NCBI RefSeq assembly: GCF_002261345.1
Contig: NZ_NEVT01000009.1
Coordinates: forward strand, 310,001 to 374,000
Origin: Bordetella genomosp. 2
Lineage (GTDB): Bacteria > Pseudomonadota > Gammaproteobacteria > Burkholderiales > Burkholderiaceae_B
Direction: 5' to 3'
DNA length: 64,000 bases
Part shown: positions 1-64,000 of the stretch, in pieces
How positions within the stretch are numbered: position 1 is the first letter of the stretch
Layout of the letters: each line of letters begins with the position of its first letter
Program-made: the position numbers and the translations under genes
Notes under the pieces: model-generated
Database searches by the model: none
What the model saw: the letters and a program-made list of their open reading frames with translations, nothing else
What the model was told of the DNA's origin: nothing

Positions 1-725
1 GCGCCAAGCCCGACGGCTACACCGTCCTGTACGACGCTTCCGCCTTCGCCATCAACCCCGTGCTGCGCAAGCTGCCCTATGACGCCAAGAAGGATTTCAT
101 CCCGGTCTCGCAAGCCGTGACCGTGCCCAACATCCTGGTGGCGGCGACCGGCTCGGCGTTCAACAGCCTGCCGGACTTCATCCAGGCGGCCAAGGCCAAG
201 CCGGGCCGCTACACCTATGCCTCGTACGGTCCGGGCAGCCTCGCCCAGATGGCCGGCGAACTGCTGAAGAAGGACGCGGACATCGACGTCCTGCACGTGC
301 CCTACAAGGGCGGCGCGCCAGCCATCGTCGACGTCATGGGCGGCCAGGTCGACGTGTATTTCGCCAACGCCGCTTCCAGCCTGAACTACGTGACGGGCGG
401 CAAGCTCAAGGCGCTGGCCATCTCCTCGGCCCGGCGCATGCCCGAGCTACCGGACGTGCCGACCGTCGCCGAGGCGGGCATCGCCGATTTCGACGTCGCC
501 GAGTGGAACGGTTTCTTCCTGCCCGCCGGCACGCCGCCGGAGGTCGTCGCCAAGCTGCAGGATATTGTGCAGAAAGCGCTGGCACGCCCCGAAACTCGCG
601 ACAAGCTGGCCAAGCTGGGCCTGACCGCCGTGGGCTCCAGCGCGGTAGACTTCGCCCAGTTCATCGCCGCCGAAGAAGCCCGCTGGGCGGATGTGGTCAA
701 GGCCAACCACATCAGCGTGAACTGA
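1..725 (+). CDS. Bug/TctC-family tripartite tricarboxylate transporter substrate-binding protein, 5' end missing
   Basis: This is the C-terminal part, about 240 residues, of a periplasmic solute receptor. The reading frame is already open at position 3 (AKPDGYTVLYDAS...) and continues through the GTG at 60, so the gene starts before the window and the signal peptide is not visible. Family features seen are the LPYDAKKDFIPVSQ stretch, the VPYKGGAPAIVDVMGGQVD block and the ELPDVPTVAEAG segment near the C-terminus, all typical of Bug receptors. The family binds small carboxylates or amides for TctAB-type or orphan uptake. No membrane partner lies downstream, so the ligand cannot be given. The product stops at TGA 723-725, followed at once by a strong terminator. 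Confidence 0.9.
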   Translation, partial: AKPDGYTVLYDASAFAINPVLRKLPYDAKKDFIPVSQAVTVPNILVAATGSAFNSLPDFIQAAKAKPGRYTYASYGPGSLAQMAGELLKKDADIDVLHVPYKGGAPAIVDVMGGQVDVYFANAASSLNYVTGGKLKALAISSARRMPELPDVPTVAEAGIADFDVAEWNGFFLPAGTPPEVVAKLQDIVQKALARPETRDKLAKLGLTAVGSSAVDFAQFIAAEEARWADVVKANHISVN

Positions 726-744
726 AGCAGATTCGTGCGCGCAG

Positions 745-772
745 ACGGCCGGGAATCTTCCCGGCCGTTTTT
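745..772 (+). terminator. Rho-independent terminator of the Bug receptor gene
   Basis: An 11-bp perfect stem (ACGGCCGGGAA / TTCCCGGCCGT) with a 2-base centre is followed by a T run. It begins 20 bases after the stop codon, so it is well placed to end the transcript before the PcaC-like gene. Confidence 0.85.
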
Positions 773-811
773 CTGCCCGGCATGACGCCATCCACCCTGG
801 GGGAATGCACC

Positions 812-1264
812 ATGAGCCGCAAAGACGATTTCGAACAAGGCCTGGCCAACCGCCGCGCCGTGCTGGGCGATGCCTGGGTCGAACGCTCGCTGGCACGGGC
901 CACCGGCTTCACCGCCGATTACCAGAACCTGATCACCCGCTACGCGTGGCACGATATCTGGAGCCGCCCGGGCCTGCCGCACAAGTCGCGCCGCATGATG
1001 GTGCTGGCCGTGACGCTCGCGCTGGGCCGCTGGGAAGAATTCGAGCTGCACGTGCGCGCCGCCCTCACCGCCGCCGATGCCTCGCGCTTGACGCCCGACG
1101 AGCTCAAGGAGGTGCTGCTGCAGAACGCCATCTATGCGGGGGTGCCAGCCGCCAACACGGCCTTCAACCTGGCCCAGGACATTCTGCGCGAGGTCGCCGG
1201 CGACATCGGCTACGCCCTGGAGCCTGCCGACCCCGCCGCGGCGGACCCCTTGGCCGGCGGTTGA
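812..1264 (+). CDS. pcaC: Carboxymuconolactone decarboxylase family protein (PcaC-like)
   Basis: A 150-residue cytoplasmic protein of the AhpD/CMD fold. It matches the 4-carboxymuconolactone decarboxylase branch, which converts gamma-carboxymuconolactone to beta-ketoadipate enol-lactone in protocatechuate breakdown. The segments RYAWHDIWSRPGLPHKSRRMMVLA and EFELHVRAAL are the conserved core of PcaC. No CxxC motif is present, which separates it from AhpD peroxidases. The ATG at 812 follows a GGGGGAA tract and the preceding terminator. The C-terminus has an extra Ala/Pro tail (EPADPAAADPLAGG). No other pca genes are nearby, so the substrate may be a different lactone. The gene converges on waaA with a 22-base gap. 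Confidence 0.8.
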   Translation: MSRKDDFEQGLANRRAVLGDAWVERSLARATGFTADYQNLITRYAWHDIWSRPGLPHKSRRMMVLAVTLALGRWEEFELHVRAALTAADASRLTPDELKEVLLQNAIYAGVPAANTAFNLAQDILREVAGDIGYALEPADPAAADPLAGG

Positions 1265-1286
1265 CGCCGGTCGCCCGCCGCCACGC

Positions 1287-2582
1287 CTATAACCAGCGCG
1301 CCAGCGCCGCCAGCGTACGCTGCGTGGCGCCGGCGTGCCCGGCCGCCCAGCGCCGGGCGGCCTGCCCCATGGCCTGGCGGCGCGCGTCGTCGTCCAGCAG
1401 CGCCAGCGCGGCATCCAGGGCCGCCGGGGCATCGGGCGCGCGCAGCGCGGCGCCCGCGGCGATGGCGTCCTCGGCCGCCTGCTTGAAATTGTCCGTATGC
1501 GGTCCCACCACCACCGGCACGCCGGCCGCGCAGGCCTCGATCAGGTTCTGCCCGCCCAGGGGCGCAAAGCTCCCCGCCACGATGGCGACATCGGCGGCGG
1601 CATAGTAGAACGCCATCTCGCCCAGCGTATCGCCCAACACGGCGTCGACCTCGCCCGCCACCGGCGGCAGCGCCTGGTCCGGCGCCGCGGCCCGCGACCG
1701 CCGCACGTGGACCAAGCCGGCCGCGCGCAACTGCGCATCGGCCTCGTCGAAGCGCTGCGGGTGCCGGGGAATCAGCAGGTACAGCACCGGCCGGCCGCCG
1801 CCCGCGCGCGCGCGCATGGCGGGCGCGAACATCGCCTCCTCGCCCTCGCGCGTGCTGGCCACCGCCACGACCGGCCGGCCGAGCGCGCGGCGCCAGGCCT
1901 GCCCGGCCTGGACCTGGTCCGGCGGCAGGGCCAGGTCGAATTTCAGGTTGCCGGTCACCTGCACGGCGCGCGCCCCGGCCTGCTCCAGGCGCCGGGCATC
2001 TTCGGGCGTCTGCGCCAGCACCGCGTCCAGGCCCGCCAGCGCCTCGCGCAGCGCCCGGCCCAGCCACGCCGCCTGGCGCAGCGACGAGGCCGAGAAACGC
2101 GCGCTGACCAGCGCCATGGGCACCCCCAGGCGGCGCGCCTGAGCCAGCAGGTTGGGCCACAGCTCCCGCTCGATCAGCAGGCCGCAGCGCGGCGCATAGC
2201 GGGCCAGGAAGCCGCGCGCCGCGCCCGGGAAATCGTACGGCAGCCAGGTCTGGCGCAGTTGCCCGGCGGCGATGGCGGCCGGGAACAGGCGCGCCCCTTC
2301 GGCCCGGCCGGTGGCGGTCGTATGCGTCAGCAGCACCGGCAGGCCGCGGTCCAGCAGCGCCTGCACCAGGGGTTGGGCGGCGCGGGTTTCGCCCAGGCTG
2401 ACGGCGTGCACCCACACCGGCGGCCGGGCAAATGGCGCCGGGGCGGCGGAATCGGCCCGGCCGAAGCGCGCGGCCGAGAAAATGCCCCAGTCGCCGCCGG
2501 CGCGCCGGGCGCGGCGCGCCATCCACAGCCAGGCCAGCGGCGCCGCCGCGTATAAAGCCAGGGTATAGACGCCGCGCCGCAT
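1287..2582 (-). CDS. waaA: 3-deoxy-D-manno-octulosonic acid (Kdo) transferase
   Basis: A 431-residue GT30 enzyme that transfers Kdo from CMP-Kdo to lipid A precursor at the inner face of the cytoplasmic membrane. An N-terminal membrane anchor (about residues 5-21, LALYAAAPLAWLWMA) is followed by VWVHAVSLGE. The SLGE glutamate (residue 65) corresponds to the catalytic base of the family. Other family blocks seen are LLTHTTATGR, ERELWPNLL, VSARFS, TGNLKFD and GGQNLIEACAAGVPVVVGPHTDNF. The ATG at 2582 gives MRRGVYTL and leaves 53 bases to the end of waaC, its probable operon partner. The open frame extends further upstream, but that part has no family resemblance. Confidence 0.93.
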   Translation of the reverse strand: MRRGVYTLALYAAAPLAWLWMARRARRAGGDWGIFSAARFGRADSAAPAPFARPPVWVHAVSLGETRAAQPLVQALLDRGLPVLLTHTTATGRAEGARLFPAAIAAGQLRQTWLPYDFPGAARGFLARYAPRCGLLIERELWPNLLAQARRLGVPMALVSARFSASSLRQAAWLGRALREALAGLDAVLAQTPEDARRLEQAGARAVQVTGNLKFDLALPPDQVQAGQAWRRALGRPVVAVASTREGEEAMFAPAMRARAGGGRPVLYLLIPRHPQRFDEADAQLRAAGLVHVRRSRAAAPDQALPPVAGEVDAVLGDTLGEMAFYYAAADVAIVAGSFAPLGGQNLIEACAAGVPVVVGPHTDNFKQAAEDAIAAGAALRAPDAPAALDAALALLDDDARRQAMGQAARRWAAGHAGATQRTLAALARWL

Positions 2583-2635
2583 CTCAGCGCGCCACAGGGC
2601 GGCGCCCGGCCTGGAAGGCGGCGGGCCGGCCCATG

Positions 2636-3658
2636 TCAGCCTGCCGCCAGCGCCTGGCCGACCGAGGCCAGCACCGCCTCGCGCGAAGGCGGAGCGCCGC
2701 GGTCTCCCAGGCTGGCCGTGAAGCTGGGCCCCACCAGGGGCGTGCGCACCGGGGTGGAGGCGCGGTAGATACCGATGGTCGGCCGGCCCAGGGCGGCCGA
2801 CAGATGCGTCAGGCCGCTGTCCAGCCCCACCATGAGGCGCGCGCCGGCCAGCTGGCGGGCGATGGCCGTCAGGTCCATGCGCGGCAGCACTTCCGCGCCG
2901 TCGATGCCGGCCACCAGCGCCTGGGCGCGCTCGGCTTCCTGCGGATTGCCGGCCAGCAGGCGCAGGGTGCAGCCCGCCTCGCGCAGGCGCGCGAAGACGG
3001 CGCGCCAGTCGTCTTCCGGCCAGAGCTTGTCGTCGCGGCTGGCCGACGGCATGATGACCGCATAGCCGTAATCGGTGTTCAGATGATGATGCGGGCGCGC
3101 GCACTGCTCGGGCGCCGCGGCGCACGCGCGGGCCTCGGCCTGTGCCTGTCGCGCAAACGCCTGCAAGCCGAAATCGGGCGGCCCGCTATAGGTGTAGCCG
3201 AAAGTCAGCGCGGCCAAGGTGCGCTGGCGTATGACGGCCGGCTGCCAGAACTCCACCCGGTGGCGCACCTGGTAGAACAGCGAAGCCAGCGGCTCGCGGG
3301 CCGAACGCCAGTCCAGCCCATGGCGCACGCCGCGCGTCTGGCGCACCAGCCAGGCCGATTTCAACAGGGCCTGCATGTCCAGCACCACGTCGTACTGCAC
3401 GGCGCGCAGCCGCTCGGCCAGGGCCCGCCGCTCGGCCTTCACCGGCTCCGACCACCAGGCCTTGCGCCAGCGGCGGTGCGCCACCTTGATGACCTCGTGG
3501 ACAGCCGGATGCCAGGCGGGGATTTCGGCAAACGCCTCTTCCGCGACCCAGTCGATCACGGCGTCGGGCACATGCCGGGCAATGTCGGAAATAGCCGGCA
3601 GCATGTGCACCAGGTCGCCAAGCGACGATGTGCGGACGATGAGAATGCGAGTAGGCAT
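2636..3658 (-). CDS. waaC: ADP-heptose:LPS heptosyltransferase I
   Basis: A 340-residue GT9 enzyme adding the first L-glycero-D-manno-heptose to Kdo of the inner core. The N-terminus MPTRILIVRTSSLGDLVHMLPA contains the SLGD motif with the expected catalytic aspartate (residue 15). The donor-binding GLDSGLTHLSAALGRPTIGIY block lies in the C-terminal half. I chose the ATG at 3658; a TTG one codon upstream at 3661 is also possible. The gene lies directly upstream of waaA on the same strand, the usual pairing of inner-core genes. It is separated by 78 bases from the GT2 gene ahead of it, where the variable polysaccharide cluster begins. Confidence 0.92.
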   Translation of the reverse strand: MPTRILIVRTSSLGDLVHMLPAISDIARHVPDAVIDWVAEEAFAEIPAWHPAVHEVIKVAHRRWRKAWWSEPVKAERRALAERLRAVQYDVVLDMQALLKSAWLVRQTRGVRHGLDWRSAREPLASLFYQVRHRVEFWQPAVIRQRTLAALTFGYTYSGPPDFGLQAFARQAQAEARACAAAPEQCARPHHHLNTDYGYAVIMPSASRDDKLWPEDDWRAVFARLREAGCTLRLLAGNPQEAERAQALVAGIDGAEVLPRMDLTAIARQLAGARLMVGLDSGLTHLSAALGRPTIGIYRASTPVRTPLVGPSFTASLGDRGAPPSREAVLASVGQALAAG

Positions 3659-3736
3659 CAAAGCGGGGCGGTGCGGTAGAAGCAGGAAATGTACAACACA
3701 ACGAACCCTGGACGCCCGCCGAGCCGGCCACCAGCC

Positions 3737-4825
3737 TCAGAGCACCGACCCCACGCGGGCGCGGACGCGATGCTTGACGGCGCGATAGGCGCGCAGCGGA
3801 AAGGCCAGCATCGCCTCCACGCCGCGATCGACCTTGCCGAGCAAGGCCATCAGCTTCCAGAACGCAACGATGGGTATGTAGTTCAGCGCGCGGGCTATCT
3901 TCACGCCGCGATGCACTTTGCGCCCGAAGATGTCCCAGGCTATGCCGGTTTTCAGCCAGTCGGCCCCGAAATTCTCGTCCGCAACCGCGAAAATCTCGCG
4001 CAGGGCCCGCAGCCGGGGATAGCCGTGCAGAGTCTTGACGCGCTGAATCCAGGCCACGCAATGCATGCCCACATACCACATGAGCTGCTGGCGCTTGGCA
4101 TCGAACTGCCCCTTCTTGCGATAGAAGGCCAGCATGTCCTGCAGCGCGGGGACGATGTTCAGTATGCGCTTATCCGTCTGCTGCATCGACTGGGTGGGCC
4201 GGGTGATGTCGTAGTTATAGAGCTCCTTATCTACATAGTAGATTTTCTTTGCAACGAGGTAGCTCTTGGGCGCAAAGTTCGCATCGGCGAAGAAAATGCC
4301 CGGCAGCAACCGCACATCGGGGTCGGCGAAAACGGAGCGATGGTAGATCCGGCCGCAGGGCGTCGCCCAATTCCGATACAACAAGTCGCGGTCCTGCGCC
4401 GATAGTTCGCGCTCCGTCTCGAACGGCACGGGCTTGAACGGCTGGGTACGGTCGCTGAAGCAGTAGCGCAAGTTGCCGATCAGCAGGTCGGCGCCGGTTT
4501 CTTGCGCCTTGTCGTACATGAACTCGATCGCGTCGGGGTCGAGGAAATCGTCCCCGTCGACGATGATGATGTACTCGCCGGTCGCACGGTCAATGCCGTA
4601 GTTGCAGGCCGCGCCATGCCCGCCGTTGGGCTTGATGAACGACTTGAACATGGCCGGATACTGCGCCACGTATTCATCGATGATCAGTTGGCTGTCATCG
4701 GTGCCGCCATCGTTGACGACAAGTACTTCGATGTCCTGGCAAGTCTGCCGGGCCAGCGAGGCCAGGCAGCGTTCGACATAGAACTCCAGGTTGTATACCG
4801 GTACGACTACGCTTACCTTCGGCAT
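3737..4825 (-). CDS. GT2 family glycosyltransferase
   Basis: A 362-residue GT-A fold enzyme. It begins with VSVVVPVYNLEFYVERCLASL, continues with VLVVNDGGTDDS, and has the nucleotide-sugar/metal motif DGDD at residues 90-93. About 200 residues of variable sequence follow, with no transmembrane segment. Position next to glf suggests it adds galactofuranose or another O-chain or core sugar, but donor and acceptor cannot be read from the sequence. Its ATG (4823-4825) shares one base with the TAA stop of glf, so translation is probably coupled. The gene is visibly less GC-rich than waaA and waaC downstream. Confidence 0.85.
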   Translation of the reverse strand: MPKVSVVVPVYNLEFYVERCLASLARQTCQDIEVLVVNDGGTDDSQLIIDEYVAQYPAMFKSFIKPNGGHGAACNYGIDRATGEYIIIVDGDDFLDPDAIEFMYDKAQETGADLLIGNLRYCFSDRTQPFKPVPFETERELSAQDRDLLYRNWATPCGRIYHRSVFADPDVRLLPGIFFADANFAPKSYLVAKKIYYVDKELYNYDITRPTQSMQQTDKRILNIVPALQDMLAFYRKKGQFDAKRQQLMWYVGMHCVAWIQRVKTLHGYPRLRALREIFAVADENFGADWLKTGIAWDIFGRKVHRGVKIARALNYIPIVAFWKLMALLGKVDRGVEAMLAFPLRAYRAVKHRVRARVGSVL

Positions 4826-6000
4826 TACTTCGACCCGCCCGCGAATTCTTTTTCATAGACATCGAGCGCACGCTCGATGATGTTGTTCATGTCGTAGTAG
4901 CGGTATTCGGCCAGCCGGCCCACCAGCTTGAGGCGTTCGAACGACTCGGCCAGCTTCAGGTACTTGGCGTACAGCTCGGCGTTGCTGTCCTTGGGTATGG
5001 GGTAGTACGGGATGCTCTTGGAAGGCACGCGCCGGTCGTATTCCTGCGGGTACTCTTTCATGATGGTCGTCTTGGCCGGCTTGACGTCCATCAGGTGCTT
5101 GTACTCCGTAATACGCGTGTAGGCCTGGGTATTGGGGTAATTCACCGTGGCGGTCGGCTGGTAGTAGTCCATGTCGTGCGTCTCCAGGTCGAAGCGCAGC
5201 GACCGGTACGGCAGCTCGCCATAGCAGTAACCGAACAGCTCATCCAGGGCGCCGGTGTAGATCACCGTGCCATCGAACGGGCGGCCTTCGAACAGCACGG
5301 CGCCGGTATCGGCCTGCAGGCTCAGCAGCTGGCTGGCCTTGGTGTTCAGGCGCACCTCGATCAGCGGATGGGCCAGCATTTTCTCGAACATCGCCGTGTA
5401 GCCATCCTTGGGCAAGGCCTGGTGGCTTTCCTGGAAATACCGGTCGTCGTACGACAAGTGCACCGGCACGCGCGCCGTGATCGTTTCGAAATCCAGGTTC
5501 TCGGGCTTGTCGCCCCACTGCTTGGTGGTGTAGTTCAGGTAGATATTCTGGAAGATGAAATCGCCCAGCTCGCGGATGCGCGGATCGTCGTGCTTGCGCA
5601 GCACCGACACCGGCACCTTGACGTCCATGCCGAACTCGCCGACCAACAGGTCCTTCAATTCGGCCGCCTGGTCCGGCAGCAGCTTCTCCAGCGAGGTCAG
5701 GTTGAAGGGCACGGGCACCAGTTGGCCCTGCACTTCGGCCAGCACGCGATGCTGGTACGGATGCCAGCCCGTGAATTGGGAGATGTATGCCAGCACGCGC
5801 GGGCTATTGGTGCGGAACAGGTGCGGGCCGTACTTGTGCACCCGTATGCCGTGCTCGTCCTGGTAGTCGTACATGTTGCCGGCCACGTGGTCGCGCTGTT
5901 CGATCAGCAGCACGCGCCGGCCCTGCTGGGAGGCCAGGCGCTCGGCCAGGATAGAACCGGCGAAGCCGGTGCCTACGATGATGACGTCGTAATTGCTCAT
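4825..6000 (-). CDS. glf: UDP-galactopyranose mutase
   Basis: A 391-residue FAD enzyme that interconverts UDP-galactopyranose and UDP-galactofuranose, supplying Galf for surface polysaccharide. The dinucleotide-binding GTGFAG sits at residues 10-15. The HKYGPHLFRTNSPRV block, the TKQWG sequence and the C-terminal RLKLVGRLAEYRYYDMNNIIERAL block are hallmarks of bacterial Glf. Length is typical (E. coli Glf is about 367). It is packed between two glycosyltransferase genes, with 3 bases to the upstream one and a 1-base overlap with the downstream one. Its presence is the best evidence that the locus makes a Galf-containing glycan. Confidence 0.95.
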   Translation of the reverse strand: MSNYDVIIVGTGFAGSILAERLASQQGRRVLLIEQRDHVAGNMYDYQDEHGIRVHKYGPHLFRTNSPRVLAYISQFTGWHPYQHRVLAEVQGQLVPVPFNLTSLEKLLPDQAAELKDLLVGEFGMDVKVPVSVLRKHDDPRIRELGDFIFQNIYLNYTTKQWGDKPENLDFETITARVPVHLSYDDRYFQESHQALPKDGYTAMFEKMLAHPLIEVRLNTKASQLLSLQADTGAVLFEGRPFDGTVIYTGALDELFGYCYGELPYRSLRFDLETHDMDYYQPTATVNYPNTQAYTRITEYKHLMDVKPAKTTIMKEYPQEYDRRVPSKSIPYYPIPKDSNAELYAKYLKLAESFERLKLVGRLAEYRYYDMNNIIERALDVYEKEFAGGSK

Positions 6001-6003
6001 GTC

Positions 6004-7194
6004 TCAAACCTTCAGTACCGACCGGATCGCGCTTTCCATCTGCGGCGCCACCTTGTCGACGGTGTACTCGTTGTAAACCGAATAATCGGGGGTGATTTTC
6101 TTGTCTATGTATCGTTTCAATACATAGGCGATGCGGTCGATGCGGGCGTCTGCAACGAGATTCCCGGCCCGCGCCATGATTTCGGCAGTGGGCCCCTTGG
6201 GCATCGTGACTGAGGCTATCGGCCTGCGCGCGCCCATGTAATCCGTCAACTTGCCCGGAAAAAACGGATTGCAGTCCAGGCCGTCTTCCTCCGGGGAGAA
6301 CAGCCCGTCGATCAGCAGCAAGGCGTCCGCCTCGCACATCAGGCGCAGGCTCTCCGCATAGGACACCGGTTTTTCGAACCGCACGTGGCTGGAATTGCGC
6401 ATTGCAGCATGCTGCTGCAGGTCCTGCGCGCCGGGAGAGGCGCCATAGAATCGTATCTCGAAGCGGCTGTGATACTCGGGATAGATTTCAAGCAGGCGAT
6501 CCACCGCGCGGAGAACCGGCGTAGCCGTACGCTTGATGTAGTACAGCATGCCCAGGTGGGAAAAAACGAACTTGTCGTTACTTTGCGTTGCCGTTTGCGG
6601 GTACATCCGCGGGTCGAAGCAATGGGGAATGACCACAGCCTTGTCCGCCAGAGGCGCCAAATCGCCGGTGAACATGAGATCGCGCTGGTAGCTATTGTTC
6701 AGAATGACGCGATCGGCCTGGCGCAGGGTGTCGCGTTCGATGGCGCGGTCTTCGGCCGCCAGCGGGAAGCCCCGGGTTACATACGGATTGCGCACGAACA
6801 GGTCGCCGAAATAGGCAATCCAGGGCAGTTCGGGATGCAACTTCTTGATTTCTGCCGCTGCAGCGTGACTGACCAGCTCATTGGAATGCGAAATGATGAA
6901 GTCGAATTGCTCGCCTGACCGGGCATAAGCATCGAGCACGGCGCGCACGAAAGCCGCGCGCGCCGACTCGGTGCGCGGATTGGCGTGATCCACCTTGACT
7001 TCGATCCGCTCTATGTCGGTGGATGCGTACTTCAGTACCTGGTCGTCACGCCGGTCGCGCGCGGCCTGGACCACCGTATACGAGATATTCGTGTCCTTGA
7101 TGCGCTTGAAAAAGTCCAGATCGGCCGAGCCGATATAGGGCGCGAAAAACCACGAGACAGCAAATCCTTTCAGTTTCTTCATTCCTTTCCACAT
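6004..7194 (-). CDS. Glycosyltransferase, GT4-like GT-B fold
   Basis: A 396-residue protein, or 392 if it starts at the second ATG (7182, MKKLKGFAVSWFFAPY). The middle has IPHCFDPRMYP and the C-terminal half has EADALLLIDG and FPGKLTDYMGARRPIASVTMP, the donor-site pattern of GT4 enzymes. It lacks obvious membrane segments. It directly precedes glf with a 3-base gap and so probably belongs to the same functional unit, perhaps as the galactosyl or galactofuranosyl transferase. Base composition is lower in GC than the flanking core genes, in keeping with acquisition as a cassette. The exact linkage cannot be predicted. Confidence 0.8.
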   Translation of the reverse strand: MWKGMKKLKGFAVSWFFAPYIGSADLDFFKRIKDTNISYTVVQAARDRRDDQVLKYASTDIERIEVKVDHANPRTESARAAFVRAVLDAYARSGEQFDFIISHSNELVSHAAAAEIKKLHPELPWIAYFGDLFVRNPYVTRGFPLAAEDRAIERDTLRQADRVILNNSYQRDLMFTGDLAPLADKAVVIPHCFDPRMYPQTATQSNDKFVFSHLGMLYYIKRTATPVLRAVDRLLEIYPEYHSRFEIRFYGASPGAQDLQQHAAMRNSSHVRFEKPVSYAESLRLMCEADALLLIDGLFSPEEDGLDCNPFFPGKLTDYMGARRPIASVTMPKGPTAEIMARAGNLVADARIDRIAYVLKRYIDKKITPDYSVYNEYTVDKVAPQMESAIRSVLKV

Positions 7195-7311
7195 CCTTGC
7201 CGGCCTTGCTCCATGCTGCGGTGACGCAATCCGTGCGGTTACATGCTTCTAGTTATTCCTGCCGGACGCTGGGCGCACTTGCGGTCAGCCCACCTGCACC
7301 CGCCATCGCGG
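7195..7311 (-). other. 117-base intergenic gap inside the polysaccharide cluster
   Basis: This is the largest gap between genes of the minus-strand block, where most neighbours are spaced 0-35 bases or overlap. No open frame with family resemblance and no clear hairpin were seen. It could hold an internal promoter for the GT-glf-GT2 set or mark a junction between two acquired modules. Confidence 0.4.
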
Positions 7312-8730
7312 TCAATCGTGCGCGCCTTTCTTCATCAGACGTGACCACCAACCCTGCGACTCCGCCCTCTCCTGCTCCGCTTGCCGCAACGCATCGAGCT
7401 GGCTGCTTAACCCGGCAATCCGTCGCTGGCTCTCCGCCAGGGAAACGGCTACCGACGCCAGGTCGTCTCTTTCAGTTCGCCACTGGGCTCGCTGGAAGTA
7501 AAAACCATATGATGCCGCCAACGCTGGCGAAAAATGCCGCGCGCCGTGCACTACACGGCCAATCTCGTAAAACAGGGTATCCGATTGCAGATAGGGCGCG
7601 GGGTCCGACTGCACGGTTTCAGACTGGATAAGGGCGTGCAGCGTGGTCGCGAGCGGCGCCGCCGATACGTGCAGGGCGGCGAGCTGCTTCGAAAAGTTCT
7701 CCCATACCGCAGATTCCGCATGGCGCTGCCCGACTTTCCGGCACAGTGCCGCATCGCCTGCAGGGTGTCTTGCCAATTGCCCGCGCAGTTCTTCCGCGGA
7801 AATATTGGGCAGGCTGCGTCCCGAAAAATTGGCGACGGCGGCGGCTTCGAACAGCCCGTCGTCGACCATGCCCTTCACTCCGTCGTAGCCAACCAGGCAG
7901 CACCGCTGCCCTGCCGCCAGGCCTTCAAGCAATACGCGTCCCATGCCCGCCACGCCGCCGCTGGCGCGCATCAGTTCCGCCACATCGGCGCGTACCCCCA
8001 GGAAGCGCACATAGTCCGTCAAGCCGTCCTGTGTGAGCTGTTGTTGCAGCACAGCCTGCGCCGGCCCTTCGCCGACGACGTCGATACCTGGCAGGCCGGC
8101 TTGGCGCGCAAGGCTGACAAACTGGCGGATACCCACGATCTTGAACGGATCCAGGCGGCTGACTACCAGCCAGCGCGCCGGCTCGGCGGTCGATGGTTGT
8201 GGGCGAAAAGCGTGAGAGTCCACTGCATTCGGCTGCATGACGAGCCGGTCGTCATGCACATAGACTGCCGCCAGCGACCGAACCTCTTCCGAAACGGCAA
8301 TCACGCGGTCGGCGTGAGCCAATATCACGCTGCCGAGCAGGAAATCATTGAGCGGCCCGTACCCCGCGCTCAGCGAACTGGGTCCATGTAGCGTCGCCAC
8401 ATAAGGCAGGCTTTCGAGCTTGGCTGCCAGGAAGGCGGGAAAGAGGCTGATGAAGGGATGCGCGTGCACGTGCGTGATAGCGTGCTGCCGCATGAACTCG
8501 CGCAGTGTGCGCGTTGAATGCAGCAAATCTGCTGCACTGGCCGCGGCGCTCAGCCGCAGGCCGCTACACTGCCCGACGAGCTCGGCAGGCAAGAGCTCAG
8601 GCCGAGGCTCACCGCCGCATGCCAGGTACACATCCCAGCCCAGCTGCGACAAGATGCGCACCTGGCCGCGAATGTATGTCTCCAGGCCTCCGACGTCGAA
8701 TTGTTCGGTAATGATCAACAAGGAAGGCAT
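7312..8730 (-). CDS. GT4 family glycosyltransferase with C-terminal coiled coil
   Basis: A 472-residue protein. The N-terminal domain starts LLIITEQFDVGGLETYI, a typical GT4 acceptor-site opening, followed by VHAHPFISLFPAFLAA and HADRVIAVSEEV. The donor domain has WLVVSRLDPFKIVG and a GRVLLEGLAAG segment (264-274). Residues about 414-458 (RAQWRTERDDL ... LRQAEQERAES) form a predicted coiled coil, and the protein ends with a basic amphipathic stretch (GWWSRLMKKGAHD). Such a tail is unusual for a simple polymerising transferase. I chose ATG 8730, 7 bases after the wzt stop; the open frame continues 16 codons further upstream without family sequence. Placement after wzt suggests a role at chain end or export, which is inference. 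Confidence 0.8.
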   Translation of the reverse strand: MPSLLIITEQFDVGGLETYIRGQVRILSQLGWDVYLACGGEPRPELLPAELVGQCSGLRLSAAASAADLLHSTRTLREFMRQHAITHVHAHPFISLFPAFLAAKLESLPYVATLHGPSSLSAGYGPLNDFLLGSVILAHADRVIAVSEEVRSLAAVYVHDDRLVMQPNAVDSHAFRPQPSTAEPARWLVVSRLDPFKIVGIRQFVSLARQAGLPGIDVVGEGPAQAVLQQQLTQDGLTDYVRFLGVRADVAELMRASGGVAGMGRVLLEGLAAGQRCCLVGYDGVKGMVDDGLFEAAAVANFSGRSLPNISAEELRGQLARHPAGDAALCRKVGQRHAESAVWENFSKQLAALHVSAAPLATTLHALIQSETVQSDPAPYLQSDTLFYEIGRVVHGARHFSPALAASYGFYFQRAQWRTERDDLASVAVSLAESQRRIAGLSSQLDALRQAEQERAESQGWWSRLMKKGAHD

Positions 8731-8737
8731 GTGCCGC

Positions 8738-10018
8738 TCACAATTTGGCGACGCTGACCGACGAGCGCAGCGCTGCAATGCCGCCGCCGCGCAATGGCCG
8801 CTGGCTGATCTTCAGAATAATGGCATCCGTCTTGCGGTCCAGGTATTCCATGTGCGCCTGCGTCACCTCCTCGGCAATGGCCAGGGTCGCGAAGTACGTG
8901 CCTTCGCCCAGGGTCAGATCCAGGTCGAATTCGATCCGCAGTCGATCGCCGCGCTGCGGCGATGGGTAACTGGTGCCGTGATACATGGTGCTCGTGCCAA
9001 ATGCCGACACGCCTTCGATAGTGCGGATGAGCAGCCCGGCCTGCAGCATTGTAATGGGAGCGAACACGTCGACATCGACAGTGATCACGGCCTTTTGTCC
9101 GCTCTGGAAAGCTTCGCAGGGCTCGCCTCGCTCGTCGCGAGCCTGCCATCCCCTGATGAGCGCCCGGGCATCGCCGTCTTCAGCAGCCTGTTCAGGCTGC
9201 TCGGCCGGCGATGCGCTCTCTGCGTCGGTAGCCGCCTGTTGCGGCTGGCTGGCATTCAGGTAGCGCAGGTAAGTCTTCTCGTCCGAATAAAGCAGCGCAT
9301 GGTACTGGTCGATGACTTCCTTGGCCGGCCCGAGCGCATGCAGTTCGCCGCGATGCAGCAAGGCGGCGCGCTGGCAGAATTTTTCCACCGTCGAGGTCGA
9401 GTGCGTCACGATCAGGATCGCGCAGCCGGCGGCGCGCAGGCCTTCGATATAGTCGAAGCACTTGCGCTGGAATTTCTCGTCGCCCACCGAGAGCGCCTCG
9501 TCGACGATCAGGATGTCCGGCTGCACGCAGGCCTGCACGGCGAATGCCAGCCTCACGTACATGCCGCTGGAATAAGTCTTGACCGGCTGGTCCAGGTGCT
9601 CGCCGATGTCGGCGAACGCCGCGATCTCGTCGAAGCGGGCGTCCATCTGCGCCTTGGAGAATCCCAGCACGGAACCGTTCAGGTACACATTTTCGCGGCC
9701 AGTGAATTCGGGATTGAAGCCGGAGCCGAGTTCGAGCAGGGCCGCCAGCTTGCCCTTGACATCCACATCGCCCGTAGTGGGCGAGAGCGTGCCGGCAATG
9801 ATCTGCAGAAGCGTGCTCTTGCCGCTGCCGTTGCGCCCCAGGATGCCCACCGTCTCGCCCTTGCAGACATGGAGGGACACGTCGCGCAGGGCCCAGAACT
9901 CCTTGAAGTACTGGCGCCGGCCGAACGACAAGAATTGCAGCAGGCGATCACGCGGCTGCGCGTACATCTCGAAGCGCTTCGAGACGTTGTCCACCGAAAT
10001 TACGCGTTCACAAGACAT
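8738..10018 (-). CDS. wzt: O-antigen ABC transporter ATP-binding protein with C-terminal extension
   Basis: A 426-residue nucleotide-binding subunit exporting undecaprenyl-linked polysaccharide across the inner membrane with Wzm. Walker A GRNGSGKST is at 61-69, the ABC signature YSSGMYVR at 149-156, Walker B LIVDEAL at 170-176 and the switch histidine at 206. After residue about 265 there is a Gln/Ala-rich linker and then a beta-rich domain (EAFQSGQKAVITVDVDVF to the end). This resembles the carbohydrate-binding C-terminal domain of Wzt proteins that recognise a modified non-reducing chain end. It overlaps wzm by 11 bases. The extension implies that the O chain is completed and capped before export. 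Confidence 0.93.
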   Translation of the reverse strand: MSCERVISVDNVSKRFEMYAQPRDRLLQFLSFGRRQYFKEFWALRDVSLHVCKGETVGILGRNGSGKSTLLQIIAGTLSPTTGDVDVKGKLAALLELGSGFNPEFTGRENVYLNGSVLGFSKAQMDARFDEIAAFADIGEHLDQPVKTYSSGMYVRLAFAVQACVQPDILIVDEALSVGDEKFQRKCFDYIEGLRAAGCAILIVTHSTSTVEKFCQRAALLHRGELHALGPAKEVIDQYHALLYSDEKTYLRYLNASQPQQAATDAESASPAEQPEQAAEDGDARALIRGWQARDERGEPCEAFQSGQKAVITVDVDVFAPITMLQAGLLIRTIEGVSAFGTSTMYHGTSYPSPQRGDRLRIEFDLDLTLGEGTYFATLAIAEEVTQAHMEYLDRKTDAIILKISQRPLRGGGIAALRSSVSVAKL

Positions 10019-10835
10019 CGGCGAACCCTTTCCTCGTTTTCTGGAACCATGCGAAACCCAGCATGGCGACCGCGATCGCGGCGATCATATATAGCGTCCA
10101 GGTGTCCCAGGCAATCGGCTTGCCCCAGAACAGCACATCGCGCCCCTGTTCGATGATCAGCGTCAGCGGGCTGATGTGCAGGAAGGGGCGATAGCGCTCG
10201 GGCAGGATCTCGGCCGAATAGAAGATCGGCGACAGGAACATGAGCACCGTGGTGACGATGCCGATGAATTGCGTGACATCGCGCAGATACACGCCCAGCG
10301 CAGCCAGGAACCAGCTCAGGCCCAGCGTCATGATCGCCAGCGGCAGCACGACCAGGGGGAACAACAGCACGGTCGGGTGCGGCACGCCGAACAGGATCAC
10401 ATAGAAAATCAGCCATACCAGCAGGCTGATCAGCATGCGGAACAAGGCCGAGCCGAGCGACACGCAGGGCAGGACTTCCAGCGGGAAGACCACTTTTTTC
10501 ACGTAGTTGGCGTTGCCCAGGATGAGCGAGGGCGCGCGGTTGATGCATTCGGCGAACAAGTTGAAGATGATCAGGCCGGCGAACAGCACCAGCGCGAACT
10601 CCGCCTTGGACTCGCTGCCGCCGGGCCAGCGCGCCTTGAACACCACGCTGAACACGAACGTATAGACCAGCAGCATCAGGACCGGGTTGAAGAACGACCA
10701 CAGCAGGCCCAGGGCCGAGCCGCGATAACGCCCGATGACTTCGCGCTTGACCAGGTTGCCGATCAACTGGCGATGGGTACCCAGGCTCTTGAGCAGGTAC
10801 AGCAGCGAAGGATTATGTTTTGATAGCCTAGACAC
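10008..10835 (-). CDS. wzm: O-antigen ABC transporter permease
   Basis: A 275-residue ABC-2 type polytopic membrane protein with about six transmembrane segments. Family features are LVKREVIGRYRGSALGLLWSFFNPVLMLLVYTFVFSVVF near the N-terminus, GNANYVKKVVFPLEVLP, and LSPIFYSAEILP before the last helices. It forms the channel through which the lipid-linked polysaccharide is moved, with Wzt as ATPase. Its 3' end overlaps the wzt start by 11 bases, so the two are made together. A 30-base gap separates it from the upstream GT2 gene. Confidence 0.93.
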   Translation of the reverse strand: MSRLSKHNPSLLYLLKSLGTHRQLIGNLVKREVIGRYRGSALGLLWSFFNPVLMLLVYTFVFSVVFKARWPGGSESKAEFALVLFAGLIIFNLFAECINRAPSLILGNANYVKKVVFPLEVLPCVSLGSALFRMLISLLVWLIFYVILFGVPHPTVLLFPLVVLPLAIMTLGLSWFLAALGVYLRDVTQFIGIVTTVLMFLSPIFYSAEILPERYRPFLHISPLTLIIEQGRDVLFWGKPIAWDTWTLYMIAAIAVAMLGFAWFQKTRKGFADVL

Positions 10836-10865
10836 GAACGTCAGCTTCCACTTGAATATGACCAG

Positions 10866-11648
10866 TCATTGAAACATGCCGCACCATGCGCAGCGCTTGC
10901 GCAGCGCATTGACCGCGTAGCACGCGAACAGCCAGGCGCTGCGTGCCACCGACAAGCCCAGCGTCTGCCGGTAGATGCGCCACTGCCAGCCGGCCGCGCG
11001 CAGCTTGTTGCCGGACAGCGAGCCCGCGCTGGCGCGGTAACGCGCCAGGGGCTCATCCGAAGGCGTGGCGCGGGCCTCGCCGACACGCTCGATGGCATGC
11101 AGCCAGAAAAGATAGTCCTCGTGGCGCACCGGCTCGAACCGCAAGTCGGCCAGCTCGGCCCGCCGGAAAATGCCGGTCAGATTGCCGATGTGGTTCGACG
11201 TGAGCATATCGGCATATCGGACCACGGCGGGCACGCGCACCCGGGACAGCTCCCGGCCATCATCGTCGACGCGCAGGTAGGCGGCATAAGAAATGGCCGC
11301 GCCGGACTGCTCCATGAAGGCCAGCTGGCGCGCCAGCTTGGCGGGCTCCCAGGTGTCGTCGCTGTCCAGGAACGCCACATAGCGGCCCCGCGCCATTTCC
11401 AGGGCACGGTTGCGGGCCGCCGCGACGCCCTGGTTGCGCGGCTGCCGTTCGTGGCGAATGCGCGCGTCGCGCTGCTGGTAGGCGCGCACGAGGCCGGCGG
11501 TTCCGTCGGTCGACGCATCATCGACGACGATCAATTCCCAGTCCTGGCAGGTCTGGGCCAGGACCGAATCGATCGCCGCGCCGATGAAACGCCCGGCATT
11601 GTACGCCGGCATGACGATCGAGACGGCGGGCGGATGCTCATGCGTCAT
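10866..11648 (-). CDS. GT2 family glycosyltransferase
   Basis: A 260-residue GT-A enzyme. It opens MTHEHPPAVSIVMPAYNAGRFIGAAIDSVLAQT, has LIVVDDASTDGT and the metal/nucleotide motif LDSDDTW, and continues with VRHEDYLFWLHAIERVGEA, a segment common in O-antigen transferases. I chose ATG 11648 because it overlaps the TGA of the upstream glycosyltransferase (stop 11645-11647) in an ATGA arrangement. The open frame upstream is out of family. It probably adds an early O-chain or adaptor sugar after the initiating transferase, but the donor is unknown. Confidence 0.86.
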   Translation of the reverse strand: MTHEHPPAVSIVMPAYNAGRFIGAAIDSVLAQTCQDWELIVVDDASTDGTAGLVRAYQQRDARIRHERQPRNQGVAAARNRALEMARGRYVAFLDSDDTWEPAKLARQLAFMEQSGAAISYAAYLRVDDDGRELSRVRVPAVVRYADMLTSNHIGNLTGIFRRAELADLRFEPVRHEDYLFWLHAIERVGEARATPSDEPLARYRASAGSLSGNKLRAAGWQWRIYRQTLGLSVARSAWLFACYAVNALRKRCAWCGMFQ

Positions 11649-12760
11649 GCGCCGCCCCTTTTCAGCAGCGCACGGATGCGCGCCACATAGACCCCGCAGT
11701 AATACTCCTGGAAGTACGAGGCATAGCGTTGCCGCCATAGCGCGCGCGCCTGGGCCCCCGCCTGGCGCACCGCCGGCCCGGTAAGCCCGGCCAGCCATTG
11801 GCGCAGCGCGTCCGCCCCCGGCGGCAGCGCCCACCCGGTGCCGTGCGCCTGGACCCGGCGTCCGGGCGGCGTGTCGCTGGTAGTGACCAGGGCGCGGCCC
11901 AGCATCAGGTGCTCATAGTATTTATTGGGGGAGGCGTAGGCATGGTTGGAGACCGAGGGGTAGTAGCATGCCGCGATGATGTCGGTGTCCGCCATCAGCG
12001 CCAGCCCCTGCTCGCTGGGCATCGGCCCGTGGAAGAATACGTTGGCGTGCCGGCGCGCGGCGGCGGCGAAGTCTTCCTGCAGCGCGCCGTAGCCGGCGAC
12101 GTGCAGTTCGACATCGTCGCGGCCCGCGCATACGACCAGCAGGTCCTCCAGGCCCCGATGGCGCGCCTCCAGCACGCCGAAATAGCCGATCTTCCAGGGC
12201 GGCCGGGCCGGGCTGGGCGCCGGCTCGGGCATGTCGACATGCGGCACGTTCTCCAGCACCAGTACGTTGCCGCGGCCGGCCGGGATGCCGTGCTGCGCCA
12301 GCCGCTCCTCGCTGGCCAGCAGCGTGAGCGGGGCCCCCAGGGCCAGGCGGCGTTCCAGGGCATCCAGGATGCGCCCGGGCCAGCCACCGATGTTGCGCAC
12401 CGCGGTGTACTTGTCATAGATGTCGAACACCAGGCGGCGCCGGAACAGCGCGCAAAACAGCCAGCAGGCCAGCGCGCAGTCGAGATCGACGGCATGGACC
12501 ACCTGCGCGCGCGCGCGATGGCGGACCAACTGCCGCAGAATGTACAGATTCCAGAGCAGCAGGGCGGCCGCGTTCGACCAGCCTGCTCCCAGCCGCGCAC
12601 GCCGCTCGAAATAGTCGCAGCGGGAATCCGGCGCGGCGGCCGCGCCAGTCTTGTTCCAGCCGATGAAGCGCCACGACAGGCCGGCCGTATCCAGCGCCTT
12701 GAAATACTTGCCCAGGCGCGCATCCAGGTCGGCAATATAAGAGCGTACGAATATCACCAT
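11645..12760 (-). CDS. Glycosyltransferase, GT4-like
   Basis: A 371-residue GT-B protein. The N-terminus reads MVIFVRSYIADLDARLGKYFKAL. The interior has VVHAVDLDCALACWLF and FDIYDKYTAVRNIGGWPGRILDALERRL. The donor domain has WKIGYFGVLEARHRGLEDLL and SPNKYYEHLMLGRALVTT. The SPNKxYEHLxLG block is typical of GT4 enzymes in surface polysaccharide clusters. ATG 12760 lies 11 bases from the end of the initiating-transferase gene. A longer open frame upstream exists but lies inside that gene in another frame. Sugar specificity cannot be assigned. Confidence 0.82.
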   Translation of the reverse strand: MVIFVRSYIADLDARLGKYFKALDTAGLSWRFIGWNKTGAAAAPDSRCDYFERRARLGAGWSNAAALLLWNLYILRQLVRHRARAQVVHAVDLDCALACWLFCALFRRRLVFDIYDKYTAVRNIGGWPGRILDALERRLALGAPLTLLASEERLAQHGIPAGRGNVLVLENVPHVDMPEPAPSPARPPWKIGYFGVLEARHRGLEDLLVVCAGRDDVELHVAGYGALQEDFAAAARRHANVFFHGPMPSEQGLALMADTDIIAACYYPSVSNHAYASPNKYYEHLMLGRALVTTSDTPPGRRVQAHGTGWALPPGADALRQWLAGLTGPAVRQAGAQARALWRQRYASYFQEYYCGVYVARIRALLKRGGA

Positions 12761-12771
12761 GCCGTACTGTC

Positions 12772-13881
12772 TCAGGCCCTGTGGCGCTTTTTCTTTTTCA
12801 GCACCATCCACTTCGGCATGCGGAACAGCACCAGGCGGCGGTACAGCACCACGTAGGTCACCGAGAACGCCGCCACACAGACCATCAGCATGACGGGCAG
12901 TTGCCAGAACAGCACCGCGGGGATCACCGCCAGCGACGACAGCAGCCACAGGTACGGCGACGTCAGCGAATTGCGCCAGGTCAGGTGGTGCGCCTCGCGC
13001 GAGCCTACCGCCCAGCGCACCACGCGCTTGTAGATCAGCATGTGCAAGTGCACGCCATCCGGCGCGCCGGGCGAGCGGCCGCGCAGCCAGCGCTTGCGGT
13101 AAATGGAGAACAACGTCTCGAAAATGGGATAAATGCACAACAGCAGCGGGAACCAGGCCGACACTTCGGGGTGGCGCGCCAGCAGCAACACGGACAGCTC
13201 GCCGATCATGAACCCCAGGAAATAGGCGCCGCCGTCGCCCAGGAAAACATGGCCGCGCGGATAATTCCAGATCAGGAACCCGACCACGCCGCCCAGCATG
13301 CCCAGGGCCACGATCAGCAGCATGCGGTCGCCCACATAGAAACAGACGTAGGCGAAGCCGGCGAAGATCATCGCCGACACCACCGCCGCCAGGCCGTTGT
13401 AGCCGTCGATGATGTTCAGGGCGTTGGCCGCGCCGCTGATGGCCACCATGGTGAAGACGAACGAGACGATGCCGAACTGCAACAGCCAGTCCAGGCCGAT
13501 GATGTCCACCCGCGTGACGGCCGCCCCCAGCAGGAAGTAGGCCAGCGCCCCGGACGCCATGGCCAGCAGCAGGCGGGTGAGCACCCGCACGCTCTTGGTC
13601 AGGTCCTCGGCCAGCCCGCCCAGGAAGGCGGGCGCGGCCGCCAGCATCAGCAACAGCAGTTCGGGCAGCTCCTGCGGTTCGCGCACGGCTGCCACCATAC
13701 AGGTGGTCGCCATGGCGACCACCAGCGACACGCCGCCAATGCGCGGCACGGGCTTGGCGTGATACTTCTGTACGCCGTCGAGTTCATAGTCGATGGTCAG
13801 GCCGTTGTGCCAGAAGCGGCACCGGACAATCAGCGCAGTGAACACCAGCGAGGTAAGGAACGCTGTCAACAGATATTGCAT
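12772..13881 (-). CDS. MraY/WecA-family polyprenyl-phosphate sugar-1-phosphate transferase
   Basis: A 369-residue polytopic membrane enzyme with about ten transmembrane segments, expected to start the O chain by moving a (N-acetyl)hexosamine-1-phosphate from its UDP donor to undecaprenyl phosphate. Visible family motifs are KYHAKPVPRIGG, the aspartate-rich GGLAEDLTKSVR, NALNIIDGYNGLAA, VFLGDGGAYFLGF and the cytosolic GVHLHMLIYKR loop. It is the first gene of the minus-strand block, divergent from waaL across a 356-base gap. WecA uses UDP-GlcNAc; whether this enzyme does so or uses another UDP-HexNAc is not decidable here. Confidence 0.9.
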   Translation of the reverse strand: MQYLLTAFLTSLVFTALIVRCRFWHNGLTIDYELDGVQKYHAKPVPRIGGVSLVVAMATTCMVAAVREPQELPELLLLMLAAAPAFLGGLAEDLTKSVRVLTRLLLAMASGALAYFLLGAAVTRVDIIGLDWLLQFGIVSFVFTMVAISGAANALNIIDGYNGLAAVVSAMIFAGFAYVCFYVGDRMLLIVALGMLGGVVGFLIWNYPRGHVFLGDGGAYFLGFMIGELSVLLLARHPEVSAWFPLLLCIYPIFETLFSIYRKRWLRGRSPGAPDGVHLHMLIYKRVVRWAVGSREAHHLTWRNSLTSPYLWLLSSLAVIPAVLFWQLPVMLMVCVAAFSVTYVVLYRRLVLFRMPKWMVLKKKKRHRA

Positions 13882-14237
13882 ATCAAGGCTATGTAAAGAC
13901 CGGCCCGGAGCCGATCCCGGGCGGATTGTATGGGTTGGCGCCCTTGCGTGGTGTTTCCGGATACTGGATTGGTCCGCAGATGTTAGTCTGCCGACCGGCC
14001 CTGCAAGCGGGAGTTTCGCGCCTATTTGCCGGCAAATTACGCCATCTCAGTTATACTTGCCGCGCAAAACGCCCATTCAGCGGCGCTGCAGCCTTCCATT
14101 CGGTACGTCCGGTAACTCAAGCTGCACCATTGCCCGTCCTCCTTTGCGTATTCTCGATGCAAATCCTGGGCAATTGGTTATATTTTATTTCATTTGCATT
14201 ATCTTGTAGTATTTGTTGCAGCAGACGGTAGCCCTTC
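13882..14237 (+). promoter_or_regulatory. Divergent intergenic region between the O-antigen operon and waaL
   Basis: These 356 bases hold no convincing gene. The right part (about 14175-14220) is strikingly AT-rich for this window and probably carries promoter elements for waaL. Candidate -10 boxes are TATCTT and TAGTAT near 14200-14212, with no good -35 at ideal spacing. Just upstream lies a nested inverted repeat: ATTGCCC at 14129-14135 pairs with GGGCAAT at 14168-14174, enclosing TTTGC at 14143-14147 and GCAAA at 14159-14163. Its role is unknown. A promoter for the minus-strand polysaccharide operon must lie in the left part, but no box is clear. Confidence 0.4.
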
Positions 14238-15539
14238 ATGCTGCAAGCGGCCCGGACGGCCATCTCCATGACGCATTCCACTCTACGCCATGCTTCCCTG
14301 CTGGTCACCGTTCTGGTGGGCCTGCTGCCCGTGCTGACATTGACCGTGGGCGGCGGCAGCGGGCTGTTTTATCTGCTGTCGCTCGCCTGTCTCGTCATTA
14401 TCGCGGCCACGCCGGCGCCGCGCCGCCTGGCGCCCATGCGGCCCTATCGCTGGCTGATCGCCGCGCTGTGCCTGCCGCTGGCGGCAGCCTTGCTCAGCCA
14501 GTGGCTCAATGCCGAATGGGGCGGCGCCGAGGTCGAGCGCGGGCTGCGCATCGCCCTGGGCTTCCCTTGCCTGGCGGCGGCCTTCCTGCTGGTGGAGCGC
14601 GAGCGGCTGCGCCAGTCTGCCTGGGGTCCGCTGGCGGCGGGCGTGCTGGCCACGGCGATTGTCGCCTACCTGGCCGGCCCGGCGCTGAAGCGTCCGCTCA
14701 CGCCCCAGTTCAACGCGGTCGGCTACGGCAACCTGATGCTGTTGATGGCCGTACTGGCGGTCTATAGCGTGGGCTGGCAGCTGACGCGCCATCCGCGGGC
14801 GGAGCGCGCGCTGAAAATCGCCGTGGCGGCGCTCACGTTCGCCGGCTTCGTGCTGACCCAGACTCGCACCGGCTGGATGGCGATCCCCGTATTCGCCCTC
14901 ATCGGGGTGGCGCTGGCGGGATGGCTGCGCCGGCCGCTGCGGGCCCTGGCGGCGCTGGCCGGCATCGGGCTGGTGGCGCTGGCCATCGGCGCGTCCAGCC
15001 CGGCGCTGCGCGACCGGGTGCTCAAGGGCGCCCAGGAAATCCAGCAGTGCATGACGGTCGACCCCACCGCCGATACCTCCATGTGCATTCGCCTGCAGCT
15101 GTGGGGCGCCTCATGGCACATGATCAAGAGCGACCCCTGGTCGGGCATCGGCGGCGGCTCCAGCTTCAACGACGCACTGCAGCAGCGCGCCGCGGCGGGC
15201 GCGGTCTCGTCGTACGTGGCGCGTGATTTCGGCGAGCCGCACAACGACATCCTGATGGCGCTGGTCACCTACGGCCTGCCCGGCGGCGTGGCGCTGCTGA
15301 TGCTGTACTTCGCGCCGGCATGGCTGTTCGCGCGCCGGCTGAGCCTACGCGTGCCCCAGCCCGAGCGCGTCGCGGCCGCCATGGGCCTGGCGGTGTGCCT
15401 GGGCTTTGCGGTGTTCGGGCTGACCGAACTGATGTTCCGGGGCATGCGCTCGGTCAGCCTGTATATCACTTTGATTGCGCTATTCACCGCATTGTCTGCG
15501 CCAAACCCTAGTCAAACCCGGCATTTAGCGCCAGAATAG
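14238..15539 (+). CDS. waaL: O-antigen ligase family protein
   Basis: A 433-residue integral membrane protein of the Wzy/WaaL superfamily. It has about eleven hydrophobic segments and a large periplasmic loop containing WGASWHMIKSDPWSGIGGGSSFND and ARDFGEPHNDILMALVTYGLPGG. The FGEPHND histidine region is characteristic of ligases. It would join the exported polysaccharide to lipid A-core in the periplasm. A Wzy polymerase is an alternative reading, but an ABC-dependent system needs no Wzy and does need a ligase, so WaaL fits better. An alternative start is ATG 14268 (MTHSTLRHAS); neither start has a good ribosome binding site. Confidence 0.85.
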   Translation: MLQAARTAISMTHSTLRHASLLVTVLVGLLPVLTLTVGGGSGLFYLLSLACLVIIAATPAPRRLAPMRPYRWLIAALCLPLAAALLSQWLNAEWGGAEVERGLRIALGFPCLAAAFLLVERERLRQSAWGPLAAGVLATAIVAYLAGPALKRPLTPQFNAVGYGNLMLLMAVLAVYSVGWQLTRHPRAERALKIAVAALTFAGFVLTQTRTGWMAIPVFALIGVALAGWLRRPLRALAALAGIGLVALAIGASSPALRDRVLKGAQEIQQCMTVDPTADTSMCIRLQLWGASWHMIKSDPWSGIGGGSSFNDALQQRAAAGAVSSYVARDFGEPHNDILMALVTYGLPGGVALLMLYFAPAWLFARRLSLRVPQPERVAAAMGLAVCLGFAVFGLTELMFRGMRSVSLYITLIALFTALSAPNPSQTRHLAPE

Positions 15540-15588
15540 GTTCCAAAGCGGTTGACAAAAGGGTCCACAGGCTCGCAAGGAGACTGTC

Positions 15589-16155
15589 ATGCGCATTGCC
15601 GATGCTCAATGGATTCCCGCCACGCAGCACCAGACCTGGGATGCCCTGCTGGATCCCGAGGTGCTGCAGAAGTGTCTGCCAGGATGCGTCAAGGTGGAAC
15701 GACGAACCCCCACCGAATACGCACTGGCCATCCACGCCACGGTGGGTGGCATGGATGCCGACTACGAAGGCGAGATCCTGCTTTCCGACCTCAACCCGCC
15801 GCATAGCTGTACGCTGGCCTTCGAAGGCAAGAGCGAAACCGCCTGCCTGGCCATCGGCACCGCCCAGGTCACCCTGTCGCCCAAGGACCACGGCACCCGG
15901 CTGGCCTACACCGTGGCCGCCATGGCCGGCGGCACGCTTGGCAAGGTGGGCGAGCCGGCCTTGATGAAGGCCGGCGGCAAGCTGGTCGGCAAGTTCTTCG
16001 CGGCGTTCATCGACCACATGGCCAAGCTGCCGCGCACCGCGCCGCCGCCCGAGCCCGAAGAGCCGGAACGCGGGCTGGCCGCGTCGCGCTGGTCCTGGCT
16101 GGCGGTGGCCGCCGTGGTGCTGGTGATCCTGGGGTATCACGCCTTCTACAAATAA
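15589..16155 (+). CDS. CoxG-like SRPBCC protein with C-terminal membrane anchor
   Basis: A 188-residue protein. Residues 1-145 match the CoxG/SRPBCC fold (TWDALLDPEVLQKCLPGCVKVE, GGMDADYEGEI, RLAYTVAAMAGGTLGKVG). The final LVGKFFAAFIDHM helix is also typical. After a Pro/Glu-rich linker, WLAVAAVVLVILGYHAFY forms a single C-terminal membrane helix with a short tail. CoxG proteins are linked to membrane attachment of CO dehydrogenase-type molybdenum enzymes, but no such enzyme is nearby, so this is an orphan. The start has an AGGAGAC-like site (AAGGAGACTGTC) just upstream. Confidence 0.78.
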   Translation: MRIADAQWIPATQHQTWDALLDPEVLQKCLPGCVKVERRTPTEYALAIHATVGGMDADYEGEILLSDLNPPHSCTLAFEGKSETACLAIGTAQVTLSPKDHGTRLAYTVAAMAGGTLGKVGEPALMKAGGKLVGKFFAAFIDHMAKLPRTAPPPEPEEPERGLAASRWSWLAVAAVVLVILGYHAFYK

Positions 16156-16180
16156 GTGTTATCCCTAACAGGCTGGTGAT

Positions 16181-17638
16181 ATGCTTGGCGCCATGACGAC
16201 GCCAGCCTCACCTGCGCCCGACACTCCCCCTTCCGACCCTCCCCGCTCGCGGCGCGACCTCCTGATGGCCATGGCCGGCGTCTCGGCCACCGTGGTGCTG
16301 GCCGCCTTCGACTCGACCATCGTCAGCACCACCTTGCCGCGCGTGGCGGCGGCGCTCAACGGCATGGCGCTGTACGCGTGGGTCGGCACCGGCTACCTGC
16401 TGGCCACCGCCGCCTCGATCCTGATCTTCGGCCGCCTGGGCGACCTGTTCGGCCGCAAGCCGCTGATGCTGTTGTCGGTATCGATCATCGCGCTCGGTTC
16501 GATCGCCTGTGGCCTGGCGCAATCCATGCTGCAGCTCATCGCCTTTCGCACGCTGCAGGGCATCGGCGGCGGCATGATGATCGCCACCGCTTTCGCCGCT
16601 CCCGCCGACCTGTTCCCCGACGCCAAGGAGCGCGTGCGCTGGCTGGCGCTGGTGTCGGCGGCGTTCGCCATGGCCAGCGGCATCGGGCCGCTGCTGGGCG
16701 GCGCGGCCACGCAGGCGCTGGGCTGGCGGGCCGCGTTCTTCATTTCCCCGCTGGCGGCGCTGGCGGCGCTGTTCCTGCTGGCGCGCTATTTCCCGCGCAT
16801 CCGCCCGCTGCACGCGTCCCAGGGCGGCCAGCGGGTCGACTGGGTCGGCAGCATCCTGCTGGTGGTCGCGGTGGGCGCGCCGCTGGCGGCCATGGAGCTG
16901 GCCTTCGCCCCCGGCGAACACGCGCACCCCATGCTGGCGCTGGCCCTGGCCCTGGCGGGCGCGGCCGCCATCGCCCTGCTGCTGCCCTACGAACGGCGGG
17001 TGGCCTCGCCAATATTTCCGCTGCGGGTGATCGCCAGCCGCGAACCGCAGCTGCTGAACCTGGCCGGCCTGGCGGTGGGCGCGGTGATGTTCATCCTGAT
17101 CTTCTACAGCCCGCTGCTGCTGCAGCACGAAATGGGCTACACCCCCAGCCAGGCGGGCCTGCTGCTGACGCCGCTGGTGGCCGCCATCCCGATCGGCAGC
17201 ATCGTCAATGGCCAGCTCTTTCCCAAGCAGAGCGAGCCGCAGCGCCTGATGGTGTTCGGCGGCTGCCTGCTGGCGGCCGGCTCGCTGATGGTGCTGATGT
17301 TCGGTCCGGACACCTCCACGACCTGGATCCTGGCCGCCTTCTTCGTCAACGGCATCGCGCTGGGGTTCATGCTGCCCAACCTGACGCTGTTCATGCAGAT
17401 GCTCAGCGAACGGCGCGACGTGGGCGTGGCCTCGGCACTGGTGCAGACCACGCGCGCCATCGGCAGCGCGGCGGGCACGGCGCTGGTCGGCATCGCCATC
17501 TCGCGCAGCTCGGTGCTGGACGGGGTGCGCATCGGCCTGGTGGCCTGCGCGGCGTTGGCGCTGGGCAGCGCCTACCTGGCGCATCGCGTCAAAATGAAGA
17601 ACGTCCTGACCCGCGCCACCAACCGGCGCAAACACTGA
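16181..17638 (+). CDS. MFS transporter, DHA2 (EmrB/QacA-like) drug exporter
   Basis: A 485-residue polytopic membrane protein with about 14 hydrophobic segments. The first helix carries VLAAFDSTIVSTTLP, the signature of DHA2 exporters (D-x-T-I-V-x-x-x-L-P), and motif A reads GRLGDLFGRKPLML. Gly/Ala-rich motif C lies near SGIGPLLGGAATQALGWRAAFFI. The gene probably exports amphipathic drugs or other small molecules by proton antiport. A second possible start is ATG 16193 (MTTPASPAPD). It is followed after 14 bases by an EamA transporter gene on the same strand. No local regulator is present. Confidence 0.88.
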   Translation: MLGAMTTPASPAPDTPPSDPPRSRRDLLMAMAGVSATVVLAAFDSTIVSTTLPRVAAALNGMALYAWVGTGYLLATAASILIFGRLGDLFGRKPLMLLSVSIIALGSIACGLAQSMLQLIAFRTLQGIGGGMMIATAFAAPADLFPDAKERVRWLALVSAAFAMASGIGPLLGGAATQALGWRAAFFISPLAALAALFLLARYFPRIRPLHASQGGQRVDWVGSILLVVAVGAPLAAMELAFAPGEHAHPMLALALALAGAAAIALLLPYERRVASPIFPLRVIASREPQLLNLAGLAVGAVMFILIFYSPLLLQHEMGYTPSQAGLLLTPLVAAIPIGSIVNGQLFPKQSEPQRLMVFGGCLLAAGSLMVLMFGPDTSTTWILAAFFVNGIALGFMLPNLTLFMQMLSERRDVGVASALVQTTRAIGSAAGTALVGIAISRSSVLDGVRIGLVACAALALGSAYLAHRVKMKNVLTRATNRRKH

Positions 17639-17652
17639 TCGGAACCTGATCC

Positions 17653-18540
17653 ATGCGTCATCGCGACTTGCTGGACCTGCTGCTGCTGGCAGCGGTATGG
17701 GGCGGCTCTTTCCTGTTCATGCGGGTCGCCGTGCCCGAATTCGGCCCCGGGCCGCTCATGGAGCTGCGCGTCGGGCTGGCGGCGCTGACGCTGCTGCCGC
17801 TGGCCTTGCTGCGCGGCAAGCTGCCCGTCATTGCGCGGCACTGGAAAGCCGTGCTGGTGGTGGGCACGCTCAACTCCGCCATCCCCTTCCTGCTCTATGC
17901 GTACGCCGCGCAGTCGCTGGGCGCGGGGTTCATGTCGGTGGCCAACGCCGTCACGCCGGTATGGGGCGCCGTGATCGGCTGGCTGTGGCTGAAAGACAAG
18001 CTGCCCTGGACCCGCGCCCTGGGCCTGGCCATCGCCCTGCTCGGCATCGTGGTGCTGGTCTGGGACAAGCTCGATTTCGGCGCCGGCGGGGATGGGCCCG
18101 CCGTGCTGGCGGCGGTCTCCGCCCCGCTCTTCTACGGCATTGCCGCCAACTGGACCAAGCGCTTCCTGGGCGAAGTGGATGCCTTGTCGAACGCCACCGG
18201 CAGCATGGTGGCGGCGTCGCTGGTGCTGGCGCCGCTGGCCATCGCCGGCTGGCCCGCGCAGCCGGTATCGTGGCAGGCCTGGAGCGCCACCGTGGCGCTG
18301 GCCCTGCTGTGCACCGGCATCGCCTACATCATGTTCTTCCGCCTCATCGCCAGCGTCGGCCCCACCGGCGCGGTCAGCGTCACCTTCCTGGTGCCGGTGT
18401 TCGGCGTACTGTGGGGCGTGTGGTTCCTGGACGAAGTCGTCACCGGCCAGATCCTGGCCGGTGCCGCGGTGATCCTGGTGGGCACCGCCCTGGCGCTGGG
18501 GCTGGTGCGCTGGCCGAGGCCGCGGGCCCAGGCAAGTTGA
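17653..18540 (+). CDS. EamA/DMT-family transporter
   Basis: A 295-residue membrane protein with ten transmembrane segments in two EamA repeats (about residues 5-135 and 150-290). Markers are AAVWGGSFLFMRVAVPEFGP at the N-terminus, TPVWGAVIGWLWLKDKLPW at the end of repeat one and VSVTFLVPVFGVLWGVWFLDE in repeat two. Members export amino acids, nucleobases or other metabolites; the substrate is not predictable. It lies 14 bases after the MFS gene and is probably co-transcribed with it. About 160 AT-richer bases follow before the toxin gene. Confidence 0.87.
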   Translation: MRHRDLLDLLLLAAVWGGSFLFMRVAVPEFGPGPLMELRVGLAALTLLPLALLRGKLPVIARHWKAVLVVGTLNSAIPFLLYAYAAQSLGAGFMSVANAVTPVWGAVIGWLWLKDKLPWTRALGLAIALLGIVVLVWDKLDFGAGGDGPAVLAAVSAPLFYGIAANWTKRFLGEVDALSNATGSMVAASLVLAPLAIAGWPAQPVSWQAWSATVALALLCTGIAYIMFFRLIASVGPTGAVSVTFLVPVFGVLWGVWFLDEVVTGQILAGAAVILVGTALALGLVRWPRPRAQAS

Positions 18541-18702
18541 TGCTCCTGCGCGGAGACAGGCGCCGCAATGTCAAATTGAAACAAGCGAGACAAATTTTGT
18601 AGTTGCCTGATGCTCCGTGGCAAAGGTTGCTAGCATGCCGCTGCCCCGGCGCGGCACGCGCCGGGGCGCGCTGCACCGGTTCCCTCCCACAACGGCAGCC
18701 CC

Positions 18703-19893
18703 ATGGACGTCAGATCACTCGAAAGATCGGGAAAGGTCGCCGCTCTGCGCGGTGGCGGCGAACTGTTGCTGATCGGCCCCAACCACGTCTTCGACGGCAT
18801 CGCGCCGGCGCTGATCATCCGCGACGCCTCGCGCCTGCGCGCGGTGCTGTATCCGCACCTGCGCAACGACAGCTCGCTGACCAAGCTGGCCACGCTGTAC
18901 CGCCAGCTGGTGTGCACCGGCTCGGTCGGCGGCCACTATTCGCCGCAGCAGACCACCGACCAGATGGTGACCCTGATGCAGTACGGGCACATCGCCGCGG
19001 TGGCGCTGCCCGACACGTCGGGCAACGACGGCACCGGCAACACACAGCCGATCAGCCCGGCCGAGAACCCGCCGGGCCCGGTCTCGCAATGGTCGCTGGC
19101 CGACCGCTTCGGCTACGTGCTGCGCCACTCGACGGAGCATATGTCGGACGCCATGGCCCGCGAAGTGCGGGACAAGCTGCTCGACCCGGGAACGCTGGCC
19201 ACGATAGTCGGCGTGCTGGTGGTGTGGGCCGGCTCGCATGCGGTGGGAGTGGGTTTCGTGGCCGACGCGGCGTTGCTGGCCATCGGCTTCGCGCTGGCGG
19301 GCTGGGCCATCTTCGACGGCATCAAGTACTTGGCGCGCTTTTTCAACCTGACCATGAATGCCTCCAGCGAACTCGAGCTGAACGAGGCAGCCAGGCAGTT
19401 CGCCGAGGGCGTCACCGCCATCGGGGTGGGCGCGCTGATCGGCCTGCTGACGCGCGGCGCGAGCAGGCTGGCGCCGCGGCCGGTGGGGCGGTCGACGCCG
19501 CGGCCGGCCGCGGAAACCCCGCAAACGCCGCGGCAGGCGGCAGACACCACCGCGGCCAAAGGTCCCTCCACGCGGCCGTGGAGCCCGTCACGCACCGCGC
19601 AAGATAAAATTCCGAAGGATTGGGGGGAAGGACTGCCGAACCGCAAGGGTGCCGGTTATCGCTGGCAAGATCCGTCGAATCCCGGCAATGGCGTCCGGAT
19701 CGATCAAGGCAACCCGCTCAGTACCTACCCGACCCAGCAAGTCGATCACGTGGTGGTCCGCTCCAACGGACGTGTACTGGGTCGCGATGGCCTGCCGTTG
19801 CCCGGCACCGGCAGCGTTAAAGCGAACCCGGAGTTGTCACACATCCCTCTCAGCGAATATGAAAAATGGAAGACCTGGAACACTCCGGATTGA
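18703..19893 (+). CDS. Polymorphic toxin with hydrophobic N-terminal region and C-terminal nuclease-like domain
   Basis: A 396-residue protein in three parts. Residues 1-150 are soluble and of unknown fold. Residues about 165-249 contain long hydrophobic Gly/Ala segments (VGVLVVWAGSHAVGVGF, ALLAIGFALAGWAIF, GVGALIGLL). A Pro/Thr-rich linker (258-300) then leads to a compact C-terminal domain, 301-396. That domain shows NGVRIDQGNP, QVDHVVV, GRVLGRDG and HIPLSEYEKWKTWN, a conserved pattern I recognise from the C-terminal tips of Rhs and contact-dependent toxins, probably RNases. No signal peptide or PAAR motif is seen. Delivery through a type VI secretion system is likely but inferred. The stop codon overlaps the start of the next gene, and the toxin part is less GC-rich than its surroundings. 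Confidence 0.7.
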   Translation: MDVRSLERSGKVAALRGGGELLLIGPNHVFDGIAPALIIRDASRLRAVLYPHLRNDSSLTKLATLYRQLVCTGSVGGHYSPQQTTDQMVTLMQYGHIAAVALPDTSGNDGTGNTQPISPAENPPGPVSQWSLADRFGYVLRHSTEHMSDAMAREVRDKLLDPGTLATIVGVLVVWAGSHAVGVGFVADAALLAIGFALAGWAIFDGIKYLARFFNLTMNASSELELNEAARQFAEGVTAIGVGALIGLLTRGASRLAPRPVGRSTPRPAAETPQTPRQAADTTAAKGPSTRPWSPSRTAQDKIPKDWGEGLPNRKGAGYRWQDPSNPGNGVRIDQGNPLSTYPTQQVDHVVVRSNGRVLGRDGLPLPGTGSVKANPELSHIPLSEYEKWKTWNTPD

Positions 19894-20270
19894 TGTATCC
19901 GAACATGCGGCAAGAACTGCTGGAATATCTGGACGGTTTGGCCGACAGGGACTACCAGCAGAAGGTATGGGTACGAGGCGAACCCTACCCCGGCGTCGAG
20001 CACGATGAACTGGACTATGCGCTGCATTTCCTGTTCGACGATACGGATTTGGCCAGCACACCAGAAAAGTCGATCGGCGTGTTCCTTTTCAACGATGATG
20101 AGGCACGCGCGGTCCATTCCGTCGCCCAGGCCCTTGACGCGCTGCTGACCCAGTATGGCGTCAACCTGAGCGATGCAGAGTATCTGGCGAAACCCGAGTG
20201 GACCCAGGTTGTCGACGCGGCCAGGCTGGCACTGCAAACGCTGAAGAAGGCGGACCCGGCTGCCACATGA
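19893..20270 (+). CDS. Probable immunity protein (SCO4402-like)
   Basis: A 125-residue acidic cytoplasmic protein: MYPNMRQELLEYLDGLADRDYQQKVWVRGEPYPG, then DELDYALHFLFDDTDLASTPEKSIGVFLFNDDEARAVHSVAQALDALL. The RxELLEYLxxLADxxYQxxxW and LHFLFDDTDL patterns resemble SCO4402-type small proteins found as immunity partners beside polymorphic toxins. I chose ATG 19893 because it overlaps the toxin stop in a TGATG arrangement, the usual coupling of toxin and immunity. An upstream ATG at 19866 would lie inside the toxin frame. Like the toxin domain, it has fewer G and C at third positions than neighbouring housekeeping genes. Confidence 0.68.
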   Translation: MYPNMRQELLEYLDGLADRDYQQKVWVRGEPYPGVEHDELDYALHFLFDDTDLASTPEKSIGVFLFNDDEARAVHSVAQALDALLTQYGVNLSDAEYLAKPEWTQVVDAARLALQTLKKADPAAT

Positions 20271-20492
20271 CAGCGCCACGGCACCCATCATGCGGAGCCG
20301 TGGCCGCGCTGGCCCGGCCGATCCCGGCTCGGCCATGTTCGGCAAGAACGGCGCGCACATCGTGCCGGCCAATCCAGTACCGTGGCGATCATGGACGCCC
20401 GACAGCTCATGAATGCCTCCCGGCTGATTGCCCGGAACCACCTGGCCGACAGTGTGAACTGACCATGGGCGAAGGCAAGCCCCGCGCCTGAC
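20271..20492 (+). other. Intergenic region after the immunity gene, possible gene remnant
   Basis: The 222 bases between the immunity gene and clsB hold no complete gene of recognisable family. Two short stretches in different frames look protein-like: MFGKNGAHIVPANP (from about 20335) and DARQLMNASRLIARNHLADSVN ending in TGA near 20461. They may be debris of a lost toxin-cassette gene, but there is no homology evidence for this. Confidence 0.25.
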
Positions 20493-21704
20493 TCAGTACT
20501 CCCCGGCGCGCCCCGTCAGCGCCACGCCGATGCGCAGCAAGGTGTACGACACCGCGTCCGCGCAGCGCCGCAGCCAGCCGCGGCGCTGGTAGTCGAGCGT
20601 CCGCACGAAGCGCCCGCCGTCGGCGATGGCGTCCTCCAGGCGGTGCTGGAGGTCCCAGGCGAACGGCTGGTCGTCGACCAGCACGTTGGCCTCGCGCGCC
20701 AGCAGCAGGCTGAACGGATCCAGGTTGGACGACCCCACGGTCGCCATGTTGTCGATGACCGCGACCTTGGCGTGCAGGTAGCCCGGCATGTATTCGTAGA
20801 TTTCGATGCCGCCGCGCAACAGCTGGTCGTACAGGGCGCGCGTGGCGTGATACTGCATGCGGTATTCGACCTTGCCCTGCAGCAGCAGGCGTACCCGCAC
20901 GCCCCTGGCGGCGGCCTGCAGCAACGCCTTGCGGAACTTGCGGCCCGGAAAGAAGTAGGCGTTGGCGATCAGGATGTCGCGCCGCGCGTGCTGGATGCCG
21001 TACAAGTAGGCGCGCTCGAAGGTCTGGCGGAAGCGCAGGTTGTCGCGCAGCACCAGGGCGGCGCGCTGGCCGTCCGCCGATTCCGCGGGCGGCGTGGGCG
21101 GCCGGCCCAGCCGCATGCGCACCCAGTCGCGCGGGTGACGGCGCAGCCGCGCCCAGTTCATGCGCACCCACAGCAAGTCCTGCGCGTGGATCGCGCGCGC
21201 CACCAGCGACCCGCGCACTTGCACCGCAAAGTCGAAACGCGGCCCCGGAATGCCGTCCACCGGATCCAGGTCGTCGAAATCGTCGACGATATTGATGCCG
21301 CCGATGAAGGCGACCTCGCCATCCACCACCGCCATCTTGCGATGCAAGCGGCGCAGGCGGCTGCGCGACGGCACCAGCCGCGCGTACCAGGGCGGTTCGG
21401 GACGATAGATGCGGCCGCGTCCGCCCGCCGCCACGATGCGGTCGACAATGCCCTGGGCCGTCTCGGCGCTGCCGAAGCCGTCGAGCACCACGCGCACCTT
21501 GACGCCGCGCCGCGCCGCCTGCTCCAGGCTGTGCAGCACGCGCCGGCCGGTGCGGTCGAGCAGGAAGATATAGGTTTCGAGATGCACGCTGGTGCGCGCG
21601 GCGTCGATGGCGCGGCACAGCGCCGGGAAAAAATCGGCGCCATTCTGCAGCAGTTCGATGGCGTTGTCGTCGGTCCAGTCCAGCTTGACGATGTCGGCCT
21701 TCAC
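20493..21704 (-). CDS. clsB: Cardiolipin synthase B (phospholipase D superfamily)
   Basis: A 403-residue enzyme making cardiolipin from phosphatidylglycerol and a second phospholipid at the inner membrane. Both HKD motifs are intact: HRKMAVVDGEVAFIGGIN in the first half and HAKVAVIDNMATVGSSNLD in the second. ETYIFLLDRTGRRVL and IANAYFFPGRKFRKALLQAAARGV are the usual supporting blocks. I chose the GTG start at 21704, which overlaps the TGA of the upstream EEP gene in a GTGA arrangement. Upstream sequence in frame has no resemblance. The EEP-clsB pairing is common in this group. Confidence 0.92.
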   Translation of the reverse strand: MKADIVKLDWTDDNAIELLQNGADFFPALCRAIDAARTSVHLETYIFLLDRTGRRVLHSLEQAARRGVKVRVVLDGFGSAETAQGIVDRIVAAGGRGRIYRPEPPWYARLVPSRSRLRRLHRKMAVVDGEVAFIGGINIVDDFDDLDPVDGIPGPRFDFAVQVRGSLVARAIHAQDLLWVRMNWARLRRHPRDWVRMRLGRPPTPPAESADGQRAALVLRDNLRFRQTFERAYLYGIQHARRDILIANAYFFPGRKFRKALLQAAARGVRVRLLLQGKVEYRMQYHATRALYDQLLRGGIEIYEYMPGYLHAKVAVIDNMATVGSSNLDPFSLLLAREANVLVDDQPFAWDLQHRLEDAIADGGRFVRTLDYQRRGWLRRCADAVSYTLLRIGVALTGRAGEY

Positions 21705-22561
21705 GGCAGCTCGAGCTCCGCCAGCAAGGGTGCGTGGTCGGACAGGCGGGCCCATTCGCGGCCCCGCAGGACGCGCGCGCTGCGCACGGCGAAGCCGCGC
21801 TGGTAGATGCGGTCCAGCCGGAACCAGGGAAACACCGCCGGGAAGGTGCGCGGCGGCGGCAGCGGGCAGTAGGCGCCGCCCATGCCGAGCTGGTTGCTGC
21901 GTTCGAGTATGGCCACGTTATTCGGCACGCCGCGCAGCGCGTTGCCCAGGCGCCTGACCGAGTCGCGCAGGCGCGGCAGCTCGCCCCCGTGGGTGCGCGG
22001 GGCATGCGAGAACACTTCGTACAGCCCCAGTTGCTGCACGAACAGCGGCGCCAGGCGGTCGCCCCAGTCGTTGAAGTCGCCCGCGACCAGGATGGGGTCG
22101 CCTTCCGGGACCATGCGGGCGATGCGTTCGGTCAGGGCGGAGATCTGCCGGCTGCGGCTGCCGGCGAACAGGCCGAGGTGCACCACGAAACAATGCACGT
22201 CGCGGCCGTCCACGTGGATGCGCGCGTGCAAGAGGCCGCGCTGCTCCAGGCGGTGGTCGGAGATGTCCTGGTTCTCGTGTTCGAGGATGGTGTAGCGCGA
22301 CAGCAGCGCATTGCCGTGGTCGGTGCGGTTGCGGATGGCGTTGCAGCCATAGGCCACGTCGAGCCGCAGCGCGGCGGCCAGCGACTCGTGCTGGGCGTCG
22401 AGGATCGACTGGTGCTCGTTGCGGCCCTGCACTTCCTGCAGGAAGACCAGGTCGGGACGCAGGCCGTACAAGCCAAGCCGCAGGTCGTTCAGCGATTCGC
22501 GCCGGCCCAGTGAGGAGCGGCCCTTGTGGATGTTGTAGCTGACTACGCGGATAAGCGACAT
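21701..22561 (-). CDS. Endonuclease/exonuclease/phosphatase family protein
   Basis: A 286-residue EEP-fold hydrolase. It has the N-terminal VVSYNIHKG with the metal-site asparagine, FLQEVQGR with the catalytic glutamate, VVHLGLF with the central histidine, ILVAGDFNDW with the catalytic Asp-Asn, and the C-terminal LSDHAPLLAEL Asp-His pair. All catalytic positions are therefore present. Relatives in cardiolipin synthase operons (E. coli YbhP next to ClsB) are thought to act in membrane phospholipid metabolism; the substrate is uncertain. The stop codon overlaps the clsB start by four bases, indicating coupled expression. Confidence 0.88.
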   Translation of the reverse strand: MSLIRVVSYNIHKGRSSLGRRESLNDLRLGLYGLRPDLVFLQEVQGRNEHQSILDAQHESLAAALRLDVAYGCNAIRNRTDHGNALLSRYTILEHENQDISDHRLEQRGLLHARIHVDGRDVHCFVVHLGLFAGSRSRQISALTERIARMVPEGDPILVAGDFNDWGDRLAPLFVQQLGLYEVFSHAPRTHGGELPRLRDSVRRLGNALRGVPNNVAILERSNQLGMGGAYCPLPPPRTFPAVFPWFRLDRIYQRGFAVRSARVLRGREWARLSDHAPLLAELELP

Positions 22562-22626
22562 AAACCGAATGGCGCCCTTTCAGTGCGGAGGCGGCGGCGC
22601 GGGCCGCGCGCCCCGGGAAGCGGACC

Positions 22627-22649
22627 GGCGCCGCCCGTGCGGCGGCGCC
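22627..22649 (-). terminator. GC-rich hairpin downstream of aspS
   Basis: A 9-bp perfect stem (GGCGCCGCC / GGCGGCGCC) with a 5-base loop lies 17 bases beyond the aspS stop. No T run follows on the minus strand, so it may be an attenuating or mRNA-stabilising hairpin instead of a full terminator. Confidence 0.4.
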
Positions 22650-22666
22650 CGGCGTCTGCTATTACT

Positions 22667-24454
22667 TTACTTCACTTCCACATTGCGCAGGCGGATGTGC
22701 AGCTCGCGCAATTGCTTCTCGTCGACCTCGGACGGCGCCTGCGTCAACAGGCACTGCGCGCGCTGGGTCTTGGGGAAGGCGATGACGTCGCGGATCGATT
22801 CGGCGCCGGTCATCATGGTGACGATGCGGTCCAGGCCGAAGGCGATGCCGCCATGCGGGGGCGCGCCATATTGCAGCGCGTCGAGCAGGAAACCGAATTT
22901 CTCGCGGGCTTCCTCGGGGCCGATCTTGAGGGCGCGGAACACCTTGCTCTGCACTTCCTCGCGATGGATACGCACCGAGCCGCCGCCGATTTCCCAGCCG
23001 TTGAGCACCATGTCGTAGGCCTTGGCGTAGGCCTTGCTGGGATCGGATTCGAGGAAATCCTCGTGGCCGTCCTTGGGGCTGGTGAAGGGATGGTGCGCGG
23101 CGGTGTAGCGGCCGTCTTCCTCGTCGTACTCGAACATGGGGAAGTCCACCACCCACAGCGGCTTCCAGCCGTCGGAAGCCAGGCCGGCCTTCTTGCCGAA
23201 CTCGCTGTGGCCGATCTTGACGCGCAGCGCGCCGATCGCGTCGTTGACCACCTTGGCGCGGTCGGCGCCGAAGAAGATGATGTCGCCGTCCTGCGCGCCG
23301 CTGCGCTTGAGCAGTTCGGCCAGCGCGGCATCGTGCAGGTTCTTGACGATGGGCGATTGCAGGCCCTCGCGGCCCTTGGCGGCCTCGTTGACCTTGATGT
23401 AGGCCAGGCCCTTGGCGCCGTAGATGCCCACGAACTGCGTGTAGGCGTCGATCTCGCTGCGCGACAGCTCGGCGCCGCCGGGCACGCGCAGGGCCACGAC
23501 ACGGCTGCCCGGCGCCGTGGCGGCGGCCGCGAACACCTTGAAGTCGACATCGCGCATGACGTCGGTGACGTCGGTGAATTCCAGGTTGACGCGCAGGTCG
23601 GGCTTGTCGGAGCCGTAGCGCTGCATGGCCTCGGTCCAGGACATGATGGGGAACGGCGACGGCAGTTCGACGCCCTGCACCGTCTTGAAGACGTGGCGGA
23701 TCATGTCTTCGAAGATCTGGCGGATCTCGACCTCGTTCAGGAACGAGGTCTCGCAGTCGATCTGGGTGAATTCCGGCTGGCGATCGGCGCGCAGGTCTTC
23801 GTCGCGGAAGCACTTGGTGATCTGGTAGTAGCGGTCGAAGCCCGAGACCATCAGCATCTGCTTGAACAGCTGCGGCGACTGGGGCAGCGCGAAGAAGTGC
23901 CCGGCGTTCACGCGCGAAGGCACCAGGTAGTCGCGCGCGCCTTCCGGCGTGCTCTTGGTGAGCATGGGGGTCTCGATGTCGATGAAGCCCAGCTGGTCGA
24001 GGAACTTGCGCACCTCGATCGAGACGCGATAGCGCAGCATCAGGTTGCGCTGCATCTGCGGGCGGCGCAGGTCCAGCACGCGGTGCGTCAGGCGGGTGGT
24101 TTCCGACAGGTTGTCATCGTCGAGCTGGAACGGCGGCGTGATCGAGGCGTTGAGGATCTCGACTTCCTTGCACAGCACCTCGACTTCGCCCGAGGCCAGC
24201 TCCGGGTTGGCCGTGCCTTCCGGACGCAGGCGCACCAGGCCGGTGACGCGGATGCAGAACTCGTTGCGCAGGCGTTCGGCGGTGGCGAAGGCGGCATTGT
24301 CCGGATCGAACACGATCTGCGCCAGGCCGGCGCGATCGCGCAGGTCGATGAAGATGACCCCGCCGTGGTCGCGGCGGCGGTTCACCCAGCCGTACAAGGT
24401 GACAGTCTGGCCGAGATGATCGCGGCAAACCTCGCCGGTGTAGCAGGTACGCAT
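22667..24454 (-). CDS. aspS: Aspartyl-tRNA synthetase
   Basis: A 595-residue class II synthetase charging tRNA-Asp. It has an N-terminal OB-fold anticodon domain ([26 protein letters not shown]), a catalytic core with motif 2 ([19 protein letters not shown]), a bacterial GAD insertion domain in the middle, and motif 3 near the end ([13 protein letters not shown]). Length and architecture are normal for bacterial AspRS. Bacteria with a GatCAB amidotransferase often have a non-discriminating form, which cannot be decided here. It follows DUF502 by 39 bases, and the fmdB-DUF502-aspS order is widely conserved in betaproteobacteria. Confidence 0.97.
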
Positions 24455-24493
24455 TGCGGGATGACTCCTAGGTGCTGTGTTCAGCGTAAAAGG

Positions 24494-25141
24494 TTACGAA
24501 TCGGCGGAAGGGGCCGCCGGGATGGGGGCGGCTGCCGGGGCCGGTTGGGCCGGCGGCGCCACGACGCCCATGGAAACGATGTACTTCAGCGCGGCATCCA
24601 CGCTCATCTGCAGCTCGATGACGTGGTCGCGCGGCATCATCAGGAAAAACCCCGAGGTGGGGTTCGGCGTGGTGGGCACGTACACGCTGACGTGGTCGCC
24701 GGGCAGGTAGCCGGCCACTTCGCCGCCGGGCGTGCCGGTCAGGAAGGCGATGGTCCACGAGCCGGCGCGCGGATACTGCACCAGCACCGCCTGGCGGAAC
24801 GCCTGGCCGTTGGGCGCCAGCACCGTATCGCTGACCTGCTTGACCGAATTGTAGATGGAACGCACCAGCGGGATGCGGCCCAGCAGGGCCTCCCATTGCT
24901 CCAGCAGGGTGCGGCCCAGCAGGTTGGCGGCGAACACGCCCGTCAGCAGCACCACCACGATCACCAGCGCGAACCGGAAACCGGGGATATCGATGCCCAT
25001 CAGGGATTGCGACGACAAGAAGCTGGGCACGAAGCCCTCCAGGGTGGCGACCAGCAGGCCCAGCACCCAGACGGTGATGACCAGGGGAACCCAGATCAGC
25101 AGCCCGGTGATGAAGTACTTCTTGATGACGCGCATGCCCAT
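24494..25141 (-). CDS. DUF502 family membrane protein
   Basis: A 215-residue protein with two transmembrane segments (about residues 10-32, YFITGLLIWVPLVITVWVLGLLVA, and 55-75, FALVIVVVLLTGVFAANLLG). The conserved block LVRSIYNSVKQVSDTVL follows, and later YVPTTPNPTSGFFLMMPRDHVIELQMSVDAALKYIVSMGVV, the diagnostic DUF502 sequence. A Pro/Ala tail ends the protein. The family has no assigned enzymatic function. It sits between fmdB and aspS and is probably co-transcribed with them. A start two codons later (25135) is possible. Confidence 0.9.
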   Translation of the reverse strand: MGMRVIKKYFITGLLIWVPLVITVWVLGLLVATLEGFVPSFLSSQSLMGIDIPGFRFALVIVVVLLTGVFAANLLGRTLLEQWEALLGRIPLVRSIYNSVKQVSDTVLAPNGQAFRQAVLVQYPRAGSWTIAFLTGTPGGEVAGYLPGDHVSVYVPTTPNPTSGFFLMMPRDHVIELQMSVDAALKYIVSMGVVAPPAQPAPAAAPIPAAPSADS

Positions 25142-25155
25142 CGGCCTGTGGCGTA

Positions 25156-25470
25156 TCAGGCCGAGGCCGCGGGCGCCGGCGTGGACGCGGCCGGCGCGGC
25201 GCTGTCGCTCTTGGCGGGAGCGTCGGCCTTGGCGGCCCCGCTGTCGGCCGTGGCGCCGCCCGACTTGGCCGCGCCCTGGCCGCCCGAGCCATTGCGAAAA
25301 TCAGTGACGTACCAACCGGAGCCCTTGAGCTGGAAGCCGGCGGCCGTGACCTGCTTGGCAAAGGTGTCCTGGCCGCATTCGGGGCAGACCGACAGCGGCG
25401 CATCGGAGAACTTCTGCAGCACGTCCTTGGCATGGCCGCAGGCGCTGCATTTGTAGGCGTAGATAGGCAT
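25156..25470 (-). CDS. FmdB-type zinc ribbon protein
   Basis: A 104-residue protein. The first 55 residues are the FmdB regulatory zinc ribbon: MPIYAYKCSACGH with Cys 8 and 11, VCPECG with Cys 29 and 32, and the conserved GFQLKGSGWYVTDFRNG. The rest is a low-complexity Ala/Ser/Lys tail with no fold. ATG 25470 gives the invariant MPIYxYxCxxCGH start; the upstream open frame is spurious. Function in the family is poorly defined, with possible nucleic acid or metal binding. The gene heads the fmdB-DUF502-aspS group, 14 bases before DUF502. Confidence 0.92.
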   Translation of the reverse strand: MPIYAYKCSACGHAKDVLQKFSDAPLSVCPECGQDTFAKQVTAAGFQLKGSGWYVTDFRNGSGGQGAAKSGGATADSGAAKADAPAKSDSAAPAASTPAPAASA

Positions 25471-25593
25471 GGTGGGGGTTTCCAGGCGCACCGGCGCATC
25501 AAAAACCGCCATTTCACCACCCGCGACAAGCGGGCAGCGGCCAGGCGGCGCCGGATCAATACGGGAAAGTGTTGAATTTTAGCGGTTTTTCCC

Positions 25594-25612
25594 GGCGGGG
25601 CTGCACCCCGCC
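25594..25612 (-). terminator. Hairpin after the antiporter gene
   Basis: The inverted repeat GGCGGGG-(n5)-CCCCGCC sits directly beyond the stop codon of the antiporter gene on the minus strand. It is followed by GGGAAAAACC, not by a T run. It may act as a terminator or 3' stabiliser before the fmdB operon. Confidence 0.4.
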
Positions 25613-25615
25613 GCC

Positions 25616-26908
25616 CTAGCGTCCCAGCGGCAGCAGGAACATGCCGGCCGCCACCAGGGTAGGCAGCAGGGCCGACAGGAACAGCCGGCCCGCCGAAATG
25701 GCCTCGTTGGGGAAATACGGCCGCAGAATCGCATAGCCGGCGGGGTTGGGCGCGTTGGCGATGACGGTGAGGCCGCCGCCCGTGACCGCGCCGGCCACCA
25801 GCATGTAGCGCCACAGGTCGCTGGTGCCTTCCACCAGCGACCCCAGGTAGGTCAGCGCCGCGTTGTCGGTAATGGCGGTCAGGGCGGCGGCGCCCCAGAA
25901 CAGCACGGTGGGCTCCAGCCCGCCCAGCAGGTCCTGCAGCCACCACTTCTGCAGCCCGCCCAGCACCACCAGGCCCGCCAGGAAGAAGCCCACCATCAGG
26001 CCTTCGCGGATCAGCAGACGGTCCTGGTGGCGGCGGTAGGCGTGCGAAAAGCCGATGAACATCATCATCAGGCCGAGGAACACGGCCGGGTGGTGCGCGG
26101 TCAGCACCACGCCCACCAGGAACACCAGGTGGATCGCCATCACGGCCAGCGGCACGGGCGGGCGCCGGGCCGGCTCGTCGTCGGACGCGTTGACGCCGCT
26201 GCCGGTGCCGATGCTGTGGCTGGTCAGGGCGTCGCGGCAGATCCAGGTGAGGATGGCGGCATTGAGCAGCACGGCGATGGCGGCGCGCCAGCCGAAGTGC
26301 GTGGCCATGAAGGCCGAGTCCCAGCCGAAGGTGGAAGCCACCATCAGCACCGGCGGCGCCGCGTAGGCCGTCAGCACGCCGCCGATCGACACGTTGACGA
26401 ACAGCACGCCCAGCGCCAGGTACTTGAAGCGCGTATGGCCGGCCGCCCGGAAGTAGCCGTCGCGCAGCAGGATGGCCGCCAGCGTCATGGCGGCCGGCTC
26501 GGTGATGAACGACCCGCCCAGCGGCACCACCGACATCACCACGAAAAAGGTGGCGACCTCGCGCGGCAGCGGCAGCAGGCGCGCCAGGGCGCGCACCACC
26601 AGGCCGACGAGCTCCAGGATGGGCCGGCTGGCGGCCACCACCATGATCACGAACACGAACAGCGGCTCGGTGAAATTGCGCGTGTCCATGTACTGGATGG
26701 CGGCGTCGCTGCCGCGCAGCAGCGCCATGCAGACAAGCAGCACGAAGGCCCAGACGCCGAACACGGCCTCGACTTCCGACAACAGGTGCCAACACCCCGC
26801 ATGCGGCCCATTGCGGTGCGCCAGCCGCGCAAAAACGGGAACCGAGAACGTATGGATAACCGCCACCGCGAACAAGACGGTGGCGACGATTTCGATGACG
26901 TCAGGCAT
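25616..26908 (-). CDS. Putative Na+/H+ antiporter
   Basis: A 430-residue membrane protein with about 11-12 hydrophobic segments. It resembles the 'putative Na+/H+ antiporter' family of ion-transporter superfamily proteins. Notable segments are [65 protein letters not shown] and [15 protein letters not shown]. The TEP and TDNAALT/NAPNP pairs occur as inverted-repeat ion-site motifs. I chose ATG 26908 ([13 protein letters not shown]); the 7 codons further upstream are not family sequence. No regulatory partner is visible. Confidence 0.78.
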
Positions 26909-27034
26909 GAGAGGACAACCCAGGAACAAGCGAGCGGCAGGCTGCGAGGCCGGCGCTGCCGCGTGTGACGGAAAACTGTCGGACTATACCGCAGCGGCCC
27001 GGCACGGGCCGCGCGGGCGGGACGACGCGCCGGC

Positions 27035-28645
27035 TCATCGCAGCATGTGCGCGCCTTTCTCGGCGATCATGACGGTGGGCGAATTGGTATTGCCCGAAGT
27101 GATGGTGGGCATGATGGACGCATCGATCACCCGCAACCCTTGCAGGCCGTGCACGCGCAATTCCGGATCCACCACGGCCAGGGCGTCCACGCCCATCTTG
27201 CAGGTGCCCACCGGGTGGAAGATGGTGGTGCCGATATCGCCGGCCGCGCGCGCCAGGTCCGCGTCGGTCTCGATGGCGCTGCCCGGCCTGTATTCCTCCG
27301 GGGCATAGCGCGCCAGTGCCTGCTGCGCCACGATCCGGCGCGTCAGGCGGATGCTCTCGGCCGCCACGCGGCGGTCGGCCTCGGTGGCCAGGTAGTTGCA
27401 GAGGATCTCCGGATGCTCGCCGGCGTCCGGGCTGGTGATGCGCACATGGCCCCGGCTGGTGGGCCGCAGGTTGCAGACCGAGGCGGTGAAGGCCGGGAAG
27501 GCGTGCAGCGGGTCGCCGAACTTTTCCAGCGACAGCGGTTGCACGTGATATTCCACATTGGCGCGCTCGTGCTCGGGCCCCGAGCGGGCGAACGCGCCCA
27601 GTTGGGAAGGCGCCATGCTGAGCGGGCCGCGCCGCCACAAGGCGTACTGCGCCCCCATCAACGCCTTGCCCCACAGCGTGCCGGCAATCGCGTTCAAGGT
27701 CTTGGCGCCGGTCACGCGGTAGACCAGGCGCAATTGCAGGTGGTCCTGCAGGTTCTCGCCCACGCCGGGCAGGTCGTGCACCACCGGCACCCCGCGCGCC
27801 TGCAGCAGCGCGGCCGGCCCCACGCCGGACACCTGCAGCAGTTGCGGCGAACCGATGGCGCCGGCGGCCAGGATGACTTCGGCGCGCGCGCGGGCAATCT
27901 GCTCGCTGCCGTCGTCCAGCCGGAACGCCACGCCCTCGGCGCGGCGGTTCTGGAACACGACGCGCGAGACGCGCGCGCCGGTCATGATACGCAGGTTGGG
28001 CCGCCCGGCGGCGGGCTTCAGGAAGGCGCTGGCGGCACTCCAGCGCACGCCGCGGCGCTGGTTGACCTCGAAGTAGTCGCAGCCCTCGTTGTCGCCCTGG
28101 TTGAAGTCGGTCACCGAAGGGATGCCGGCCTGCGCGGCGGCAGCGCGGAAGGCGTCGAGCAGGTCCCAGGACAGGCGCTGGCGCTCGACCCGCCATTCGC
28201 CGCCCGCGCCATGGAAATCATTGGCGCCGCCGTGATGGTCCTCGCTGCGCTTGAAGAACGGCAGCACCTCGTCCCAGCTCCAGCCGGGGTTGCCCAGCGC
28301 CGCCCAGCCGTCGTAGTCGGCGCGCTGGCCGCGCATGTAGATCATGCCGTTGATCGACGAGCTGCCGCCCAGCACGCGGCCGCGCGGATACCCCAGGCTG
28401 CGCCCGTTCAGGCCCGGGTCGGGGTGGGTGCGGTAGCACCAGTCGGTGCGCGGGTTGCCGATGCAATACAGGTAGCCGACCGGGATATGGATCCAGTGCC
28501 AATTGTCGCGGCCGCCGGCTTCCAGCAGCAGGACGCGCTTGTCCGCGTCGGCCGACAGGCGGTTGGCCAGCAGGCAGCCGGCCGAGCCGGCCCCCACGAC
28601 GATGTAGTCGAACACCAGATCGGTACTGGCGGAAGCGGCGGCCAT
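27035..28645 (-). CDS. GMC-family FAD-dependent oxidoreductase (choline dehydrogenase-like)
   Basis: A 536-residue flavoprotein oxidising an alcohol or sugar alcohol. The FAD-binding [15 protein letters not shown] lies near residue 20, followed by LLLEAGG. GMC signature 1 is [18 protein letters not shown], signature 2 is [16 protein letters not shown], and the C-terminal active-site histidine lies in [10 protein letters not shown] with the closing [19 protein letters not shown] 28645 is supported by a clear GGAGA ribosome binding site; upstream in-frame codons are spurious. A BCCT transporter lies 8 kb away, not adjacent, so choline is possible but unproven. Confidence 0.9.
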
Positions 28646-28900
28646 GGAACTCGTCTCCTTTCTTTTATTAGATAAGGAAGGACCGGCTCTGCGGGCCGGT
28701 CGCTGGTGCTGCGTTGTAGAACACAACCGTGCCCCTGGCTACCCGGACACGCCCTAATGTCGCGGCGCAGCGCGGCTGAGACGAGAGGTAACAGGGGTTG
28801 AAAGATCCGAGCGTAGCACTGATGATTTGTTCAGCTCATTGTCAGCAACGTGCCGCAGCCCCGGTGTTGCCGGGCCGGTGGCACCCCACCGGAGATCCAC

Positions 28901-29770
28901 ATGCCGTCCAATCCGCCCGCCGCGGTACCGTACCGGGCCGCCCGTCGCCACACTCTCGCCGCATTGGCCGGCTCGGCCGTGCTGGCCGCCGCGCCCGTCC
29001 TGGCCGCCACCCCCGCCTGGGCACAGGGCGAGCGGGTGCAGCTGGACGTGCCGTTCGTGCCCACGCCCGAGCACGCCGTGGCCAAGATGCTGGAAATGGC
29101 CGACGTGGGGCCGCAGGACACGGTCATCGACCTCGGCTCGGGCGATGGCCGGATCGCCATCGCCGCGGTGCGCGACCGCAATGCCCGGCAGGCGACCGGC
29201 ATCGACATCGACCCCGAGCGCATCGCCGAAGCGCGCGCCAATGCCCGCAAGGCCGGGGTGGAGGACCGGGTGCGGTTCGTGCAGCAGGACCTGTTCAAGA
29301 CCGACATCTCCAAGGCCACGGTCCTGACGATGTACCTGCTGCCGGACGTCAACCTGAAGCTGCGCCCGCGCATTCTCAGCACCCTGGCGCCGGGCACGCG
29401 GGTCGTGTCGCACGCCTTCACCATGGACGACTGGGACAGCGACCGCTACGAAAGCGTCGAGGGCCGTTCGCTGTACCTGTGGATCGTGCCGGCGCGGGTG
29501 GCCGGCACCTGGCGGATCGAGCATCCGCGCGGCCCGATCACGCTGCAGGTGCAGCAGCATTTCCAGAAGATCACCGCCACGGCCCGGCGCGGGGACGCGC
29601 CGCTGGGGGTGACGGCGGCCGCGCTGCGCGGCGACCGCCTGCGACTGGTGCTGGACGACGGCGGCCAGCCGATGGAATTCCTCGGCAAGGTCGACGGCGC
29701 GACCATGGTCGCGCTGGCCGAGCCCGGCAGCGAACAAGGCTGGCGGGCCAGCCGCCAGTCGCAGCAATGA
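28901..29770 (+). CDS. SAM-dependent methyltransferase with N-terminal signal peptide
   Basis: A 289-residue protein. Residues 1-42 form a twin-arginine-like or Sec signal (YRAARRHTLAALAGSAVLAAAPVLAATPAWAQ, an AxA-type cleavage site). The mature part has a Rossmann methyltransferase core: VIDLGSGDGRIAIAA (motif I), GIDIDPERIAEARANA and VRFVQQDLFKTDI. A C-terminal beta domain (GTWRIEHPRGPITLQVQQHFQKI) follows. ATG 28901 is preceded by GGAGATCC. An exported SAM enzyme is odd because SAM is cytoplasmic. Substrate is unknown. The stop overlaps the APC permease start by four bases. Confidence 0.8.
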   Translation: MPSNPPAAVPYRAARRHTLAALAGSAVLAAAPVLAATPAWAQGERVQLDVPFVPTPEHAVAKMLEMADVGPQDTVIDLGSGDGRIAIAAVRDRNARQATGIDIDPERIAEARANARKAGVEDRVRFVQQDLFKTDISKATVLTMYLLPDVNLKLRPRILSTLAPGTRVVSHAFTMDDWDSDRYESVEGRSLYLWIVPARVAGTWRIEHPRGPITLQVQQHFQKITATARRGDAPLGVTAAALRGDRLRLVLDDGGQPMEFLGKVDGATMVALAEPGSEQGWRASRQSQQ

Positions 29771-31116
29771 GCCCGCCCGTGAAGGCGGCCGCCCCGCATG
29801 CCGGGCTGTCGGTGCTGGATGCGGTCGCGGTGCTGGTCGGCGTGGTGATCGGCATCGGCATCTTCGGCTTCCCGCCGCTGGTCGCGCAGCATTCCAGTTC
29901 GCCCATGATGTACATCGCGCTGTGGCTGGCCGGCGGCGGCGTAATGCTGCTGGGCGCGCTGTGCTACGCCGAGCTGGGGTCCGCCTACCCCGACTCCGGC
30001 GGCGAATACCGCTACCTGAGCCTGGCCTGGGGCGCGCGCACGGGCCTGATGTTCGCCTGGGCGCGCTGCACGGTCATCCAGACCGGCGCGATCGCGGCGG
30101 TGGCGTTCATCTATGGCGACTACGCGCAGCAGCTGCTGGACCTGGGACGCTATGGCGCGGCCCTGCACGCGGCGCTGGCCGTGGTGGCGCTGACCGCCCT
30201 GAACATCGCCGGCACGCAACCGACCAAGCGGCTGCAGCTCGTCTTCACCGCGCTGACCGTGACGGCGCTGGCGGCAATGGTGGTGGCCGGCATGCTGGCC
30301 GGCGACGCGCCGGCCCGGGCGCTGGGCGCCGCCGCCCCGCCGGCGCCGGGCGGCGTGTTCGGGTTGGTGGGCATGGGCATGGTCTATGTGCTGCTGACCT
30401 ACGGCGGCTGGAACGAATCCGCCTATCTGTCCGGCGAACTGCGCGACCCGGCCCGCAACATGAGCCGGGTGCTGTTGATCGGCACGGCCGTGGTCACGGG
30501 GATCTACTTGCTGACCAACCTGGCGCTGCTGGAGATCTTCGGCCTGGACGGGCTGCGCCAGGCCAGCGCGGTGGGCGCCGACGTCATGCGCATCGCCGCC
30601 GGCCCGTATGCCGCGATCCTGCTCAGCCTGCTGGTGTGCTGCACGGCGCTGAGCACCATCAACGGCACCATCATGACCGGCGCGCGCGTCTATGTGGCCC
30701 TGGGCGACGACATCCCCGCGCTGCGCCGCCTGGGCGGCTGGTCGGCGCGCGGCCAGGCGCCCTCGGCCGCGCTGCTGGCGCAGGGAGCCATCACGCTGGC
30801 GCTGGTGGGCTTCGGCGCCCTGGCGGAGAACGGCGTGCAGGCCATGGTGGCCTATACCGCGCCGGTATTCTGGTTTTTCATGCTGCTGGTGGCGGCCTCG
30901 GTGTGGCGGCTGCGGCGCCTCGATCCGCACCGGCCGCGGCCGTTCAGCGTGCCGCTGTATCCGCTCACGCCCCTGCTGTTCGCGCTGAGTTGCGCCGGCC
31001 TGGTGTGGTCGAGCGCGCGCTATGCCGGCCTGGGGGCGCTGCTGGGCATCGTGGTGCTGGCGGCCGGCCTGCCGCTGCTGCGCATGGCGCGGCCGCGGCC
31101 GTCCACGGCGTCTTGA
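29767..31116 (+). CDS. APC-superfamily amino acid permease
   Basis: A 449-residue transporter with about 12 transmembrane segments. The first helix carries the GVVIGIGIFGFPP signature of APC permeases. The SAYPDSGGEYRYLSLAWGARTGLMFAWA and TYGGWNESAYLSGELRDPARNMSR blocks are typical. The start ATG 29767 overlaps the methyltransferase stop (ATGA), so the two are coupled. Such permeases import or exchange amino acids by proton symport or antiport; the substrate is not evident. A perfect GC hairpin follows downstream. Confidence 0.87.
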   Translation: MSPPVKAAAPHAGLSVLDAVAVLVGVVIGIGIFGFPPLVAQHSSSPMMYIALWLAGGGVMLLGALCYAELGSAYPDSGGEYRYLSLAWGARTGLMFAWARCTVIQTGAIAAVAFIYGDYAQQLLDLGRYGAALHAALAVVALTALNIAGTQPTKRLQLVFTALTVTALAAMVVAGMLAGDAPARALGAAAPPAPGGVFGLVGMGMVYVLLTYGGWNESAYLSGELRDPARNMSRVLLIGTAVVTGIYLLTNLALLEIFGLDGLRQASAVGADVMRIAAGPYAAILLSLLVCCTALSTINGTIMTGARVYVALGDDIPALRRLGGWSARGQAPSAALLAQGAITLALVGFGALAENGVQAMVAYTAPVFWFFMLLVAASVWRLRRLDPHRPRPFSVPLYPLTPLLFALSCAGLVWSSARYAGLGALLGIVVLAAGLPLLRMARPRPSTAS

Positions 31117-31146
31117 CGCGGCGGGCCCGGCCGCCGCGCGTGGCGC

Positions 31147-31164
31147 GGGCGGGCGCGCCCGCCC
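31147..31164. terminator. Bidirectional hairpin between convergent genes
   Basis: A perfect 18-base palindrome, GGGCGGGCGCGCCCGCCC, lies in the 60-base gap between the APC permease (plus) and the lipid operon's last gene (minus). No T run is present on either strand, so termination is inferred from position and stem strength. Confidence 0.45.
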
Positions 31165-31176
31165 AGACTGCTGGCG

Positions 31177-32070
31177 CTATGCCGGGCCGGCCGCGGGCGC
31201 CTCGGACTCCGCTTTCATCTGCATCAGCAGGCTGTGCAGCATTTCGGTCGACAGGCCATGCAGCACCAGGCGGTAGCCGGCCCGCAGGGTCGACATGGGC
31301 ACCAGCGGGTGCTTGTTGTTGACCAGTATCAGGTGCTGCGGCGCGCCCAGGATCTGCGCGGCATAGATGCCGACCGTCTCGTCGAGCTGCAGCGAGTTGG
31401 CGGCGCGCCAGAAGTCGTTGTCGGTCAGCATCAGCTGGTACAGAGGCGTGAACAGCTCGATGGCGCTCTGCAGGTCGAGGAAATTGCGGCGCCGCCGCGG
31501 CATGTCCTCGAGCCGCAACCCGGGGTCGCGCAACATGGAGAAATCCACCCGCGGCGGCGCCTGCATGTACGTGCCGGCCTCGCGCTGCGCGCGGTTCAGG
31601 CGGATCACGAAATTGAACAGGTTGAGATCGTGCTTGACGAACATTTCGTCTTTCAGGTCGGCGATGCGCGCAGGCTCCAGCGGCGTGGTGGCCACCGGCA
31701 CGGGGGCGTTGCGGCCGATGAACGCCAGGATCTGCGAACCCAGGTGGAAGTGGCGCAGGATCAGCCAGTTGGCCTCGGGCGAGACGAAGTGCTCCAGCCC
31801 CCAGGCCAGGATGCGGTGCAGCAGCTTCGAGTGCGACCAGCGGCGCGGCAGGAACGTCTTGATCACCTGGATCAGGATGATGAATGCGCGCGCCAGCGGC
31901 CGCAGGAAAGGCAGCAGGTACTGCCGCGAGCCGCTGCTGGAGTCGGCCAGCCAGGCCTCTTTCACGTCATCGGGCAGCGGCGTGCTGCGATCCAGGTACA
32001 GGGCCAGCCACGGGCTGGGGTCGGCGGGATCGTGTTCGCGGGTCAGGAACTCGGGCGGGCGGGACGTCAT
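31177..32070 (-). CDS. Uncharacterised protein, last gene of the lipid operon
   Basis: A 297-residue protein I cannot assign with confidence. One hydrophobic stretch near residues 52-72 (LPFLRPLARAFIILIQVIKTFLP) may attach it to the membrane. The region 85-115 (AWGLEHFVSPEANWLILRHFHLGSQIL) and the block HDLNLFNFVIRLNRAQREAG look conserved. There is no motif of a known enzyme class and no signal peptide. Its ATG overlaps the stop of the ketosynthase fusion gene (ATGA), so it is almost certainly made together with that enzyme and may be an accessory or partner for its lipid product. Confidence 0.6.
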   Translation of the reverse strand: MTSRPPEFLTREHDPADPSPWLALYLDRSTPLPDDVKEAWLADSSSGSRQYLLPFLRPLARAFIILIQVIKTFLPRRWSHSKLLHRILAWGLEHFVSPEANWLILRHFHLGSQILAFIGRNAPVPVATTPLEPARIADLKDEMFVKHDLNLFNFVIRLNRAQREAGTYMQAPPRVDFSMLRDPGLRLEDMPRRRRNFLDLQSAIELFTPLYQLMLTDNDFWRAANSLQLDETVGIYAAQILGAPQHLILVNNKHPLVPMSTLRAGYRLVLHGLSTEMLHSLLMQMKAESEAPAAGPA

Positions 32071-33998
32071 GCGGGGTCGGCCTCCATCACGTGATGGAAC
32101 TGCATCAGGTAGAGCGCGGCGGTGCGGCGGGCGGTATCGACGATGCGGCGCTCGGCCTGGCCGTGCTCGTCCATGTCCAGCGCCAGTTCCACCGCCATCA
32201 GCCAGCGCGCCAGGTGGTTTTCGTCATTGTGGCCGTGATATTCGAGGAAGCGGAAACGATCCGGCGGCAGGTCCAGGCTGGCCTTGAGCAACGGCAGCAA
32301 GGCCGGCACGATGCGCTGGCCGGTGCCTTCGATGATGTAGATGGCGCCCAGCAGGCCGACCGGGTCGCGCGTGGCGGCCAGCGCGTGCAGATAGGCATCG
32401 AGCGCCTCGCCGCCCGGATTGCGGCGCAACGCGTCGATATCGGCCACCGCGCCGCCGGCCTTGCGGTAGTCCTGGAACAGGATCTGGAAGTCGTCCTGCT
32501 CTTCGCCGGCGTGCACGCCGATCAGCTCGGCCAGCGGCCGGTAGGCCTCGCTGAGCGAGGCCGCGCCTTCGCGCATCCACTTGCTGCCCTCGCGCACCTG
32601 CGGGATCCAGTGCGCCATCCAGTTCAGATAGTCGTCCGGGGTGAAGCGGCGTTCGCGCAGCTTGCGCACCACCGGCGTGCGCCACACGCGCGAGCGGTAG
32701 TCGTGCCAGATCGAGGCCAGCTCGGTCAGCAGCGGGCCCAGGCCTTGCGGCGCGACAGCGGGATCGTGCGGCGGCGCGATGGCGGCGGCGTCGTCGGACA
32801 GCGTGGCGGCGGGCATGGCCGCGGCAGAGGCCGGCGCCGCCGCCGGGACGCGCGCGGCGGCATCGGCGGCCTCGGCCTCGAACAGCATGTAGGCCGTCAT
32901 GAAGCGGCCCGATTCGGGGATGTAGCAGAACACCTGCTGGCCCGGCTCGAGCGCGCGGGTTTCCAGGAACTCGGCCAGCATGATCAGGATCGACGCCGCG
33001 CCCGTGTTGCCGCGCCACGCCAGGTTGCTGAACCAGCGCTCGCGCGCGATGGCCAGCCCGGCCTTGTCCATCAGGTCCTCGACCACGGGGATGAATTTCT
33101 CGGACGAGTAATGGCACAGGAAATGGTCGACGCGGCCGGGGTCGACCCAGCCATCGCGCACCAGGCCGGCGTACTCATGCACGCCGATATCGAACAGGTG
33201 CGGCAGCAGGCGGATGTCCTGGCGCAGCGCCAGCGCACCGGCGGCTTCGGCCTCGCCCCAGGACGGGTAGTCCAGGTGGCCCCGGCCGCCGCCGGCCGGC
33301 AGGCCCAGCTGCATGCACACCGGATAGTCGCCCGAGAACGAACGCTGGTGGATCCACTTCAGCCGCAGCCGCACGCCGGTGGACGCGCCCGGAACCGGCG
33401 CGCCGCGCTGGCCCAGCAACAGCGCGCCGGCGCCGTCCGACAGCATCCAGCGCAGGAAATGCGCGTCGAAGTCGGCGTCGTAGCCGCGCGCCGCGAAACG
33501 CGAGCGCTTGAACAGGCGCGACGGCATTTCGCTGGCCACCGCCAGCGCATGGCGATGCGCGCCCAGCTCGATGCCTTGCGCCGCCGCCTGGACGGCCGAT
33601 ACGCCGGCCGCGCAGATGCCGTGCACCGACAGGGTTTCCATGGGCGGAGCCGCCAGCTCGCCCTGGATCATGTTGGCGAAGCCCGGCATCAAGGCGTCGC
33701 CGCCCGACGAACCGCAGGCCAGCAGCGAGACGTCGGCCAGGCCGCGATCCTGCCGGCGCAGGCAGTCGCGTATGGCGCCGGCGGCCTGCGCCGCGTTGGT
33801 CCAGCGCGTGTTGCCGTCCGCGTCGATGGCGTAGTAGCGCTGCTTGATGCCGTTCTCGGCCAGGATGCGCTGCTTGATGCGGCCGGACAGGCGGTTCAGG
33901 GGCGCGATGTAGCGGTCCATGTCCTCGTTGGCCACGGGCTCGCCCGGCATGAAATAGCCGGCGCTTTCCAGGTAGACACGGTCAAAGGCAACAGGCAT
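32067..33998 (-). CDS. StlD/DarB-like beta-ketoacyl synthase fused to a haem-oxygenase-fold domain
   Basis: A 643-residue two-domain protein. Residues 1-375 form a KAS III-type ketosynthase resembling the StlD/DarB enzymes of dialkylresorcinol and cyclohexanedione synthesis. The presumed Cys-His-Asn triad is C129 (SVHGICAAG), H296 (FLCHYSS) and N331 (AWRGNTGA). A Pro/Ala-rich linker (about 378-415) leads to a second, all-helical domain (416-643) of the TenA/PqqC/haem-oxygenase type. It carries candidate metal ligands H496, E499/E500, E557, H588, D592 and H595. The start at 33998 lies 15 bases after the desaturase. No DarA-like cyclase is nearby, so the product need not be a resorcinol. Confidence 0.75.
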   Translation of the reverse strand: MPVAFDRVYLESAGYFMPGEPVANEDMDRYIAPLNRLSGRIKQRILAENGIKQRYYAIDADGNTRWTNAAQAAGAIRDCLRRQDRGLADVSLLACGSSGGDALMPGFANMIQGELAAPPMETLSVHGICAAGVSAVQAAAQGIELGAHRHALAVASEMPSRLFKRSRFAARGYDADFDAHFLRWMLSDGAGALLLGQRGAPVPGASTGVRLRLKWIHQRSFSGDYPVCMQLGLPAGGGRGHLDYPSWGEAEAAGALALRQDIRLLPHLFDIGVHEYAGLVRDGWVDPGRVDHFLCHYSSEKFIPVVEDLMDKAGLAIARERWFSNLAWRGNTGAASILIMLAEFLETRALEPGQQVFCYIPESGRFMTAYMLFEAEAADAAARVPAAAPASAAAMPAATLSDDAAAIAPPHDPAVAPQGLGPLLTELASIWHDYRSRVWRTPVVRKLRERRFTPDDYLNWMAHWIPQVREGSKWMREGAASLSEAYRPLAELIGVHAGEEQDDFQILFQDYRKAGGAVADIDALRRNPGGEALDAYLHALAATRDPVGLLGAIYIIEGTGQRIVPALLPLLKASLDLPPDRFRFLEYHGHNDENHLARWLMAVELALDMDEHGQAERRIVDTARRTAALYLMQFHHVMEADPA

Positions 33999-34013
33999 GG
34001 AAGAACGGGGCTC

Positions 34014-34931
34014 CTATTCGTGAGCGATGTGTTCCGGGCGCATCAGCGAGCGGCTGCGGCAGCGCGGCCAGGCCAGCCCGAGCACGAACACGCGCAGCAT
34101 GTATGGCGCCAGCCCGGGTTCGAGCAGCGCCGGATCGATGCAGTGGCGATAGCGCGCGGCGTGCAGCCGCGCCAGTTCCGACCAGTGCGCGCGCGCATGC
34201 TCGTGGTGCGCGGTGTGCAGGCCGATATTGAACAGCAGCGGGTTGACCAGGCCTTCGAAATTGCGCGCGTAAGTCAGCCGCGCGTGGCGCTGCGGCCCGC
34301 CGTCGGCGTGCGCATGCTGCAGGTAATTGGTGGCCAGCAGCCAGTGCAGGCCGTGCAACTGCGGCAGGATCACCAGCACCAGCGCCTTGCCGGGGTTGGC
34401 CGCCAGCAGGCCGCCCCACAGGCCGAGCCAGGCGGCGTATTGCCAGAGGCAGTAGCGCCAGGCGCCGGGACGATGCCGGCGCAGCCGGCCGAGCCAGCGC
34501 CAGAACAGCGGGTACAGCGTCCAGGCGGCCTGGAACGGGTGCAGCAGATAGCCGGCCAGGTGGTTGGTGTCGCCGCCGTAGCGATACGTGCGCGCCAGGT
34601 CGCGCGCGCCGTGCTTGTGGCGATGATGGTTGCCGGCATGGGCGGGAAAGAACACGAAGGTCGGGTGCCCCTGCAGCACGGTCAGGGCCAGGTCGGTGGC
34701 CCGGTTGGCCCAGCGCCGGCGCCACATGCGCAGATGGGTGTGGTTGTGGTGGATCACGCCGACCCCCAGCGTCAGGAACAGCATCAATCCGTACAGCAGC
34801 GCGTGCACGCCATGGACCCATTGCCAGGCGGCCAGCGCGGGCAGCGCGGCCATGTAGGCCAGGCTCTGCGCGTCGCGCCAGTGGCGCAGCGCGCGGGGCC
34901 GACGGGCCGGCGGCCCGGACGCGGCGCTCAA
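34014..34931 (-). CDS. Fatty acid desaturase family protein
   Basis: A 305-residue membrane di-iron enzyme with all three histidine clusters: HHNHTH in the first box, HAGNHHRHKH in the second and HTAHHEHARAH in the third. Several hydrophobic stretches, including LAYMAALPALAAWQWVHGVHALLYGLMLFLTLG, place it in the membrane. It should introduce a double bond, or a hydroxyl, into an acyl chain. There is no good ATG; a TTG at 34931 overlaps the TGA stop of the upstream hydroxylase gene (TTGA). That is the likely coupled start, though an internal ATG is possible. It is the second gene of a four-gene operon feeding the ketosynthase fusion. Confidence 0.82.
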   Translation of the reverse strand: MSAASGPPARRPRALRHWRDAQSLAYMAALPALAAWQWVHGVHALLYGLMLFLTLGVGVIHHNHTHLRMWRRRWANRATDLALTVLQGHPTFVFFPAHAGNHHRHKHGARDLARTYRYGGDTNHLAGYLLHPFQAAWTLYPLFWRWLGRLRRHRPGAWRYCLWQYAAWLGLWGGLLAANPGKALVLVILPQLHGLHWLLATNYLQHAHADGGPQRHARLTYARNFEGLVNPLLFNIGLHTAHHEHARAHWSELARLHAARYRHCIDPALLEPGLAPYMLRVFVLGLAWPRCRSRSLMRPEHIAHE

Positions 34932-35692
34932 CCGCCCCTCGCCGCCGGGCCGCGCGCCAGCGGGGCCGCCGCGGCATCGGCCGGCAGCCGCGTGCGGAAC
35001 AGGCGGTCCATGAAGGTGAACTGGAACCCGTAGTTGCCGTGATAGCAGGCGTGATGCAGATGATGCCGGCGGCTGGCGGCGAACCAGTGCGCGTACGACG
35101 CGCGCGGGAAGAAATCGTAGTTGGCGTGCCCCACGCAATTGAAGAACAGGCTGAACAGCGGCACCGAGAACAGCGACCAGAAGCTGAAGTCGTGCAGCAC
35201 CATGGGCAGCAGGATCACGTTGCCCAGCATCAGCGCCTCGACCGGATGGAAACTGTAGGTGGAAAACGGCGTGGTCACCACGGAGCGGTGGTGCGGCAGG
35301 TGGAAGCGGCGCAGCAGGCGGGTATGCAGTAGCCGGTGATTGATCCAGAAGTGCACGTCGTTCCAGGCCACCAGCGCCAGGATCTCCAGCGCGATGCGGC
35401 CTGCGCCGGCGTCCGGGTCCAGCCGCGCCCAGCCCAGTTGGAGCAGCCCCCAGGGGAAGATCATGCCCAGGCCGAAGATCAGCACCGAGACGCCGGACTG
35501 CGTCAGTTCGCGCCGCAGCTGGCCCGGCGCGAGCGGGCGCGGATCCAGCACGGCGCCGATGCCCAGGGCCGGCAGCACGTGGCGCGTCAACAGCCAGGTG
35601 GCCGCGCCGAACAGCAGGTAGATGCCGCCGAAGAACAGCAGGCCCGCGGCCATCACCTGCCAGGCCGAAAGCGATTGGAAAGCATGCGCCAT
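34928..35692 (-). CDS. Sterol desaturase/fatty acid hydroxylase family protein
   Basis: A 254-residue membrane di-iron oxygenase of the fatty acid hydroxylase superfamily. Two N-terminal membrane segments are followed by HFWINHRLLH, RFHLPHH and HHLHHACYH, the expected HX3-4H and HX2HH clusters. It also has the NCVGHANYDFFP histidine. It probably hydroxylates or otherwise oxidises an acyl or isoprenoid lipid. It is the first gene of the tight operon with desaturase, ketosynthase fusion and an unknown protein. The 92-base gap to the DapA-like gene upstream may contain its promoter. Confidence 0.85.
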   Translation of the reverse strand: MAHAFQSLSAWQVMAAGLLFFGGIYLLFGAATWLLTRHVLPALGIGAVLDPRPLAPGQLRRELTQSGVSVLIFGLGMIFPWGLLQLGWARLDPDAGAGRIALEILALVAWNDVHFWINHRLLHTRLLRRFHLPHHRSVVTTPFSTYSFHPVEALMLGNVILLPMVLHDFSFWSLFSVPLFSLFFNCVGHANYDFFPRASYAHWFAASRRHHLHHACYHGNYGFQFTFMDRLFRTRLPADAAAAPLARGPAARGG

Positions 35693-35784
35693 GAAAGTCC
35701 GAAGCCCCAGCCGGAGCCGCCCAGGATGGCCGCATCATAAGCAATCCGCCGGCTTCCCGCCACGCCGCGCCGGGGCGGCGCGCT

Positions 35785-36711
35785 TCACGCCGCCAGGGCC
35801 TGCGCGGGGAACTGGCGATCCAGCGCGGCCACCGCCATCGCCAGTTGCTCGGCCAGGGCGGCGCTGGCGCGCGGCATGGGCGCCCGCAGCACGTCGGACA
35901 GCAGCCCTTGCCGCGCCAGCCAGGCCTTCAGCGGCCCCGGGTTCGGCTCGGCGAACACCAGCCGGATCACCGGCGCCAGCGCATGGAACAGGCGCCGCGC
36001 CGGCTCCAGTTGCTGCGCCCGCGCCGCCCGGTCCATCGCCACGAACAGGTCGGGCCGGATGTGGGCGGCCGCCGCGATCATGCCGCTGCCACCCAGGCAG
36101 AGGGTGGACAACGCGTGCAAATCCTCGCCGGCCATGACCCGCAGCCCGCCGTGGGCGATGAGCGCCACGGTCTTGTCCAGCGAACCGCCGCAATCCTTCA
36201 CGGCGACGATATTGGCGTGCCCGGCCAGCGCCAGCAGCGTATCGGTGTCGAGCACGGCGCCCGTGCGATAGGGGATGTCGTACAGCACCAGCGGCACGCG
36301 CGAAGCGTCGGCCAGGGTCTGGAAATAGGCCAGGGCGCCCTGCTGGCCCGGCCGCACATAGTAGGGCGCGGGCGCCAGCACGCCCGCCAGCGGGCGGGTG
36401 CCGAACGCGGCCAGGCGCTGCAGCACGTGTCCCTGGTGATTGCCGGCCAGGCCCATGACGACCGGCAGCCGGCCGGCCTCGGCCAGCACGGCATCCAGCA
36501 CCGCCAGTTGTTCGGCGTCGTCCAGCGCCGCGGCTTCGCCGGTGCTGCCGCACACCACCAGGCCGTCCACGCCCGCGGCGGCGTAATGGCGCACCAGTCG
36601 GCGCAGGGCGCCGCCGTCGACGCCGTGCGCGGTGAACGGCGTCACCAGCGGAATCCAGACGCCCTGGAATACGGCGGATGCGGATGAAGAAGAAGTCGAA
36701 GAAGCTTGCAT
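35785..36711 (-). CDS. DapA-family (dihydrodipicolinate synthase/N-acetylneuraminate lyase) aldolase
   Basis: A 308-residue class I aldolase. It has the GSTGEAAAL pyruvate-binding motif, Tyr144 in LYDIPYRTG and the Schiff-base Lys172 in IVAVKDCGG, plus SGMIAAAAHIRPDLF later. All catalytic residues are present. It could condense pyruvate with aspartate semialdehyde, but many paralogues act on sugar acids or hydroxyproline derivatives, so the pathway is open. ATG 36711 lies under a Ser-rich start (MQASSTSSSSASAVFQG). Two inverted repeats 93-135 bases upstream suggest specific regulation. Confidence 0.82.
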   Translation of the reverse strand: MQASSTSSSSASAVFQGVWIPLVTPFTAHGVDGGALRRLVRHYAAAGVDGLVVCGSTGEAAALDDAEQLAVLDAVLAEAGRLPVVMGLAGNHQGHVLQRLAAFGTRPLAGVLAPAPYYVRPGQQGALAYFQTLADASRVPLVLYDIPYRTGAVLDTDTLLALAGHANIVAVKDCGGSLDKTVALIAHGGLRVMAGEDLHALSTLCLGGSGMIAAAAHIRPDLFVAMDRAARAQQLEPARRLFHALAPVIRLVFAEPNPGPLKAWLARQGLLSDVLRAPMPRASAALAEQLAMAVAALDRQFPAQALAA

Positions 36712-37022
36712 GACACACTCCTGAGGACCGCTTGGGGACCGTGCAGAAGTGCTCGGGATGCCGGGGAAAAAGCCGCAGCGCGCCGCGCCGCCGGAGTGCC
36801 GCCGTTCCGTCGCCCATCTGACGGAACAGCCAGCTCCGGTCAGATGAGCCGCTGTTTTTTGGATTTCAGGCCGATGCGACGCGCCGCCGCGCCAGGGGCG
36901 AGGCGGCAGGCAGCGAAGCAAGGGGCCGGAAACATGGAAATGGGACGGATGCGCGAACGGGATAAGGGCAATCTACCGGGCGGCCATGCCGGTGTCAACC
37001 GGCAGCCGCCCGGCCGCCTGGC
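36712..37022. promoter_or_regulatory. Upstream region of the DapA-like gene with inverted repeats
   Basis: These 311 bases between the BCCT transporter and the DapA-like gene hold no convincing coding sequence. GTTCCGTC (36804-36811) is repeated inverted as GACGGAAC (36820-36827). Overlapping it, CATCTGAC (36815-36822) pairs with GTCAGATG (36839-36846). Two such overlapping dyads at about -93 to -135 from the start look like operator sequences for a dimeric regulator. The remainder is GC-rich and shows no clear promoter. Confidence 0.45.
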
Positions 37023-38990
37023 TCAGCGCACGATGTGCAGGTAGTGTCGATGGCGTTCGTACTGGTCGAGGATGTCGCCGATGACGGCGTCCCGGCTCCA
37101 TCCCATGATGTCGTAGTCCTGCCCGCCCTCGCGCAAGTGGACTTCGGCGCGGAAGTACTTGCGCTCTTCCTCGTCCGTTCCGTCGTTCGGCGTCAGGCTC
37201 GGGCGGACAAAGGCCTGGGGCTGCACCGAATAGGAGAAGTCCAGGTACTCGCCGTGGGAAACTTCCATCGCCGCCGAGCCATTCTCTTCGTTCTCGCGGA
37301 CTTCCACCACGTAGCCCTGCTTGCGCAATTCCTCGGCGACGTCTTCCAGGGCCGGCTTCACCACTTCCGCGATAAAGCGCAGGACGTGCGCGCGGCGCGG
37401 CATCATCACCATGTTGCGCAGGCGGCGCTCCCAGGACTGCCCGCCGCGTGCCGGCCGCGACAGGGTCAGCGACTGGTAGCGGATGCCGCGCTTGGTGGCG
37501 TCGAGCTTGAGCGCCCTGAACAAGCCCCACATGGCCAGCAGCAGGATGATCGAGAAGGGCAGCGCGCTGGCGATGGTGGCGGTCTGCAAAGCGGTCAGGC
37601 CGTCGGCCAACAATAGCGCGATGGCGACCGCGCCCATCGACAGCGACCAGAAGATGCGCTGCCAGACCGGCGTGCGCTCCGCGCCGCCGGATGCCAGCAA
37701 GTCCACCACCAGCGCGCCGGAATCGGCCGAGGTGACGAAGAACACCACCACCATGGCGATGGCCACGAACGAAATGACATTACCCCAGGGCATCTGCTCA
37801 AGAAAGGCGAATAGCGCCAGCGTGGTATCGCTTTGCACCGTCTCGGCGAAACCCTGGACCTTGTCGATCAGGATCATGTGGATGGCCGTGTCGCCGAACA
37901 CGGTCATCCAGAACAGCGTGAAGCCCGTCGGCACCAGCAGCACGCCGCTGACGAATTCGCGGATGGTGCGGCCGCGCGAGATGCGGGCGATGAACAGCCC
38001 CACGAACGGCGACCAGGCGATCCACCAGCCCCAGTAGAACAGCGTCCAGCCGCCGATCCAGTCGGTGGGCTCGTACGCATAGAGATTGAAGGTCTTGTTG
38101 ACGATATCCGAGAGGTAGGCGCCGGTATTCTGCACGAAGGTCTGCAGCAGGAACACCGTGGGGCCGACCACCAGCACGAACACCAGCAGTATCACCGCCA
38201 GCGCCAGGTTGGATTCGGACAGGATGCGGATGCCCTTGTCCAGGCCGCTGGCGACCGACACCGTCGCCAGCGCGCAAGTCGCGATGATCAGCATGATCTG
38301 GACCGGCACGCTCACCGGCAGGCCGAACAAGTGATTCAGGCCGCTGTTGATCTGTGCCACCCCCAGCCCCAGCGAGGTCGCCACGCCAAGCACGGTGCCG
38401 ATGATGGCGAAGATATCCACGGCATGGCCGATCGGCCCGTGGATGCGATTGCCGATGAGCGGATAGAGGGCGGAGCGCAGCGTCAGCGGCAAGCCGTGGC
38501 GATAGGAGAAAAATGCCAACGTCAGGGCCACGATGGCGTAGATCGCCCAGGCATGCAGGCCCCAATGGAAGAAGGTCAGCTTCATCGCCTCGCGGGCAGC
38601 CGCCACCGTGGCGCCCTCGCCGACCGGCGGCGTCATGAAGTGCATCACCGGCTCGGCCACGCCGAAGAACATCAGGCCGATGCCCATGCCGGCGGAGAAC
38701 AGCATCGCGAACCAGGTGAAATTGCGATAGTCGGGTTCGCTATGATCGGGACCGAGCTTGATATCCCCGTAGCGGCTGACCGCCAGGAACACGACGGCCA
38801 GGAGAATGAGCGCCACCACCAGGATGTAGAACCAGCTGGCGTTGCCCAGGATCCAGCCCTGGACCGTGTCGAACAGTCTTTGTGCGAACTGGGGCGCCGC
38901 GATAGCGAATACCACCAGCAGCAGGGTGAATAGGGCAGCGGTATAAAAGACGGGCCGCTGGATCGTCATGCGCGGGGATGGCTCCTGCAA
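37023..38990 (-). CDS. betT: BCCT-family betaine/carnitine/choline transporter
   Basis: A 655-residue transporter with 12 transmembrane segments and a cytoplasmic C-terminal tail of about 150 residues, the length class of BetT. Family signatures are WFAMLFSAGMGIGLMFFGVAEPVMHF and WTLFYWGWWIAWSPFVGLFIARISRGRTIREF, with the Trp-rich substrate box. It imports choline or a related quaternary amine with protons, usually for osmoprotection. The C-terminal tail is expected to sense osmotic or chemical state. A second start at 38969 (MTIQRPVFYTAALF) is at least as plausible. It is the only osmolyte uptake gene seen here. Confidence 0.88.
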   Translation of the reverse strand: MQEPSPRMTIQRPVFYTAALFTLLLVVFAIAAPQFAQRLFDTVQGWILGNASWFYILVVALILLAVVFLAVSRYGDIKLGPDHSEPDYRNFTWFAMLFSAGMGIGLMFFGVAEPVMHFMTPPVGEGATVAAAREAMKLTFFHWGLHAWAIYAIVALTLAFFSYRHGLPLTLRSALYPLIGNRIHGPIGHAVDIFAIIGTVLGVATSLGLGVAQINSGLNHLFGLPVSVPVQIMLIIATCALATVSVASGLDKGIRILSESNLALAVILLVFVLVVGPTVFLLQTFVQNTGAYLSDIVNKTFNLYAYEPTDWIGGWTLFYWGWWIAWSPFVGLFIARISRGRTIREFVSGVLLVPTGFTLFWMTVFGDTAIHMILIDKVQGFAETVQSDTTLALFAFLEQMPWGNVISFVAIAMVVVFFVTSADSGALVVDLLASGGAERTPVWQRIFWSLSMGAVAIALLLADGLTALQTATIASALPFSIILLLAMWGLFRALKLDATKRGIRYQSLTLSRPARGGQSWERRLRNMVMMPRRAHVLRFIAEVVKPALEDVAEELRKQGYVVEVRENEENGSAAMEVSHGEYLDFSYSVQPQAFVRPSLTPNDGTDEEERKYFRAEVHLREGGQDYDIMGWSRDAVIGDILDQYERHRHYLHIVR

Positions 38991-39057
38991 GCTTTTCTCC
39001 TCTCGTCAAGCCGCCTCGCGCCTGGGCGGTATCAATCGGTGCGCGAATGGGGACACA

Positions 39058-39552
39058 TTACTGGAAGCCGTCCAGGCTTGCCAGGAAGACCTCGCACAGG
39101 GCCTGCATGCCCTGCCGGTCGTCGTCGTCGAAGCGGCCCGGCTCCGGGCTGTCGACGTCCCAGACGCCGATCAGTTCGCCGTCGCGCACGAGCGGCACCA
39201 CGATCTCGGAACGCGAAGCCGCGTCGCAGGCGATATGGCCGGGGAAAGCGTGCACGTCGGCCACGAGCTGGGTCTGGCGCTGGCTGGCGGCGGCGCCGCA
39301 GACGCCCCGGTCGAGCGCAATGCGCACGCAGGCCGGCTTGCCCTGGAACGGGCCCAGCACCAGCTCGCGGCCATCGTAGAAATAGAACCCGGCCCAATTG
39401 ATGCGGGGCACCGCCTGGTAGGCCAGCGCGGCGAAATTGGCGGCGTTGGCGATGCGGTCGGCCTCGCCGGCCAGCAGCGCGCGCGCCTGGGCGGCCAGTT
39501 CGGCGTAGAAACGGGGCTTGTCGTCGGTGGGGAGTTCGGCGGCGGTGAACAT
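39058..39552 (-). CDS. msrC: GAF-domain free methionine-(R)-sulfoxide reductase
   Basis: A 164-residue GAF protein matching the fRMsr family, which reduces free methionine-R-sulfoxide with thioredoxin. INWAGFYFYDGRELVLGPFQGKPAC and RGVCGAAAS, then HIACDAASRSEIVVPL, hold the three conserved cysteines at residues 75, 85 and 109. The C-terminal GVWDVDSPEPGRFDDDD is also typical. I chose ATG 39552 (MFTAAELP), giving the usual length. A TTG at 39576 would extend the product by eight residues. The gene is divergent from the aminotransferase gene across about 130 bases. Confidence 0.88.
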   Translation of the reverse strand: MFTAAELPTDDKPRFYAELAAQARALLAGEADRIANAANFAALAYQAVPRINWAGFYFYDGRELVLGPFQGKPACVRIALDRGVCGAAASQRQTQLVADVHAFPGHIACDAASRSEIVVPLVRDGELIGVWDVDSPEPGRFDDDDRQGMQALCEVFLASLDGFQ

Positions 39553-39683
39553 CGGCAAATGTAACTGTACAGGCAATTATCGAACCAACTGATTTTAGGG
39601 GCACGCCCGCCCGGCGCGGCGCGGCGGCGGCGTTGTGGGACAATGTTTGCTCTTTTTCCGTTCTTTCCTTCCCGAAATTCCCC

Positions 39684-40883
39684 ATGGACAAGCCTTTCGA
39701 ACCCGTGTGCGCCTTCTCCGAGCGCGCCAAGCAGCTCACCAGTTCCGCCATCCGCGAAATCCTCAAGGTCACCGAGCGGCCCGAGGTCATTTCCTTCGCG
39801 GGCGGCCTGCCGGCCCCCGGCGGCTTTCCGGTAGAAGTGGTACGCGCGGCATTCGACAAGGTACTGGCCGGCAACGGCCGCGCCGCGCTGCAGTACGGCC
39901 CCACCGAAGGCTATGCGCCGCTGCGCCAGTGGGTGGCCGACGACCTGAACCGCGCCGGCGCCAACGTCGCGCCCGACCAGATCCTCATCGTGTCGGGCTC
40001 GCAGCAGGCGCTCGACCTGCTGGGCAAGGTGCTCATCGACGAAGGCAGCAAGATCCTGGTCGAAGACCCCAGCTACCTGGGCGCGCTGCAGTCGTTCAGC
40101 CTGTACCGGCCGCAGTACGTGCCGGTCCCCACCGACGACGGCGGGCTGATCCCGGAAGCCATCACCGCCTCGCTGGCCGAGGGCGCGCGCTTCCTGTACG
40201 CGCTGCCCAACTTCCAGAACCCCACGGGACGCACCCTGAACCTGGCGCGCCGCAAGGCGCTGGTGCAACAGGCCGCCCAGCTGGGCCTGCCCATCATCGA
40301 GGACGACCCCTACGGCGAACTGCGCTACGCCGGCGAGCCGCAGCCGGGCCTGCTGGCGCTGGCCGGCGAATGCGGCGCCAATGTCATCCGCCTGGGCACG
40401 TTCTCCAAGGTGCTGGCGCCGGGCCTGCGGCTGGGCTACATCGCCGCGCACCGCAGCATCATCGACAAGCTCGTCCAGGCCAAGCAGGCCACCGACCTGC
40501 ACACGCCCACCCTGACCCAGATGGCCGTCCATGAAGTCGTGAAGGACGGCTTCCTGGAACAGCATCTGCCGACCGTGCGCGAAATCTACCGCGCCCAGGG
40601 CCGCTGCATGCTGGACGCCATCGCGCGCGAATTCCCCGACACGGTCACCTGGACCAAGCCCGAAGGCGGCATGTTCCTGTGGGTGACGCTGCCCGAGCAC
40701 ATCGACAGCGCCCAGTTGCTGACGCAGGCGGTCGAGCAGAACGTGGCCTTCGTGCCGGGCGCCCCCTTCTATGCCGGCAAGGCGCGCCGCAACACCCTGC
40801 GCCTGAGCTTCGCCACGGTGCCGGAAGAGCGTATCCGCGCCGGCATCGCCATCCTCGGCAAGCTGATCAAGCAGTACGCCTGA
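39684..40883 (+). CDS. PLP-dependent fold-type I aminotransferase (LysN/2-aminoadipate type)
   Basis: A 399-residue enzyme with the small N-terminal segment RPEVISFAGGLPAPGGFP, the YGPTEGYAPLR substrate loop, the SGSQQALDL cofactor-phosphate site, YALPNFQNPTGRTL and EDDPYGELRY. The PLP-lysine lies in RLGTFSKVLAPGLRLGY. These match the aminotransferase group that includes LysN/2-aminoadipate and aromatic/valine aminotransferases. The amino donor cannot be fixed. ATG 39684 gives MDKPFEPV. A strong palindromic hairpin follows six bases after the stop. The saccharopine-dehydrogenase-like gene 2.2 kb downstream could hint at lysine metabolism, but it is not in the same operon. Confidence 0.87.
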   Translation: MDKPFEPVCAFSERAKQLTSSAIREILKVTERPEVISFAGGLPAPGGFPVEVVRAAFDKVLAGNGRAALQYGPTEGYAPLRQWVADDLNRAGANVAPDQILIVSGSQQALDLLGKVLIDEGSKILVEDPSYLGALQSFSLYRPQYVPVPTDDGGLIPEAITASLAEGARFLYALPNFQNPTGRTLNLARRKALVQQAAQLGLPIIEDDPYGELRYAGEPQPGLLALAGECGANVIRLGTFSKVLAPGLRLGYIAAHRSIIDKLVQAKQATDLHTPTLTQMAVHEVVKDGFLEQHLPTVREIYRAQGRCMLDAIAREFPDTVTWTKPEGGMFLWVTLPEHIDSAQLLTQAVEQNVAFVPGAPFYAGKARRNTLRLSFATVPEERIRAGIAILGKLIKQYA

Positions 40884-40888
40884 CCGCC

Positions 40889-40914
40889 GGGCGGCGGCGC
40901 GCCGCCGCCCGATC
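40889..40914 (+). terminator. Terminator-like hairpin after the aminotransferase gene
   Basis: A perfect 22-base GC palindrome (40889-40910, alternating GGC/GCC) begins just past the stop codon and is followed by GATCTTTT. It probably ends or attenuates the aminotransferase transcript before ubiA. Confidence 0.65.
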
Positions 40915-40942
40915 TTTTCATCGCCCACGCCATCCGCTGTCC

Positions 40943-41875
40943 ATGACTATCGTGAGCGCGCCGCAACAGACCTCTCCCGACCTCAACGACATCGTCTTCA
41001 CCGACTGGGTAGAACGCTGGCTGCCCCGTTCCTGGCGGCCTTATGCGCGCCTGTGCCGGCTGGACCGCCCGATCGGCACCTGGCTGACCCTGCTGCCCTG
41101 CATTGCCGCGCTGATCCAGGCGGCCGGCGGCCTGCCCGAGCTGCGCCGCCTGATCGTCTTCTCGCTGGGCGCGCTGCTGATGCGCGGCATCGGCTGCACG
41201 GTCAACGACATGTGCGACCGCGACATCGACAAGCACGTCGAACGCACCCGCTTCCGGCCGCTGACCAGCGGGCAGCTCAGCATGCGCAACGCGGTGTGGT
41301 TCCTGCTGGGGCAATTGCTGGTGTGCGGCTCGCTGCTCTTCTTCATCAACGAGATGAGCCGCTGGCTGGCCGTGGCGGTGCTGCCCTTCGTCTTCATCTA
41401 CCCGCTGTGCAAGCGGGTCACCTACTGGCCGCAGGTGGTGCTGGGCATCTGCTTCAACTGGGGCATGCTGATGGCCTGGTCGGACACGCAGAATGTCCTG
41501 CCCCTGGCGGGCATCGCCATGTGGCTGGGCGCGGTGCTGTGGCAGGTCGGCTACGACAGCATCTATGCCTATGTCGACGTGCGCGACGACGCGCGCCTGG
41601 GCCTGCGCTCGACCGCCATGCGCTTCGGCGCCCACGGCAAGCTGTGGATCGGCGGGTTCTACGCCGCGACGATCGCGCTGTGGGCCTGGGGCGGCCACGC
41701 CATGGGGCTGGGCTGGGGCTACCAGGCCGGCATGGTCGCGGTGGCGGCGCACCTGGCGTGGCAGCTCTACACCTTCGACCTGCAGCGTCCCGACCGCAAC
41801 TTCATGCTGTTCCGCGCCAACCTCTGGACGGGCGTGCTGTTGATCGCCGCGGCGCTGGCGGGTACCCTGGCCTGA
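40943..41875 (+). CDS. ubiA: 4-hydroxybenzoate polyprenyltransferase
   Basis: A 310-residue membrane prenyltransferase that attaches the polyprenyl tail to 4-hydroxybenzoate in ubiquinone synthesis. The first aspartate-rich motif N88-D89-M-C-D92 (GCTVNDMCDRDIDKHVERT) binds the prenyl pyrophosphate with magnesium. A second motif lies in YAYVDVRDDARLGLRST. Around nine hydrophobic segments follow the soluble N-terminus. LDRPIGTWLTLLP is typical for UbiA. ATG 40943 fits family length (about 290) with a short N-terminal extension. Confidence 0.94.
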   Translation: MTIVSAPQQTSPDLNDIVFTDWVERWLPRSWRPYARLCRLDRPIGTWLTLLPCIAALIQAAGGLPELRRLIVFSLGALLMRGIGCTVNDMCDRDIDKHVERTRFRPLTSGQLSMRNAVWFLLGQLLVCGSLLFFINEMSRWLAVAVLPFVFIYPLCKRVTYWPQVVLGICFNWGMLMAWSDTQNVLPLAGIAMWLGAVLWQVGYDSIYAYVDVRDDARLGLRSTAMRFGAHGKLWIGGFYAATIALWAWGGHAMGLGWGYQAGMVAVAAHLAWQLYTFDLQRPDRNFMLFRANLWTGVLLIAAALAGTLA

Positions 41876-41904
41876 GCCCTTTCCCCGCTGTCCCAGGAGC
41901 CCCC

Positions 41905-42309
41905 ATGTCCCTTCCCCGACTTTGCCTGCCGCTGGCCGCGGCCGCCGCGCTGCTGGCCGGCGCGCCCGGCGCCCAGGCCGCCCAGGACTGCACGGCGCTG
42001 CGCGGTTGCGCCGCGAAGTTTTGCCACATCGAGAACGACATCGCCGCGGCCCAGGCACAGGGCAACAGCCGGCGCGAGGCCGGCCTGCGGCGCGCCCTGT
42101 CCGAGGCGCGCGGCTCGTGCAGCGACGAATCGCTGCGCGCCGAACGGCAGCAGGCCGTGGCCGAGCATCGCGAGAAGGTCCGCGAGCGCGAGGCCGAACT
42201 GGCCGAAGAACGGCGCGAAGGCGACCAGGACGACATCGACAAGGCGCTGCGCAAGCTGCACGAGGCCCAGGAAGAGTTGCGCCAGGCCCAGGACGAGTTG
42301 CTCAAGTAA
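41905..42309 (+). CDS. DUF1090 family periplasmic protein
   Basis: A 134-residue protein with a clear Sec signal peptide (MSLPRLCLPLAAAAALLAGAPGAQAAQ, cleavage after AQA). The mature part holds three cysteines in CTALRGCAAKFCHIE and one at GSCSDE, then a highly charged helical region. This matches the DUF1090 (YqjC-like) family. From residue about 75 the sequence (RAERQQAVAEHREKVREREAELAEERREG ... LHEAQEELRQAQDELL) is strongly predicted to form a coiled coil. Function is unknown; relatives are often stress-induced envelope proteins. It follows ubiA by 29 bases. Confidence 0.85.
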   Translation: MSLPRLCLPLAAAAALLAGAPGAQAAQDCTALRGCAAKFCHIENDIAAAQAQGNSRREAGLRRALSEARGSCSDESLRAERQQAVAEHREKVREREAELAEERREGDQDDIDKALRKLHEAQEELRQAQDELLK

Positions 42310-42404
42310 GCCTCGCGCGCCGGGCCGCCGGCACGCGGTTTCCTGAATCAATTCGACACACACCTGCCGATTAGCCGGCAGAATGGAAAAATATTTTCGA
42401 AAAA

Positions 42405-42421
42405 CTAGGGTTTATCCCTAG
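42405..42421. promoter_or_regulatory. Palindrome upstream of the DUF4148 gene
   Basis: CTAGGG (42405-42410) and CCCTAG (42416-42421) flank TTTAT, 98 bases before the start codon, in an AT-rich stretch. It looks like a binding site for a dimeric regulator. No RNA role is obvious. Confidence 0.45.
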
Positions 42422-42518
42422 GTCGCATCGGCCCAGAATGTCGTCAACGGGAAACAAATACGAACTCCGCGGATAGGCCGCCAGTTCGAGATCCCTAGAC
42501 AACAACTGGAGGTTTGCC

Positions 42519-42905
42519 ATGAAGACCCTAGCCACCGCGATCCTGCTTTCCCTGGGCGTAGCCGCCGGGGCCCAGGCCGCCGAAACCGACTCGCAACCGC
42601 TGACCCGCGCCCAGGTCCAGGCCGAACTGGCCGAAGCCAAGGCCACCGGCCAGTACTCCTTCGGCGAGCTGGACTACCCGCCCGCCGCCGTGCAGGCCGA
42701 CAGCAAGAGCCGCGCGCAAGTCGAGGAAGAACTCGCGCAGGCCCACACCGCCGGGCTGGTCACCTACGGCGAGCAAGAGTACCCGCCCCAGGCCGTCGAG
42801 CACACCAGCCACCTGAGCCGCGCCCAGGTGCAGGCCGAGCTGGCGCAAGCCAAGGCCGAAGGCCAGTACTCGTTCGGCAACCTGGACTACCCGCCGCACG
42901 GCTGA
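42519..42905 (+). CDS. DUF4148 repeat protein, exported
   Basis: A 128-residue small envelope protein. Residues 1-20 (MKTLATAILLSLGVAAGAQA) are a Sec signal. The mature protein consists of three copies of a 26-residue unit beginning at residues 30, 65 and 101, each of the form RAQVxxELAxAxxxGxxxxGxxxYPP. The units are joined by short linkers. DUF4148 proteins are abundant in Bordetella, Burkholderia and relatives, and their function is not known. A good site (AACTGGAGG) precedes the ATG, and a 17-bp hairpin lies downstream. Confidence 0.9.
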   Translation: MKTLATAILLSLGVAAGAQAAETDSQPLTRAQVQAELAEAKATGQYSFGELDYPPAAVQADSKSRAQVEEELAQAHTAGLVTYGEQEYPPQAVEHTSHLSRAQVQAELAQAKAEGQYSFGNLDYPPHG

Positions 42906-42941
42906 TTCCCAGGCATGGCGGGCGGCCGCCCGCCGCCGCGC

Positions 42942-42977
42942 AGCGCACAGGCCTTCCCCCGGGAAGGCCTGTGCGCT
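42942..42977 (+). terminator. Long perfect hairpin after the DUF4148 gene
   Basis: A 17-bp perfect stem, with arms 42942-42958 and 42961-42977 and two bases at the centre, lies 37 bases after the stop. Only TCT follows, so the T run is weak. It is nevertheless the best terminator candidate for this gene. Confidence 0.7.
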
Positions 42978-43051
42978 TCTGACGCCAGGGCGACGGACCC
43001 GGTTCCGAACATATCACCCGAGATTCCGTCATTTCAACGGCAATTTCACAC

Positions 43052-43084
43052 CATATCGACACTCTGTATCGTACATATCGACAC
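43052..43084 (+). promoter_or_regulatory. Direct repeat pair upstream of the saccharopine dehydrogenase-like gene
   Basis: CATATCGACAC occurs at 43052-43062 and again at 43074-43084, starts 22 bases apart, i.e. about two DNA helical turns. The pair lies 49-81 bases before the start codon, where a regulator would contact the promoter. Confidence 0.5.
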
Positions 43085-43132
43085 GGATCGGCCCTAGCAT
43101 AAAGGCACCCCACGTCCTTTCTGGAGCCTGCC

Positions 43133-44239
43133 ATGTCCCGTACGCAACACGCCATCACCGTCCTGGGCGCCGGCAAGATCGGCTTCGCCATCGCGTTGCT
43201 GCTGCAGCGCACCGGCGACTACGCCGTATGCGTGGCCGACCAGGACCCGTCCCGGCTGGACGCCGTGGCGGCGCTGGGATGCCAGACCGCGCAGATCGAC
43301 AACGATGCCGCGCTGGAGGCCGCCATTGCCGGCCGCCACGCCGTGCTGAATGCGCTGCCTTTCCATCGCGCCGTGGCCGTGGCCGGCCTGTGCGCGCGGC
43401 TGGGCGTGCATTACTTCGACCTGACCGAAGATGTGGCCAGCACCCACGCCATCCACGCGCTGGGCGGCGACGCGCGTGCCGTGCTGATGCCGCAGTGCGG
43501 CCTGGCGCCGGGCTTCATCGGCATCGTCGGCAACGACCTGGCGCGCCGCTTCGATACGCTGCTGGACTTGCGGATGCGGGTCGGCGCCCTGCCGCGCTAT
43601 CCCACCAATGCACTGCGCTACAACCTTACGTGGAGCACCGAGGGGCTGATCAACGAGTATTGCAATCCATGCGAGGCGCTGGTCGACGGCGAACTGGTCA
43701 AGGTGCCACCCATGGAAGGCTACGAGACCTTCACGCTGGACGGCGTCGAGTACGAGGCCTTCAATACCTCGGGCGGGCTGGGGACGCTGCCGCAGACCTT
43801 GCTGGGCCAGGCCCGCAACGTCGACTACAAATCCGTGCGCTACCCGGGCCACTGCGCCATCATGAAGCTGCTGCTCAATGACCTGCGCCTGCGCGAGCGC
43901 CGCGAATTGCTGCAGGACATCCTGGAAAGCGCCATCCCGGCCACCGGCCAGGATGTCATCGTGATCCTGGCCACGGCGTCGGGGTACCGCGGCGGACGGC
44001 TGCTGCAGGAAGCGTACTCGGCGCACATCCACGGCGACACGGTCGATGGCCACGCCCTCAGCGCGATCCAGTTGTCGACCGCCGCCGGCATCTGCACGGC
44101 CCTGGACCTGGTGGTCGAGGGCGTCCTGCCGCAGCGCGGCTTCGTCGGGCAGGAAAGCATCCCGCTCGATGCGCTGCTGGCCAATCGCCATGGCCGCGTC
44201 TACGCGGGCCAGCGGCTCGACGCCCTGCTGGCCGCCTGA
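43133..44239 (+). CDS. Saccharopine dehydrogenase family protein
   Basis: A 368-residue NAD(P)-dependent oxidoreductase. The N-terminal Rossmann motif is ITVLGAGKIGFAIALLL. Typical family blocks follow: HAVLNALPFHRAVAVAGLCARLGVHYFDLTED, then MPQCGLAPGFIGIVGNDLA, and a C-terminal domain with LTWSTEGLINEYCNPC. It resembles saccharopine dehydrogenase and lysine 6-dehydrogenase-like enzymes acting on amino acids such as lysine or carboxynorspermidine precursors. The exact substrate is not decidable. It stands alone on the plus strand with its own direct-repeat promoter region and converges with glcC. Confidence 0.82.
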   Translation: MSRTQHAITVLGAGKIGFAIALLLQRTGDYAVCVADQDPSRLDAVAALGCQTAQIDNDAALEAAIAGRHAVLNALPFHRAVAVAGLCARLGVHYFDLTEDVASTHAIHALGGDARAVLMPQCGLAPGFIGIVGNDLARRFDTLLDLRMRVGALPRYPTNALRYNLTWSTEGLINEYCNPCEALVDGELVKVPPMEGYETFTLDGVEYEAFNTSGGLGTLPQTLLGQARNVDYKSVRYPGHCAIMKLLLNDLRLRERRELLQDILESAIPATGQDVIVILATASGYRGGRLLQEAYSAHIHGDTVDGHALSAIQLSTAAGICTALDLVVEGVLPQRGFVGQESIPLDALLANRHGRVYAGQRLDALLAA

Positions 44240-44283
44240 TCCTGGGGCCTGCTCGCGCTAAAAGGAGGAGCGCCGCACTGGCC

Positions 44284-45048
44284 CTAGGCCCAGCCTTCCA
44301 GCCGCAGGGTGGCGCGCACCAGGCGCTGCTCTTCCTGCTCGATTTCGCTCAGGCTCTGGCGCACGCTGTTGACGTGGTCGGTGGCGGCCTTGTGGGCCTG
44401 GTCGGGCAGGCGGCCGATCACGGCGCTGAACACCCGCTCGTGCTGCCGGTCGATCTGGCGCTTGTGCGGCTCGCGGTGGTAGAGGTTGTTGACGCAGGCG
44501 AACACCGAGCCCAGCATCAGGTCGGTCAGCGACTGCAGCGTGTGGGTCAGCACCGGGTTGTGCGAGGCCTCGCACACCGCCAGGTGGAAGGCGTGGTCCA
44601 GGTGCGCATGGGTGGCCACGTCGGTGTCCCGGCCGTGCGCGGCGGTCATTTCCTCGTAACGGCGGCGGATCAGGATGAAATCGGCTTCAGTGCCGCGGAT
44701 GGCGGCCAGCCGCGCCGATTCGCCTTCGAGCAGGGCGCGCACCTCCAGCAGGTCGTACAGGGTGCGCGGCTGCGAGTGGAACAGATGCACCAGCGGGCCG
44801 GCGTCCACCTGCGAGATGGGCGCCACATACGAGCCCTTGCCGTGCTCGGTATGGATGATGGCGCGCGCGCGCAACAGCTTCAGGCCCTCGCGCAGCGCGG
44901 TGCGCGAGACGCCGAGTTTTTCGGTCAGGCGGCGTTCGGAGGGCAGGGCCTGGCCGGCCTTGAGCACGCCGTCCATGATCAGGCGTTCGATGCGTTCGGC
45001 CACCTCGTCGGCGACCTGGCGGCCGCTGGCCGCCGTGGCAGTATCCAT
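44284..45048 (-). CDS. glcC: FadR/GntR-family regulator, probable glycolate regulator
   Basis: A 254-residue FCD-type GntR protein, the same length as E. coli GlcC. The N-terminal winged helix includes LPSERRLTEKLGVSRTALREGLKLLRARAII. The C-terminal all-helical FCD domain has the histidine/aspartate pattern of metal or carboxylate binding (HAHLDHAFHLAVCEASHNPVL). ATG 45048 gives MDTATAAS. It is divergent from glcB, and two matches to the FadR-type operator TNGTNNNACNA lie in the shared promoter. This supports control of malate synthase G by glycolate or glyoxylate. Confidence 0.85.
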   Translation of the reverse strand: MDTATAASGRQVADEVAERIERLIMDGVLKAGQALPSERRLTEKLGVSRTALREGLKLLRARAIIHTEHGKGSYVAPISQVDAGPLVHLFHSQPRTLYDLLEVRALLEGESARLAAIRGTEADFILIRRRYEEMTAAHGRDTDVATHAHLDHAFHLAVCEASHNPVLTHTLQSLTDLMLGSVFACVNNLYHREPHKRQIDRQHERVFSAVIGRLPDQAHKAATDHVNSVRQSLSEIEQEEQRLVRATLRLEGWA

Positions 45049-45059
45049 GTCCGTCCAAC

Positions 45060-45070
45060 TGGTATTACCA
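45060..45070. promoter_or_regulatory. FadR/GlcC-type operator, glcC-proximal
   Basis: TGGTATTACCA is an exact match to the TNGTNNNACNA consensus of the FadR subfamily. It lies 12 bases before the glcC ATG, where it would block or tune glcC expression. Confidence 0.7.
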
Positions 45071-45168
45071 CTGGCGCCCCGGGTGCCCGGGATGCTGGCG
45101 GAGGTTTGATAAGTAGATGAAATCACACCATAAAAAGACCGGTTTCCGCAAATCCACGAAAAATAAAC

Positions 45169-45179
45169 TGGTATGACCA
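45169..45179. promoter_or_regulatory. FadR/GlcC-type operator, glcB-proximal
   Basis: TGGTATGACCA is a second exact match to TNGTNNNACNA, 109 bases from the first (centre to centre) and 96 bases before the glcB ATG. Paired sites suit looping or dual control of the divergent promoters. Confidence 0.7.
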
Positions 45180-45274
45180 GGCGTTCCGGATATGGACAGC
45201 GGCCGTCCCAGCGCCGATGATGTAGGCTCCCATGCCGGCGCCGCCGGTTGGCCCGATTTTCTTCCGAGATCCGC

Positions 45275-47455
45275 ATGACTGAACGTATCCAGCAACACGG
45301 CCTGCAAGTGGCGGCCGTCCTTCACCGCTTCATCGAAGCCGAAGCGCTGCCCGCCGGCGGCATCGACAGCGACCGCTTCTGGGCCGGTTTCGCCGCGCTG
45401 GTGCGCGACCTCGCGCCGCGCAACCGCGCCCTGCTGGCGGAACGCGACCGCCTGCAGCGCGAACTCGACACCTGGCACGCCGCCCATCCGGGCCCGGTGC
45501 AAGACCTGGCGGCCTACCGCGCCTTCCTGGAACAGATCGGCTACCTGCTGCCGCAACCCGAGTCGGTCCAGGCGCAGACGCGCGACGTCGATGCCGAAAT
45601 CGCCGAGCAGGCCGGCCCGCAGCTGGTCGTGCCCATGTCGAACGCGCGCTACGCGCTCAATGCCGCCAACGCGCGCTGGGGCAGCCTGTACGACGCCCTG
45701 TACGGCACCGACGCGATCCCGCCCACGCCGGGCGACGACGGCAAGGGCTACAACCCGCAGCGCGGGCAGGCGGTCATCGCGCGGGCGCGCGCCTTCCTGG
45801 ACCAGGCCGTGCCGCTGGCGCAGGGCTCGCACGCCGAGGCCGCCGGCTACAGCGTCGAGAACGGCCAGCTGCGCGTCGCGCTGGCGCAAGGGGCCACCGG
45901 CCTGCAGCAGCCCGGCCAGTTCGCCGGCTACCAGGGCGACGCGCAGGCGCCGCGGGCGATCCTGCTCAAGCACAACGGCCTGCACATCGAGATCCAGATC
46001 GACCGCGGCCACGCCATCGGCGCCACCGACGCGGCCGGCGTCAAGGACGTGGTGGTCGAGGCGGCCCTCACCACCATCATGGACTGCGAAGATTCGGTAG
46101 CCGCGGTCGACGCCGACGACAAGGTGCTGGTCTACCGCAACTGGCTCGGCCTCATGAAAGGCGACTTGGCCGAGGAAGTCGCCAAGGGCGGCAAGACCTT
46201 CACCCGGCGCCTCAACCCCGACCGCGAATACCAGGCGCCGGCCGGCGGCACGCTGACGCTGCACGGCCGTTCGCTGATGTTCGTGCGCAACGTCGGCCAC
46301 CTGATGACCAACCCGGCCGTGCTCGACGCCGACGGCAACGAGATCCCCGAAGGCATCCTCGACGCCGTGGTCACCACGCTGGCCGCGCTGCCGGACCGCG
46401 CCAGCAAGCGCAATTCGCGCACCGGCTCGGTGTACATCGTCAAGCCCAAGATGCACGGGCCGGCCGAAGTGGCGTTCGCCAACGAGCTGTTCGACCGCGT
46501 CGAAGACCTGCTGGGCCTGCCGCGCCATACCGTCAAGATGGGCATCATGGACGAGGAACGCCGCACCAGCGTCAACCTCAAGGCCTGCATCCAGGCCGCC
46601 GCCGGCCGCGTCGTGTTCATCAATACCGGCTTCCTGGACCGCACCGGCGACGAAATGCACTCCGCCATGGAAGCGGGCCCGATGATGCGCAAGGGCGACA
46701 TGAAGTCCAGCGCCTGGATCGCCGCCTACGAACGCAACAACGTGCTGGTCGGGCTGGACTGCGGCCTGCGCGGCCGCGCCCAGATCGGCAAGGGCATGTG
46801 GGCCATGCCCGACCTGATGGCGGCCATGCTCGAACAGAAGATCGCCCACCCCAAGGCGGGCGCCAACACCGCCTGGGTGCCATCGCCCACCGCGGCCACG
46901 CTGCACGCGCTGCACTATCACCAGGTCGACGTGGCGGCGGTGCAGCAGCAGCTCGAAGTCACCCGCCTGGCCAGCGTGCGCGACGAACTGCTCGACGGCC
47001 TGCTGACGGTGCCGGTGGGCAACCCGGCCGACTGGTCGCCGCAAGACATCCGCAACGAACTCGAGAACAACGCGCAGGGCATCCTCGGCTACGTGGTGCG
47101 CTGGATCGACCAGGGCGTGGGCTGCTCCAAGGTGCCCGACATCAACAACACCGGGCTCATGGAAGACCGCGCCACGCTGCGCATTTCCAGCCAGCACATC
47201 GCCAACTGGCTGCGCCATGGCATCGCCACCCGCGAACAGGTGCGCGACACCTTCGAGCGCATGGCCCAGGTGGTGGACCGCCAGAATGCCGGCGACCCGC
47301 TGTACCAGCCCATGGCCGGCCGCTTCGATGCCTCCGTGGCGTTCCAGGCCGCCTGCGCCCTGGTGTTCGAGGGGCTGACCCAGCCCAACGGCTACACCGA
47401 GCCGCTGCTGCACAAGTACCGGCAGGTGTTCAAGGCCCAGGCCGCCGCGCGCTGA
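45275..47455 (+). CDS. glcB: Malate synthase G
   Basis: A 726-residue enzyme condensing glyoxylate with acetyl-CoA to malate, used in growth on glycolate, two-carbon compounds and fatty acids. Length and the blocks [77 protein letters not shown] and [18 protein letters not shown] are characteristic of the G isoform. The C-terminal cap ends [25 protein letters not shown] 45275 gives [10 protein letters not shown]; a frame-extended start 9 codons upstream is unlikely. It is divergent from glcC and followed by a strong terminator. Confidence 0.96.
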
Positions 47456-47467
47456 CGCCACTCCCCG

Positions 47468-47526
47468 CCCCGCGCCGCCCGTCCAGCCCTAAGGGCAAAC
47501 CTGGATAGGCGGCGCGGGGTTTTTTG
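47468..47526 (+). terminator. Rho-independent terminator of glcB
   Basis: A 12-bp stem (CCCCGCGCCGCC / GGCGGCGCGGGG) encloses a loop that itself folds (GCCCT/AGGGC) and is followed by six Ts. It begins 13 bases after the glcB stop and isolates glcB from the GntR operon. Confidence 0.9.
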
Positions 47527-47538
47527 CGCAAATTAGCG

Positions 47539-47559
47539 TCTTTGATTTTTGATCAAAGA
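47539..47559. promoter_or_regulatory. Inverted repeat at the start of the GntR gene, probable operator
   Basis: TCTTTGAT and ATCAAAGA form an 8-bp perfect dyad around TTTTG and end 5 bases before the GntR ATG. It sits where a ribosome binding site would be, so either the transcript is leaderless or the repressor site overlaps translation start. Autoregulation of the downstream operon is the simplest reading. Confidence 0.6.
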
Positions 47560-47564
47560 TCTAA

Positions 47565-48251
47565 ATGCCCGCCCCTCGCAGCCTGGAACCCCTGGTCCAC
47601 ACCTCGGTCAACGAAGCCGTCTACCGCCGGCTGCGCGACCACCTGATGCGGGGCGACTACGCCGCCGGCGAAGTCCTGGGCATCCAGGAACTGGCCGACG
47701 CCTTCGGCACCAGCGCCATGCCGGTGCGCGAAGCGCTGCGCCGGCTGGCAGCCCAGCGCGCGCTCGAGCCGATGAAAAGCCGGTCGATGCGCGTGCCGGT
47801 CATTTCCCGCGCGCGCCTGGAAGATATCCGGCGCGCCCGCGTGCTGATCGAAGGCACCGTGACAGCCTGGGCGGTCGAGCACATCACCAACGAAGAACTG
47901 CAGTCGCTGCGCGGCCTGGCCACCCAGATCGGCCAATCGCTGGCGGACCCGCGCTCGGTGCCGGACGGCCTCGAGAACAACCAGCTGTTCCACTTCACGA
48001 TCTACCGCGCCGCGCGCTCGGACTCGATGATGGCCACCATCGAAAGCCTCTGGCTGCAGTCGGGCCCGTACCTGCGCGCCACCCGCGAGCTGATGCATTC
48101 CGACGAACGGCCGTCGGCCGAATTCCATGCCGCCATCGTGCAGGCCATCGCGCGGCGCGACGCCGACGCGGCCCGCGCCGCGATGGAACGCGACATCTGC
48201 TGGGCATTCGACAAACTGACGGCGCACCGCGCCGCCCTGACCGGCGCGTAG
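47565..48251 (+). CDS. GntR/FCD-family regulator of the sugar-acid operon
   Basis: A 228-residue protein. The N-terminal winged helix has VYRRLRDHLMRGDYAAGEVLGIQELADAFGTSAMPVREALRRLAAQRAL, with an FCD effector domain afterwards (FHFTIYRAARSDSMMATIESLWLQSGPYLRATRELM, FHAAIVQAIARRDADAARAAMERDI). It heads an operon of sugar-acid catabolic genes and a TRAP transporter, so it probably represses them and responds to a hydroxyacid. The dyad next to the ATG suggests self-control. No ribosome binding site is visible. Confidence 0.85.
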   Translation: MPAPRSLEPLVHTSVNEAVYRRLRDHLMRGDYAAGEVLGIQELADAFGTSAMPVREALRRLAAQRALEPMKSRSMRVPVISRARLEDIRRARVLIEGTVTAWAVEHITNEELQSLRGLATQIGQSLADPRSVPDGLENNQLFHFTIYRAARSDSMMATIESLWLQSGPYLRATRELMHSDERPSAEFHAAIVQAIARRDADAARAAMERDICWAFDKLTAHRAALTGA

Positions 48252-48278
48252 CGCCCGCAAGCCTCACGAGGAATCCGC

Positions 48279-49991
48279 ATGTCCCTGCACAAGCACCGCT
48301 CCCGCATGGTCACCCACGGCCTGACCCGCACGCCGCATCGGGCCTTCCTGCGCGCCACCGGCTTCGACGACGCCGCCCTGGAGAAATCCATCGTCGGCAT
48401 CGTCAGCACCCAGGGGGAGAACACGCCGTGCTCAATGGCGCTGGCGCCGCAGGCCGACCGGGCCCGCCTGGGAGTGGCCGCGGGCGGCGGCGTGCCGGTC
48501 AGCTTCTCGACCATCTCGATATCCGACGGCACCTCGATGAACCATACCGGCATGCGCATGAGCCTGCTGTCGCGCGAGACGATCGCCGACAGCGTCGAGC
48601 TGGTGGTGCGCGGCCACGCCTACGACGGGCTGGTCGCCTTCGCCGGCTGCGACAAGACGCTGCCCGCCATGATGATGGCCATCGTGCGCCTGAACGTGCC
48701 GGCGGTGTTCCTGTATGGCGGCGCCACGCTGCCGGGGCACGCCTTGGGCCGCCAGGCCACCATCCTGGACACCATCGAAGCCGTGGGCCGCGTCCAGTAT
48801 GGCACGATGACGGCGGCCGACCTCAAGACCATGGAGCGCACCTGTACGCCATCCGCGGGCTCGTGCCCGGGCCAGTTCACCGCCAACACCATGGCCATGG
48901 TGGCCGAGGCCCTCGGCCTGTCGCCGCTGGGCTCGGCCATGATGCCGGCGGTGTACAGCGAACGCCTGGCCATCGCCCAGCGGGCAGGCGAGCAGGTCAT
49001 GCGCGCGCTGGCGCAAGGCGGCCCGCTGCCGCGCGAGCTGGTCACGCGGGCCAGCCTGGACAACGCCTGCGCCGCGGTCGCCGCCACCGGCGGGTCCACC
49101 AACGCCGCGCTGCACATTCCCGCCATCGCGCACGAGGCGGGCATCCGCTACACCCTGGACGATGTGGCCGAGGTGTTCCAGCGCACGCCGCTGATCGCCG
49201 ACCTGCAGCCCGGCGGGCGCTTTCTGGCCCGCGACCTGCACGAAGTGGGCGGGGTGCCCGCCGTGCTCAAGGCCCTGCTGGTGGGCGGCTACGTGGACGG
49301 CAGCGTACCCACGCTGGACGGCCGCACGCTGGAACAGGCGCTGGCCGACGCCCCCGATCCCGACGGCGAAGTGCTGCGCCCGTGCTCGCGCGCCATCCAT
49401 CCGTCGGGGGGCGTCACGGTGCTCAAGGGCAATCTCAGCCCGCAGGGGGCGCTGCTCAAGATCGCCGGCCTGAAATCGCTGCAGTTCTCCGGGCCGGCGC
49501 GGGTGTTCGAGAACGAAGAAGACTGCATGCGCGCCGTCTCGCAGCGCACCTACCAGCCGGGCGAAGTGCTGGTCATCCGCAACGAAGGCCCCAAGGGCGG
49601 GCCGGGCATGCGCGAAATGCTCAGCGTCACGGCGGCGCTGTATGGCCAGGGCATGGGCGAGAAAGTGGCGCTGCTGACCGACGGCCGCTTCTCGGGCGCC
49701 ACGCGCGGCCTGTGCATCGGCTATGTCGGCCCCGAGGCGGCGGCCGGCGGGCCCATCAGCCTGATCCGCGACGGCGACATCATCCACATCGACGCGCAGG
49801 CCAATACCCTGAATGTCGAACTGGACGACGCCGAGCTGGCGGCCCGCCGCGCCGCCTACACGCCGCCGCCGCAGCCGCGGCTGGCCGGCGCGCTGGAAAA
49901 GTACGCGCTGCTGGTGCGGCCCGCGCACGAAGGCGCGGTGACCCATGCCGGCAACGTGCAATGGCCCTACGAACCCCCGGAGGCAGAATGA
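48279..49991 (+). CDS. IlvD/Edd-family dehydratase
   Basis: A 570-residue iron-sulfur dehydratase removing water from a 2,3-dihydroxy acid to give a 2-keto acid. The cysteine ligands appear as C51 ([10 protein letters not shown]), C124 ([10 protein letters not shown]) and C196 ([12 protein letters not shown]), with the metal-bound lysine at K126. The C-terminal domain has [17 protein letters not shown] and [17 protein letters not shown]. It resembles DHAD in length, but its position between a GntR regulator and sugar-acid dehydrogenases argues for a sugar or aldonic acid dehydratase, not valine/isoleucine synthesis. The stop overlaps the next gene in ATGA form. Confidence 0.85.
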
Positions 49992-50887
49992 GCGCGACCC
50001 TGGCATTCTGCGGCACCGGCCTGATGGGCGCGCCCATGGTGCGCCGCCTGCTGGCGGCCGGGCATCGCGTGCGGGTCTGGAACCGCAGCCCGGAAAAAGC
50101 CCGCGCGCTGGCGGCCGACGGCGCCGAACCGGCCGCCACGCCGGCCGAAGCGGCGCAGGGCTGCGACGGCGTGTTCCTGTGCCTGACCGACGAACGCGCC
50201 GTGCAGGACACCGTGTTCGGCGCGCAGGGCGTGCATCGCGCCGCGGGCGCCTGGCTGGTGGACCACTCCAGCATCGCGCCCGACACGGCGCGCCGCTTTG
50301 CCGCGCAGCTGCAACAGGCCGGCGGCCGCGTCTGGATCGATGCGCCGGTGTCCGGCGGCGTGCCCGGCGCACAGGCCGGCACGCTATCCATCATGGCGGG
50401 CGGGCCGGCCGAGGCCATCGAGGCGGCCTCGCCCTATATGCGTGCCTACGGCGGCCGCATCACCCGCATGGGTCCGGTGGGCGCCGGCCAGGTCGCCAAG
50501 CTGTGCAACCAGACCATCGTCGCCAGCACCGTCAATGCCATCGCCGAAGCCGTGGCGCTGGCCCAGCGCAGCGGCATCGACGCGGCGGCATTGAACAGCG
50601 CGCTGGCCGGCGGCTGGGCCGATTCCACCCTGCTGCAGATTTTCGTGCCGCGCATGACGGCGCCGGTCGACCAGTTGCTGGGCACGGTTGCCACCATGCT
50701 CAAGGATGTCGAGAACGTGGCCGCGCTGGCGCGCGCCACCGGCACCGAACTGGCCGGCCTGAACGGCGTGCTGGCCAGCTACCGGGCCGCCGCCGCGCAG
50801 GGCCTGGGCGCGGCCGACCTGTCCGACATCGTGCGGGTGGCCTGGCCCGAGCGGCCGGGGCCGGCCGCCTTCCAGGAACCCTCATGA
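49988..50887 (+). CDS. NAD-dependent 3-hydroxyacid dehydrogenase (HIBADH family, LtnD-like)
   Basis: A 299-residue beta-hydroxyacid dehydrogenase. The Rossmann motif [30 protein letters not shown] opens it, with [21 protein letters not shown] the substrate loop and [15 protein letters not shown] containing the catalytic lysine. Family members act on 3-hydroxyisobutyrate, tartronate semialdehyde or L-threonate. The neighbours, a DenD-like and an OtnI-like protein, favour a four-carbon sugar acid. ATG 49988 overlaps the dehydratase stop by four bases. Confidence 0.85.
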
Positions 50888-51678
50888 AACTGGCTGCAAA
50901 CCTTTCGCTCCTGTACCCCGGGCTGCCGCTGGCGCAGCGCATGGCCGCGGCCGCGCGCGACGGCTTCGCCGGCGTGGAGATCCTGTTCCCCTACGACCTG
51001 GCGCCGCGCGAACTGGCCGCCATGCTGCGCGACCACGGCCTGCAACTGGTGCTGGTCAACACCCCGCCCGGGCAGCCGGGCGAAAAGGGGCTGGCCTGCC
51101 TGCCCGGCCGCGAAGCCGATTTCGGCGAGGCCCTGCAGCGCGCGCTGCAGGTCTGCGAGGCCACGCAGTGCGGCATGATCCACACCATGGCGGGCGTGCC
51201 GCCGGCCGGCACGGCGCCGGGCGCCTGCCGCGCCACGCTGATCGACAACCTGCGCAAGGCCGCCGCCCTGGCGAGCCAGGCCGGCGTCACGCTGACGCTG
51301 GAAGCGCTCAACCGCGCCGACGTGCCGGGCTATTTCTACAACCGCCCCGACCAAGTCGCCGACATCATCGCGACCGTCGGCCACAACGCCGTGCGCCTGC
51401 AGTTCGACCTGTACCACACACAGCGCGAGGGCCTGGACCTGAACGCGACGCTGGCCGGCGTGCTGCCCCTGGTGCGCCACGTGCAATTCGCCAGCCCGGC
51501 CGGCCGCCACGAGCCCGACCCCGCCGACCCCGCCGTGGCGCGCGCACTGCGCACCCTGGCCAGCCACGGCTACGCCGGCTGGATCGGCTGCGAATACATC
51601 CCGGCGGGCGACACGTCGGCCGGCCTGGCCTGGCGCCAGGCCTACCAGGCCGCCCTGGCTGCGGAGGACACGCCATGA
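50884..51678 (+). CDS. Hydroxypyruvate isomerase-like TIM-barrel protein (Hyi/OtnI family)
   Basis: A 264-residue xylose-isomerase-like TIM barrel. It starts [37 protein letters not shown], has TLTLEALNRADVPGYFYNRPDQV with the metal-binding glutamate, LQFDLYHTQREG with Asp and His, VRHVQFASPAGRHEPD and IGCEYIPAGDT at the end. All metal-site positions expected in hydroxypyruvate isomerases are seen. In erythronate/threonate pathways OtnI isomerises 2-oxo-tetronate derivatives. ATG 50884 overlaps the previous stop in ATGA form. Confidence 0.87.
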   Translation: MKLAANLSLLYPGLPLAQRMAAAARDGFAGVEILFPYDLAPRELAAMLRDHGLQLVLVNTPPGQPGEKGLACLPGREADFGEALQRALQVCEATQCGMIHTMAGVPPAGTAPGACRATLIDNLRKAAALASQAGVTLTLEALNRADVPGYFYNRPDQVADIIATVGHNAVRLQFDLYHTQREGLDLNATLAGVLPLVRHVQFASPAGRHEPDPADPAVARALRTLASHGYAGWIGCEYIPAGDTSAGLAWRQAYQAALAAEDTP

Positions 51679-52625
51679 ACATCCTCGTCACGGGCGCCAA
51701 TGGCTACATCGGCCGCGCGCTGGCGCAGCGGCTGTGCGCGCTGCCTGAGCTGCCCGGCTACGGCGCCCCGGCCACCATCACGCTGTGCGACCTGGCCCTG
51801 GACGACCCGCCCGCGGACCCGCGCGTGCGCGCCGTTGCCGGCAGTTTCGCCGACCCGGCGGTGCTGGCCGCCATCGCCGACCCCGCGCCGGACCTGGTGT
51901 TCCACCTGGCCTGCGTGGCCAGCGGGCGCGCCGAAGAACAGTTCGAGCTGGGCCTGCAGGTCAACCTGGCCGGTTCGCTGCAATTGCTGGAACACCTGCG
52001 CCGGCAAGGCAAGTCGCCCGGGCTGGTGTTCACCAGCAGCATCGCGGTATTCGGCGCGCCGCTGCCCGACCGCGTCGACGACCACACGCCGACGGCGCCG
52101 GCCCTGAGCTATGGCGCGCACAAACTGGCCATGGAGATCCTGCTGGCGGACTACACGCGGCGCGGTTTCCTGCGCGCCCGCGCGGTGCGGCTGCCCGGCA
52201 TCGTGCCGCGCCCGCCCGCGCCCAATGGCGCCTGGTCCGCCTTCTCCAGCACGCTGATCCGCGCGCTGGCGGCCGGCGAGCCCTGCACGCTGCCGGTCGG
52301 CCCGCAGGCCACGCTATGGCTGATGTCGCGCCGCCGCTGCATCGACAATCTGCTGCATGCGGCCTGGCTGGCCACGCAGCCGGCCGGCGACCGCACGGCC
52401 TGGACCCTGCCCGCGCTGCATGTGTCGGTGCAAGAGATCGTCGAGGCCTTCGAGGCGCGCGGCGACGGCCAGGCCGGCGCGCGGGTGCGCTATGCGCCCG
52501 AGCCCGCCATCGAAGCGCAGTTCGGCAGCCAGCCGCCGCTGTCCACGCCCGCCGCCGACACCGCGGGCTTTCGCCACGACGGCACGCTGGCGGCCTTGCT
52601 GGACAACGCGGCGCAGGCGCCGTGA
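51675..52625 (+). CDS. NAD-dependent epimerase/dehydratase (DenD-like)
   Basis: A 316-residue extended short-chain dehydrogenase. The cofactor motif is ILVTGANGYIGRALAQRL. The catalytic Ser/Tyr/Lys set appears as FTSSIAVFG and SYGAHKLAMEIL. Together with VRLPGIVPRPPAPNGAWSAFSS it matches D-erythronate dehydrogenase (DenD), which oxidises a four-carbon aldonate in tetronate catabolism. This supports a sugar-acid function for the operon. ATG 51675 overlaps the previous stop in ATGA form. TRAP transporter genes follow after 54 bases. Confidence 0.85.
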   Translation: MNILVTGANGYIGRALAQRLCALPELPGYGAPATITLCDLALDDPPADPRVRAVAGSFADPAVLAAIADPAPDLVFHLACVASGRAEEQFELGLQVNLAGSLQLLEHLRRQGKSPGLVFTSSIAVFGAPLPDRVDDHTPTAPALSYGAHKLAMEILLADYTRRGFLRARAVRLPGIVPRPPAPNGAWSAFSSTLIRALAAGEPCTLPVGPQATLWLMSRRRCIDNLLHAAWLATQPAGDRTAWTLPALHVSVQEIVEAFEARGDGQAGARVRYAPEPAIEAQFGSQPPLSTPAADTAGFRHDGTLAALLDNAAQAP

Positions 52626-52679
52626 CCCCGCCCCACCGGCACTAACCAGAACACCAAGACCACCCCGAGGAGAGACTTC

Positions 52680-53705
52680 ATGATCAAAGCCCTGGCCACA
52701 CTCGCGATCGCCGGCGCGGCGCTCGCCGCCGCCTTGCCCGCGTACGCCCAGAAAGTGCAGTTGACCGTTTCCAGCTGGCTGCCGCCCACGCACGCCTTGA
52801 TAGCGGACTTCATCATGCCGTGGGCGAAAGAGATCGAGCAGGCCACCGATGGCCGCGTCACGCTGCGCCTGCTGCCCAAGCCGGTCACCAACCCGGCGGG
52901 CCATTTCGACGCGGTGCGCGACGGCCTGGTAGACATCACGTTCATCTCGCACTCGTACTACCCGGGCCGCTTCCAGCTCACCAAGTTCGCGGTGCTGCCG
53001 TTCTCGGGCAATACCGCGCTGTCGCGCTCGGTGGCGGCCTGGGACACCTACGAGAAGTACCTGCTCAAGGCCGACGAACACCGCGGCGTGAAGCTGCTGG
53101 GCATCTACACGCACGGCCCCGGCATCGCATTCACCACCAGCAAGCCGATCGCGCAGATCGGCGACTTCGAAGGGCTGAAAATCCGCGTGGGCGGCGGCAT
53201 GGCCGCCGACGTGGCCAAGGCGCTGGGCGTCAGCCCGATCGCCAAGCCGGCCCCCGAATCGTACGAGCTGCTGAGCACCGGCGTGGTCGACGGCGTGTTC
53301 TTCCCCGCGGAATCGCTGGTGTCGTTCAAGCTGGACAGCATCATCAAGCATGCCACCACGTTCCCCGGCGGGCTGTATTCCGATACGCACGCCATCATCA
53401 TGAACGAGGACGCCTTCGCGCGCCTGTCCAAGCAGGACCAGGACACGGTGCTGAAGCTGTCGGGCCGGCACCTGGCCGAACTGGCCGGCAAGGCCTGGGA
53501 CAAGCACGATGCCGCGGCCCGCAAAGTGATGGACGGCGGCGGCATCCAGGTCGTGGCGGCCGACGACGCCCTGGTGGCCGCGGTGCGCGAACGCACGCAG
53601 GGCTTCGAGCAGGCCTGGCTCGACGCCGCCGCGGCCAAGGGCATCGACGGCCCGGCCGCGCTGGCCGCGTTCCGCGCCGAACTCAAGCAGCTCGACGGCC
53701 AATGA
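52680..53705 (+). CDS. TRAP transporter substrate-binding protein (DctP family)
   Basis: A 341-residue periplasmic receptor with a Sec signal (MIKALATLAIAGAALAAALPAYAQK). The core contains FDAVRDGLVDITFISHSYYPGRF and the FEGLKIRVGGGMAADVAKALGVSPIAKPAPESYELLSTGVVDGVFFPAESL region. The arginine in KIRVGG is the usual carboxylate-binding residue. It should deliver the sugar acid or a related organic acid to DctQM. A GAGGAGAG site precedes the ATG. It is the first transport gene of the operon. Confidence 0.9.
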   Translation: MIKALATLAIAGAALAAALPAYAQKVQLTVSSWLPPTHALIADFIMPWAKEIEQATDGRVTLRLLPKPVTNPAGHFDAVRDGLVDITFISHSYYPGRFQLTKFAVLPFSGNTALSRSVAAWDTYEKYLLKADEHRGVKLLGIYTHGPGIAFTTSKPIAQIGDFEGLKIRVGGGMAADVAKALGVSPIAKPAPESYELLSTGVVDGVFFPAESLVSFKLDSIIKHATTFPGGLYSDTHAIIMNEDAFARLSKQDQDTVLKLSGRHLAELAGKAWDKHDAAARKVMDGGGIQVVAADDALVAAVRERTQGFEQAWLDAAAAKGIDGPAALAAFRAELKQLDGQ

Positions 53706-53767
53706 CCGCACCCGGGCGCGGCGCGCGGCCCGGCGCCGCGGCCCGCGCCCGCTCCGGCGAGGACACC

Positions 53768-54253
53768 ATGAAAACCCTGAACTGCGCGATCGTGGCCGTG
53801 CTCAAGGCCATCGCGGTGGCCAGCCTGTGCGGCATGAGCCTGCTGACCGTGGTCGACGCGACCGGCCGCTACTTGTTCAATCACCCCATCATCGGCTCGG
53901 TCGAGCTGGTCGAGCTGATGGTGATCGCGGTGATCTTTTCCAGCATCCCCCTGATGACCCGTGCGCGCGGCCACATCACGGTGGACGGCTTCAGCCATCT
54001 GTTCTCGGCGCGCGCGGTGGCCCTGCAGGACCGCTTCGGCGCGCTGCTGGCCACCGTGGTCAGCGGCTTCCTGGCCTGGGTCACCTGGGGCAAGGCCGCC
54101 AGCACCGCCGGCTACGGCGACATGACGGCCATGCTGGGCATCCCGCTGGCGCCGTTCGTCTACTTCATGGCGGCGCTGCTGGCGCTGGACGCCGTCTACC
54201 ATGCCGCCAACATCCTGCGCCCCGTTGCCGCCACAGGAAGCGATACGCCATGA
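53768..54253 (+). CDS. TRAP transporter small permease (DctQ family)
   Basis: A 161-residue membrane protein with four hydrophobic segments. ATGRYLFNHPIIGSVELVELMVIAVIFSSIPLMTRARGHITVDG is the characteristic DctQ sequence. It couples the receptor to the large DctM subunit. ATG 53768 follows a GGCGAGGACACC tract. The stop codon overlaps the DctM start (ATGA). The open frame further upstream overlaps dctP and is spurious. Confidence 0.88.
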   Translation: MKTLNCAIVAVLKAIAVASLCGMSLLTVVDATGRYLFNHPIIGSVELVELMVIAVIFSSIPLMTRARGHITVDGFSHLFSARAVALQDRFGALLATVVSGFLAWVTWGKAASTAGYGDMTAMLGIPLAPFVYFMAALLALDAVYHAANILRPVAATGSDTP

Positions 54254-55542
54254 CCGAATCCCTGATCGCCCTGGGCGCCATGCTCACCCTGGTATTCCTG
54301 CGCGTGCCGGTCGCCTTCGCCATGGCGCTGGTCGGGTTCATCGGCCTGGGCCTGGTGCGCAACTGGAACGCGGCCTATGCCATGGCCGGCTCGGTGATCT
54401 ACGAAAGCGGGTTCCAGTACCTGCTGTCGGTATTGCCGCTGTTCATCCTGATGGGCAATTTCGTGACCGAGTCGCGCATGTCGCGCGAACTGTACGCGGC
54501 CGCGCACGCGGTGCTGGGCCACCGGCGCGGCGGCCTGGCCATGTCCACCATCGTCGCCTGCGGCGGCTTCGGCGCGATCTGCGGCTCCAGCCTGGCCACG
54601 GCGGCCACCATGGCCAAAGTGGCCTATCCGGAAATGCGCCGCATCGGCTATAGCGAGAAACTGGCCGCCGGGTCGATCGCGGCAGGCGGCACACTGGGCA
54701 TCCTGATTCCGCCGTCCATCATCATGGTGGTGTACTGCCTGCTCACCGAGCAGAGCATCGGCAAGATGTTCGCCGCCGGCGTGCTGCCCGGGCTGCTGGC
54801 CATCGGCTGCTACATGCTGGCGGTCGGCTGGGTGGTGCGGCGCGATCCGGCCGCCGGCCCCAAGGGCGAACGCAGCACCTGGCCGCAGATCCGCCAGGCC
54901 CTGGGCCAGGTGTGGGGCGTGCTGGCGCTGATCGCCATGCTGATGGGCGGCATCTATGCCGGCATGTTCACGCCGGCCGAGGCGGCCGGCATCGGCGCGT
55001 TCCTGGGCTTCGTGTTCGCCTGCTGCCGCCGCACCATGAACTGGCGCACGTTCGTGCACGTGGTGGTGGAATCGGCCAAGACCACCGGCATGATCTTCGT
55101 GGTGATGATCGGCGCGCTGATGCTGGCCAACTTCATCAATTTCACCTCGCTGCCGGCCGACCTGCTGGAGCTGGTGGAACGCTACCAGTTGAGCCCGCTG
55201 GCGGTGATCTTCGCCATCTGCGCCATCTATATCGTGCTGGGCTGCGTGCTCGAGAGCATGTCGATGATCCTGCTGACCGTGCCGGTGTTCTACCCCCTGG
55301 TGCAAAGCCTGGGGTTCGACCTGATCTGGTTCGGCATCATCGTGGTGGTCGTGACCGAGATCAGCTTCATCACCCCGCCGTTCGGCATGAACGTGTTCGT
55401 GCTGCGCGGCCTGCTGCCCGGCGTAAGCACGCAGACCATATTCCGCGGGGTGATGCCGTTTGTCATCAGCGACGTCGGCCGGCTGACCCTCCTGATCCTG
55501 TTTCCGGCGATCTCGCTGTATCTGCCGCAGTTCGTCAGCTAG
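54250..55542 (+). CDS. TRAP transporter large permease (DctM family)
   Basis: A 430-residue integral membrane protein with about 12 segments, the Na+/H+-driven pore of the TRAP system. Signatures are LPLFILMGNFVTESRMSRELYAAAHAVLGHRRGGLAMSTIVACGGFGAICGSSLATAATM and AAGGTLGILIPPSIIMVVYCLLTEQSIGKMF. The C-terminal EISFITPPFGMNVFVLRG block is also typical. It overlaps the DctQ stop by four bases. Its 3' end overlaps the end of a convergent small membrane protein gene by 8 bases. Confidence 0.92.
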   Translation: MTESLIALGAMLTLVFLRVPVAFAMALVGFIGLGLVRNWNAAYAMAGSVIYESGFQYLLSVLPLFILMGNFVTESRMSRELYAAAHAVLGHRRGGLAMSTIVACGGFGAICGSSLATAATMAKVAYPEMRRIGYSEKLAAGSIAAGGTLGILIPPSIIMVVYCLLTEQSIGKMFAAGVLPGLLAIGCYMLAVGWVVRRDPAAGPKGERSTWPQIRQALGQVWGVLALIAMLMGGIYAGMFTPAEAAGIGAFLGFVFACCRRTMNWRTFVHVVVESAKTTGMIFVVMIGALMLANFINFTSLPADLLELVERYQLSPLAVIFAICAIYIVLGCVLESMSMILLTVPVFYPLVQSLGFDLIWFGIIVVVVTEISFITPPFGMNVFVLRGLLPGVSTQTIFRGVMPFVISDVGRLTLLILFPAISLYLPQFVS

Positions 55543-55777
55543 GGCCGCCGCAGCGCGCCGCCACCAGCCGCTGGCTGGCGCGCTGCACCGCCGGGCCCAG
55601 CGCCAGCACGATGACGAAAGCGGCCGGCCAGGCGGCCACGAAGGCGCGCGCCCAGTGCCCGGCGAAGTGGGGGCCCATGCCCAGGTTCAGCCACGACACC
55701 CAGCCCGTCATCAGCATCGACATCAGGCCGGACATCAAGAGCGCGAAGATAAAACGCAGTCGGGTTGCGTACGACAT
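55535..55777 (-). CDS. Small DUF2798-like membrane protein
   Basis: An 80-residue protein with two predicted membrane helices (RFIFALLMSGLMSMLMTGWVSWLN and WARAFVAAWPAAFVIVLALGPAVQ) and a short basic tail. This matches the DUF2798 pattern of small two-helix proteins. The role is unknown. It converges with dctM (8-base overlap) and is divergent from the LysR gene across about 100 AT-rich bases that carry a dyad, so the LysR regulator may control it. A good site AAGGAGC lies just upstream of its ATG on the minus strand. Confidence 0.75.
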   Translation of the reverse strand: MSYATRLRFIFALLMSGLMSMLMTGWVSWLNLGMGPHFAGHWARAFVAAWPAAFVIVLALGPAVQRASQRLVAARCGGPS

Positions 55778-55821
55778 GGAAAGCTCCTTGAGAGTAAAGA
55801 ATGACGGAGCTATCCTAGATG

Positions 55822-55847
55822 TTGGCTATTTCCGAAACTAGAGCCAA
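55822..55847. promoter_or_regulatory. LysR-type binding site between the DUF2798 and LysR genes
   Basis: TTGGCT (55822-55827) and AGCCAA (55842-55847) form a 6-bp dyad, longer with mismatches, in the AT-rich divergent promoter. Spacing and symmetry fit a LysR box. Confidence 0.5.
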
Positions 55848-55879
55848 TATTTCAATCTTAAATTCCATTTTTGCAATAT

Positions 55880-56800
55880 ATGCTTGACGACCTGGCGCTG
55901 TTCGTCGCCATCGTGGACGATGGCAGCCTGCAGGCGGCGGCGCGCCGGCTGAAGTTGCCGCCCGCCACCCTGACCCGCCGGCTGCAGAAACTGGAAGCCC
56001 GGCTGGGCTGCCAGCTGCTGCTGCGCAGCGCCCGCAGCCTCAAGCCGACCCCGGAAGGGCGCCAGTACTACGAGCAATGCCGGCCGCTGCTGACCGCCCT
56101 GCAGCAGGCCACCGCCACGCTGGACGACGATCTCAACCAGATCAAGGGCACGCTGCGGGTGCTGGCGCCGGTCAGCCTGGCGCGCGGCCTGCTGGCGCCG
56201 GCCTGGACTTCCTTCCTGGCGGCCTGGCCGGATATTCGCTTGGAGCTGATCCTGGACAACCGCAACGAAGACCTGTGGCGCCACGGCGCCGACCTGGCGG
56301 TGCGCGTCGGCCCCCAGCACGATCCCAAGCTGCGCCAGCGCCGGCTGGGCGGCTTCGGGCTGGACGTGGTGGCCGCGCCGGCCTACCTGGCGGCGCATGG
56401 CGAGCCGCGCCACCCGCGCGAACTCGAGCAGCACGCGCTGCTGGTCAGCGAGCCGCTGGCGACCTGGTATTTCATGGCGCCCGACGGCGGCGAACGCATC
56501 GAGCTGCAGCCGGCCGGGCGCTGCCGGGTCAATGAACTGGAATTGATGGTCGCCATGGCCGAGGCCGGCCTGGGCATCATGTACTGCCCGCGCACGCTGA
56601 CCGGCGCCGCCGTGGCCAGCGGGCGGCTGCGCCGCCTGCTGACAGATTGGCGCACGCCGCAACGCGTGCTGTATGCGGTCTGGCCGCAACAGCAGCTGCC
56701 CCGCAAGGTGCGGGCCCTGCTCGAACACCTGTCCGACTTTGCGGCGTCGACCCCGGTGCTGCAGGGCGCCGAGGCCGCGCCCGGCCCGCAGCCTCAATAG
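55880..56800 (+). CDS. LysR-family transcriptional regulator
   Basis: A 306-residue regulator. The helix-turn-helix LALFVAIVDDGSLQAAARRLKLPPATLTRRLQKLEARLGCQLLLRS is at the N-terminus, followed by an effector domain with LRVLAPVSLARGLLAPAWTSFLAAWPDIRLELIL and FGLDVVAAPAYLAAHG. I chose ATG 55880 (MLDDLALFV); an in-frame TTG at 55871 is less likely. The divergent small membrane protein is a likely target. The C-terminus overlaps the end of the convergent hydroxyacid dehydrogenase gene by 7 bases. Confidence 0.88.
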   Translation: MLDDLALFVAIVDDGSLQAAARRLKLPPATLTRRLQKLEARLGCQLLLRSARSLKPTPEGRQYYEQCRPLLTALQQATATLDDDLNQIKGTLRVLAPVSLARGLLAPAWTSFLAAWPDIRLELILDNRNEDLWRHGADLAVRVGPQHDPKLRQRRLGGFGLDVVAAPAYLAAHGEPRHPRELEQHALLVSEPLATWYFMAPDGGERIELQPAGRCRVNELELMVAMAEAGLGIMYCPRTLTGAAVASGRLRRLLTDWRTPQRVLYAVWPQQQLPRKVRALLEHLSDFAASTPVLQGAEAAPGPQPQ

Positions 56801-57735
56801 CCCTTGGCCGGGTCGTACAGGTTCGGCAGCGCCTCGCCCGCTTCGCAGCGGCGGATCAGGTCCGCCACGTAGCGCGCGCGCTCGCGGCGCGTCGGCGTGG
56901 CCGCGCAATGCGGCGTCACGATCACGCCCGGATGATCCCACAGCGGCGAATCGGCCGGCAGCGGCTCGGTTTCGAAGACATCCAGCACCGCCTGCGACAA
57001 CTGGCCGGAGTCCAATGCCGCCAGCAGGTCGGGCGCCACCATGTGCGAGCCGCGCCCCACGCTGATCACGGCCGCGCCGCGCGGCAGGCGCGCGAACGTC
57101 GCGGCCCCCAGGATGCCGCGCGTGGCCTCGGTGCCGGGCAGCAGGCACACCAGGATATCGGTGCGCGCCAGGAAGGCGTCGAGTTGTTGCGGGCCGGCAT
57201 AGCTGGCCACGCCCGGCAACTGCGCCGGCGAGCGCGACCAGCCGGCGGTGGGAAAGCCGCTGCGCGCCAGCAATGTGGCAGTGGCGGCGCCCAGGTAACC
57301 CAGCCCCATGACGCCGACCCGCATGTCGCGCGCCATGCGCGGCGCTTCCGGCGTGTCCCAGCGGCGCCGCGCCTGGTTGACGGCGAACCGCCTGAATTCC
57401 TTGGTAATGGCCAGCGCGGCCGCCAGCACGAACTCGCTCATCTCGCCGGCGGTTTCCTCGGTGACCAGCCGGGCGATTGGCACGCCGGCCGGCAGTCGCG
57501 GGTCGGCCAGGATGTGGTCGACCCCCGCGCCGGCGCTGATAATGAGCTTCAGGTTGGGCAGCGAAGCCAGCCAGCCGGGATCGGGCTCCCAGACCAGGGC
57601 ATAGCCGACCGAACCGGGCTCGGCCAGCGGCTCATCGCGGCCGCTGACCCGCAACCCCGGCGCCAGCTCGCTGAAATGCCTGCGCCATTCGACCATCCCC
57701 TGCGGACCGCCCGACTTGATCACCAGGTGCGTCAC
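56794..57735 (-). CDS. D-2-hydroxyacid dehydrogenase (GhrA-like)
   Basis: A 313-residue NAD(P)-dependent enzyme reducing glyoxylate, hydroxypyruvate or other 2-keto acids. MRVGVMGLGYLGAATATLLARSGF is the cofactor motif, ISAGAGVDHI holds a substrate residue, ISVGRGSHMV the arginine, and VFETEPLPADSPLWDHPGVIVTPHCAA the Glu and His of the catalytic triad. I chose GTG 57735 because it overlaps the upstream stop in GTGA form and has GGAAG before it. ATG 57747 (MEAVVTHL) is an alternative. It pairs with an amino-acid-type binding protein. Confidence 0.83.
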   Translation of the reverse strand: MTHLVIKSGGPQGMVEWRRHFSELAPGLRVSGRDEPLAEPGSVGYALVWEPDPGWLASLPNLKLIISAGAGVDHILADPRLPAGVPIARLVTEETAGEMSEFVLAAALAITKEFRRFAVNQARRRWDTPEAPRMARDMRVGVMGLGYLGAATATLLARSGFPTAGWSRSPAQLPGVASYAGPQQLDAFLARTDILVCLLPGTEATRGILGAATFARLPRGAAVISVGRGSHMVAPDLLAALDSGQLSQAVLDVFETEPLPADSPLWDHPGVIVTPHCAATPTRRERARYVADLIRRCEAGEALPNLYDPAKGY

Positions 57736-58490
57736 GACAGCTTCCATTTTTTCAACAACGCGTCCAGCTCGCCGCTGCGCTTGAGCTCGTCCAGCGCCGC
57801 CTGCAGCTGCTGTTTGAGTTCGTCTTCGCCCTGGCGCAGCCCCAGGCCGATCGAGCCGGGCAGCGACGCCTTGTAGCTCTGCACCAGGCGCGTCCGCGGG
57901 AACTGGCCGAGCCCCAGGTAATACGACAGCGTCGGGTAGTCGGCGATGCCGGCCTCGATGCGCCCGGCGTTCACGTCGCGGATGATGGCCGGGATGGTGT
58001 CGTAGATCTTCACCTCCTTGAACAGGCCGGACGCCTTGAGCGAGTCCACGTACACGGTGCCGACCTGCGCGCCCACGATGCGGCCCTTGAACGGCTGGTA
58101 CGACTGGTAGTTTTCCGTGTCCGACGCCGGCACGATCATGCCTTCGCCATAGGTGTAGACCGGCTTGGTGAAGTCGATGACCTGGCGGCGCTTGTCGGTG
58201 ATGTACATCGCCGAGGCGATGATGTCGATCTTCTCGGAGGTCAGCGATGAGATCAGCGCCGAGAAATCCATGGCATCGACCTTGGGCGTGAAGCCGGCGT
58301 GCTTGCCGACGGCGTGGATCAGGTCGATCATGAACCCCTGCATCTGGTGCGTGGCGGGGTCCAGGAACGAGAACGGCACGCCGTTCGTTTCCGTGCCGAC
58401 CTTCATGACCTTCTGCGCGGCGGCGGGCGCGGCCGCCGCCGCCAACGAGACCGCAGCGGCGGCCAGGGCATATCGCATGCTTCTGATCAT
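57732..58490 (-). CDS. ABC transporter substrate-binding protein, amino acid (family 3) type
   Basis: A 252-residue periplasmic binding protein. The Sec signal is MIRSMRYALAAAAVSLAAAAAPAAAQK. The mature part has VGTETNGVPFSFLDPATHQMQGFMIDLIHAVGKHAG, FSALISSLTSEKIDIIASAMYITDKRRQVIDFTKP and GAQVGTVYVD, typical of polar amino acid receptors. I chose ATG 58490, preceded by GGAG; ATG 58508 is possible. No permease or ATPase genes accompany it, so it must use another system. It overlaps the dehydrogenase gene by four bases. Confidence 0.85.
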   Translation of the reverse strand: MIRSMRYALAAAAVSLAAAAAPAAAQKVMKVGTETNGVPFSFLDPATHQMQGFMIDLIHAVGKHAGFTPKVDAMDFSALISSLTSEKIDIIASAMYITDKRRQVIDFTKPVYTYGEGMIVPASDTENYQSYQPFKGRIVGAQVGTVYVDSLKASGLFKEVKIYDTIPAIIRDVNAGRIEAGIADYPTLSYYLGLGQFPRTRLVQSYKASLPGSIGLGLRQGEDELKQQLQAALDELKRSGELDALLKKWKLS

Positions 58491-58564
58491 CGTGGTGCTC
58501 CAGGACATGGCTTGCGCCGGTGCCGGACATTGTCCTACGTTTCACCACGCCGCAAAGCGTTTTT

Positions 58565-59890
58565 TCAGCGCGCCACCGCCACGTGGTGAGTGCCGTGCGG
58601 CATGGGCAGCCGCCCCAAGTGGCGCAGGCGCGGGCCGTCCTCGCGCTCGACCCGGAACACCTCCAGCCCGCCGCCCGCCGGCCCGCCGGCGTGGTACTGG
58701 AAAACCGTCACCAGCAAGTGGCGGCCCGACGCGTCGAAGCTCGCTCCCTCGGGCAGCACGCCCTCGAATGCGTAGTCCGCCACCTTGGCCAGGCTGCCGG
58801 TGCGCGCATCGAAGCGCAGCAGCGATACGGTCGCCTCGCGCACAAAGCGCGGGCTGTCCGGCGGGAAAGGCGTACTGCGCATGTTCACGGTGGCCACCAG
58901 CGTGCCGTCCGGGCTGACCGCCAGGCCTTCGGACGACTCGTCTGTCTGCGCGTGCCCCACGCGCGCATGCCGCGCCGGGCCGCCCGGCTCGGCCAGGCGG
59001 ATGACGCTGACCGACGAGGCGCGGCGGGGCACGCGGCCGTCCAGCGTGGTGGCGCTGAAATCGCGCCCCCAGTCGGCCGTCAGGTAGTACCCGCCGTCCG
59101 GCGTGAAGCGGCCGACGAACGGGTCGGCCCCCACCTCCACCGGTTCGCCCCACGGGTGCAGCGCCAGCCGGCCCGCCGGCTGCTCCCGCACTTCGAAGAA
59201 AGCCACGCGATTCAGGGTGTTGAGGTTGACCGCCAGATAGCGGCCCGAAGGATGCCATTGCACATTGGTGGCGGTCACCCCGCCGCGCGGCCCGGCGCCC
59301 GTGCCGGCCACCCCCAGCTCGCGCAGCGTGAAGCGCTGCGTCTCATGGAACGCCCCCCGCTCATAGCGCGCGATCGACAGCAGGCTGTCGTCGGGCGAGT
59401 TGGCCACCACGGCCACGCGCCGACCATCGGGACTGACCGCCAGGGCCTCGGGCAGCGGGCCGACATCCAGCGTGGCGGCAATACGCGGCGCCTGCGGGTC
59501 GGCCAGGTCGACCGCCATCAGGCGGTGGCCGGCCGGCAGGTCGCGCACCGTCTGCGCGCGCGCATCGCGCTGGCCGAGCCGCTCGAGCACGAATGCCGTA
59601 TCGCCGCCGGGCGCCAGGGCGAGGATTTCCGGAGCGGCGGTGACCGAGTTCGATACCTCGATGCGGCCGGCCGTGAGCCGGCCGTCGCGCCGCGCCCAGA
59701 TGGCCAGGGTGTCGCGCCAGCCGGCGGCGGCCGGCGCCAGGCGGCCGTCGGCGTAGGTCTGCGCGACGAAATCGCCATCGGCGATGACGGCCAGCGTGCC
59801 GGCGTCGATAGCGCCGGCCCAGTCCGGCAAGGGTGCGGCCCAGGCCGCCAGCGGCAGGAGCACCGCGCCCAACAGAAAGCGTGATTGCAT
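58565..59890 (-). CDS. Exported beta-propeller protein (lactonase/YVTN-like)
   Basis: A 441-residue protein with a signal peptide (MQSRFLLGAVLLPLAAWAAPLP). The rest is built of repeated LAVSPDGRRVAVVAN-like and SPDGTLVATVNM-like segments, VQWHPSGRYLAVNLNTLNRVAFFEV and FDASGRHLLVTVFQY, consistent with a seven-bladed propeller. Such proteins may be lactonases or scaffolds. No catalytic set can be named. It is divergent from a LysR gene across 145 bases containing repeated dyads, so it is a likely regulated target. Confidence 0.75.
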   Translation of the reverse strand: MQSRFLLGAVLLPLAAWAAPLPDWAGAIDAGTLAVIADGDFVAQTYADGRLAPAAAGWRDTLAIWARRDGRLTAGRIEVSNSVTAAPEILALAPGGDTAFVLERLGQRDARAQTVRDLPAGHRLMAVDLADPQAPRIAATLDVGPLPEALAVSPDGRRVAVVANSPDDSLLSIARYERGAFHETQRFTLRELGVAGTGAGPRGGVTATNVQWHPSGRYLAVNLNTLNRVAFFEVREQPAGRLALHPWGEPVEVGADPFVGRFTPDGGYYLTADWGRDFSATTLDGRVPRRASSVSVIRLAEPGGPARHARVGHAQTDESSEGLAVSPDGTLVATVNMRSTPFPPDSPRFVREATVSLLRFDARTGSLAKVADYAFEGVLPEGASFDASGRHLLVTVFQYHAGGPAGGGLEVFRVEREDGPRLRHLGRLPMPHGTHHVAVAR

Positions 59891-59962
59891 GGTCGATCCC
59901 CTATGAAGACTCGCGGCGCGGCGTTGTCCGCCAGCCGCGCCGGTGGCATGATCGGTCACCAT

Positions 59963-60003
59963 GCTGATCAGCGTCCAATCGCAATTTACCGGTCTCTGAT
60001 CAG
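59963..60003. promoter_or_regulatory. Repeated CTGATCAG dyads between the propeller and LysR genes
   Basis: The palindrome GCTGATCAGC (59963-59972) recurs as CTGATCAG at 59996-60003, with a further half-site AATCAGC near 60010. They lie in the divergent promoter 33-73 bases before the LysR start and resemble binding sites for that regulator. Confidence 0.5.
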
Positions 60004-60035
60004 CTTTCTTAATCAGCAACAGCGAGCCGCCACCC

Positions 60036-60917
60036 ATGGACATCCGCACCCTGGCCTGCTTCATCGCCGTGGCCGACACGCTCAATTTCCGCCGCGCGGC
60101 GCTGCAGTTGCACCTGACCCAGCCCGCGTTGAGCGCGCGCATCCAGAATCTCGAAGACGAAATCGGCGCCATGCTGCTCGAACGCGACCGCCGCCACGTG
60201 GCGCTGACGGCGGCGGGGGCCGCCCTGCTGCCGCATGCCCGCGCGGCGTGCGCCCAGGCCGCCGCCGGCAAGGAACAGGCGCGCCGCGCGGCACGCGGCG
60301 AGACAGGCATGCTGCGCATCGGCTTCACCCTGCTGGCGCTGTACGGCCTGATACCGCCATGCGTGCGCGAGTTCCGCGCGCGCTATCCGGGCGTGCAGGT
60401 GGAACTGGCCGAAATGAACTCCCCCTCGCTGGAAAGCGCCCTGGCCGCCGGCGCGGTCGACATCGCGGTCCTGCACCCGCCCCTGTACACCCCCGGGCTG
60501 GCCACCGCCGAACTGGCGGGCGAGCAACTGGTCCTGGCGCTGCCGGCCGGGCACCACCTGGCGCGCCGCAAGACGGTGGCGGTGCGCGACCTGGCCGGCG
60601 AGCCCTTCCTGATCGCGCCGCGCAACGTGGGGCCGAGCATCTATGACCGGGTCATCGCCATGTTCCAGGACGCCGGCCTCAGCCCGCGCATCGTCCAGGA
60701 AGCCACGCCCATGACCTCGCTGGTCGCCCTGGTGGCGGCCGGCATCGGCATGGGGCTGGTCACCGCCGGCATGGCGCGCGTGCCGCGCCCCGACGTGGCC
60801 TATCGGCCGCTGCGCCCCGCCGCGCCCGTGCTGCCCTTCGCGCTGGGCTGGCGCGGCGAGCTCGCGCCGGCCGCGCAGCGCTTCGCCGAGACCGTCCGCA
60901 ACTGGACCGGCCACTGA
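60036..60917 (+). CDS. LysR-family transcriptional regulator
   Basis: A 293-residue regulator with an N-terminal helix-turn-helix (LACFIAVADTLNFRRAALQLHLTQPALSARIQNLEDEIGAMLLERD) and an effector domain (MLRIGFTLLALYGLIPPCVREFRARYPGVQVELAEM; VALVAAGIGMGLVTAGMARV). The domain resembles the CbbR/CatR/BenM-type sensors of aromatic and organic acid catabolism. It is divergent from the propeller gene, with CTGATCAG dyads between them. A palindrome array follows the stop codon. Confidence 0.9.
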   Translation: MDIRTLACFIAVADTLNFRRAALQLHLTQPALSARIQNLEDEIGAMLLERDRRHVALTAAGAALLPHARAACAQAAAGKEQARRAARGETGMLRIGFTLLALYGLIPPCVREFRARYPGVQVELAEMNSPSLESALAAGAVDIAVLHPPLYTPGLATAELAGEQLVLALPAGHHLARRKTVAVRDLAGEPFLIAPRNVGPSIYDRVIAMFQDAGLSPRIVQEATPMTSLVALVAAGIGMGLVTAGMARVPRPDVAYRPLRPAAPVLPFALGWRGELAPAAQRFAETVRNWTGH

Positions 60918-60955
60918 ATGCCGCCGGGCAATGGATCGCCCTGGATTTCTCCAGA

Positions 60956-61166
60956 GGTGTCTGACACCCCTTGCCATGCTGCATGCGCGCGCCAGGACGT
61001 CCCGCGGAGTGTCAGACACCTGCTGCGATAAGCGCATCGGCCCGGTAGGTGTCTCCGTAGGTGTCTGACACCCCATGTCGCAGCGTGTGCATACGCGACG
61101 CTCTCCCGCCGGGTGTCAGACACCTGTCACGCCTGGCACGGACTCCCCGCGGGTGTCTGCCACGCC
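60956..61166. repeat. Regularly spaced GGTGTC/GACACC palindromes
   Basis: Four copies of a GGTGTCTGACACC-type palindrome lie at 60956-60968, 61009-61019 (one end base altered), 61060-61072 and 61112-61124. Their centres (60962, 61014, 61066, 61118) are exactly 52 bases apart. A half-site GGTGTCT is at 61048-61054 and a degraded copy near 61152-61166. The central base alternates T, A, T, A on this strand. Spacers one and three share short similar stretches. The array fills most of the 265-base gap between the convergent LysR and nadB genes. It may act in termination, folding or protein binding. Confidence 0.85.
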
Positions 61167-61182
61167 TGGCGCGAAATGCCGG

Positions 61183-62799
61183 TCAGGCGGCGGTTGCGTG
61201 CGCGGTGTCGTCGCACAGCACGGTGGGCAGCGCGACGGGCAGTTCGCCGGGCCAGTCGCGGTTGAAGTGCGCGCCACGGCTTTCATGGCGGGCCACGGCG
61301 GCGCGCACGACCAGGCCGGCCACCAGCAGCAGGTTGCGCAGTTCCAGCAGGTCGCGGCTGGGGCCGTCGATCCGCCAGCGCCGCGCGACGTCCGCGTCCC
61401 ACGCGCCGATGCGTTGCGCGGCACGCGCCAGCGAGGCGTCGCTGCGCACGATTCCCACCTCCGCGCTCATGAGCCGCCGCAAGGCTTGCCGCAACGAGGC
61501 GACCGACGGATCCGCCACGCCGGCGGGCTGGGCTGCGGGCGCCGACTTGAAGGCCAGGGCGGCAGGTGAGGACAATGCCGATTCGGCGGCCACGGCGGCC
61601 GGCTGCGCCAGGATGGCCCGCGCCGCGCCGCGGCCCGTGACCACGCATTCCAGCAGCGAATTGCTGGCCAGCCGGTTGGCGCCGTGCAGGCCGGTGCAGG
61701 CGGCCTCGCCGACGGCATACAGGCCCGCCAGGTCGCTGCGGCCGGCCGCATCGGCGACGATGCCGCCGCAGGTGTAGTGGGCGGCGGGCACGACCGGGAT
61801 GGGCGCGGCCGCCATGTCGATGCCGCGCGCCAGGCAATGCGCGTAGATGGTCGGGAAGTGCGCCTGCAGGAACGCGCGCGGACGGTGACTGATGTCCAGG
61901 TGGACGCAGTCCAGGCCGTGGCGCTTGATTTCCAGGTCGATGGCGCGGGCCACCACGTCGCGCGGCGCGAGCTCGGCGCGCGCGTCGTGCGCCGGCATGA
62001 AGCGGGTGCCGTCGGGCAGTTTCAACAGCCCCCCTTCGCCGCGCACCGCTTCGGAGATCAGGAAGGTCTCGCCCTGCGGGTCGTACAGGCTGGTGGGATG
62101 GAACTGCGTGAATTCCAGGTTGGCGACCCGGCAGCCGGCGCGCCATGCCATGGCGATGCCGTCGCCGGTGGCGGTGGGAGGCGTGGTGCTGTGGGCATAC
62201 ACCTGGCACGCCCCGCCCGTGGCCAGCACGACGTGGGCGGCGCCCAATGTCGACACGCGGCCCCGCGGGTCCAGCACCTGGGCGCCGCGGCAGCGCGCGG
62301 CGGCGCTGCCGGGCACGCCGGCCACCAGCAGGTCGATGGCGCAGTGGTGCTCCAGCAGCGTGATGTTCGGGTGATGACGGACCCGCGCGCCGAGCGCGGC
62401 GATGACCGCCTGGCCGGTCGCGTCGGCGGCGTGCACGATGCGCCGGCGGCCATGCCCGCCTTCGCGGGTCAGGTGCAGGCCGGGCCGTCCCGGCGCGGCT
62501 GCCGTGAAGGCCACGCCCTGGTCCTGCAGCCAGCCGATGGCGGCGCGCGCATCGGCGGCGATGCGCTGCGTGGCGGCCGCATCGCACAGGCCGCCGCCGG
62601 CGGCCAGGGTGTCGCGCACATGGTCTGCCACGCTGTCGTCCGGGTCCAGCGCGGCGGCAATGCCGCCCTGGGCGCGGTTGCTGGCGCTGAGGTCCAGCGC
62701 GCCCTTGGCGAGCAGCGCCACGCGCCGGTGCGGCGCCAGTTCCAGCGCGGCCGCCAGCCCGGCCAGCCCGCTGCCGATGATGAGTACGTCGAAATCCAT
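61183..62799 (-). CDS. nadB: L-aspartate oxidase
   Basis: A 538-residue FAD enzyme converting L-aspartate to iminoaspartate, the first step of de novo NAD synthesis. The N-terminal FDVLIIGSGLAGLAAALEL binds FAD, ASNRAQGGIAAALDPDDS is the succinate dehydrogenase-like motif, LHLTREGGHGRRRIVHAADATGQAV and YTCGGIVADAAGRSDLAGLYAVGEAACTGLHGANRLASNSLLE form the active site. The C-terminal helical domain is normal. It follows nadA by 25 bases on the same strand, and the two products form the quinolinate-synthase step. nadC is not seen next to them. Confidence 0.95.
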   Translation of the reverse strand: MDFDVLIIGSGLAGLAAALELAPHRRVALLAKGALDLSASNRAQGGIAAALDPDDSVADHVRDTLAAGGGLCDAAATQRIAADARAAIGWLQDQGVAFTAAAPGRPGLHLTREGGHGRRRIVHAADATGQAVIAALGARVRHHPNITLLEHHCAIDLLVAGVPGSAAARCRGAQVLDPRGRVSTLGAAHVVLATGGACQVYAHSTTPPTATGDGIAMAWRAGCRVANLEFTQFHPTSLYDPQGETFLISEAVRGEGGLLKLPDGTRFMPAHDARAELAPRDVVARAIDLEIKRHGLDCVHLDISHRPRAFLQAHFPTIYAHCLARGIDMAAAPIPVVPAAHYTCGGIVADAAGRSDLAGLYAVGEAACTGLHGANRLASNSLLECVVTGRGAARAILAQPAAVAAESALSSPAALAFKSAPAAQPAGVADPSVASLRQALRRLMSAEVGIVRSDASLARAAQRIGAWDADVARRWRIDGPSRDLLELRNLLLVAGLVVRAAVARHESRGAHFNRDWPGELPVALPTVLCDDTAHATAA

Positions 62800-62824
62800 G
62801 GCGGACGCTCCGATATGGCGCGGC

Positions 62825-63991
62825 TCAGGCCGGGCCGACGCGCTCGAACAGCGCGGTATCGCGGGCCAGGTCGCCGCTGGCGCGCACGCGCCGCTGGCGC
62901 TGTGCGGCGAACGCCAGCATGCGGTCGATGGGCGCCTTGGCCCGCCGGCCCAGTTCGGCGTCCAGGGTGATCTCGTTGGCGCCGTGTTCCAGCACGTGGG
63001 CCAGGCCGGCCAGTTCGTTCATGGCCATCCACGGGCAATGCGCGCAGCTCTTGCAGGTGGCGCTGTTGCCCGCGGTGGGCGCGGCAATGAAATCCTTGCC
63101 CGGCGCCTGCGCGCGCATCTTGTGCAGGATGCCCTGGTCGGTGGCCACGATGAACTGCGCCGCGTCCAGCTTGCGCGCGGCGTCGATCAACTGCGTGGTC
63201 GAGCCGACGACATCGGCCTGGGCCAGGACGGGCTGGGGCGATTCCGGATGCGCCAGCACCTTGGCTCCCGGATACTCGGCGCGCAGCAGTTCCAGCTCGG
63301 TGCCCTTGAACTCGTCATGCACGATGCAGGCGCCTTGCCACAACAGCATGTCGGCGCCGGTCTGGCGCTGCACGTAGCTGCCCAGGTGGCGGTCCGGCGC
63401 CCACAGGATGCGCTCGCCGCGCGCGTGCAGGTCGGCCACCACGTCCAGCGCGATCGACGAGGTGACGACCCAGTCGGCGCGCGCCTTGACCGCCGCGCTG
63501 GTGTTGGCGTAGACCACCACCGTGCGGTCGGGGTGGGCGTCGCACCAGGCGGCGAAGGCGTCGGCGGGACAGCCCAGATCCAGCGAGCAGGTGGCCTGCA
63601 GGTCGGGCATCAGGATGCGCTTGGACGGGCTGAGGATCTTGGCGGTTTCGCCCATGAAGCGCACGCCGGCCACCACCAGCGTCCGGGCCGGATGGTCGCG
63701 GCCGAAGCGGGCCATCTCCAGCGAATCGCCGACGCAACCGCCGGTGGCCTCGGCGAGGTCCTGCAGGTCGGCATCAACGTAGTAGTGGGCCACCAGCGTC
63801 GCGCGCTCGCGCGCCAGCAGGGCGCGGATGCGTTCGATGAGCTCAGCCTTGCGCGCGGCCGGCAGCGGCTCCGGCACGCGGGCCCAGGCCTGCCCGACCG
63901 TGCTGGCGCAGTGAGAGGCGGCGGTCGGGCTGGCGGGCAGATCGAACTCAACGGGCCGGGTGGCGGGCGTGTCCATGAGGCGGGTCTCCAT
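62825..63991 (-). CDS. nadA: Quinolinate synthase A
   Basis: A 388-residue iron-sulfur enzyme condensing iminoaspartate with dihydroxyacetone phosphate to quinolinate. Cysteines C135 ([10 protein letters not shown]), C222 ([10 protein letters not shown]) and C319 (the last of [10 protein letters not shown]) align at a constant offset of 22 with the three E. coli cluster ligands (113, 200, 297). [18 protein letters not shown] and [24 protein letters not shown] are further family blocks. ATG 63976 (MDTPATRP) is an alternative start five codons downstream. It probably forms an operon with nadB. Confidence 0.96.
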
Positions 63992-64000
63992 GCCGGCCGT

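Follow-up and report, generated by a model that had tools for sequence, protein, structure and literature searches.

Four minus-strand open reading frames fill positions 31177-35692 of the window, by which is meant the whole 64,000-nucleotide stretch of Bordetella genomosp. 2 DNA that was analysed. From first to last, they encode a membrane hydroxylase, a membrane desaturase, a ketosynthase that carries a heme-oxygenase-like (HDO) domain as a C-terminal fusion, and a DUF6999 protein (Table 1). The original prediction of a tightly coupled set of this composition is borne out by the reading frames and their Pfam assignments, as well as by the gene junctions: the end of the hydroxylase gene (34928) and the start of the desaturase gene (34931) share the bases TTGA, a gap of 15 bases (34013-33999) precedes the ketosynthase, and the end of the ketosynthase-HDO gene (32067) shares ATGA with the start of the DUF6999 gene (32070). 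The TTG start of the desaturase is a mechanical choice, and its frame stays open further upstream. The dN/dS ratios lie between 0.11 and 0.34 in 12 comparisons (four genes against three relatives), which, together with the preservation of gene order described below, argues that the operon is not a chance arrangement. A scan of positions 30900-36300 found neither promoter nor terminator, and a phage origin of the ketosynthase-HDO gene was rejected, no match to it being present in a phage collection.

Table 1. Coordinates of the four genes and of the two domains of the fusion protein within the window.
Feature	Position	Strand	Details
FA_hydroxylase-family membrane di-iron enzyme, first gene	34928..35692	-	254 aa; PF04116
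FA_desaturase-family membrane enzyme	34014..34931	-	305 aa from TTG; PF00487
Ketosynthase-HDO fusion gene	32067..33998	-	643 aa
StlD/DarB-type ketosynthase domain, N-terminal	32871..33998	-	residues ~1-376 of 643; C129, H296, N331
HDO domain, C-terminal, heme-oxygenase-like	32067..32798	-	residues ~401-643; PF14518
DUF6999 protein, last gene	31177..32070	-	297 aa; PF22523

The assignment of two membrane di-iron enzymes ahead of the ketosynthase is likewise upheld by Pfam scores and histidine boxes. The hydroxylase scores 74.4 bits against FA_hydroxylase (cut-off 31) and contains the boxes HRLLH, HLPHH and HHLHH, while the desaturase, whose histidine boxes were also read by eye, scores 81 bits against FA_desaturase (cut-off 29.7). 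Neither protein matched a PDB sequence at E values up to 1.

The ketosynthase domain scores 33.2 bits against ACP_syn_III_C from Pfam (cut-off 26.6), and its best PDB match is StlD (5gk0; E = 1.1e-59), aligned over residues 6-371 and thus over the whole domain. The Cys-His-Asn triad is intact in 32 of 32 alignment rows, a FabH-like outgroup included. The best-scoring family is the StlD/DarB subfamily NF005293, at 306.1 bits (curated cut-off 450), and the DarB family NF053539 gives 245.7 bits against a curated cut-off of 550, a strict threshold that was passed in 0 of 299 sampled genomes and that seven DarA-linked ketosynthases, at 448-521 bits, also fail to reach. The earlier placement of this KAS III-type enzyme in the StlD/DarB group is therefore correct as to the nearest family and structure, but the relationship is distant: judged from its sequence, the window ketosynthase is a divergent StlD/DarB relative, and since its scores fall far below the cut-offs, its reaction may differ from theirs. 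It is 34-37% identical to the seven DarA-linked ketosynthases compared. In a tree that took in 14 fused ketosynthases, a selection of those available, 21 HDO-linked ketosynthases are separated from the DarA-linked sequences of their phylum with support 90/83; one HDO-linked clade has moderate support, and a DarA-linked Streptomyces row branches beside it. StlD is the nearest solved relative, yet its crystallised chain of 402 residues, of which 23-397 were matched, has no HDO domain.

That the C-terminal domain belongs to the HDO superfamily follows from its scores of 37.5 and 40 bits against Haem_oxygenas_2 (PF14518; cut-off 28.9). Its AlphaFold model (pLDDT 86.3) matches 3dde, CADD and UndA in Foldseek with E values of 5e-6 to 5e-4, and the TM-scores against these structures, normalised by the model, are 0.69-0.76. 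PF14518 matches 10 of 11 HDO relatives at E values up to 1, and the Pseudoalteromonas HDO has no Pfam match at 0.01. In the available parts of two sources, HDOs are reported to act on fatty and amino acids by desaturation and C-C cleavage (PMC13108848), and their metal motif is given as E-H-E-H-(D/E)-H, which includes a histidine from helix 1 (PMC11363339). The window domain does not conform to this motif, but reads E500-D503-E557-H588-D592-H595. An aspartate replaces the usual helix-1 histidine in 11 of 11 sequences, and the invariant H496 lies nearby. These six residues, also invariant, are together with H496 the candidate metal ligands, placed by sequence alignment to 3dde rather than from coordinates; because Asp stands for a canonical His, the metal site is regarded as a candidate with one canonical ligand replaced. 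The structure alignment of the HDO comprised 25 of 78 HDO loci, picked for diversity, and the window; locus L121, selected by the script, was left out by hand. The window HDO resembles UndA, CADD and the uncharacterised 3dde in fold, in PF14518 and in its carboxylate and HxxxDxxH positions, but differs from them in the helix-1 aspartate and in its fusion to a ketosynthase.

The last gene had been described as encoding an unknown protein. Its family is indeed without a function, although it does have a name: the protein matches DUF6999 (PF22523) with 442.8 bits against a cut-off of 27. DUF6999 has invariant His, Asp and Glu residues. Its structure alignment took in 34 of 80 loci, picked for diversity, and the window. 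Comparisons of sequence and fold with the PDB detected no relative of characterised function: three sequence comparisons gave no match, one chance match and no match, and a Foldseek search with the model (pLDDT 77.7) found no matching fold, the best E values being 0.67 in the PDB and 0.47 in a viral library. A hidden homology to the HDO domain was also rejected for now, with a profile comparison probability of 0.2% and Foldseek E values of at least 0.47 from a model of moderate confidence. No paper was found under the name DUF6999. The protein is likely to be a second catalyst, one whose active site is polar or contains a metal.

A genome scan yielded 471 confirmed DUF6999 stretches, 80 of which were kept. 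All four genes occur in order in 77 of these 80 loci, so that the set, with DarA outside it, is kept as a unit well beyond this genome, among others in Bordetella, Achromobacter, Pigmentiphaga and Variovorax. Two of the three remaining loci, both from Variovorax (L112 and L127), retain all four genes in an operon split into two places, and an apparent loss of the desaturase and ketosynthase-HDO genes there was ruled out. Of 151 genomes from the same family as the window, 38 contain ketosynthase-HDO, which DUF6999 accompanies in 37; 113 genomes have neither, and one has only a truncated ketosynthase. DUF6999 is thus a near-obligate partner of ketosynthase-HDO. The ketosynthase and HDO domains are fused in 99 of 100 two-domain loci from the window's order and its kin, a set that holds five duplicates, and where they are unfused the two genes adjoin each other (7 of 7 loci). 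The flanks of 20 loci had little in common; the DUF6999 gene of L031 overlaps at its end with a diacylglycerol kinase gene, and that of L032 is followed by an MFS-acyltransferase-AMP ligase gene.

Six loci from a different class of proteobacteria and one Pseudoalteromonas plasmid encode the ketosynthase, HDO and DUF6999 in adjacent, separate genes, in every case without the hydroxylase and desaturase beside them, and these three proteins constitute the deeper core of the unit. The membrane pair is also missing at two or more loci within the window's own order. Since the core occurs without it, the pair looks like an addition made in that order. The original suggestion that the ketosynthase joins chains oxidised or desaturated by the membrane enzymes is consequently not needed.

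A DarA-type cyclase had been noted as missing from the operon, and this holds for most of the non-Variovorax carriers tested: a DarA profile search found no such aromatase in 48 carriers (the window's genome and 47 others), nor in 13 further non-Variovorax carriers, so that DarA was not found to accompany the operon in all carriers. It was found in 28 of 31 Variovorax carriers, and in the 10 loci examined of these 28 it adjoins its own, other DarB. The three control genomes supplied rows of the profile and match it by construction, whereas the Variovorax matches are independent positives. With one protein tried in each, neither NCBIfam nor Pfam yielded a family for DarA, and its identity is based on gene order. 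Beside the seven DarB relatives of loci L158-L164 lie proteins of ~305, ~135 and ~330 aa, and in L159 the ~330-aa protein is BtrH_N and is followed by an ABC ATPase. This arrangement is that of Azoarcus, given in the available part of the source as darA-darB-darD-darE(BtrH-like)-darF(ABC) (PMC3949708).

We consider the chances evenly balanced that the operon encodes a dedicated, uncharacterised two-chain pathway of the StlD/DarB kind, in which an O2-dependent HDO would replace DarA; judged by titles and abstract openings, none of the papers listed in the literature searches describes the operon. The ketosynthase would join two fatty-acid-derived thioesters and probably close a ring of the cyclohexanedione type, in the manner of its relatives. 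The HDO would then oxidise this product with O2 at its metal site, performing DarA's aromatase function or a related desaturation or decarboxylation, and it is likely this domain, rather than the membrane enzymes, that stands in for DarA. DUF6999 would probably act as the second catalyst, and in the window's order the hydroxylase and desaturase would modify the alkyl chains, either ahead of the condensation or following it. DarA/DarB clusters such as that for arcuflavin in Azoarcus sp. BH72 (PMC3949708) share with the operon, as far as the available part of the source goes, a StlD/DarB-type ketosynthase with a Cys-His-Asn triad and an expected two-chain lipid chemistry. Unlike them, the operon has no DarA, darD, BtrH-like darE or ABC genes beside it, but instead has an HDO that is fused or adjacent in carriers, DUF6999, and two membrane enzymes. 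A more specific proposal, tentative and rather doubtful, is a one-polypeptide synthase whose ketosynthase would close a two-chain ring that the HDO, through its E-D-E-H-D-H residues and H496, would aromatise or over-oxidise with O2 in place of DarA, with DUF6999 as a new family of metalloenzymes that would work on this product too, a lipid class undescribed so far.

The kinship of the ketosynthase with StlD/DarB would also accord with the production of ordinary dialkylresorcinols, the ketosynthase serving as DarB, an unrelated enzyme or spontaneous chemistry performing the aromatisation, and HDO and DUF6999 tailoring later. The DarB score and the lack of DarA do not fit a dialkylresorcinol pathway, and the association of HDO with nearly every carrier, together with the equal constancy of DUF6999, exceeds what optional tailoring would lead one to expect. 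Moreover, the Variovorax carriers with DarA pair it with its own DarB where this was examined, so that simple redundancy is unlikely, and we judge this explanation unlikely as a whole. A role in modifying the acyl chains of phospholipids or membrane lipids in general, as opposed to making a secreted metabolite, appears improbable. Two membrane di-iron enzymes and the lipid-related neighbours of DUF6999 in L031 and L032 point in that direction, yet these neighbours are single cases among flanks that share little, and two-chain ketosynthases are not known to have a role in phospholipids.

An equally improbable route would have the ketosynthase form an open beta-keto acid head-to-head, as OleA does, and the HDO decarboxylate it oxidatively, as UndA does, to give an olefin or a ketone with a long chain, on which the membrane enzymes would carry out further oxidation. 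The structure 4wx0, in which UndA binds a beta-hydroxy acid, does rank fifth among the folds nearest the HDO model. However, the best family and the best PDB match of the ketosynthase are StlD/DarB-type, and no further ole-type gene was seen among the proteins read around the operon. The glutamate base of OleA lies 26 residues ahead of its active cysteine. The window ketosynthase has L/M/P at positions 103-105 and thus no glutamate at the spacing tested for PpyS, 24 residues ahead of Cys129, a comparison made by spacing and not by alignment with OleA or PpyS. Both of these enzymes join two acyl chains, as is expected of the window ketosynthase, and their bases are given as E105 in PpyS and E117 in OleA in the available part of the source, where the head-to-head enzymes MxnB and CorB also have no such glutamate (PMC4578411); the difference from PpyS is accordingly weak evidence, and the absence of the glutamate is not decisive.

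Should the HDO indeed replace DarA, a young oxygenase superfamily would gain a reaction and DUF6999 a role, and because ketosynthase and HDO are fused, one protein suffices to test this. DUF6999 is also carried by Caulobacter vibrioides.

The four genes of the operon fill the interval listed for them in the table and are as tightly coupled as the original prediction described, with a TTGA overlap, a 15-base gap and an ATGA overlap at their junctions. Pfam assigns the products to FA_hydroxylase, FA_desaturase, ACP_syn_III_C together with Haem_oxygenas_2 in a single 643-residue protein (ketosynthase-HDO, HDO denoting its C-terminal heme-oxygenase-like domain), and DUF6999. Values of dN/dS between 0.11 and 0.34, obtained in 12/12 comparisons of the four genes with three relatives, indicate that purifying selection acts on all of them. 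The genome containing the window measures 5.02 Mb.

The operon is a conserved, uncharacterised biosynthetic unit whose occurrence goes well beyond this single genome. Two locus sets, overlapping in five loci, were examined for conservation of the four proteins as a unit. In the first, comprising 20 loci of 16-18 kb each, the set is complete in 17; L046 is missing the desaturase at the locus and has a fragment of it (residues 189-296, 69% identical) at another site of its genome, L031 has a broken, 37% identical desaturase and no hydroxylase in its genome, and L032 is missing both. For the second, named genomes were scanned by DUF6999, which confirmed 471 stretches; among the best 80, 77 carry all four on a single strand, in the operon's order and within a span of 5 kb, and the closest named relatives of the window's DUF6999 are from Bordetella (88-92% identity). 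The remaining three are L122, a 3.3 kb contig, and Variovorax loci L112 and L127. The flanks of the 20 loci have genes in common in near relatives only, with the exception of one gene family that recurs at varying positions in about eight loci. Likewise, the dihydrodipicolinate-synthase-family and BCCT transporter genes upstream of the window operon are kept with it in near relatives only. At L031, the gene after DUF6999 encodes a diacylglycerol kinase, and the two overlap at the DUF6999 end, a single-case link to lipids.

Coordinates of the operon, its split forms and neighbouring genes
Feature	Sequence	Coordinates	Strand
Four-gene operon	window	31177-35692	minus
Dihydrodipicolinate-synthase-family gene	window	35785-36921	minus
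BCCT transporter	window	37023-38990	minus
Hydroxylase + DUF6999, Variovorax genome 1	L112	7207-8870	
Desaturase + ketosynthase-HDO, Variovorax genome 1	L192	5963-8785	
Hydroxylase + DUF6999, Variovorax genome 2	L127	3764-5427	
Desaturase + ketosynthase-HDO, Variovorax genome 2	L193	5845-8667	
Diacylglycerol kinase gene	L031	6174-6557	minus
MFS-acyltransferase-AMP-ligase protein	L032	2700-6098	minus
DarB-like ketosynthase and linked genes	L169	4703-11092	

In the two Variovorax exceptions, DUF6999 directly follows the hydroxylase, and the desaturase and ketosynthase-HDO genes lie side by side at another place in the same genomes; the operon is split in two, with all four genes retained. Across the family of the window, ketosynthase-HDO is present in 38/151 genomes (34 with a single full-length match, three with two pieces and one, G092, with a partial match), and DUF6999 in 37/151, all of them within the 38, G092 being the exception. 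This genome, one of a pair of odd cases (L170/L171), retains the hydroxylase, the desaturase and a ketosynthase that runs to roughly residue 430; the 11 kb retrieved contain no HDO, and a search of the genome found no DUF6999. In the other, G011, a frame change breaks the ketosynthase, and a search of the genome found neither hydroxylase nor desaturase.

DUF6999 was detected in 6/349 genomes sampled across the window's phylum, in 6/337 sampled across the class of genome G373, probably Alphaproteobacteria, another class of that phylum, and in 1/14 control genomes (Caulobacter vibrioides). At all six loci from the class of G373 (L032, L133-L137), ketosynthase, HDO and DUF6999 are separate adjacent genes, and the same order is found on a plasmid of Pseudoalteromonas sp. 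THAF3. There, DUF6999 was confirmed by Pfam; the HDO gene, whose annotation reads iron-containing redox enzyme, had no match in the Pfam search and shares 32% identity with the HDO domain of the window. The six genomes of G373's class yielded no desaturase homologue, and their hydroxylase matches reached at most 34% identity. Therefore, the core is ketosynthase, HDO and DUF6999; the membrane pair of hydroxylase and desaturase looks like an add-on, encountered in the window's order alone, chiefly in named genera of the Burkholderiales. Within that order and its named kin, ketosynthase and HDO form one open frame in 99/100 loci holding both domains. In L032, a 1133-aa MFS-acyltransferase-AMP-ligase protein follows DUF6999.

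DarA, the partner of DarB annotated as an aromatase in PMC3949708, had been called missing beside the operon. Closer DarB relatives (448-521 bits) occur in seven genomes, and their neighbourhoods match the Azoarcus dar cluster described there. A profile built from four DarA-like proteins of these genomes matched 0/48 operon carriers; three control genomes that it matched had themselves supplied profile rows. Among 44 named carriers, the profile matched 0/13 outside Variovorax and 28/31 Variovorax, the latter being independent positives, with no match in the two genomes with a split operon. Variovorax paradoxus S110 is listed in PMC3949708 among the genomes mined for DarAB. Since DarB adjoins DarA in 10/10 Variovorax loci examined (10 of the 28), this DarA most probably works in a dar cluster distinct from the operon. 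DarA does not accompany all carriers and is not part of the set.

The closest solved relative of the ketosynthase domain is StlD, and the triad C129, H296 and N331 is present in 32/32 alignment rows, including a FabH-like outgroup. In the 32-row tree, the 14 fused ketosynthases cluster together (support 100/100), as do 21/21 HDO-linked ketosynthases with moderate support (90/83), set apart from seven DarA-linked and two Bacteroidota ketosynthases. A Streptomyces row with a linked DarA-like gene is placed beside the HDO-linked ketosynthases; its branch is long and weakly supported (88/68), and its position counts against a clean split between HDO-linked and DarA-linked enzymes. On L169, a 55 kb linear plasmid of Streptomyces sp. 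NBC_00008, a DarB-like ketosynthase is found with genes for an ACP, a DarA-like hypothetical protein, an FAD monooxygenase, FabF and a P450. Unlike PpyS, the window ketosynthase has no Glu at the spacing given in PMC4578411, as compared by spacing; this weighs little, because MxnB and CorB are likewise described there without such a Glu.

The predicted structure of the HDO domain (pLDDT 86.3) matches 3dde, CADD and UndA; 3dde, an uncharacterised heme-oxygenase-like protein of solved structure from Shewanella denitrificans, is the nearest relative by both sequence and fold. The published metal motif, E-H-E-H-(D/E)-H, takes its first two residues from helix 1 and is matched by roughly 85% of the sequence groups compared in PMC11363339. 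Across 11 HDO sequences from three lineages, the invariant candidate residues are H496, E500, D503, E531, E557, H588, D592 and H595. E500 and D503 align opposite the E and H of 3dde, so that Asp is predicted to replace the His at the second motif position, and H496 could supply a third His.

Relatives of the ketosynthase, as outlined in PMC4578411, join a beta-ketoacyl and an unsaturated acyl thioester into cyclohexanediones, and known HDO-fold members, in the account of PMC13108848, use O2 for desaturation and C-C cleavage of fatty and amino acids. Whereas dar clusters contain DarA, the window operon has the HDO fold in its place. In the simplest reading, the ketosynthase product would be oxidised by HDO, and in the window's order the hydroxylase and desaturase would add chain oxidation. 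Judged from its genes, the operon is predicted to encode an uncharacterised variant of the StlD/DarB-type pathways.

For DUF6999, the best PDB match to the predicted structure (pLDDT 77.7) had an E of 0.67. A hydrophobic stretch at residues 52-70 suggests membrane contact. H107, H147, D148, D199, D230, H254, H271 and E276 are among the residues common to 11 diverse DUF6999 sequences, a pattern that fits a putative metal or polar active site.
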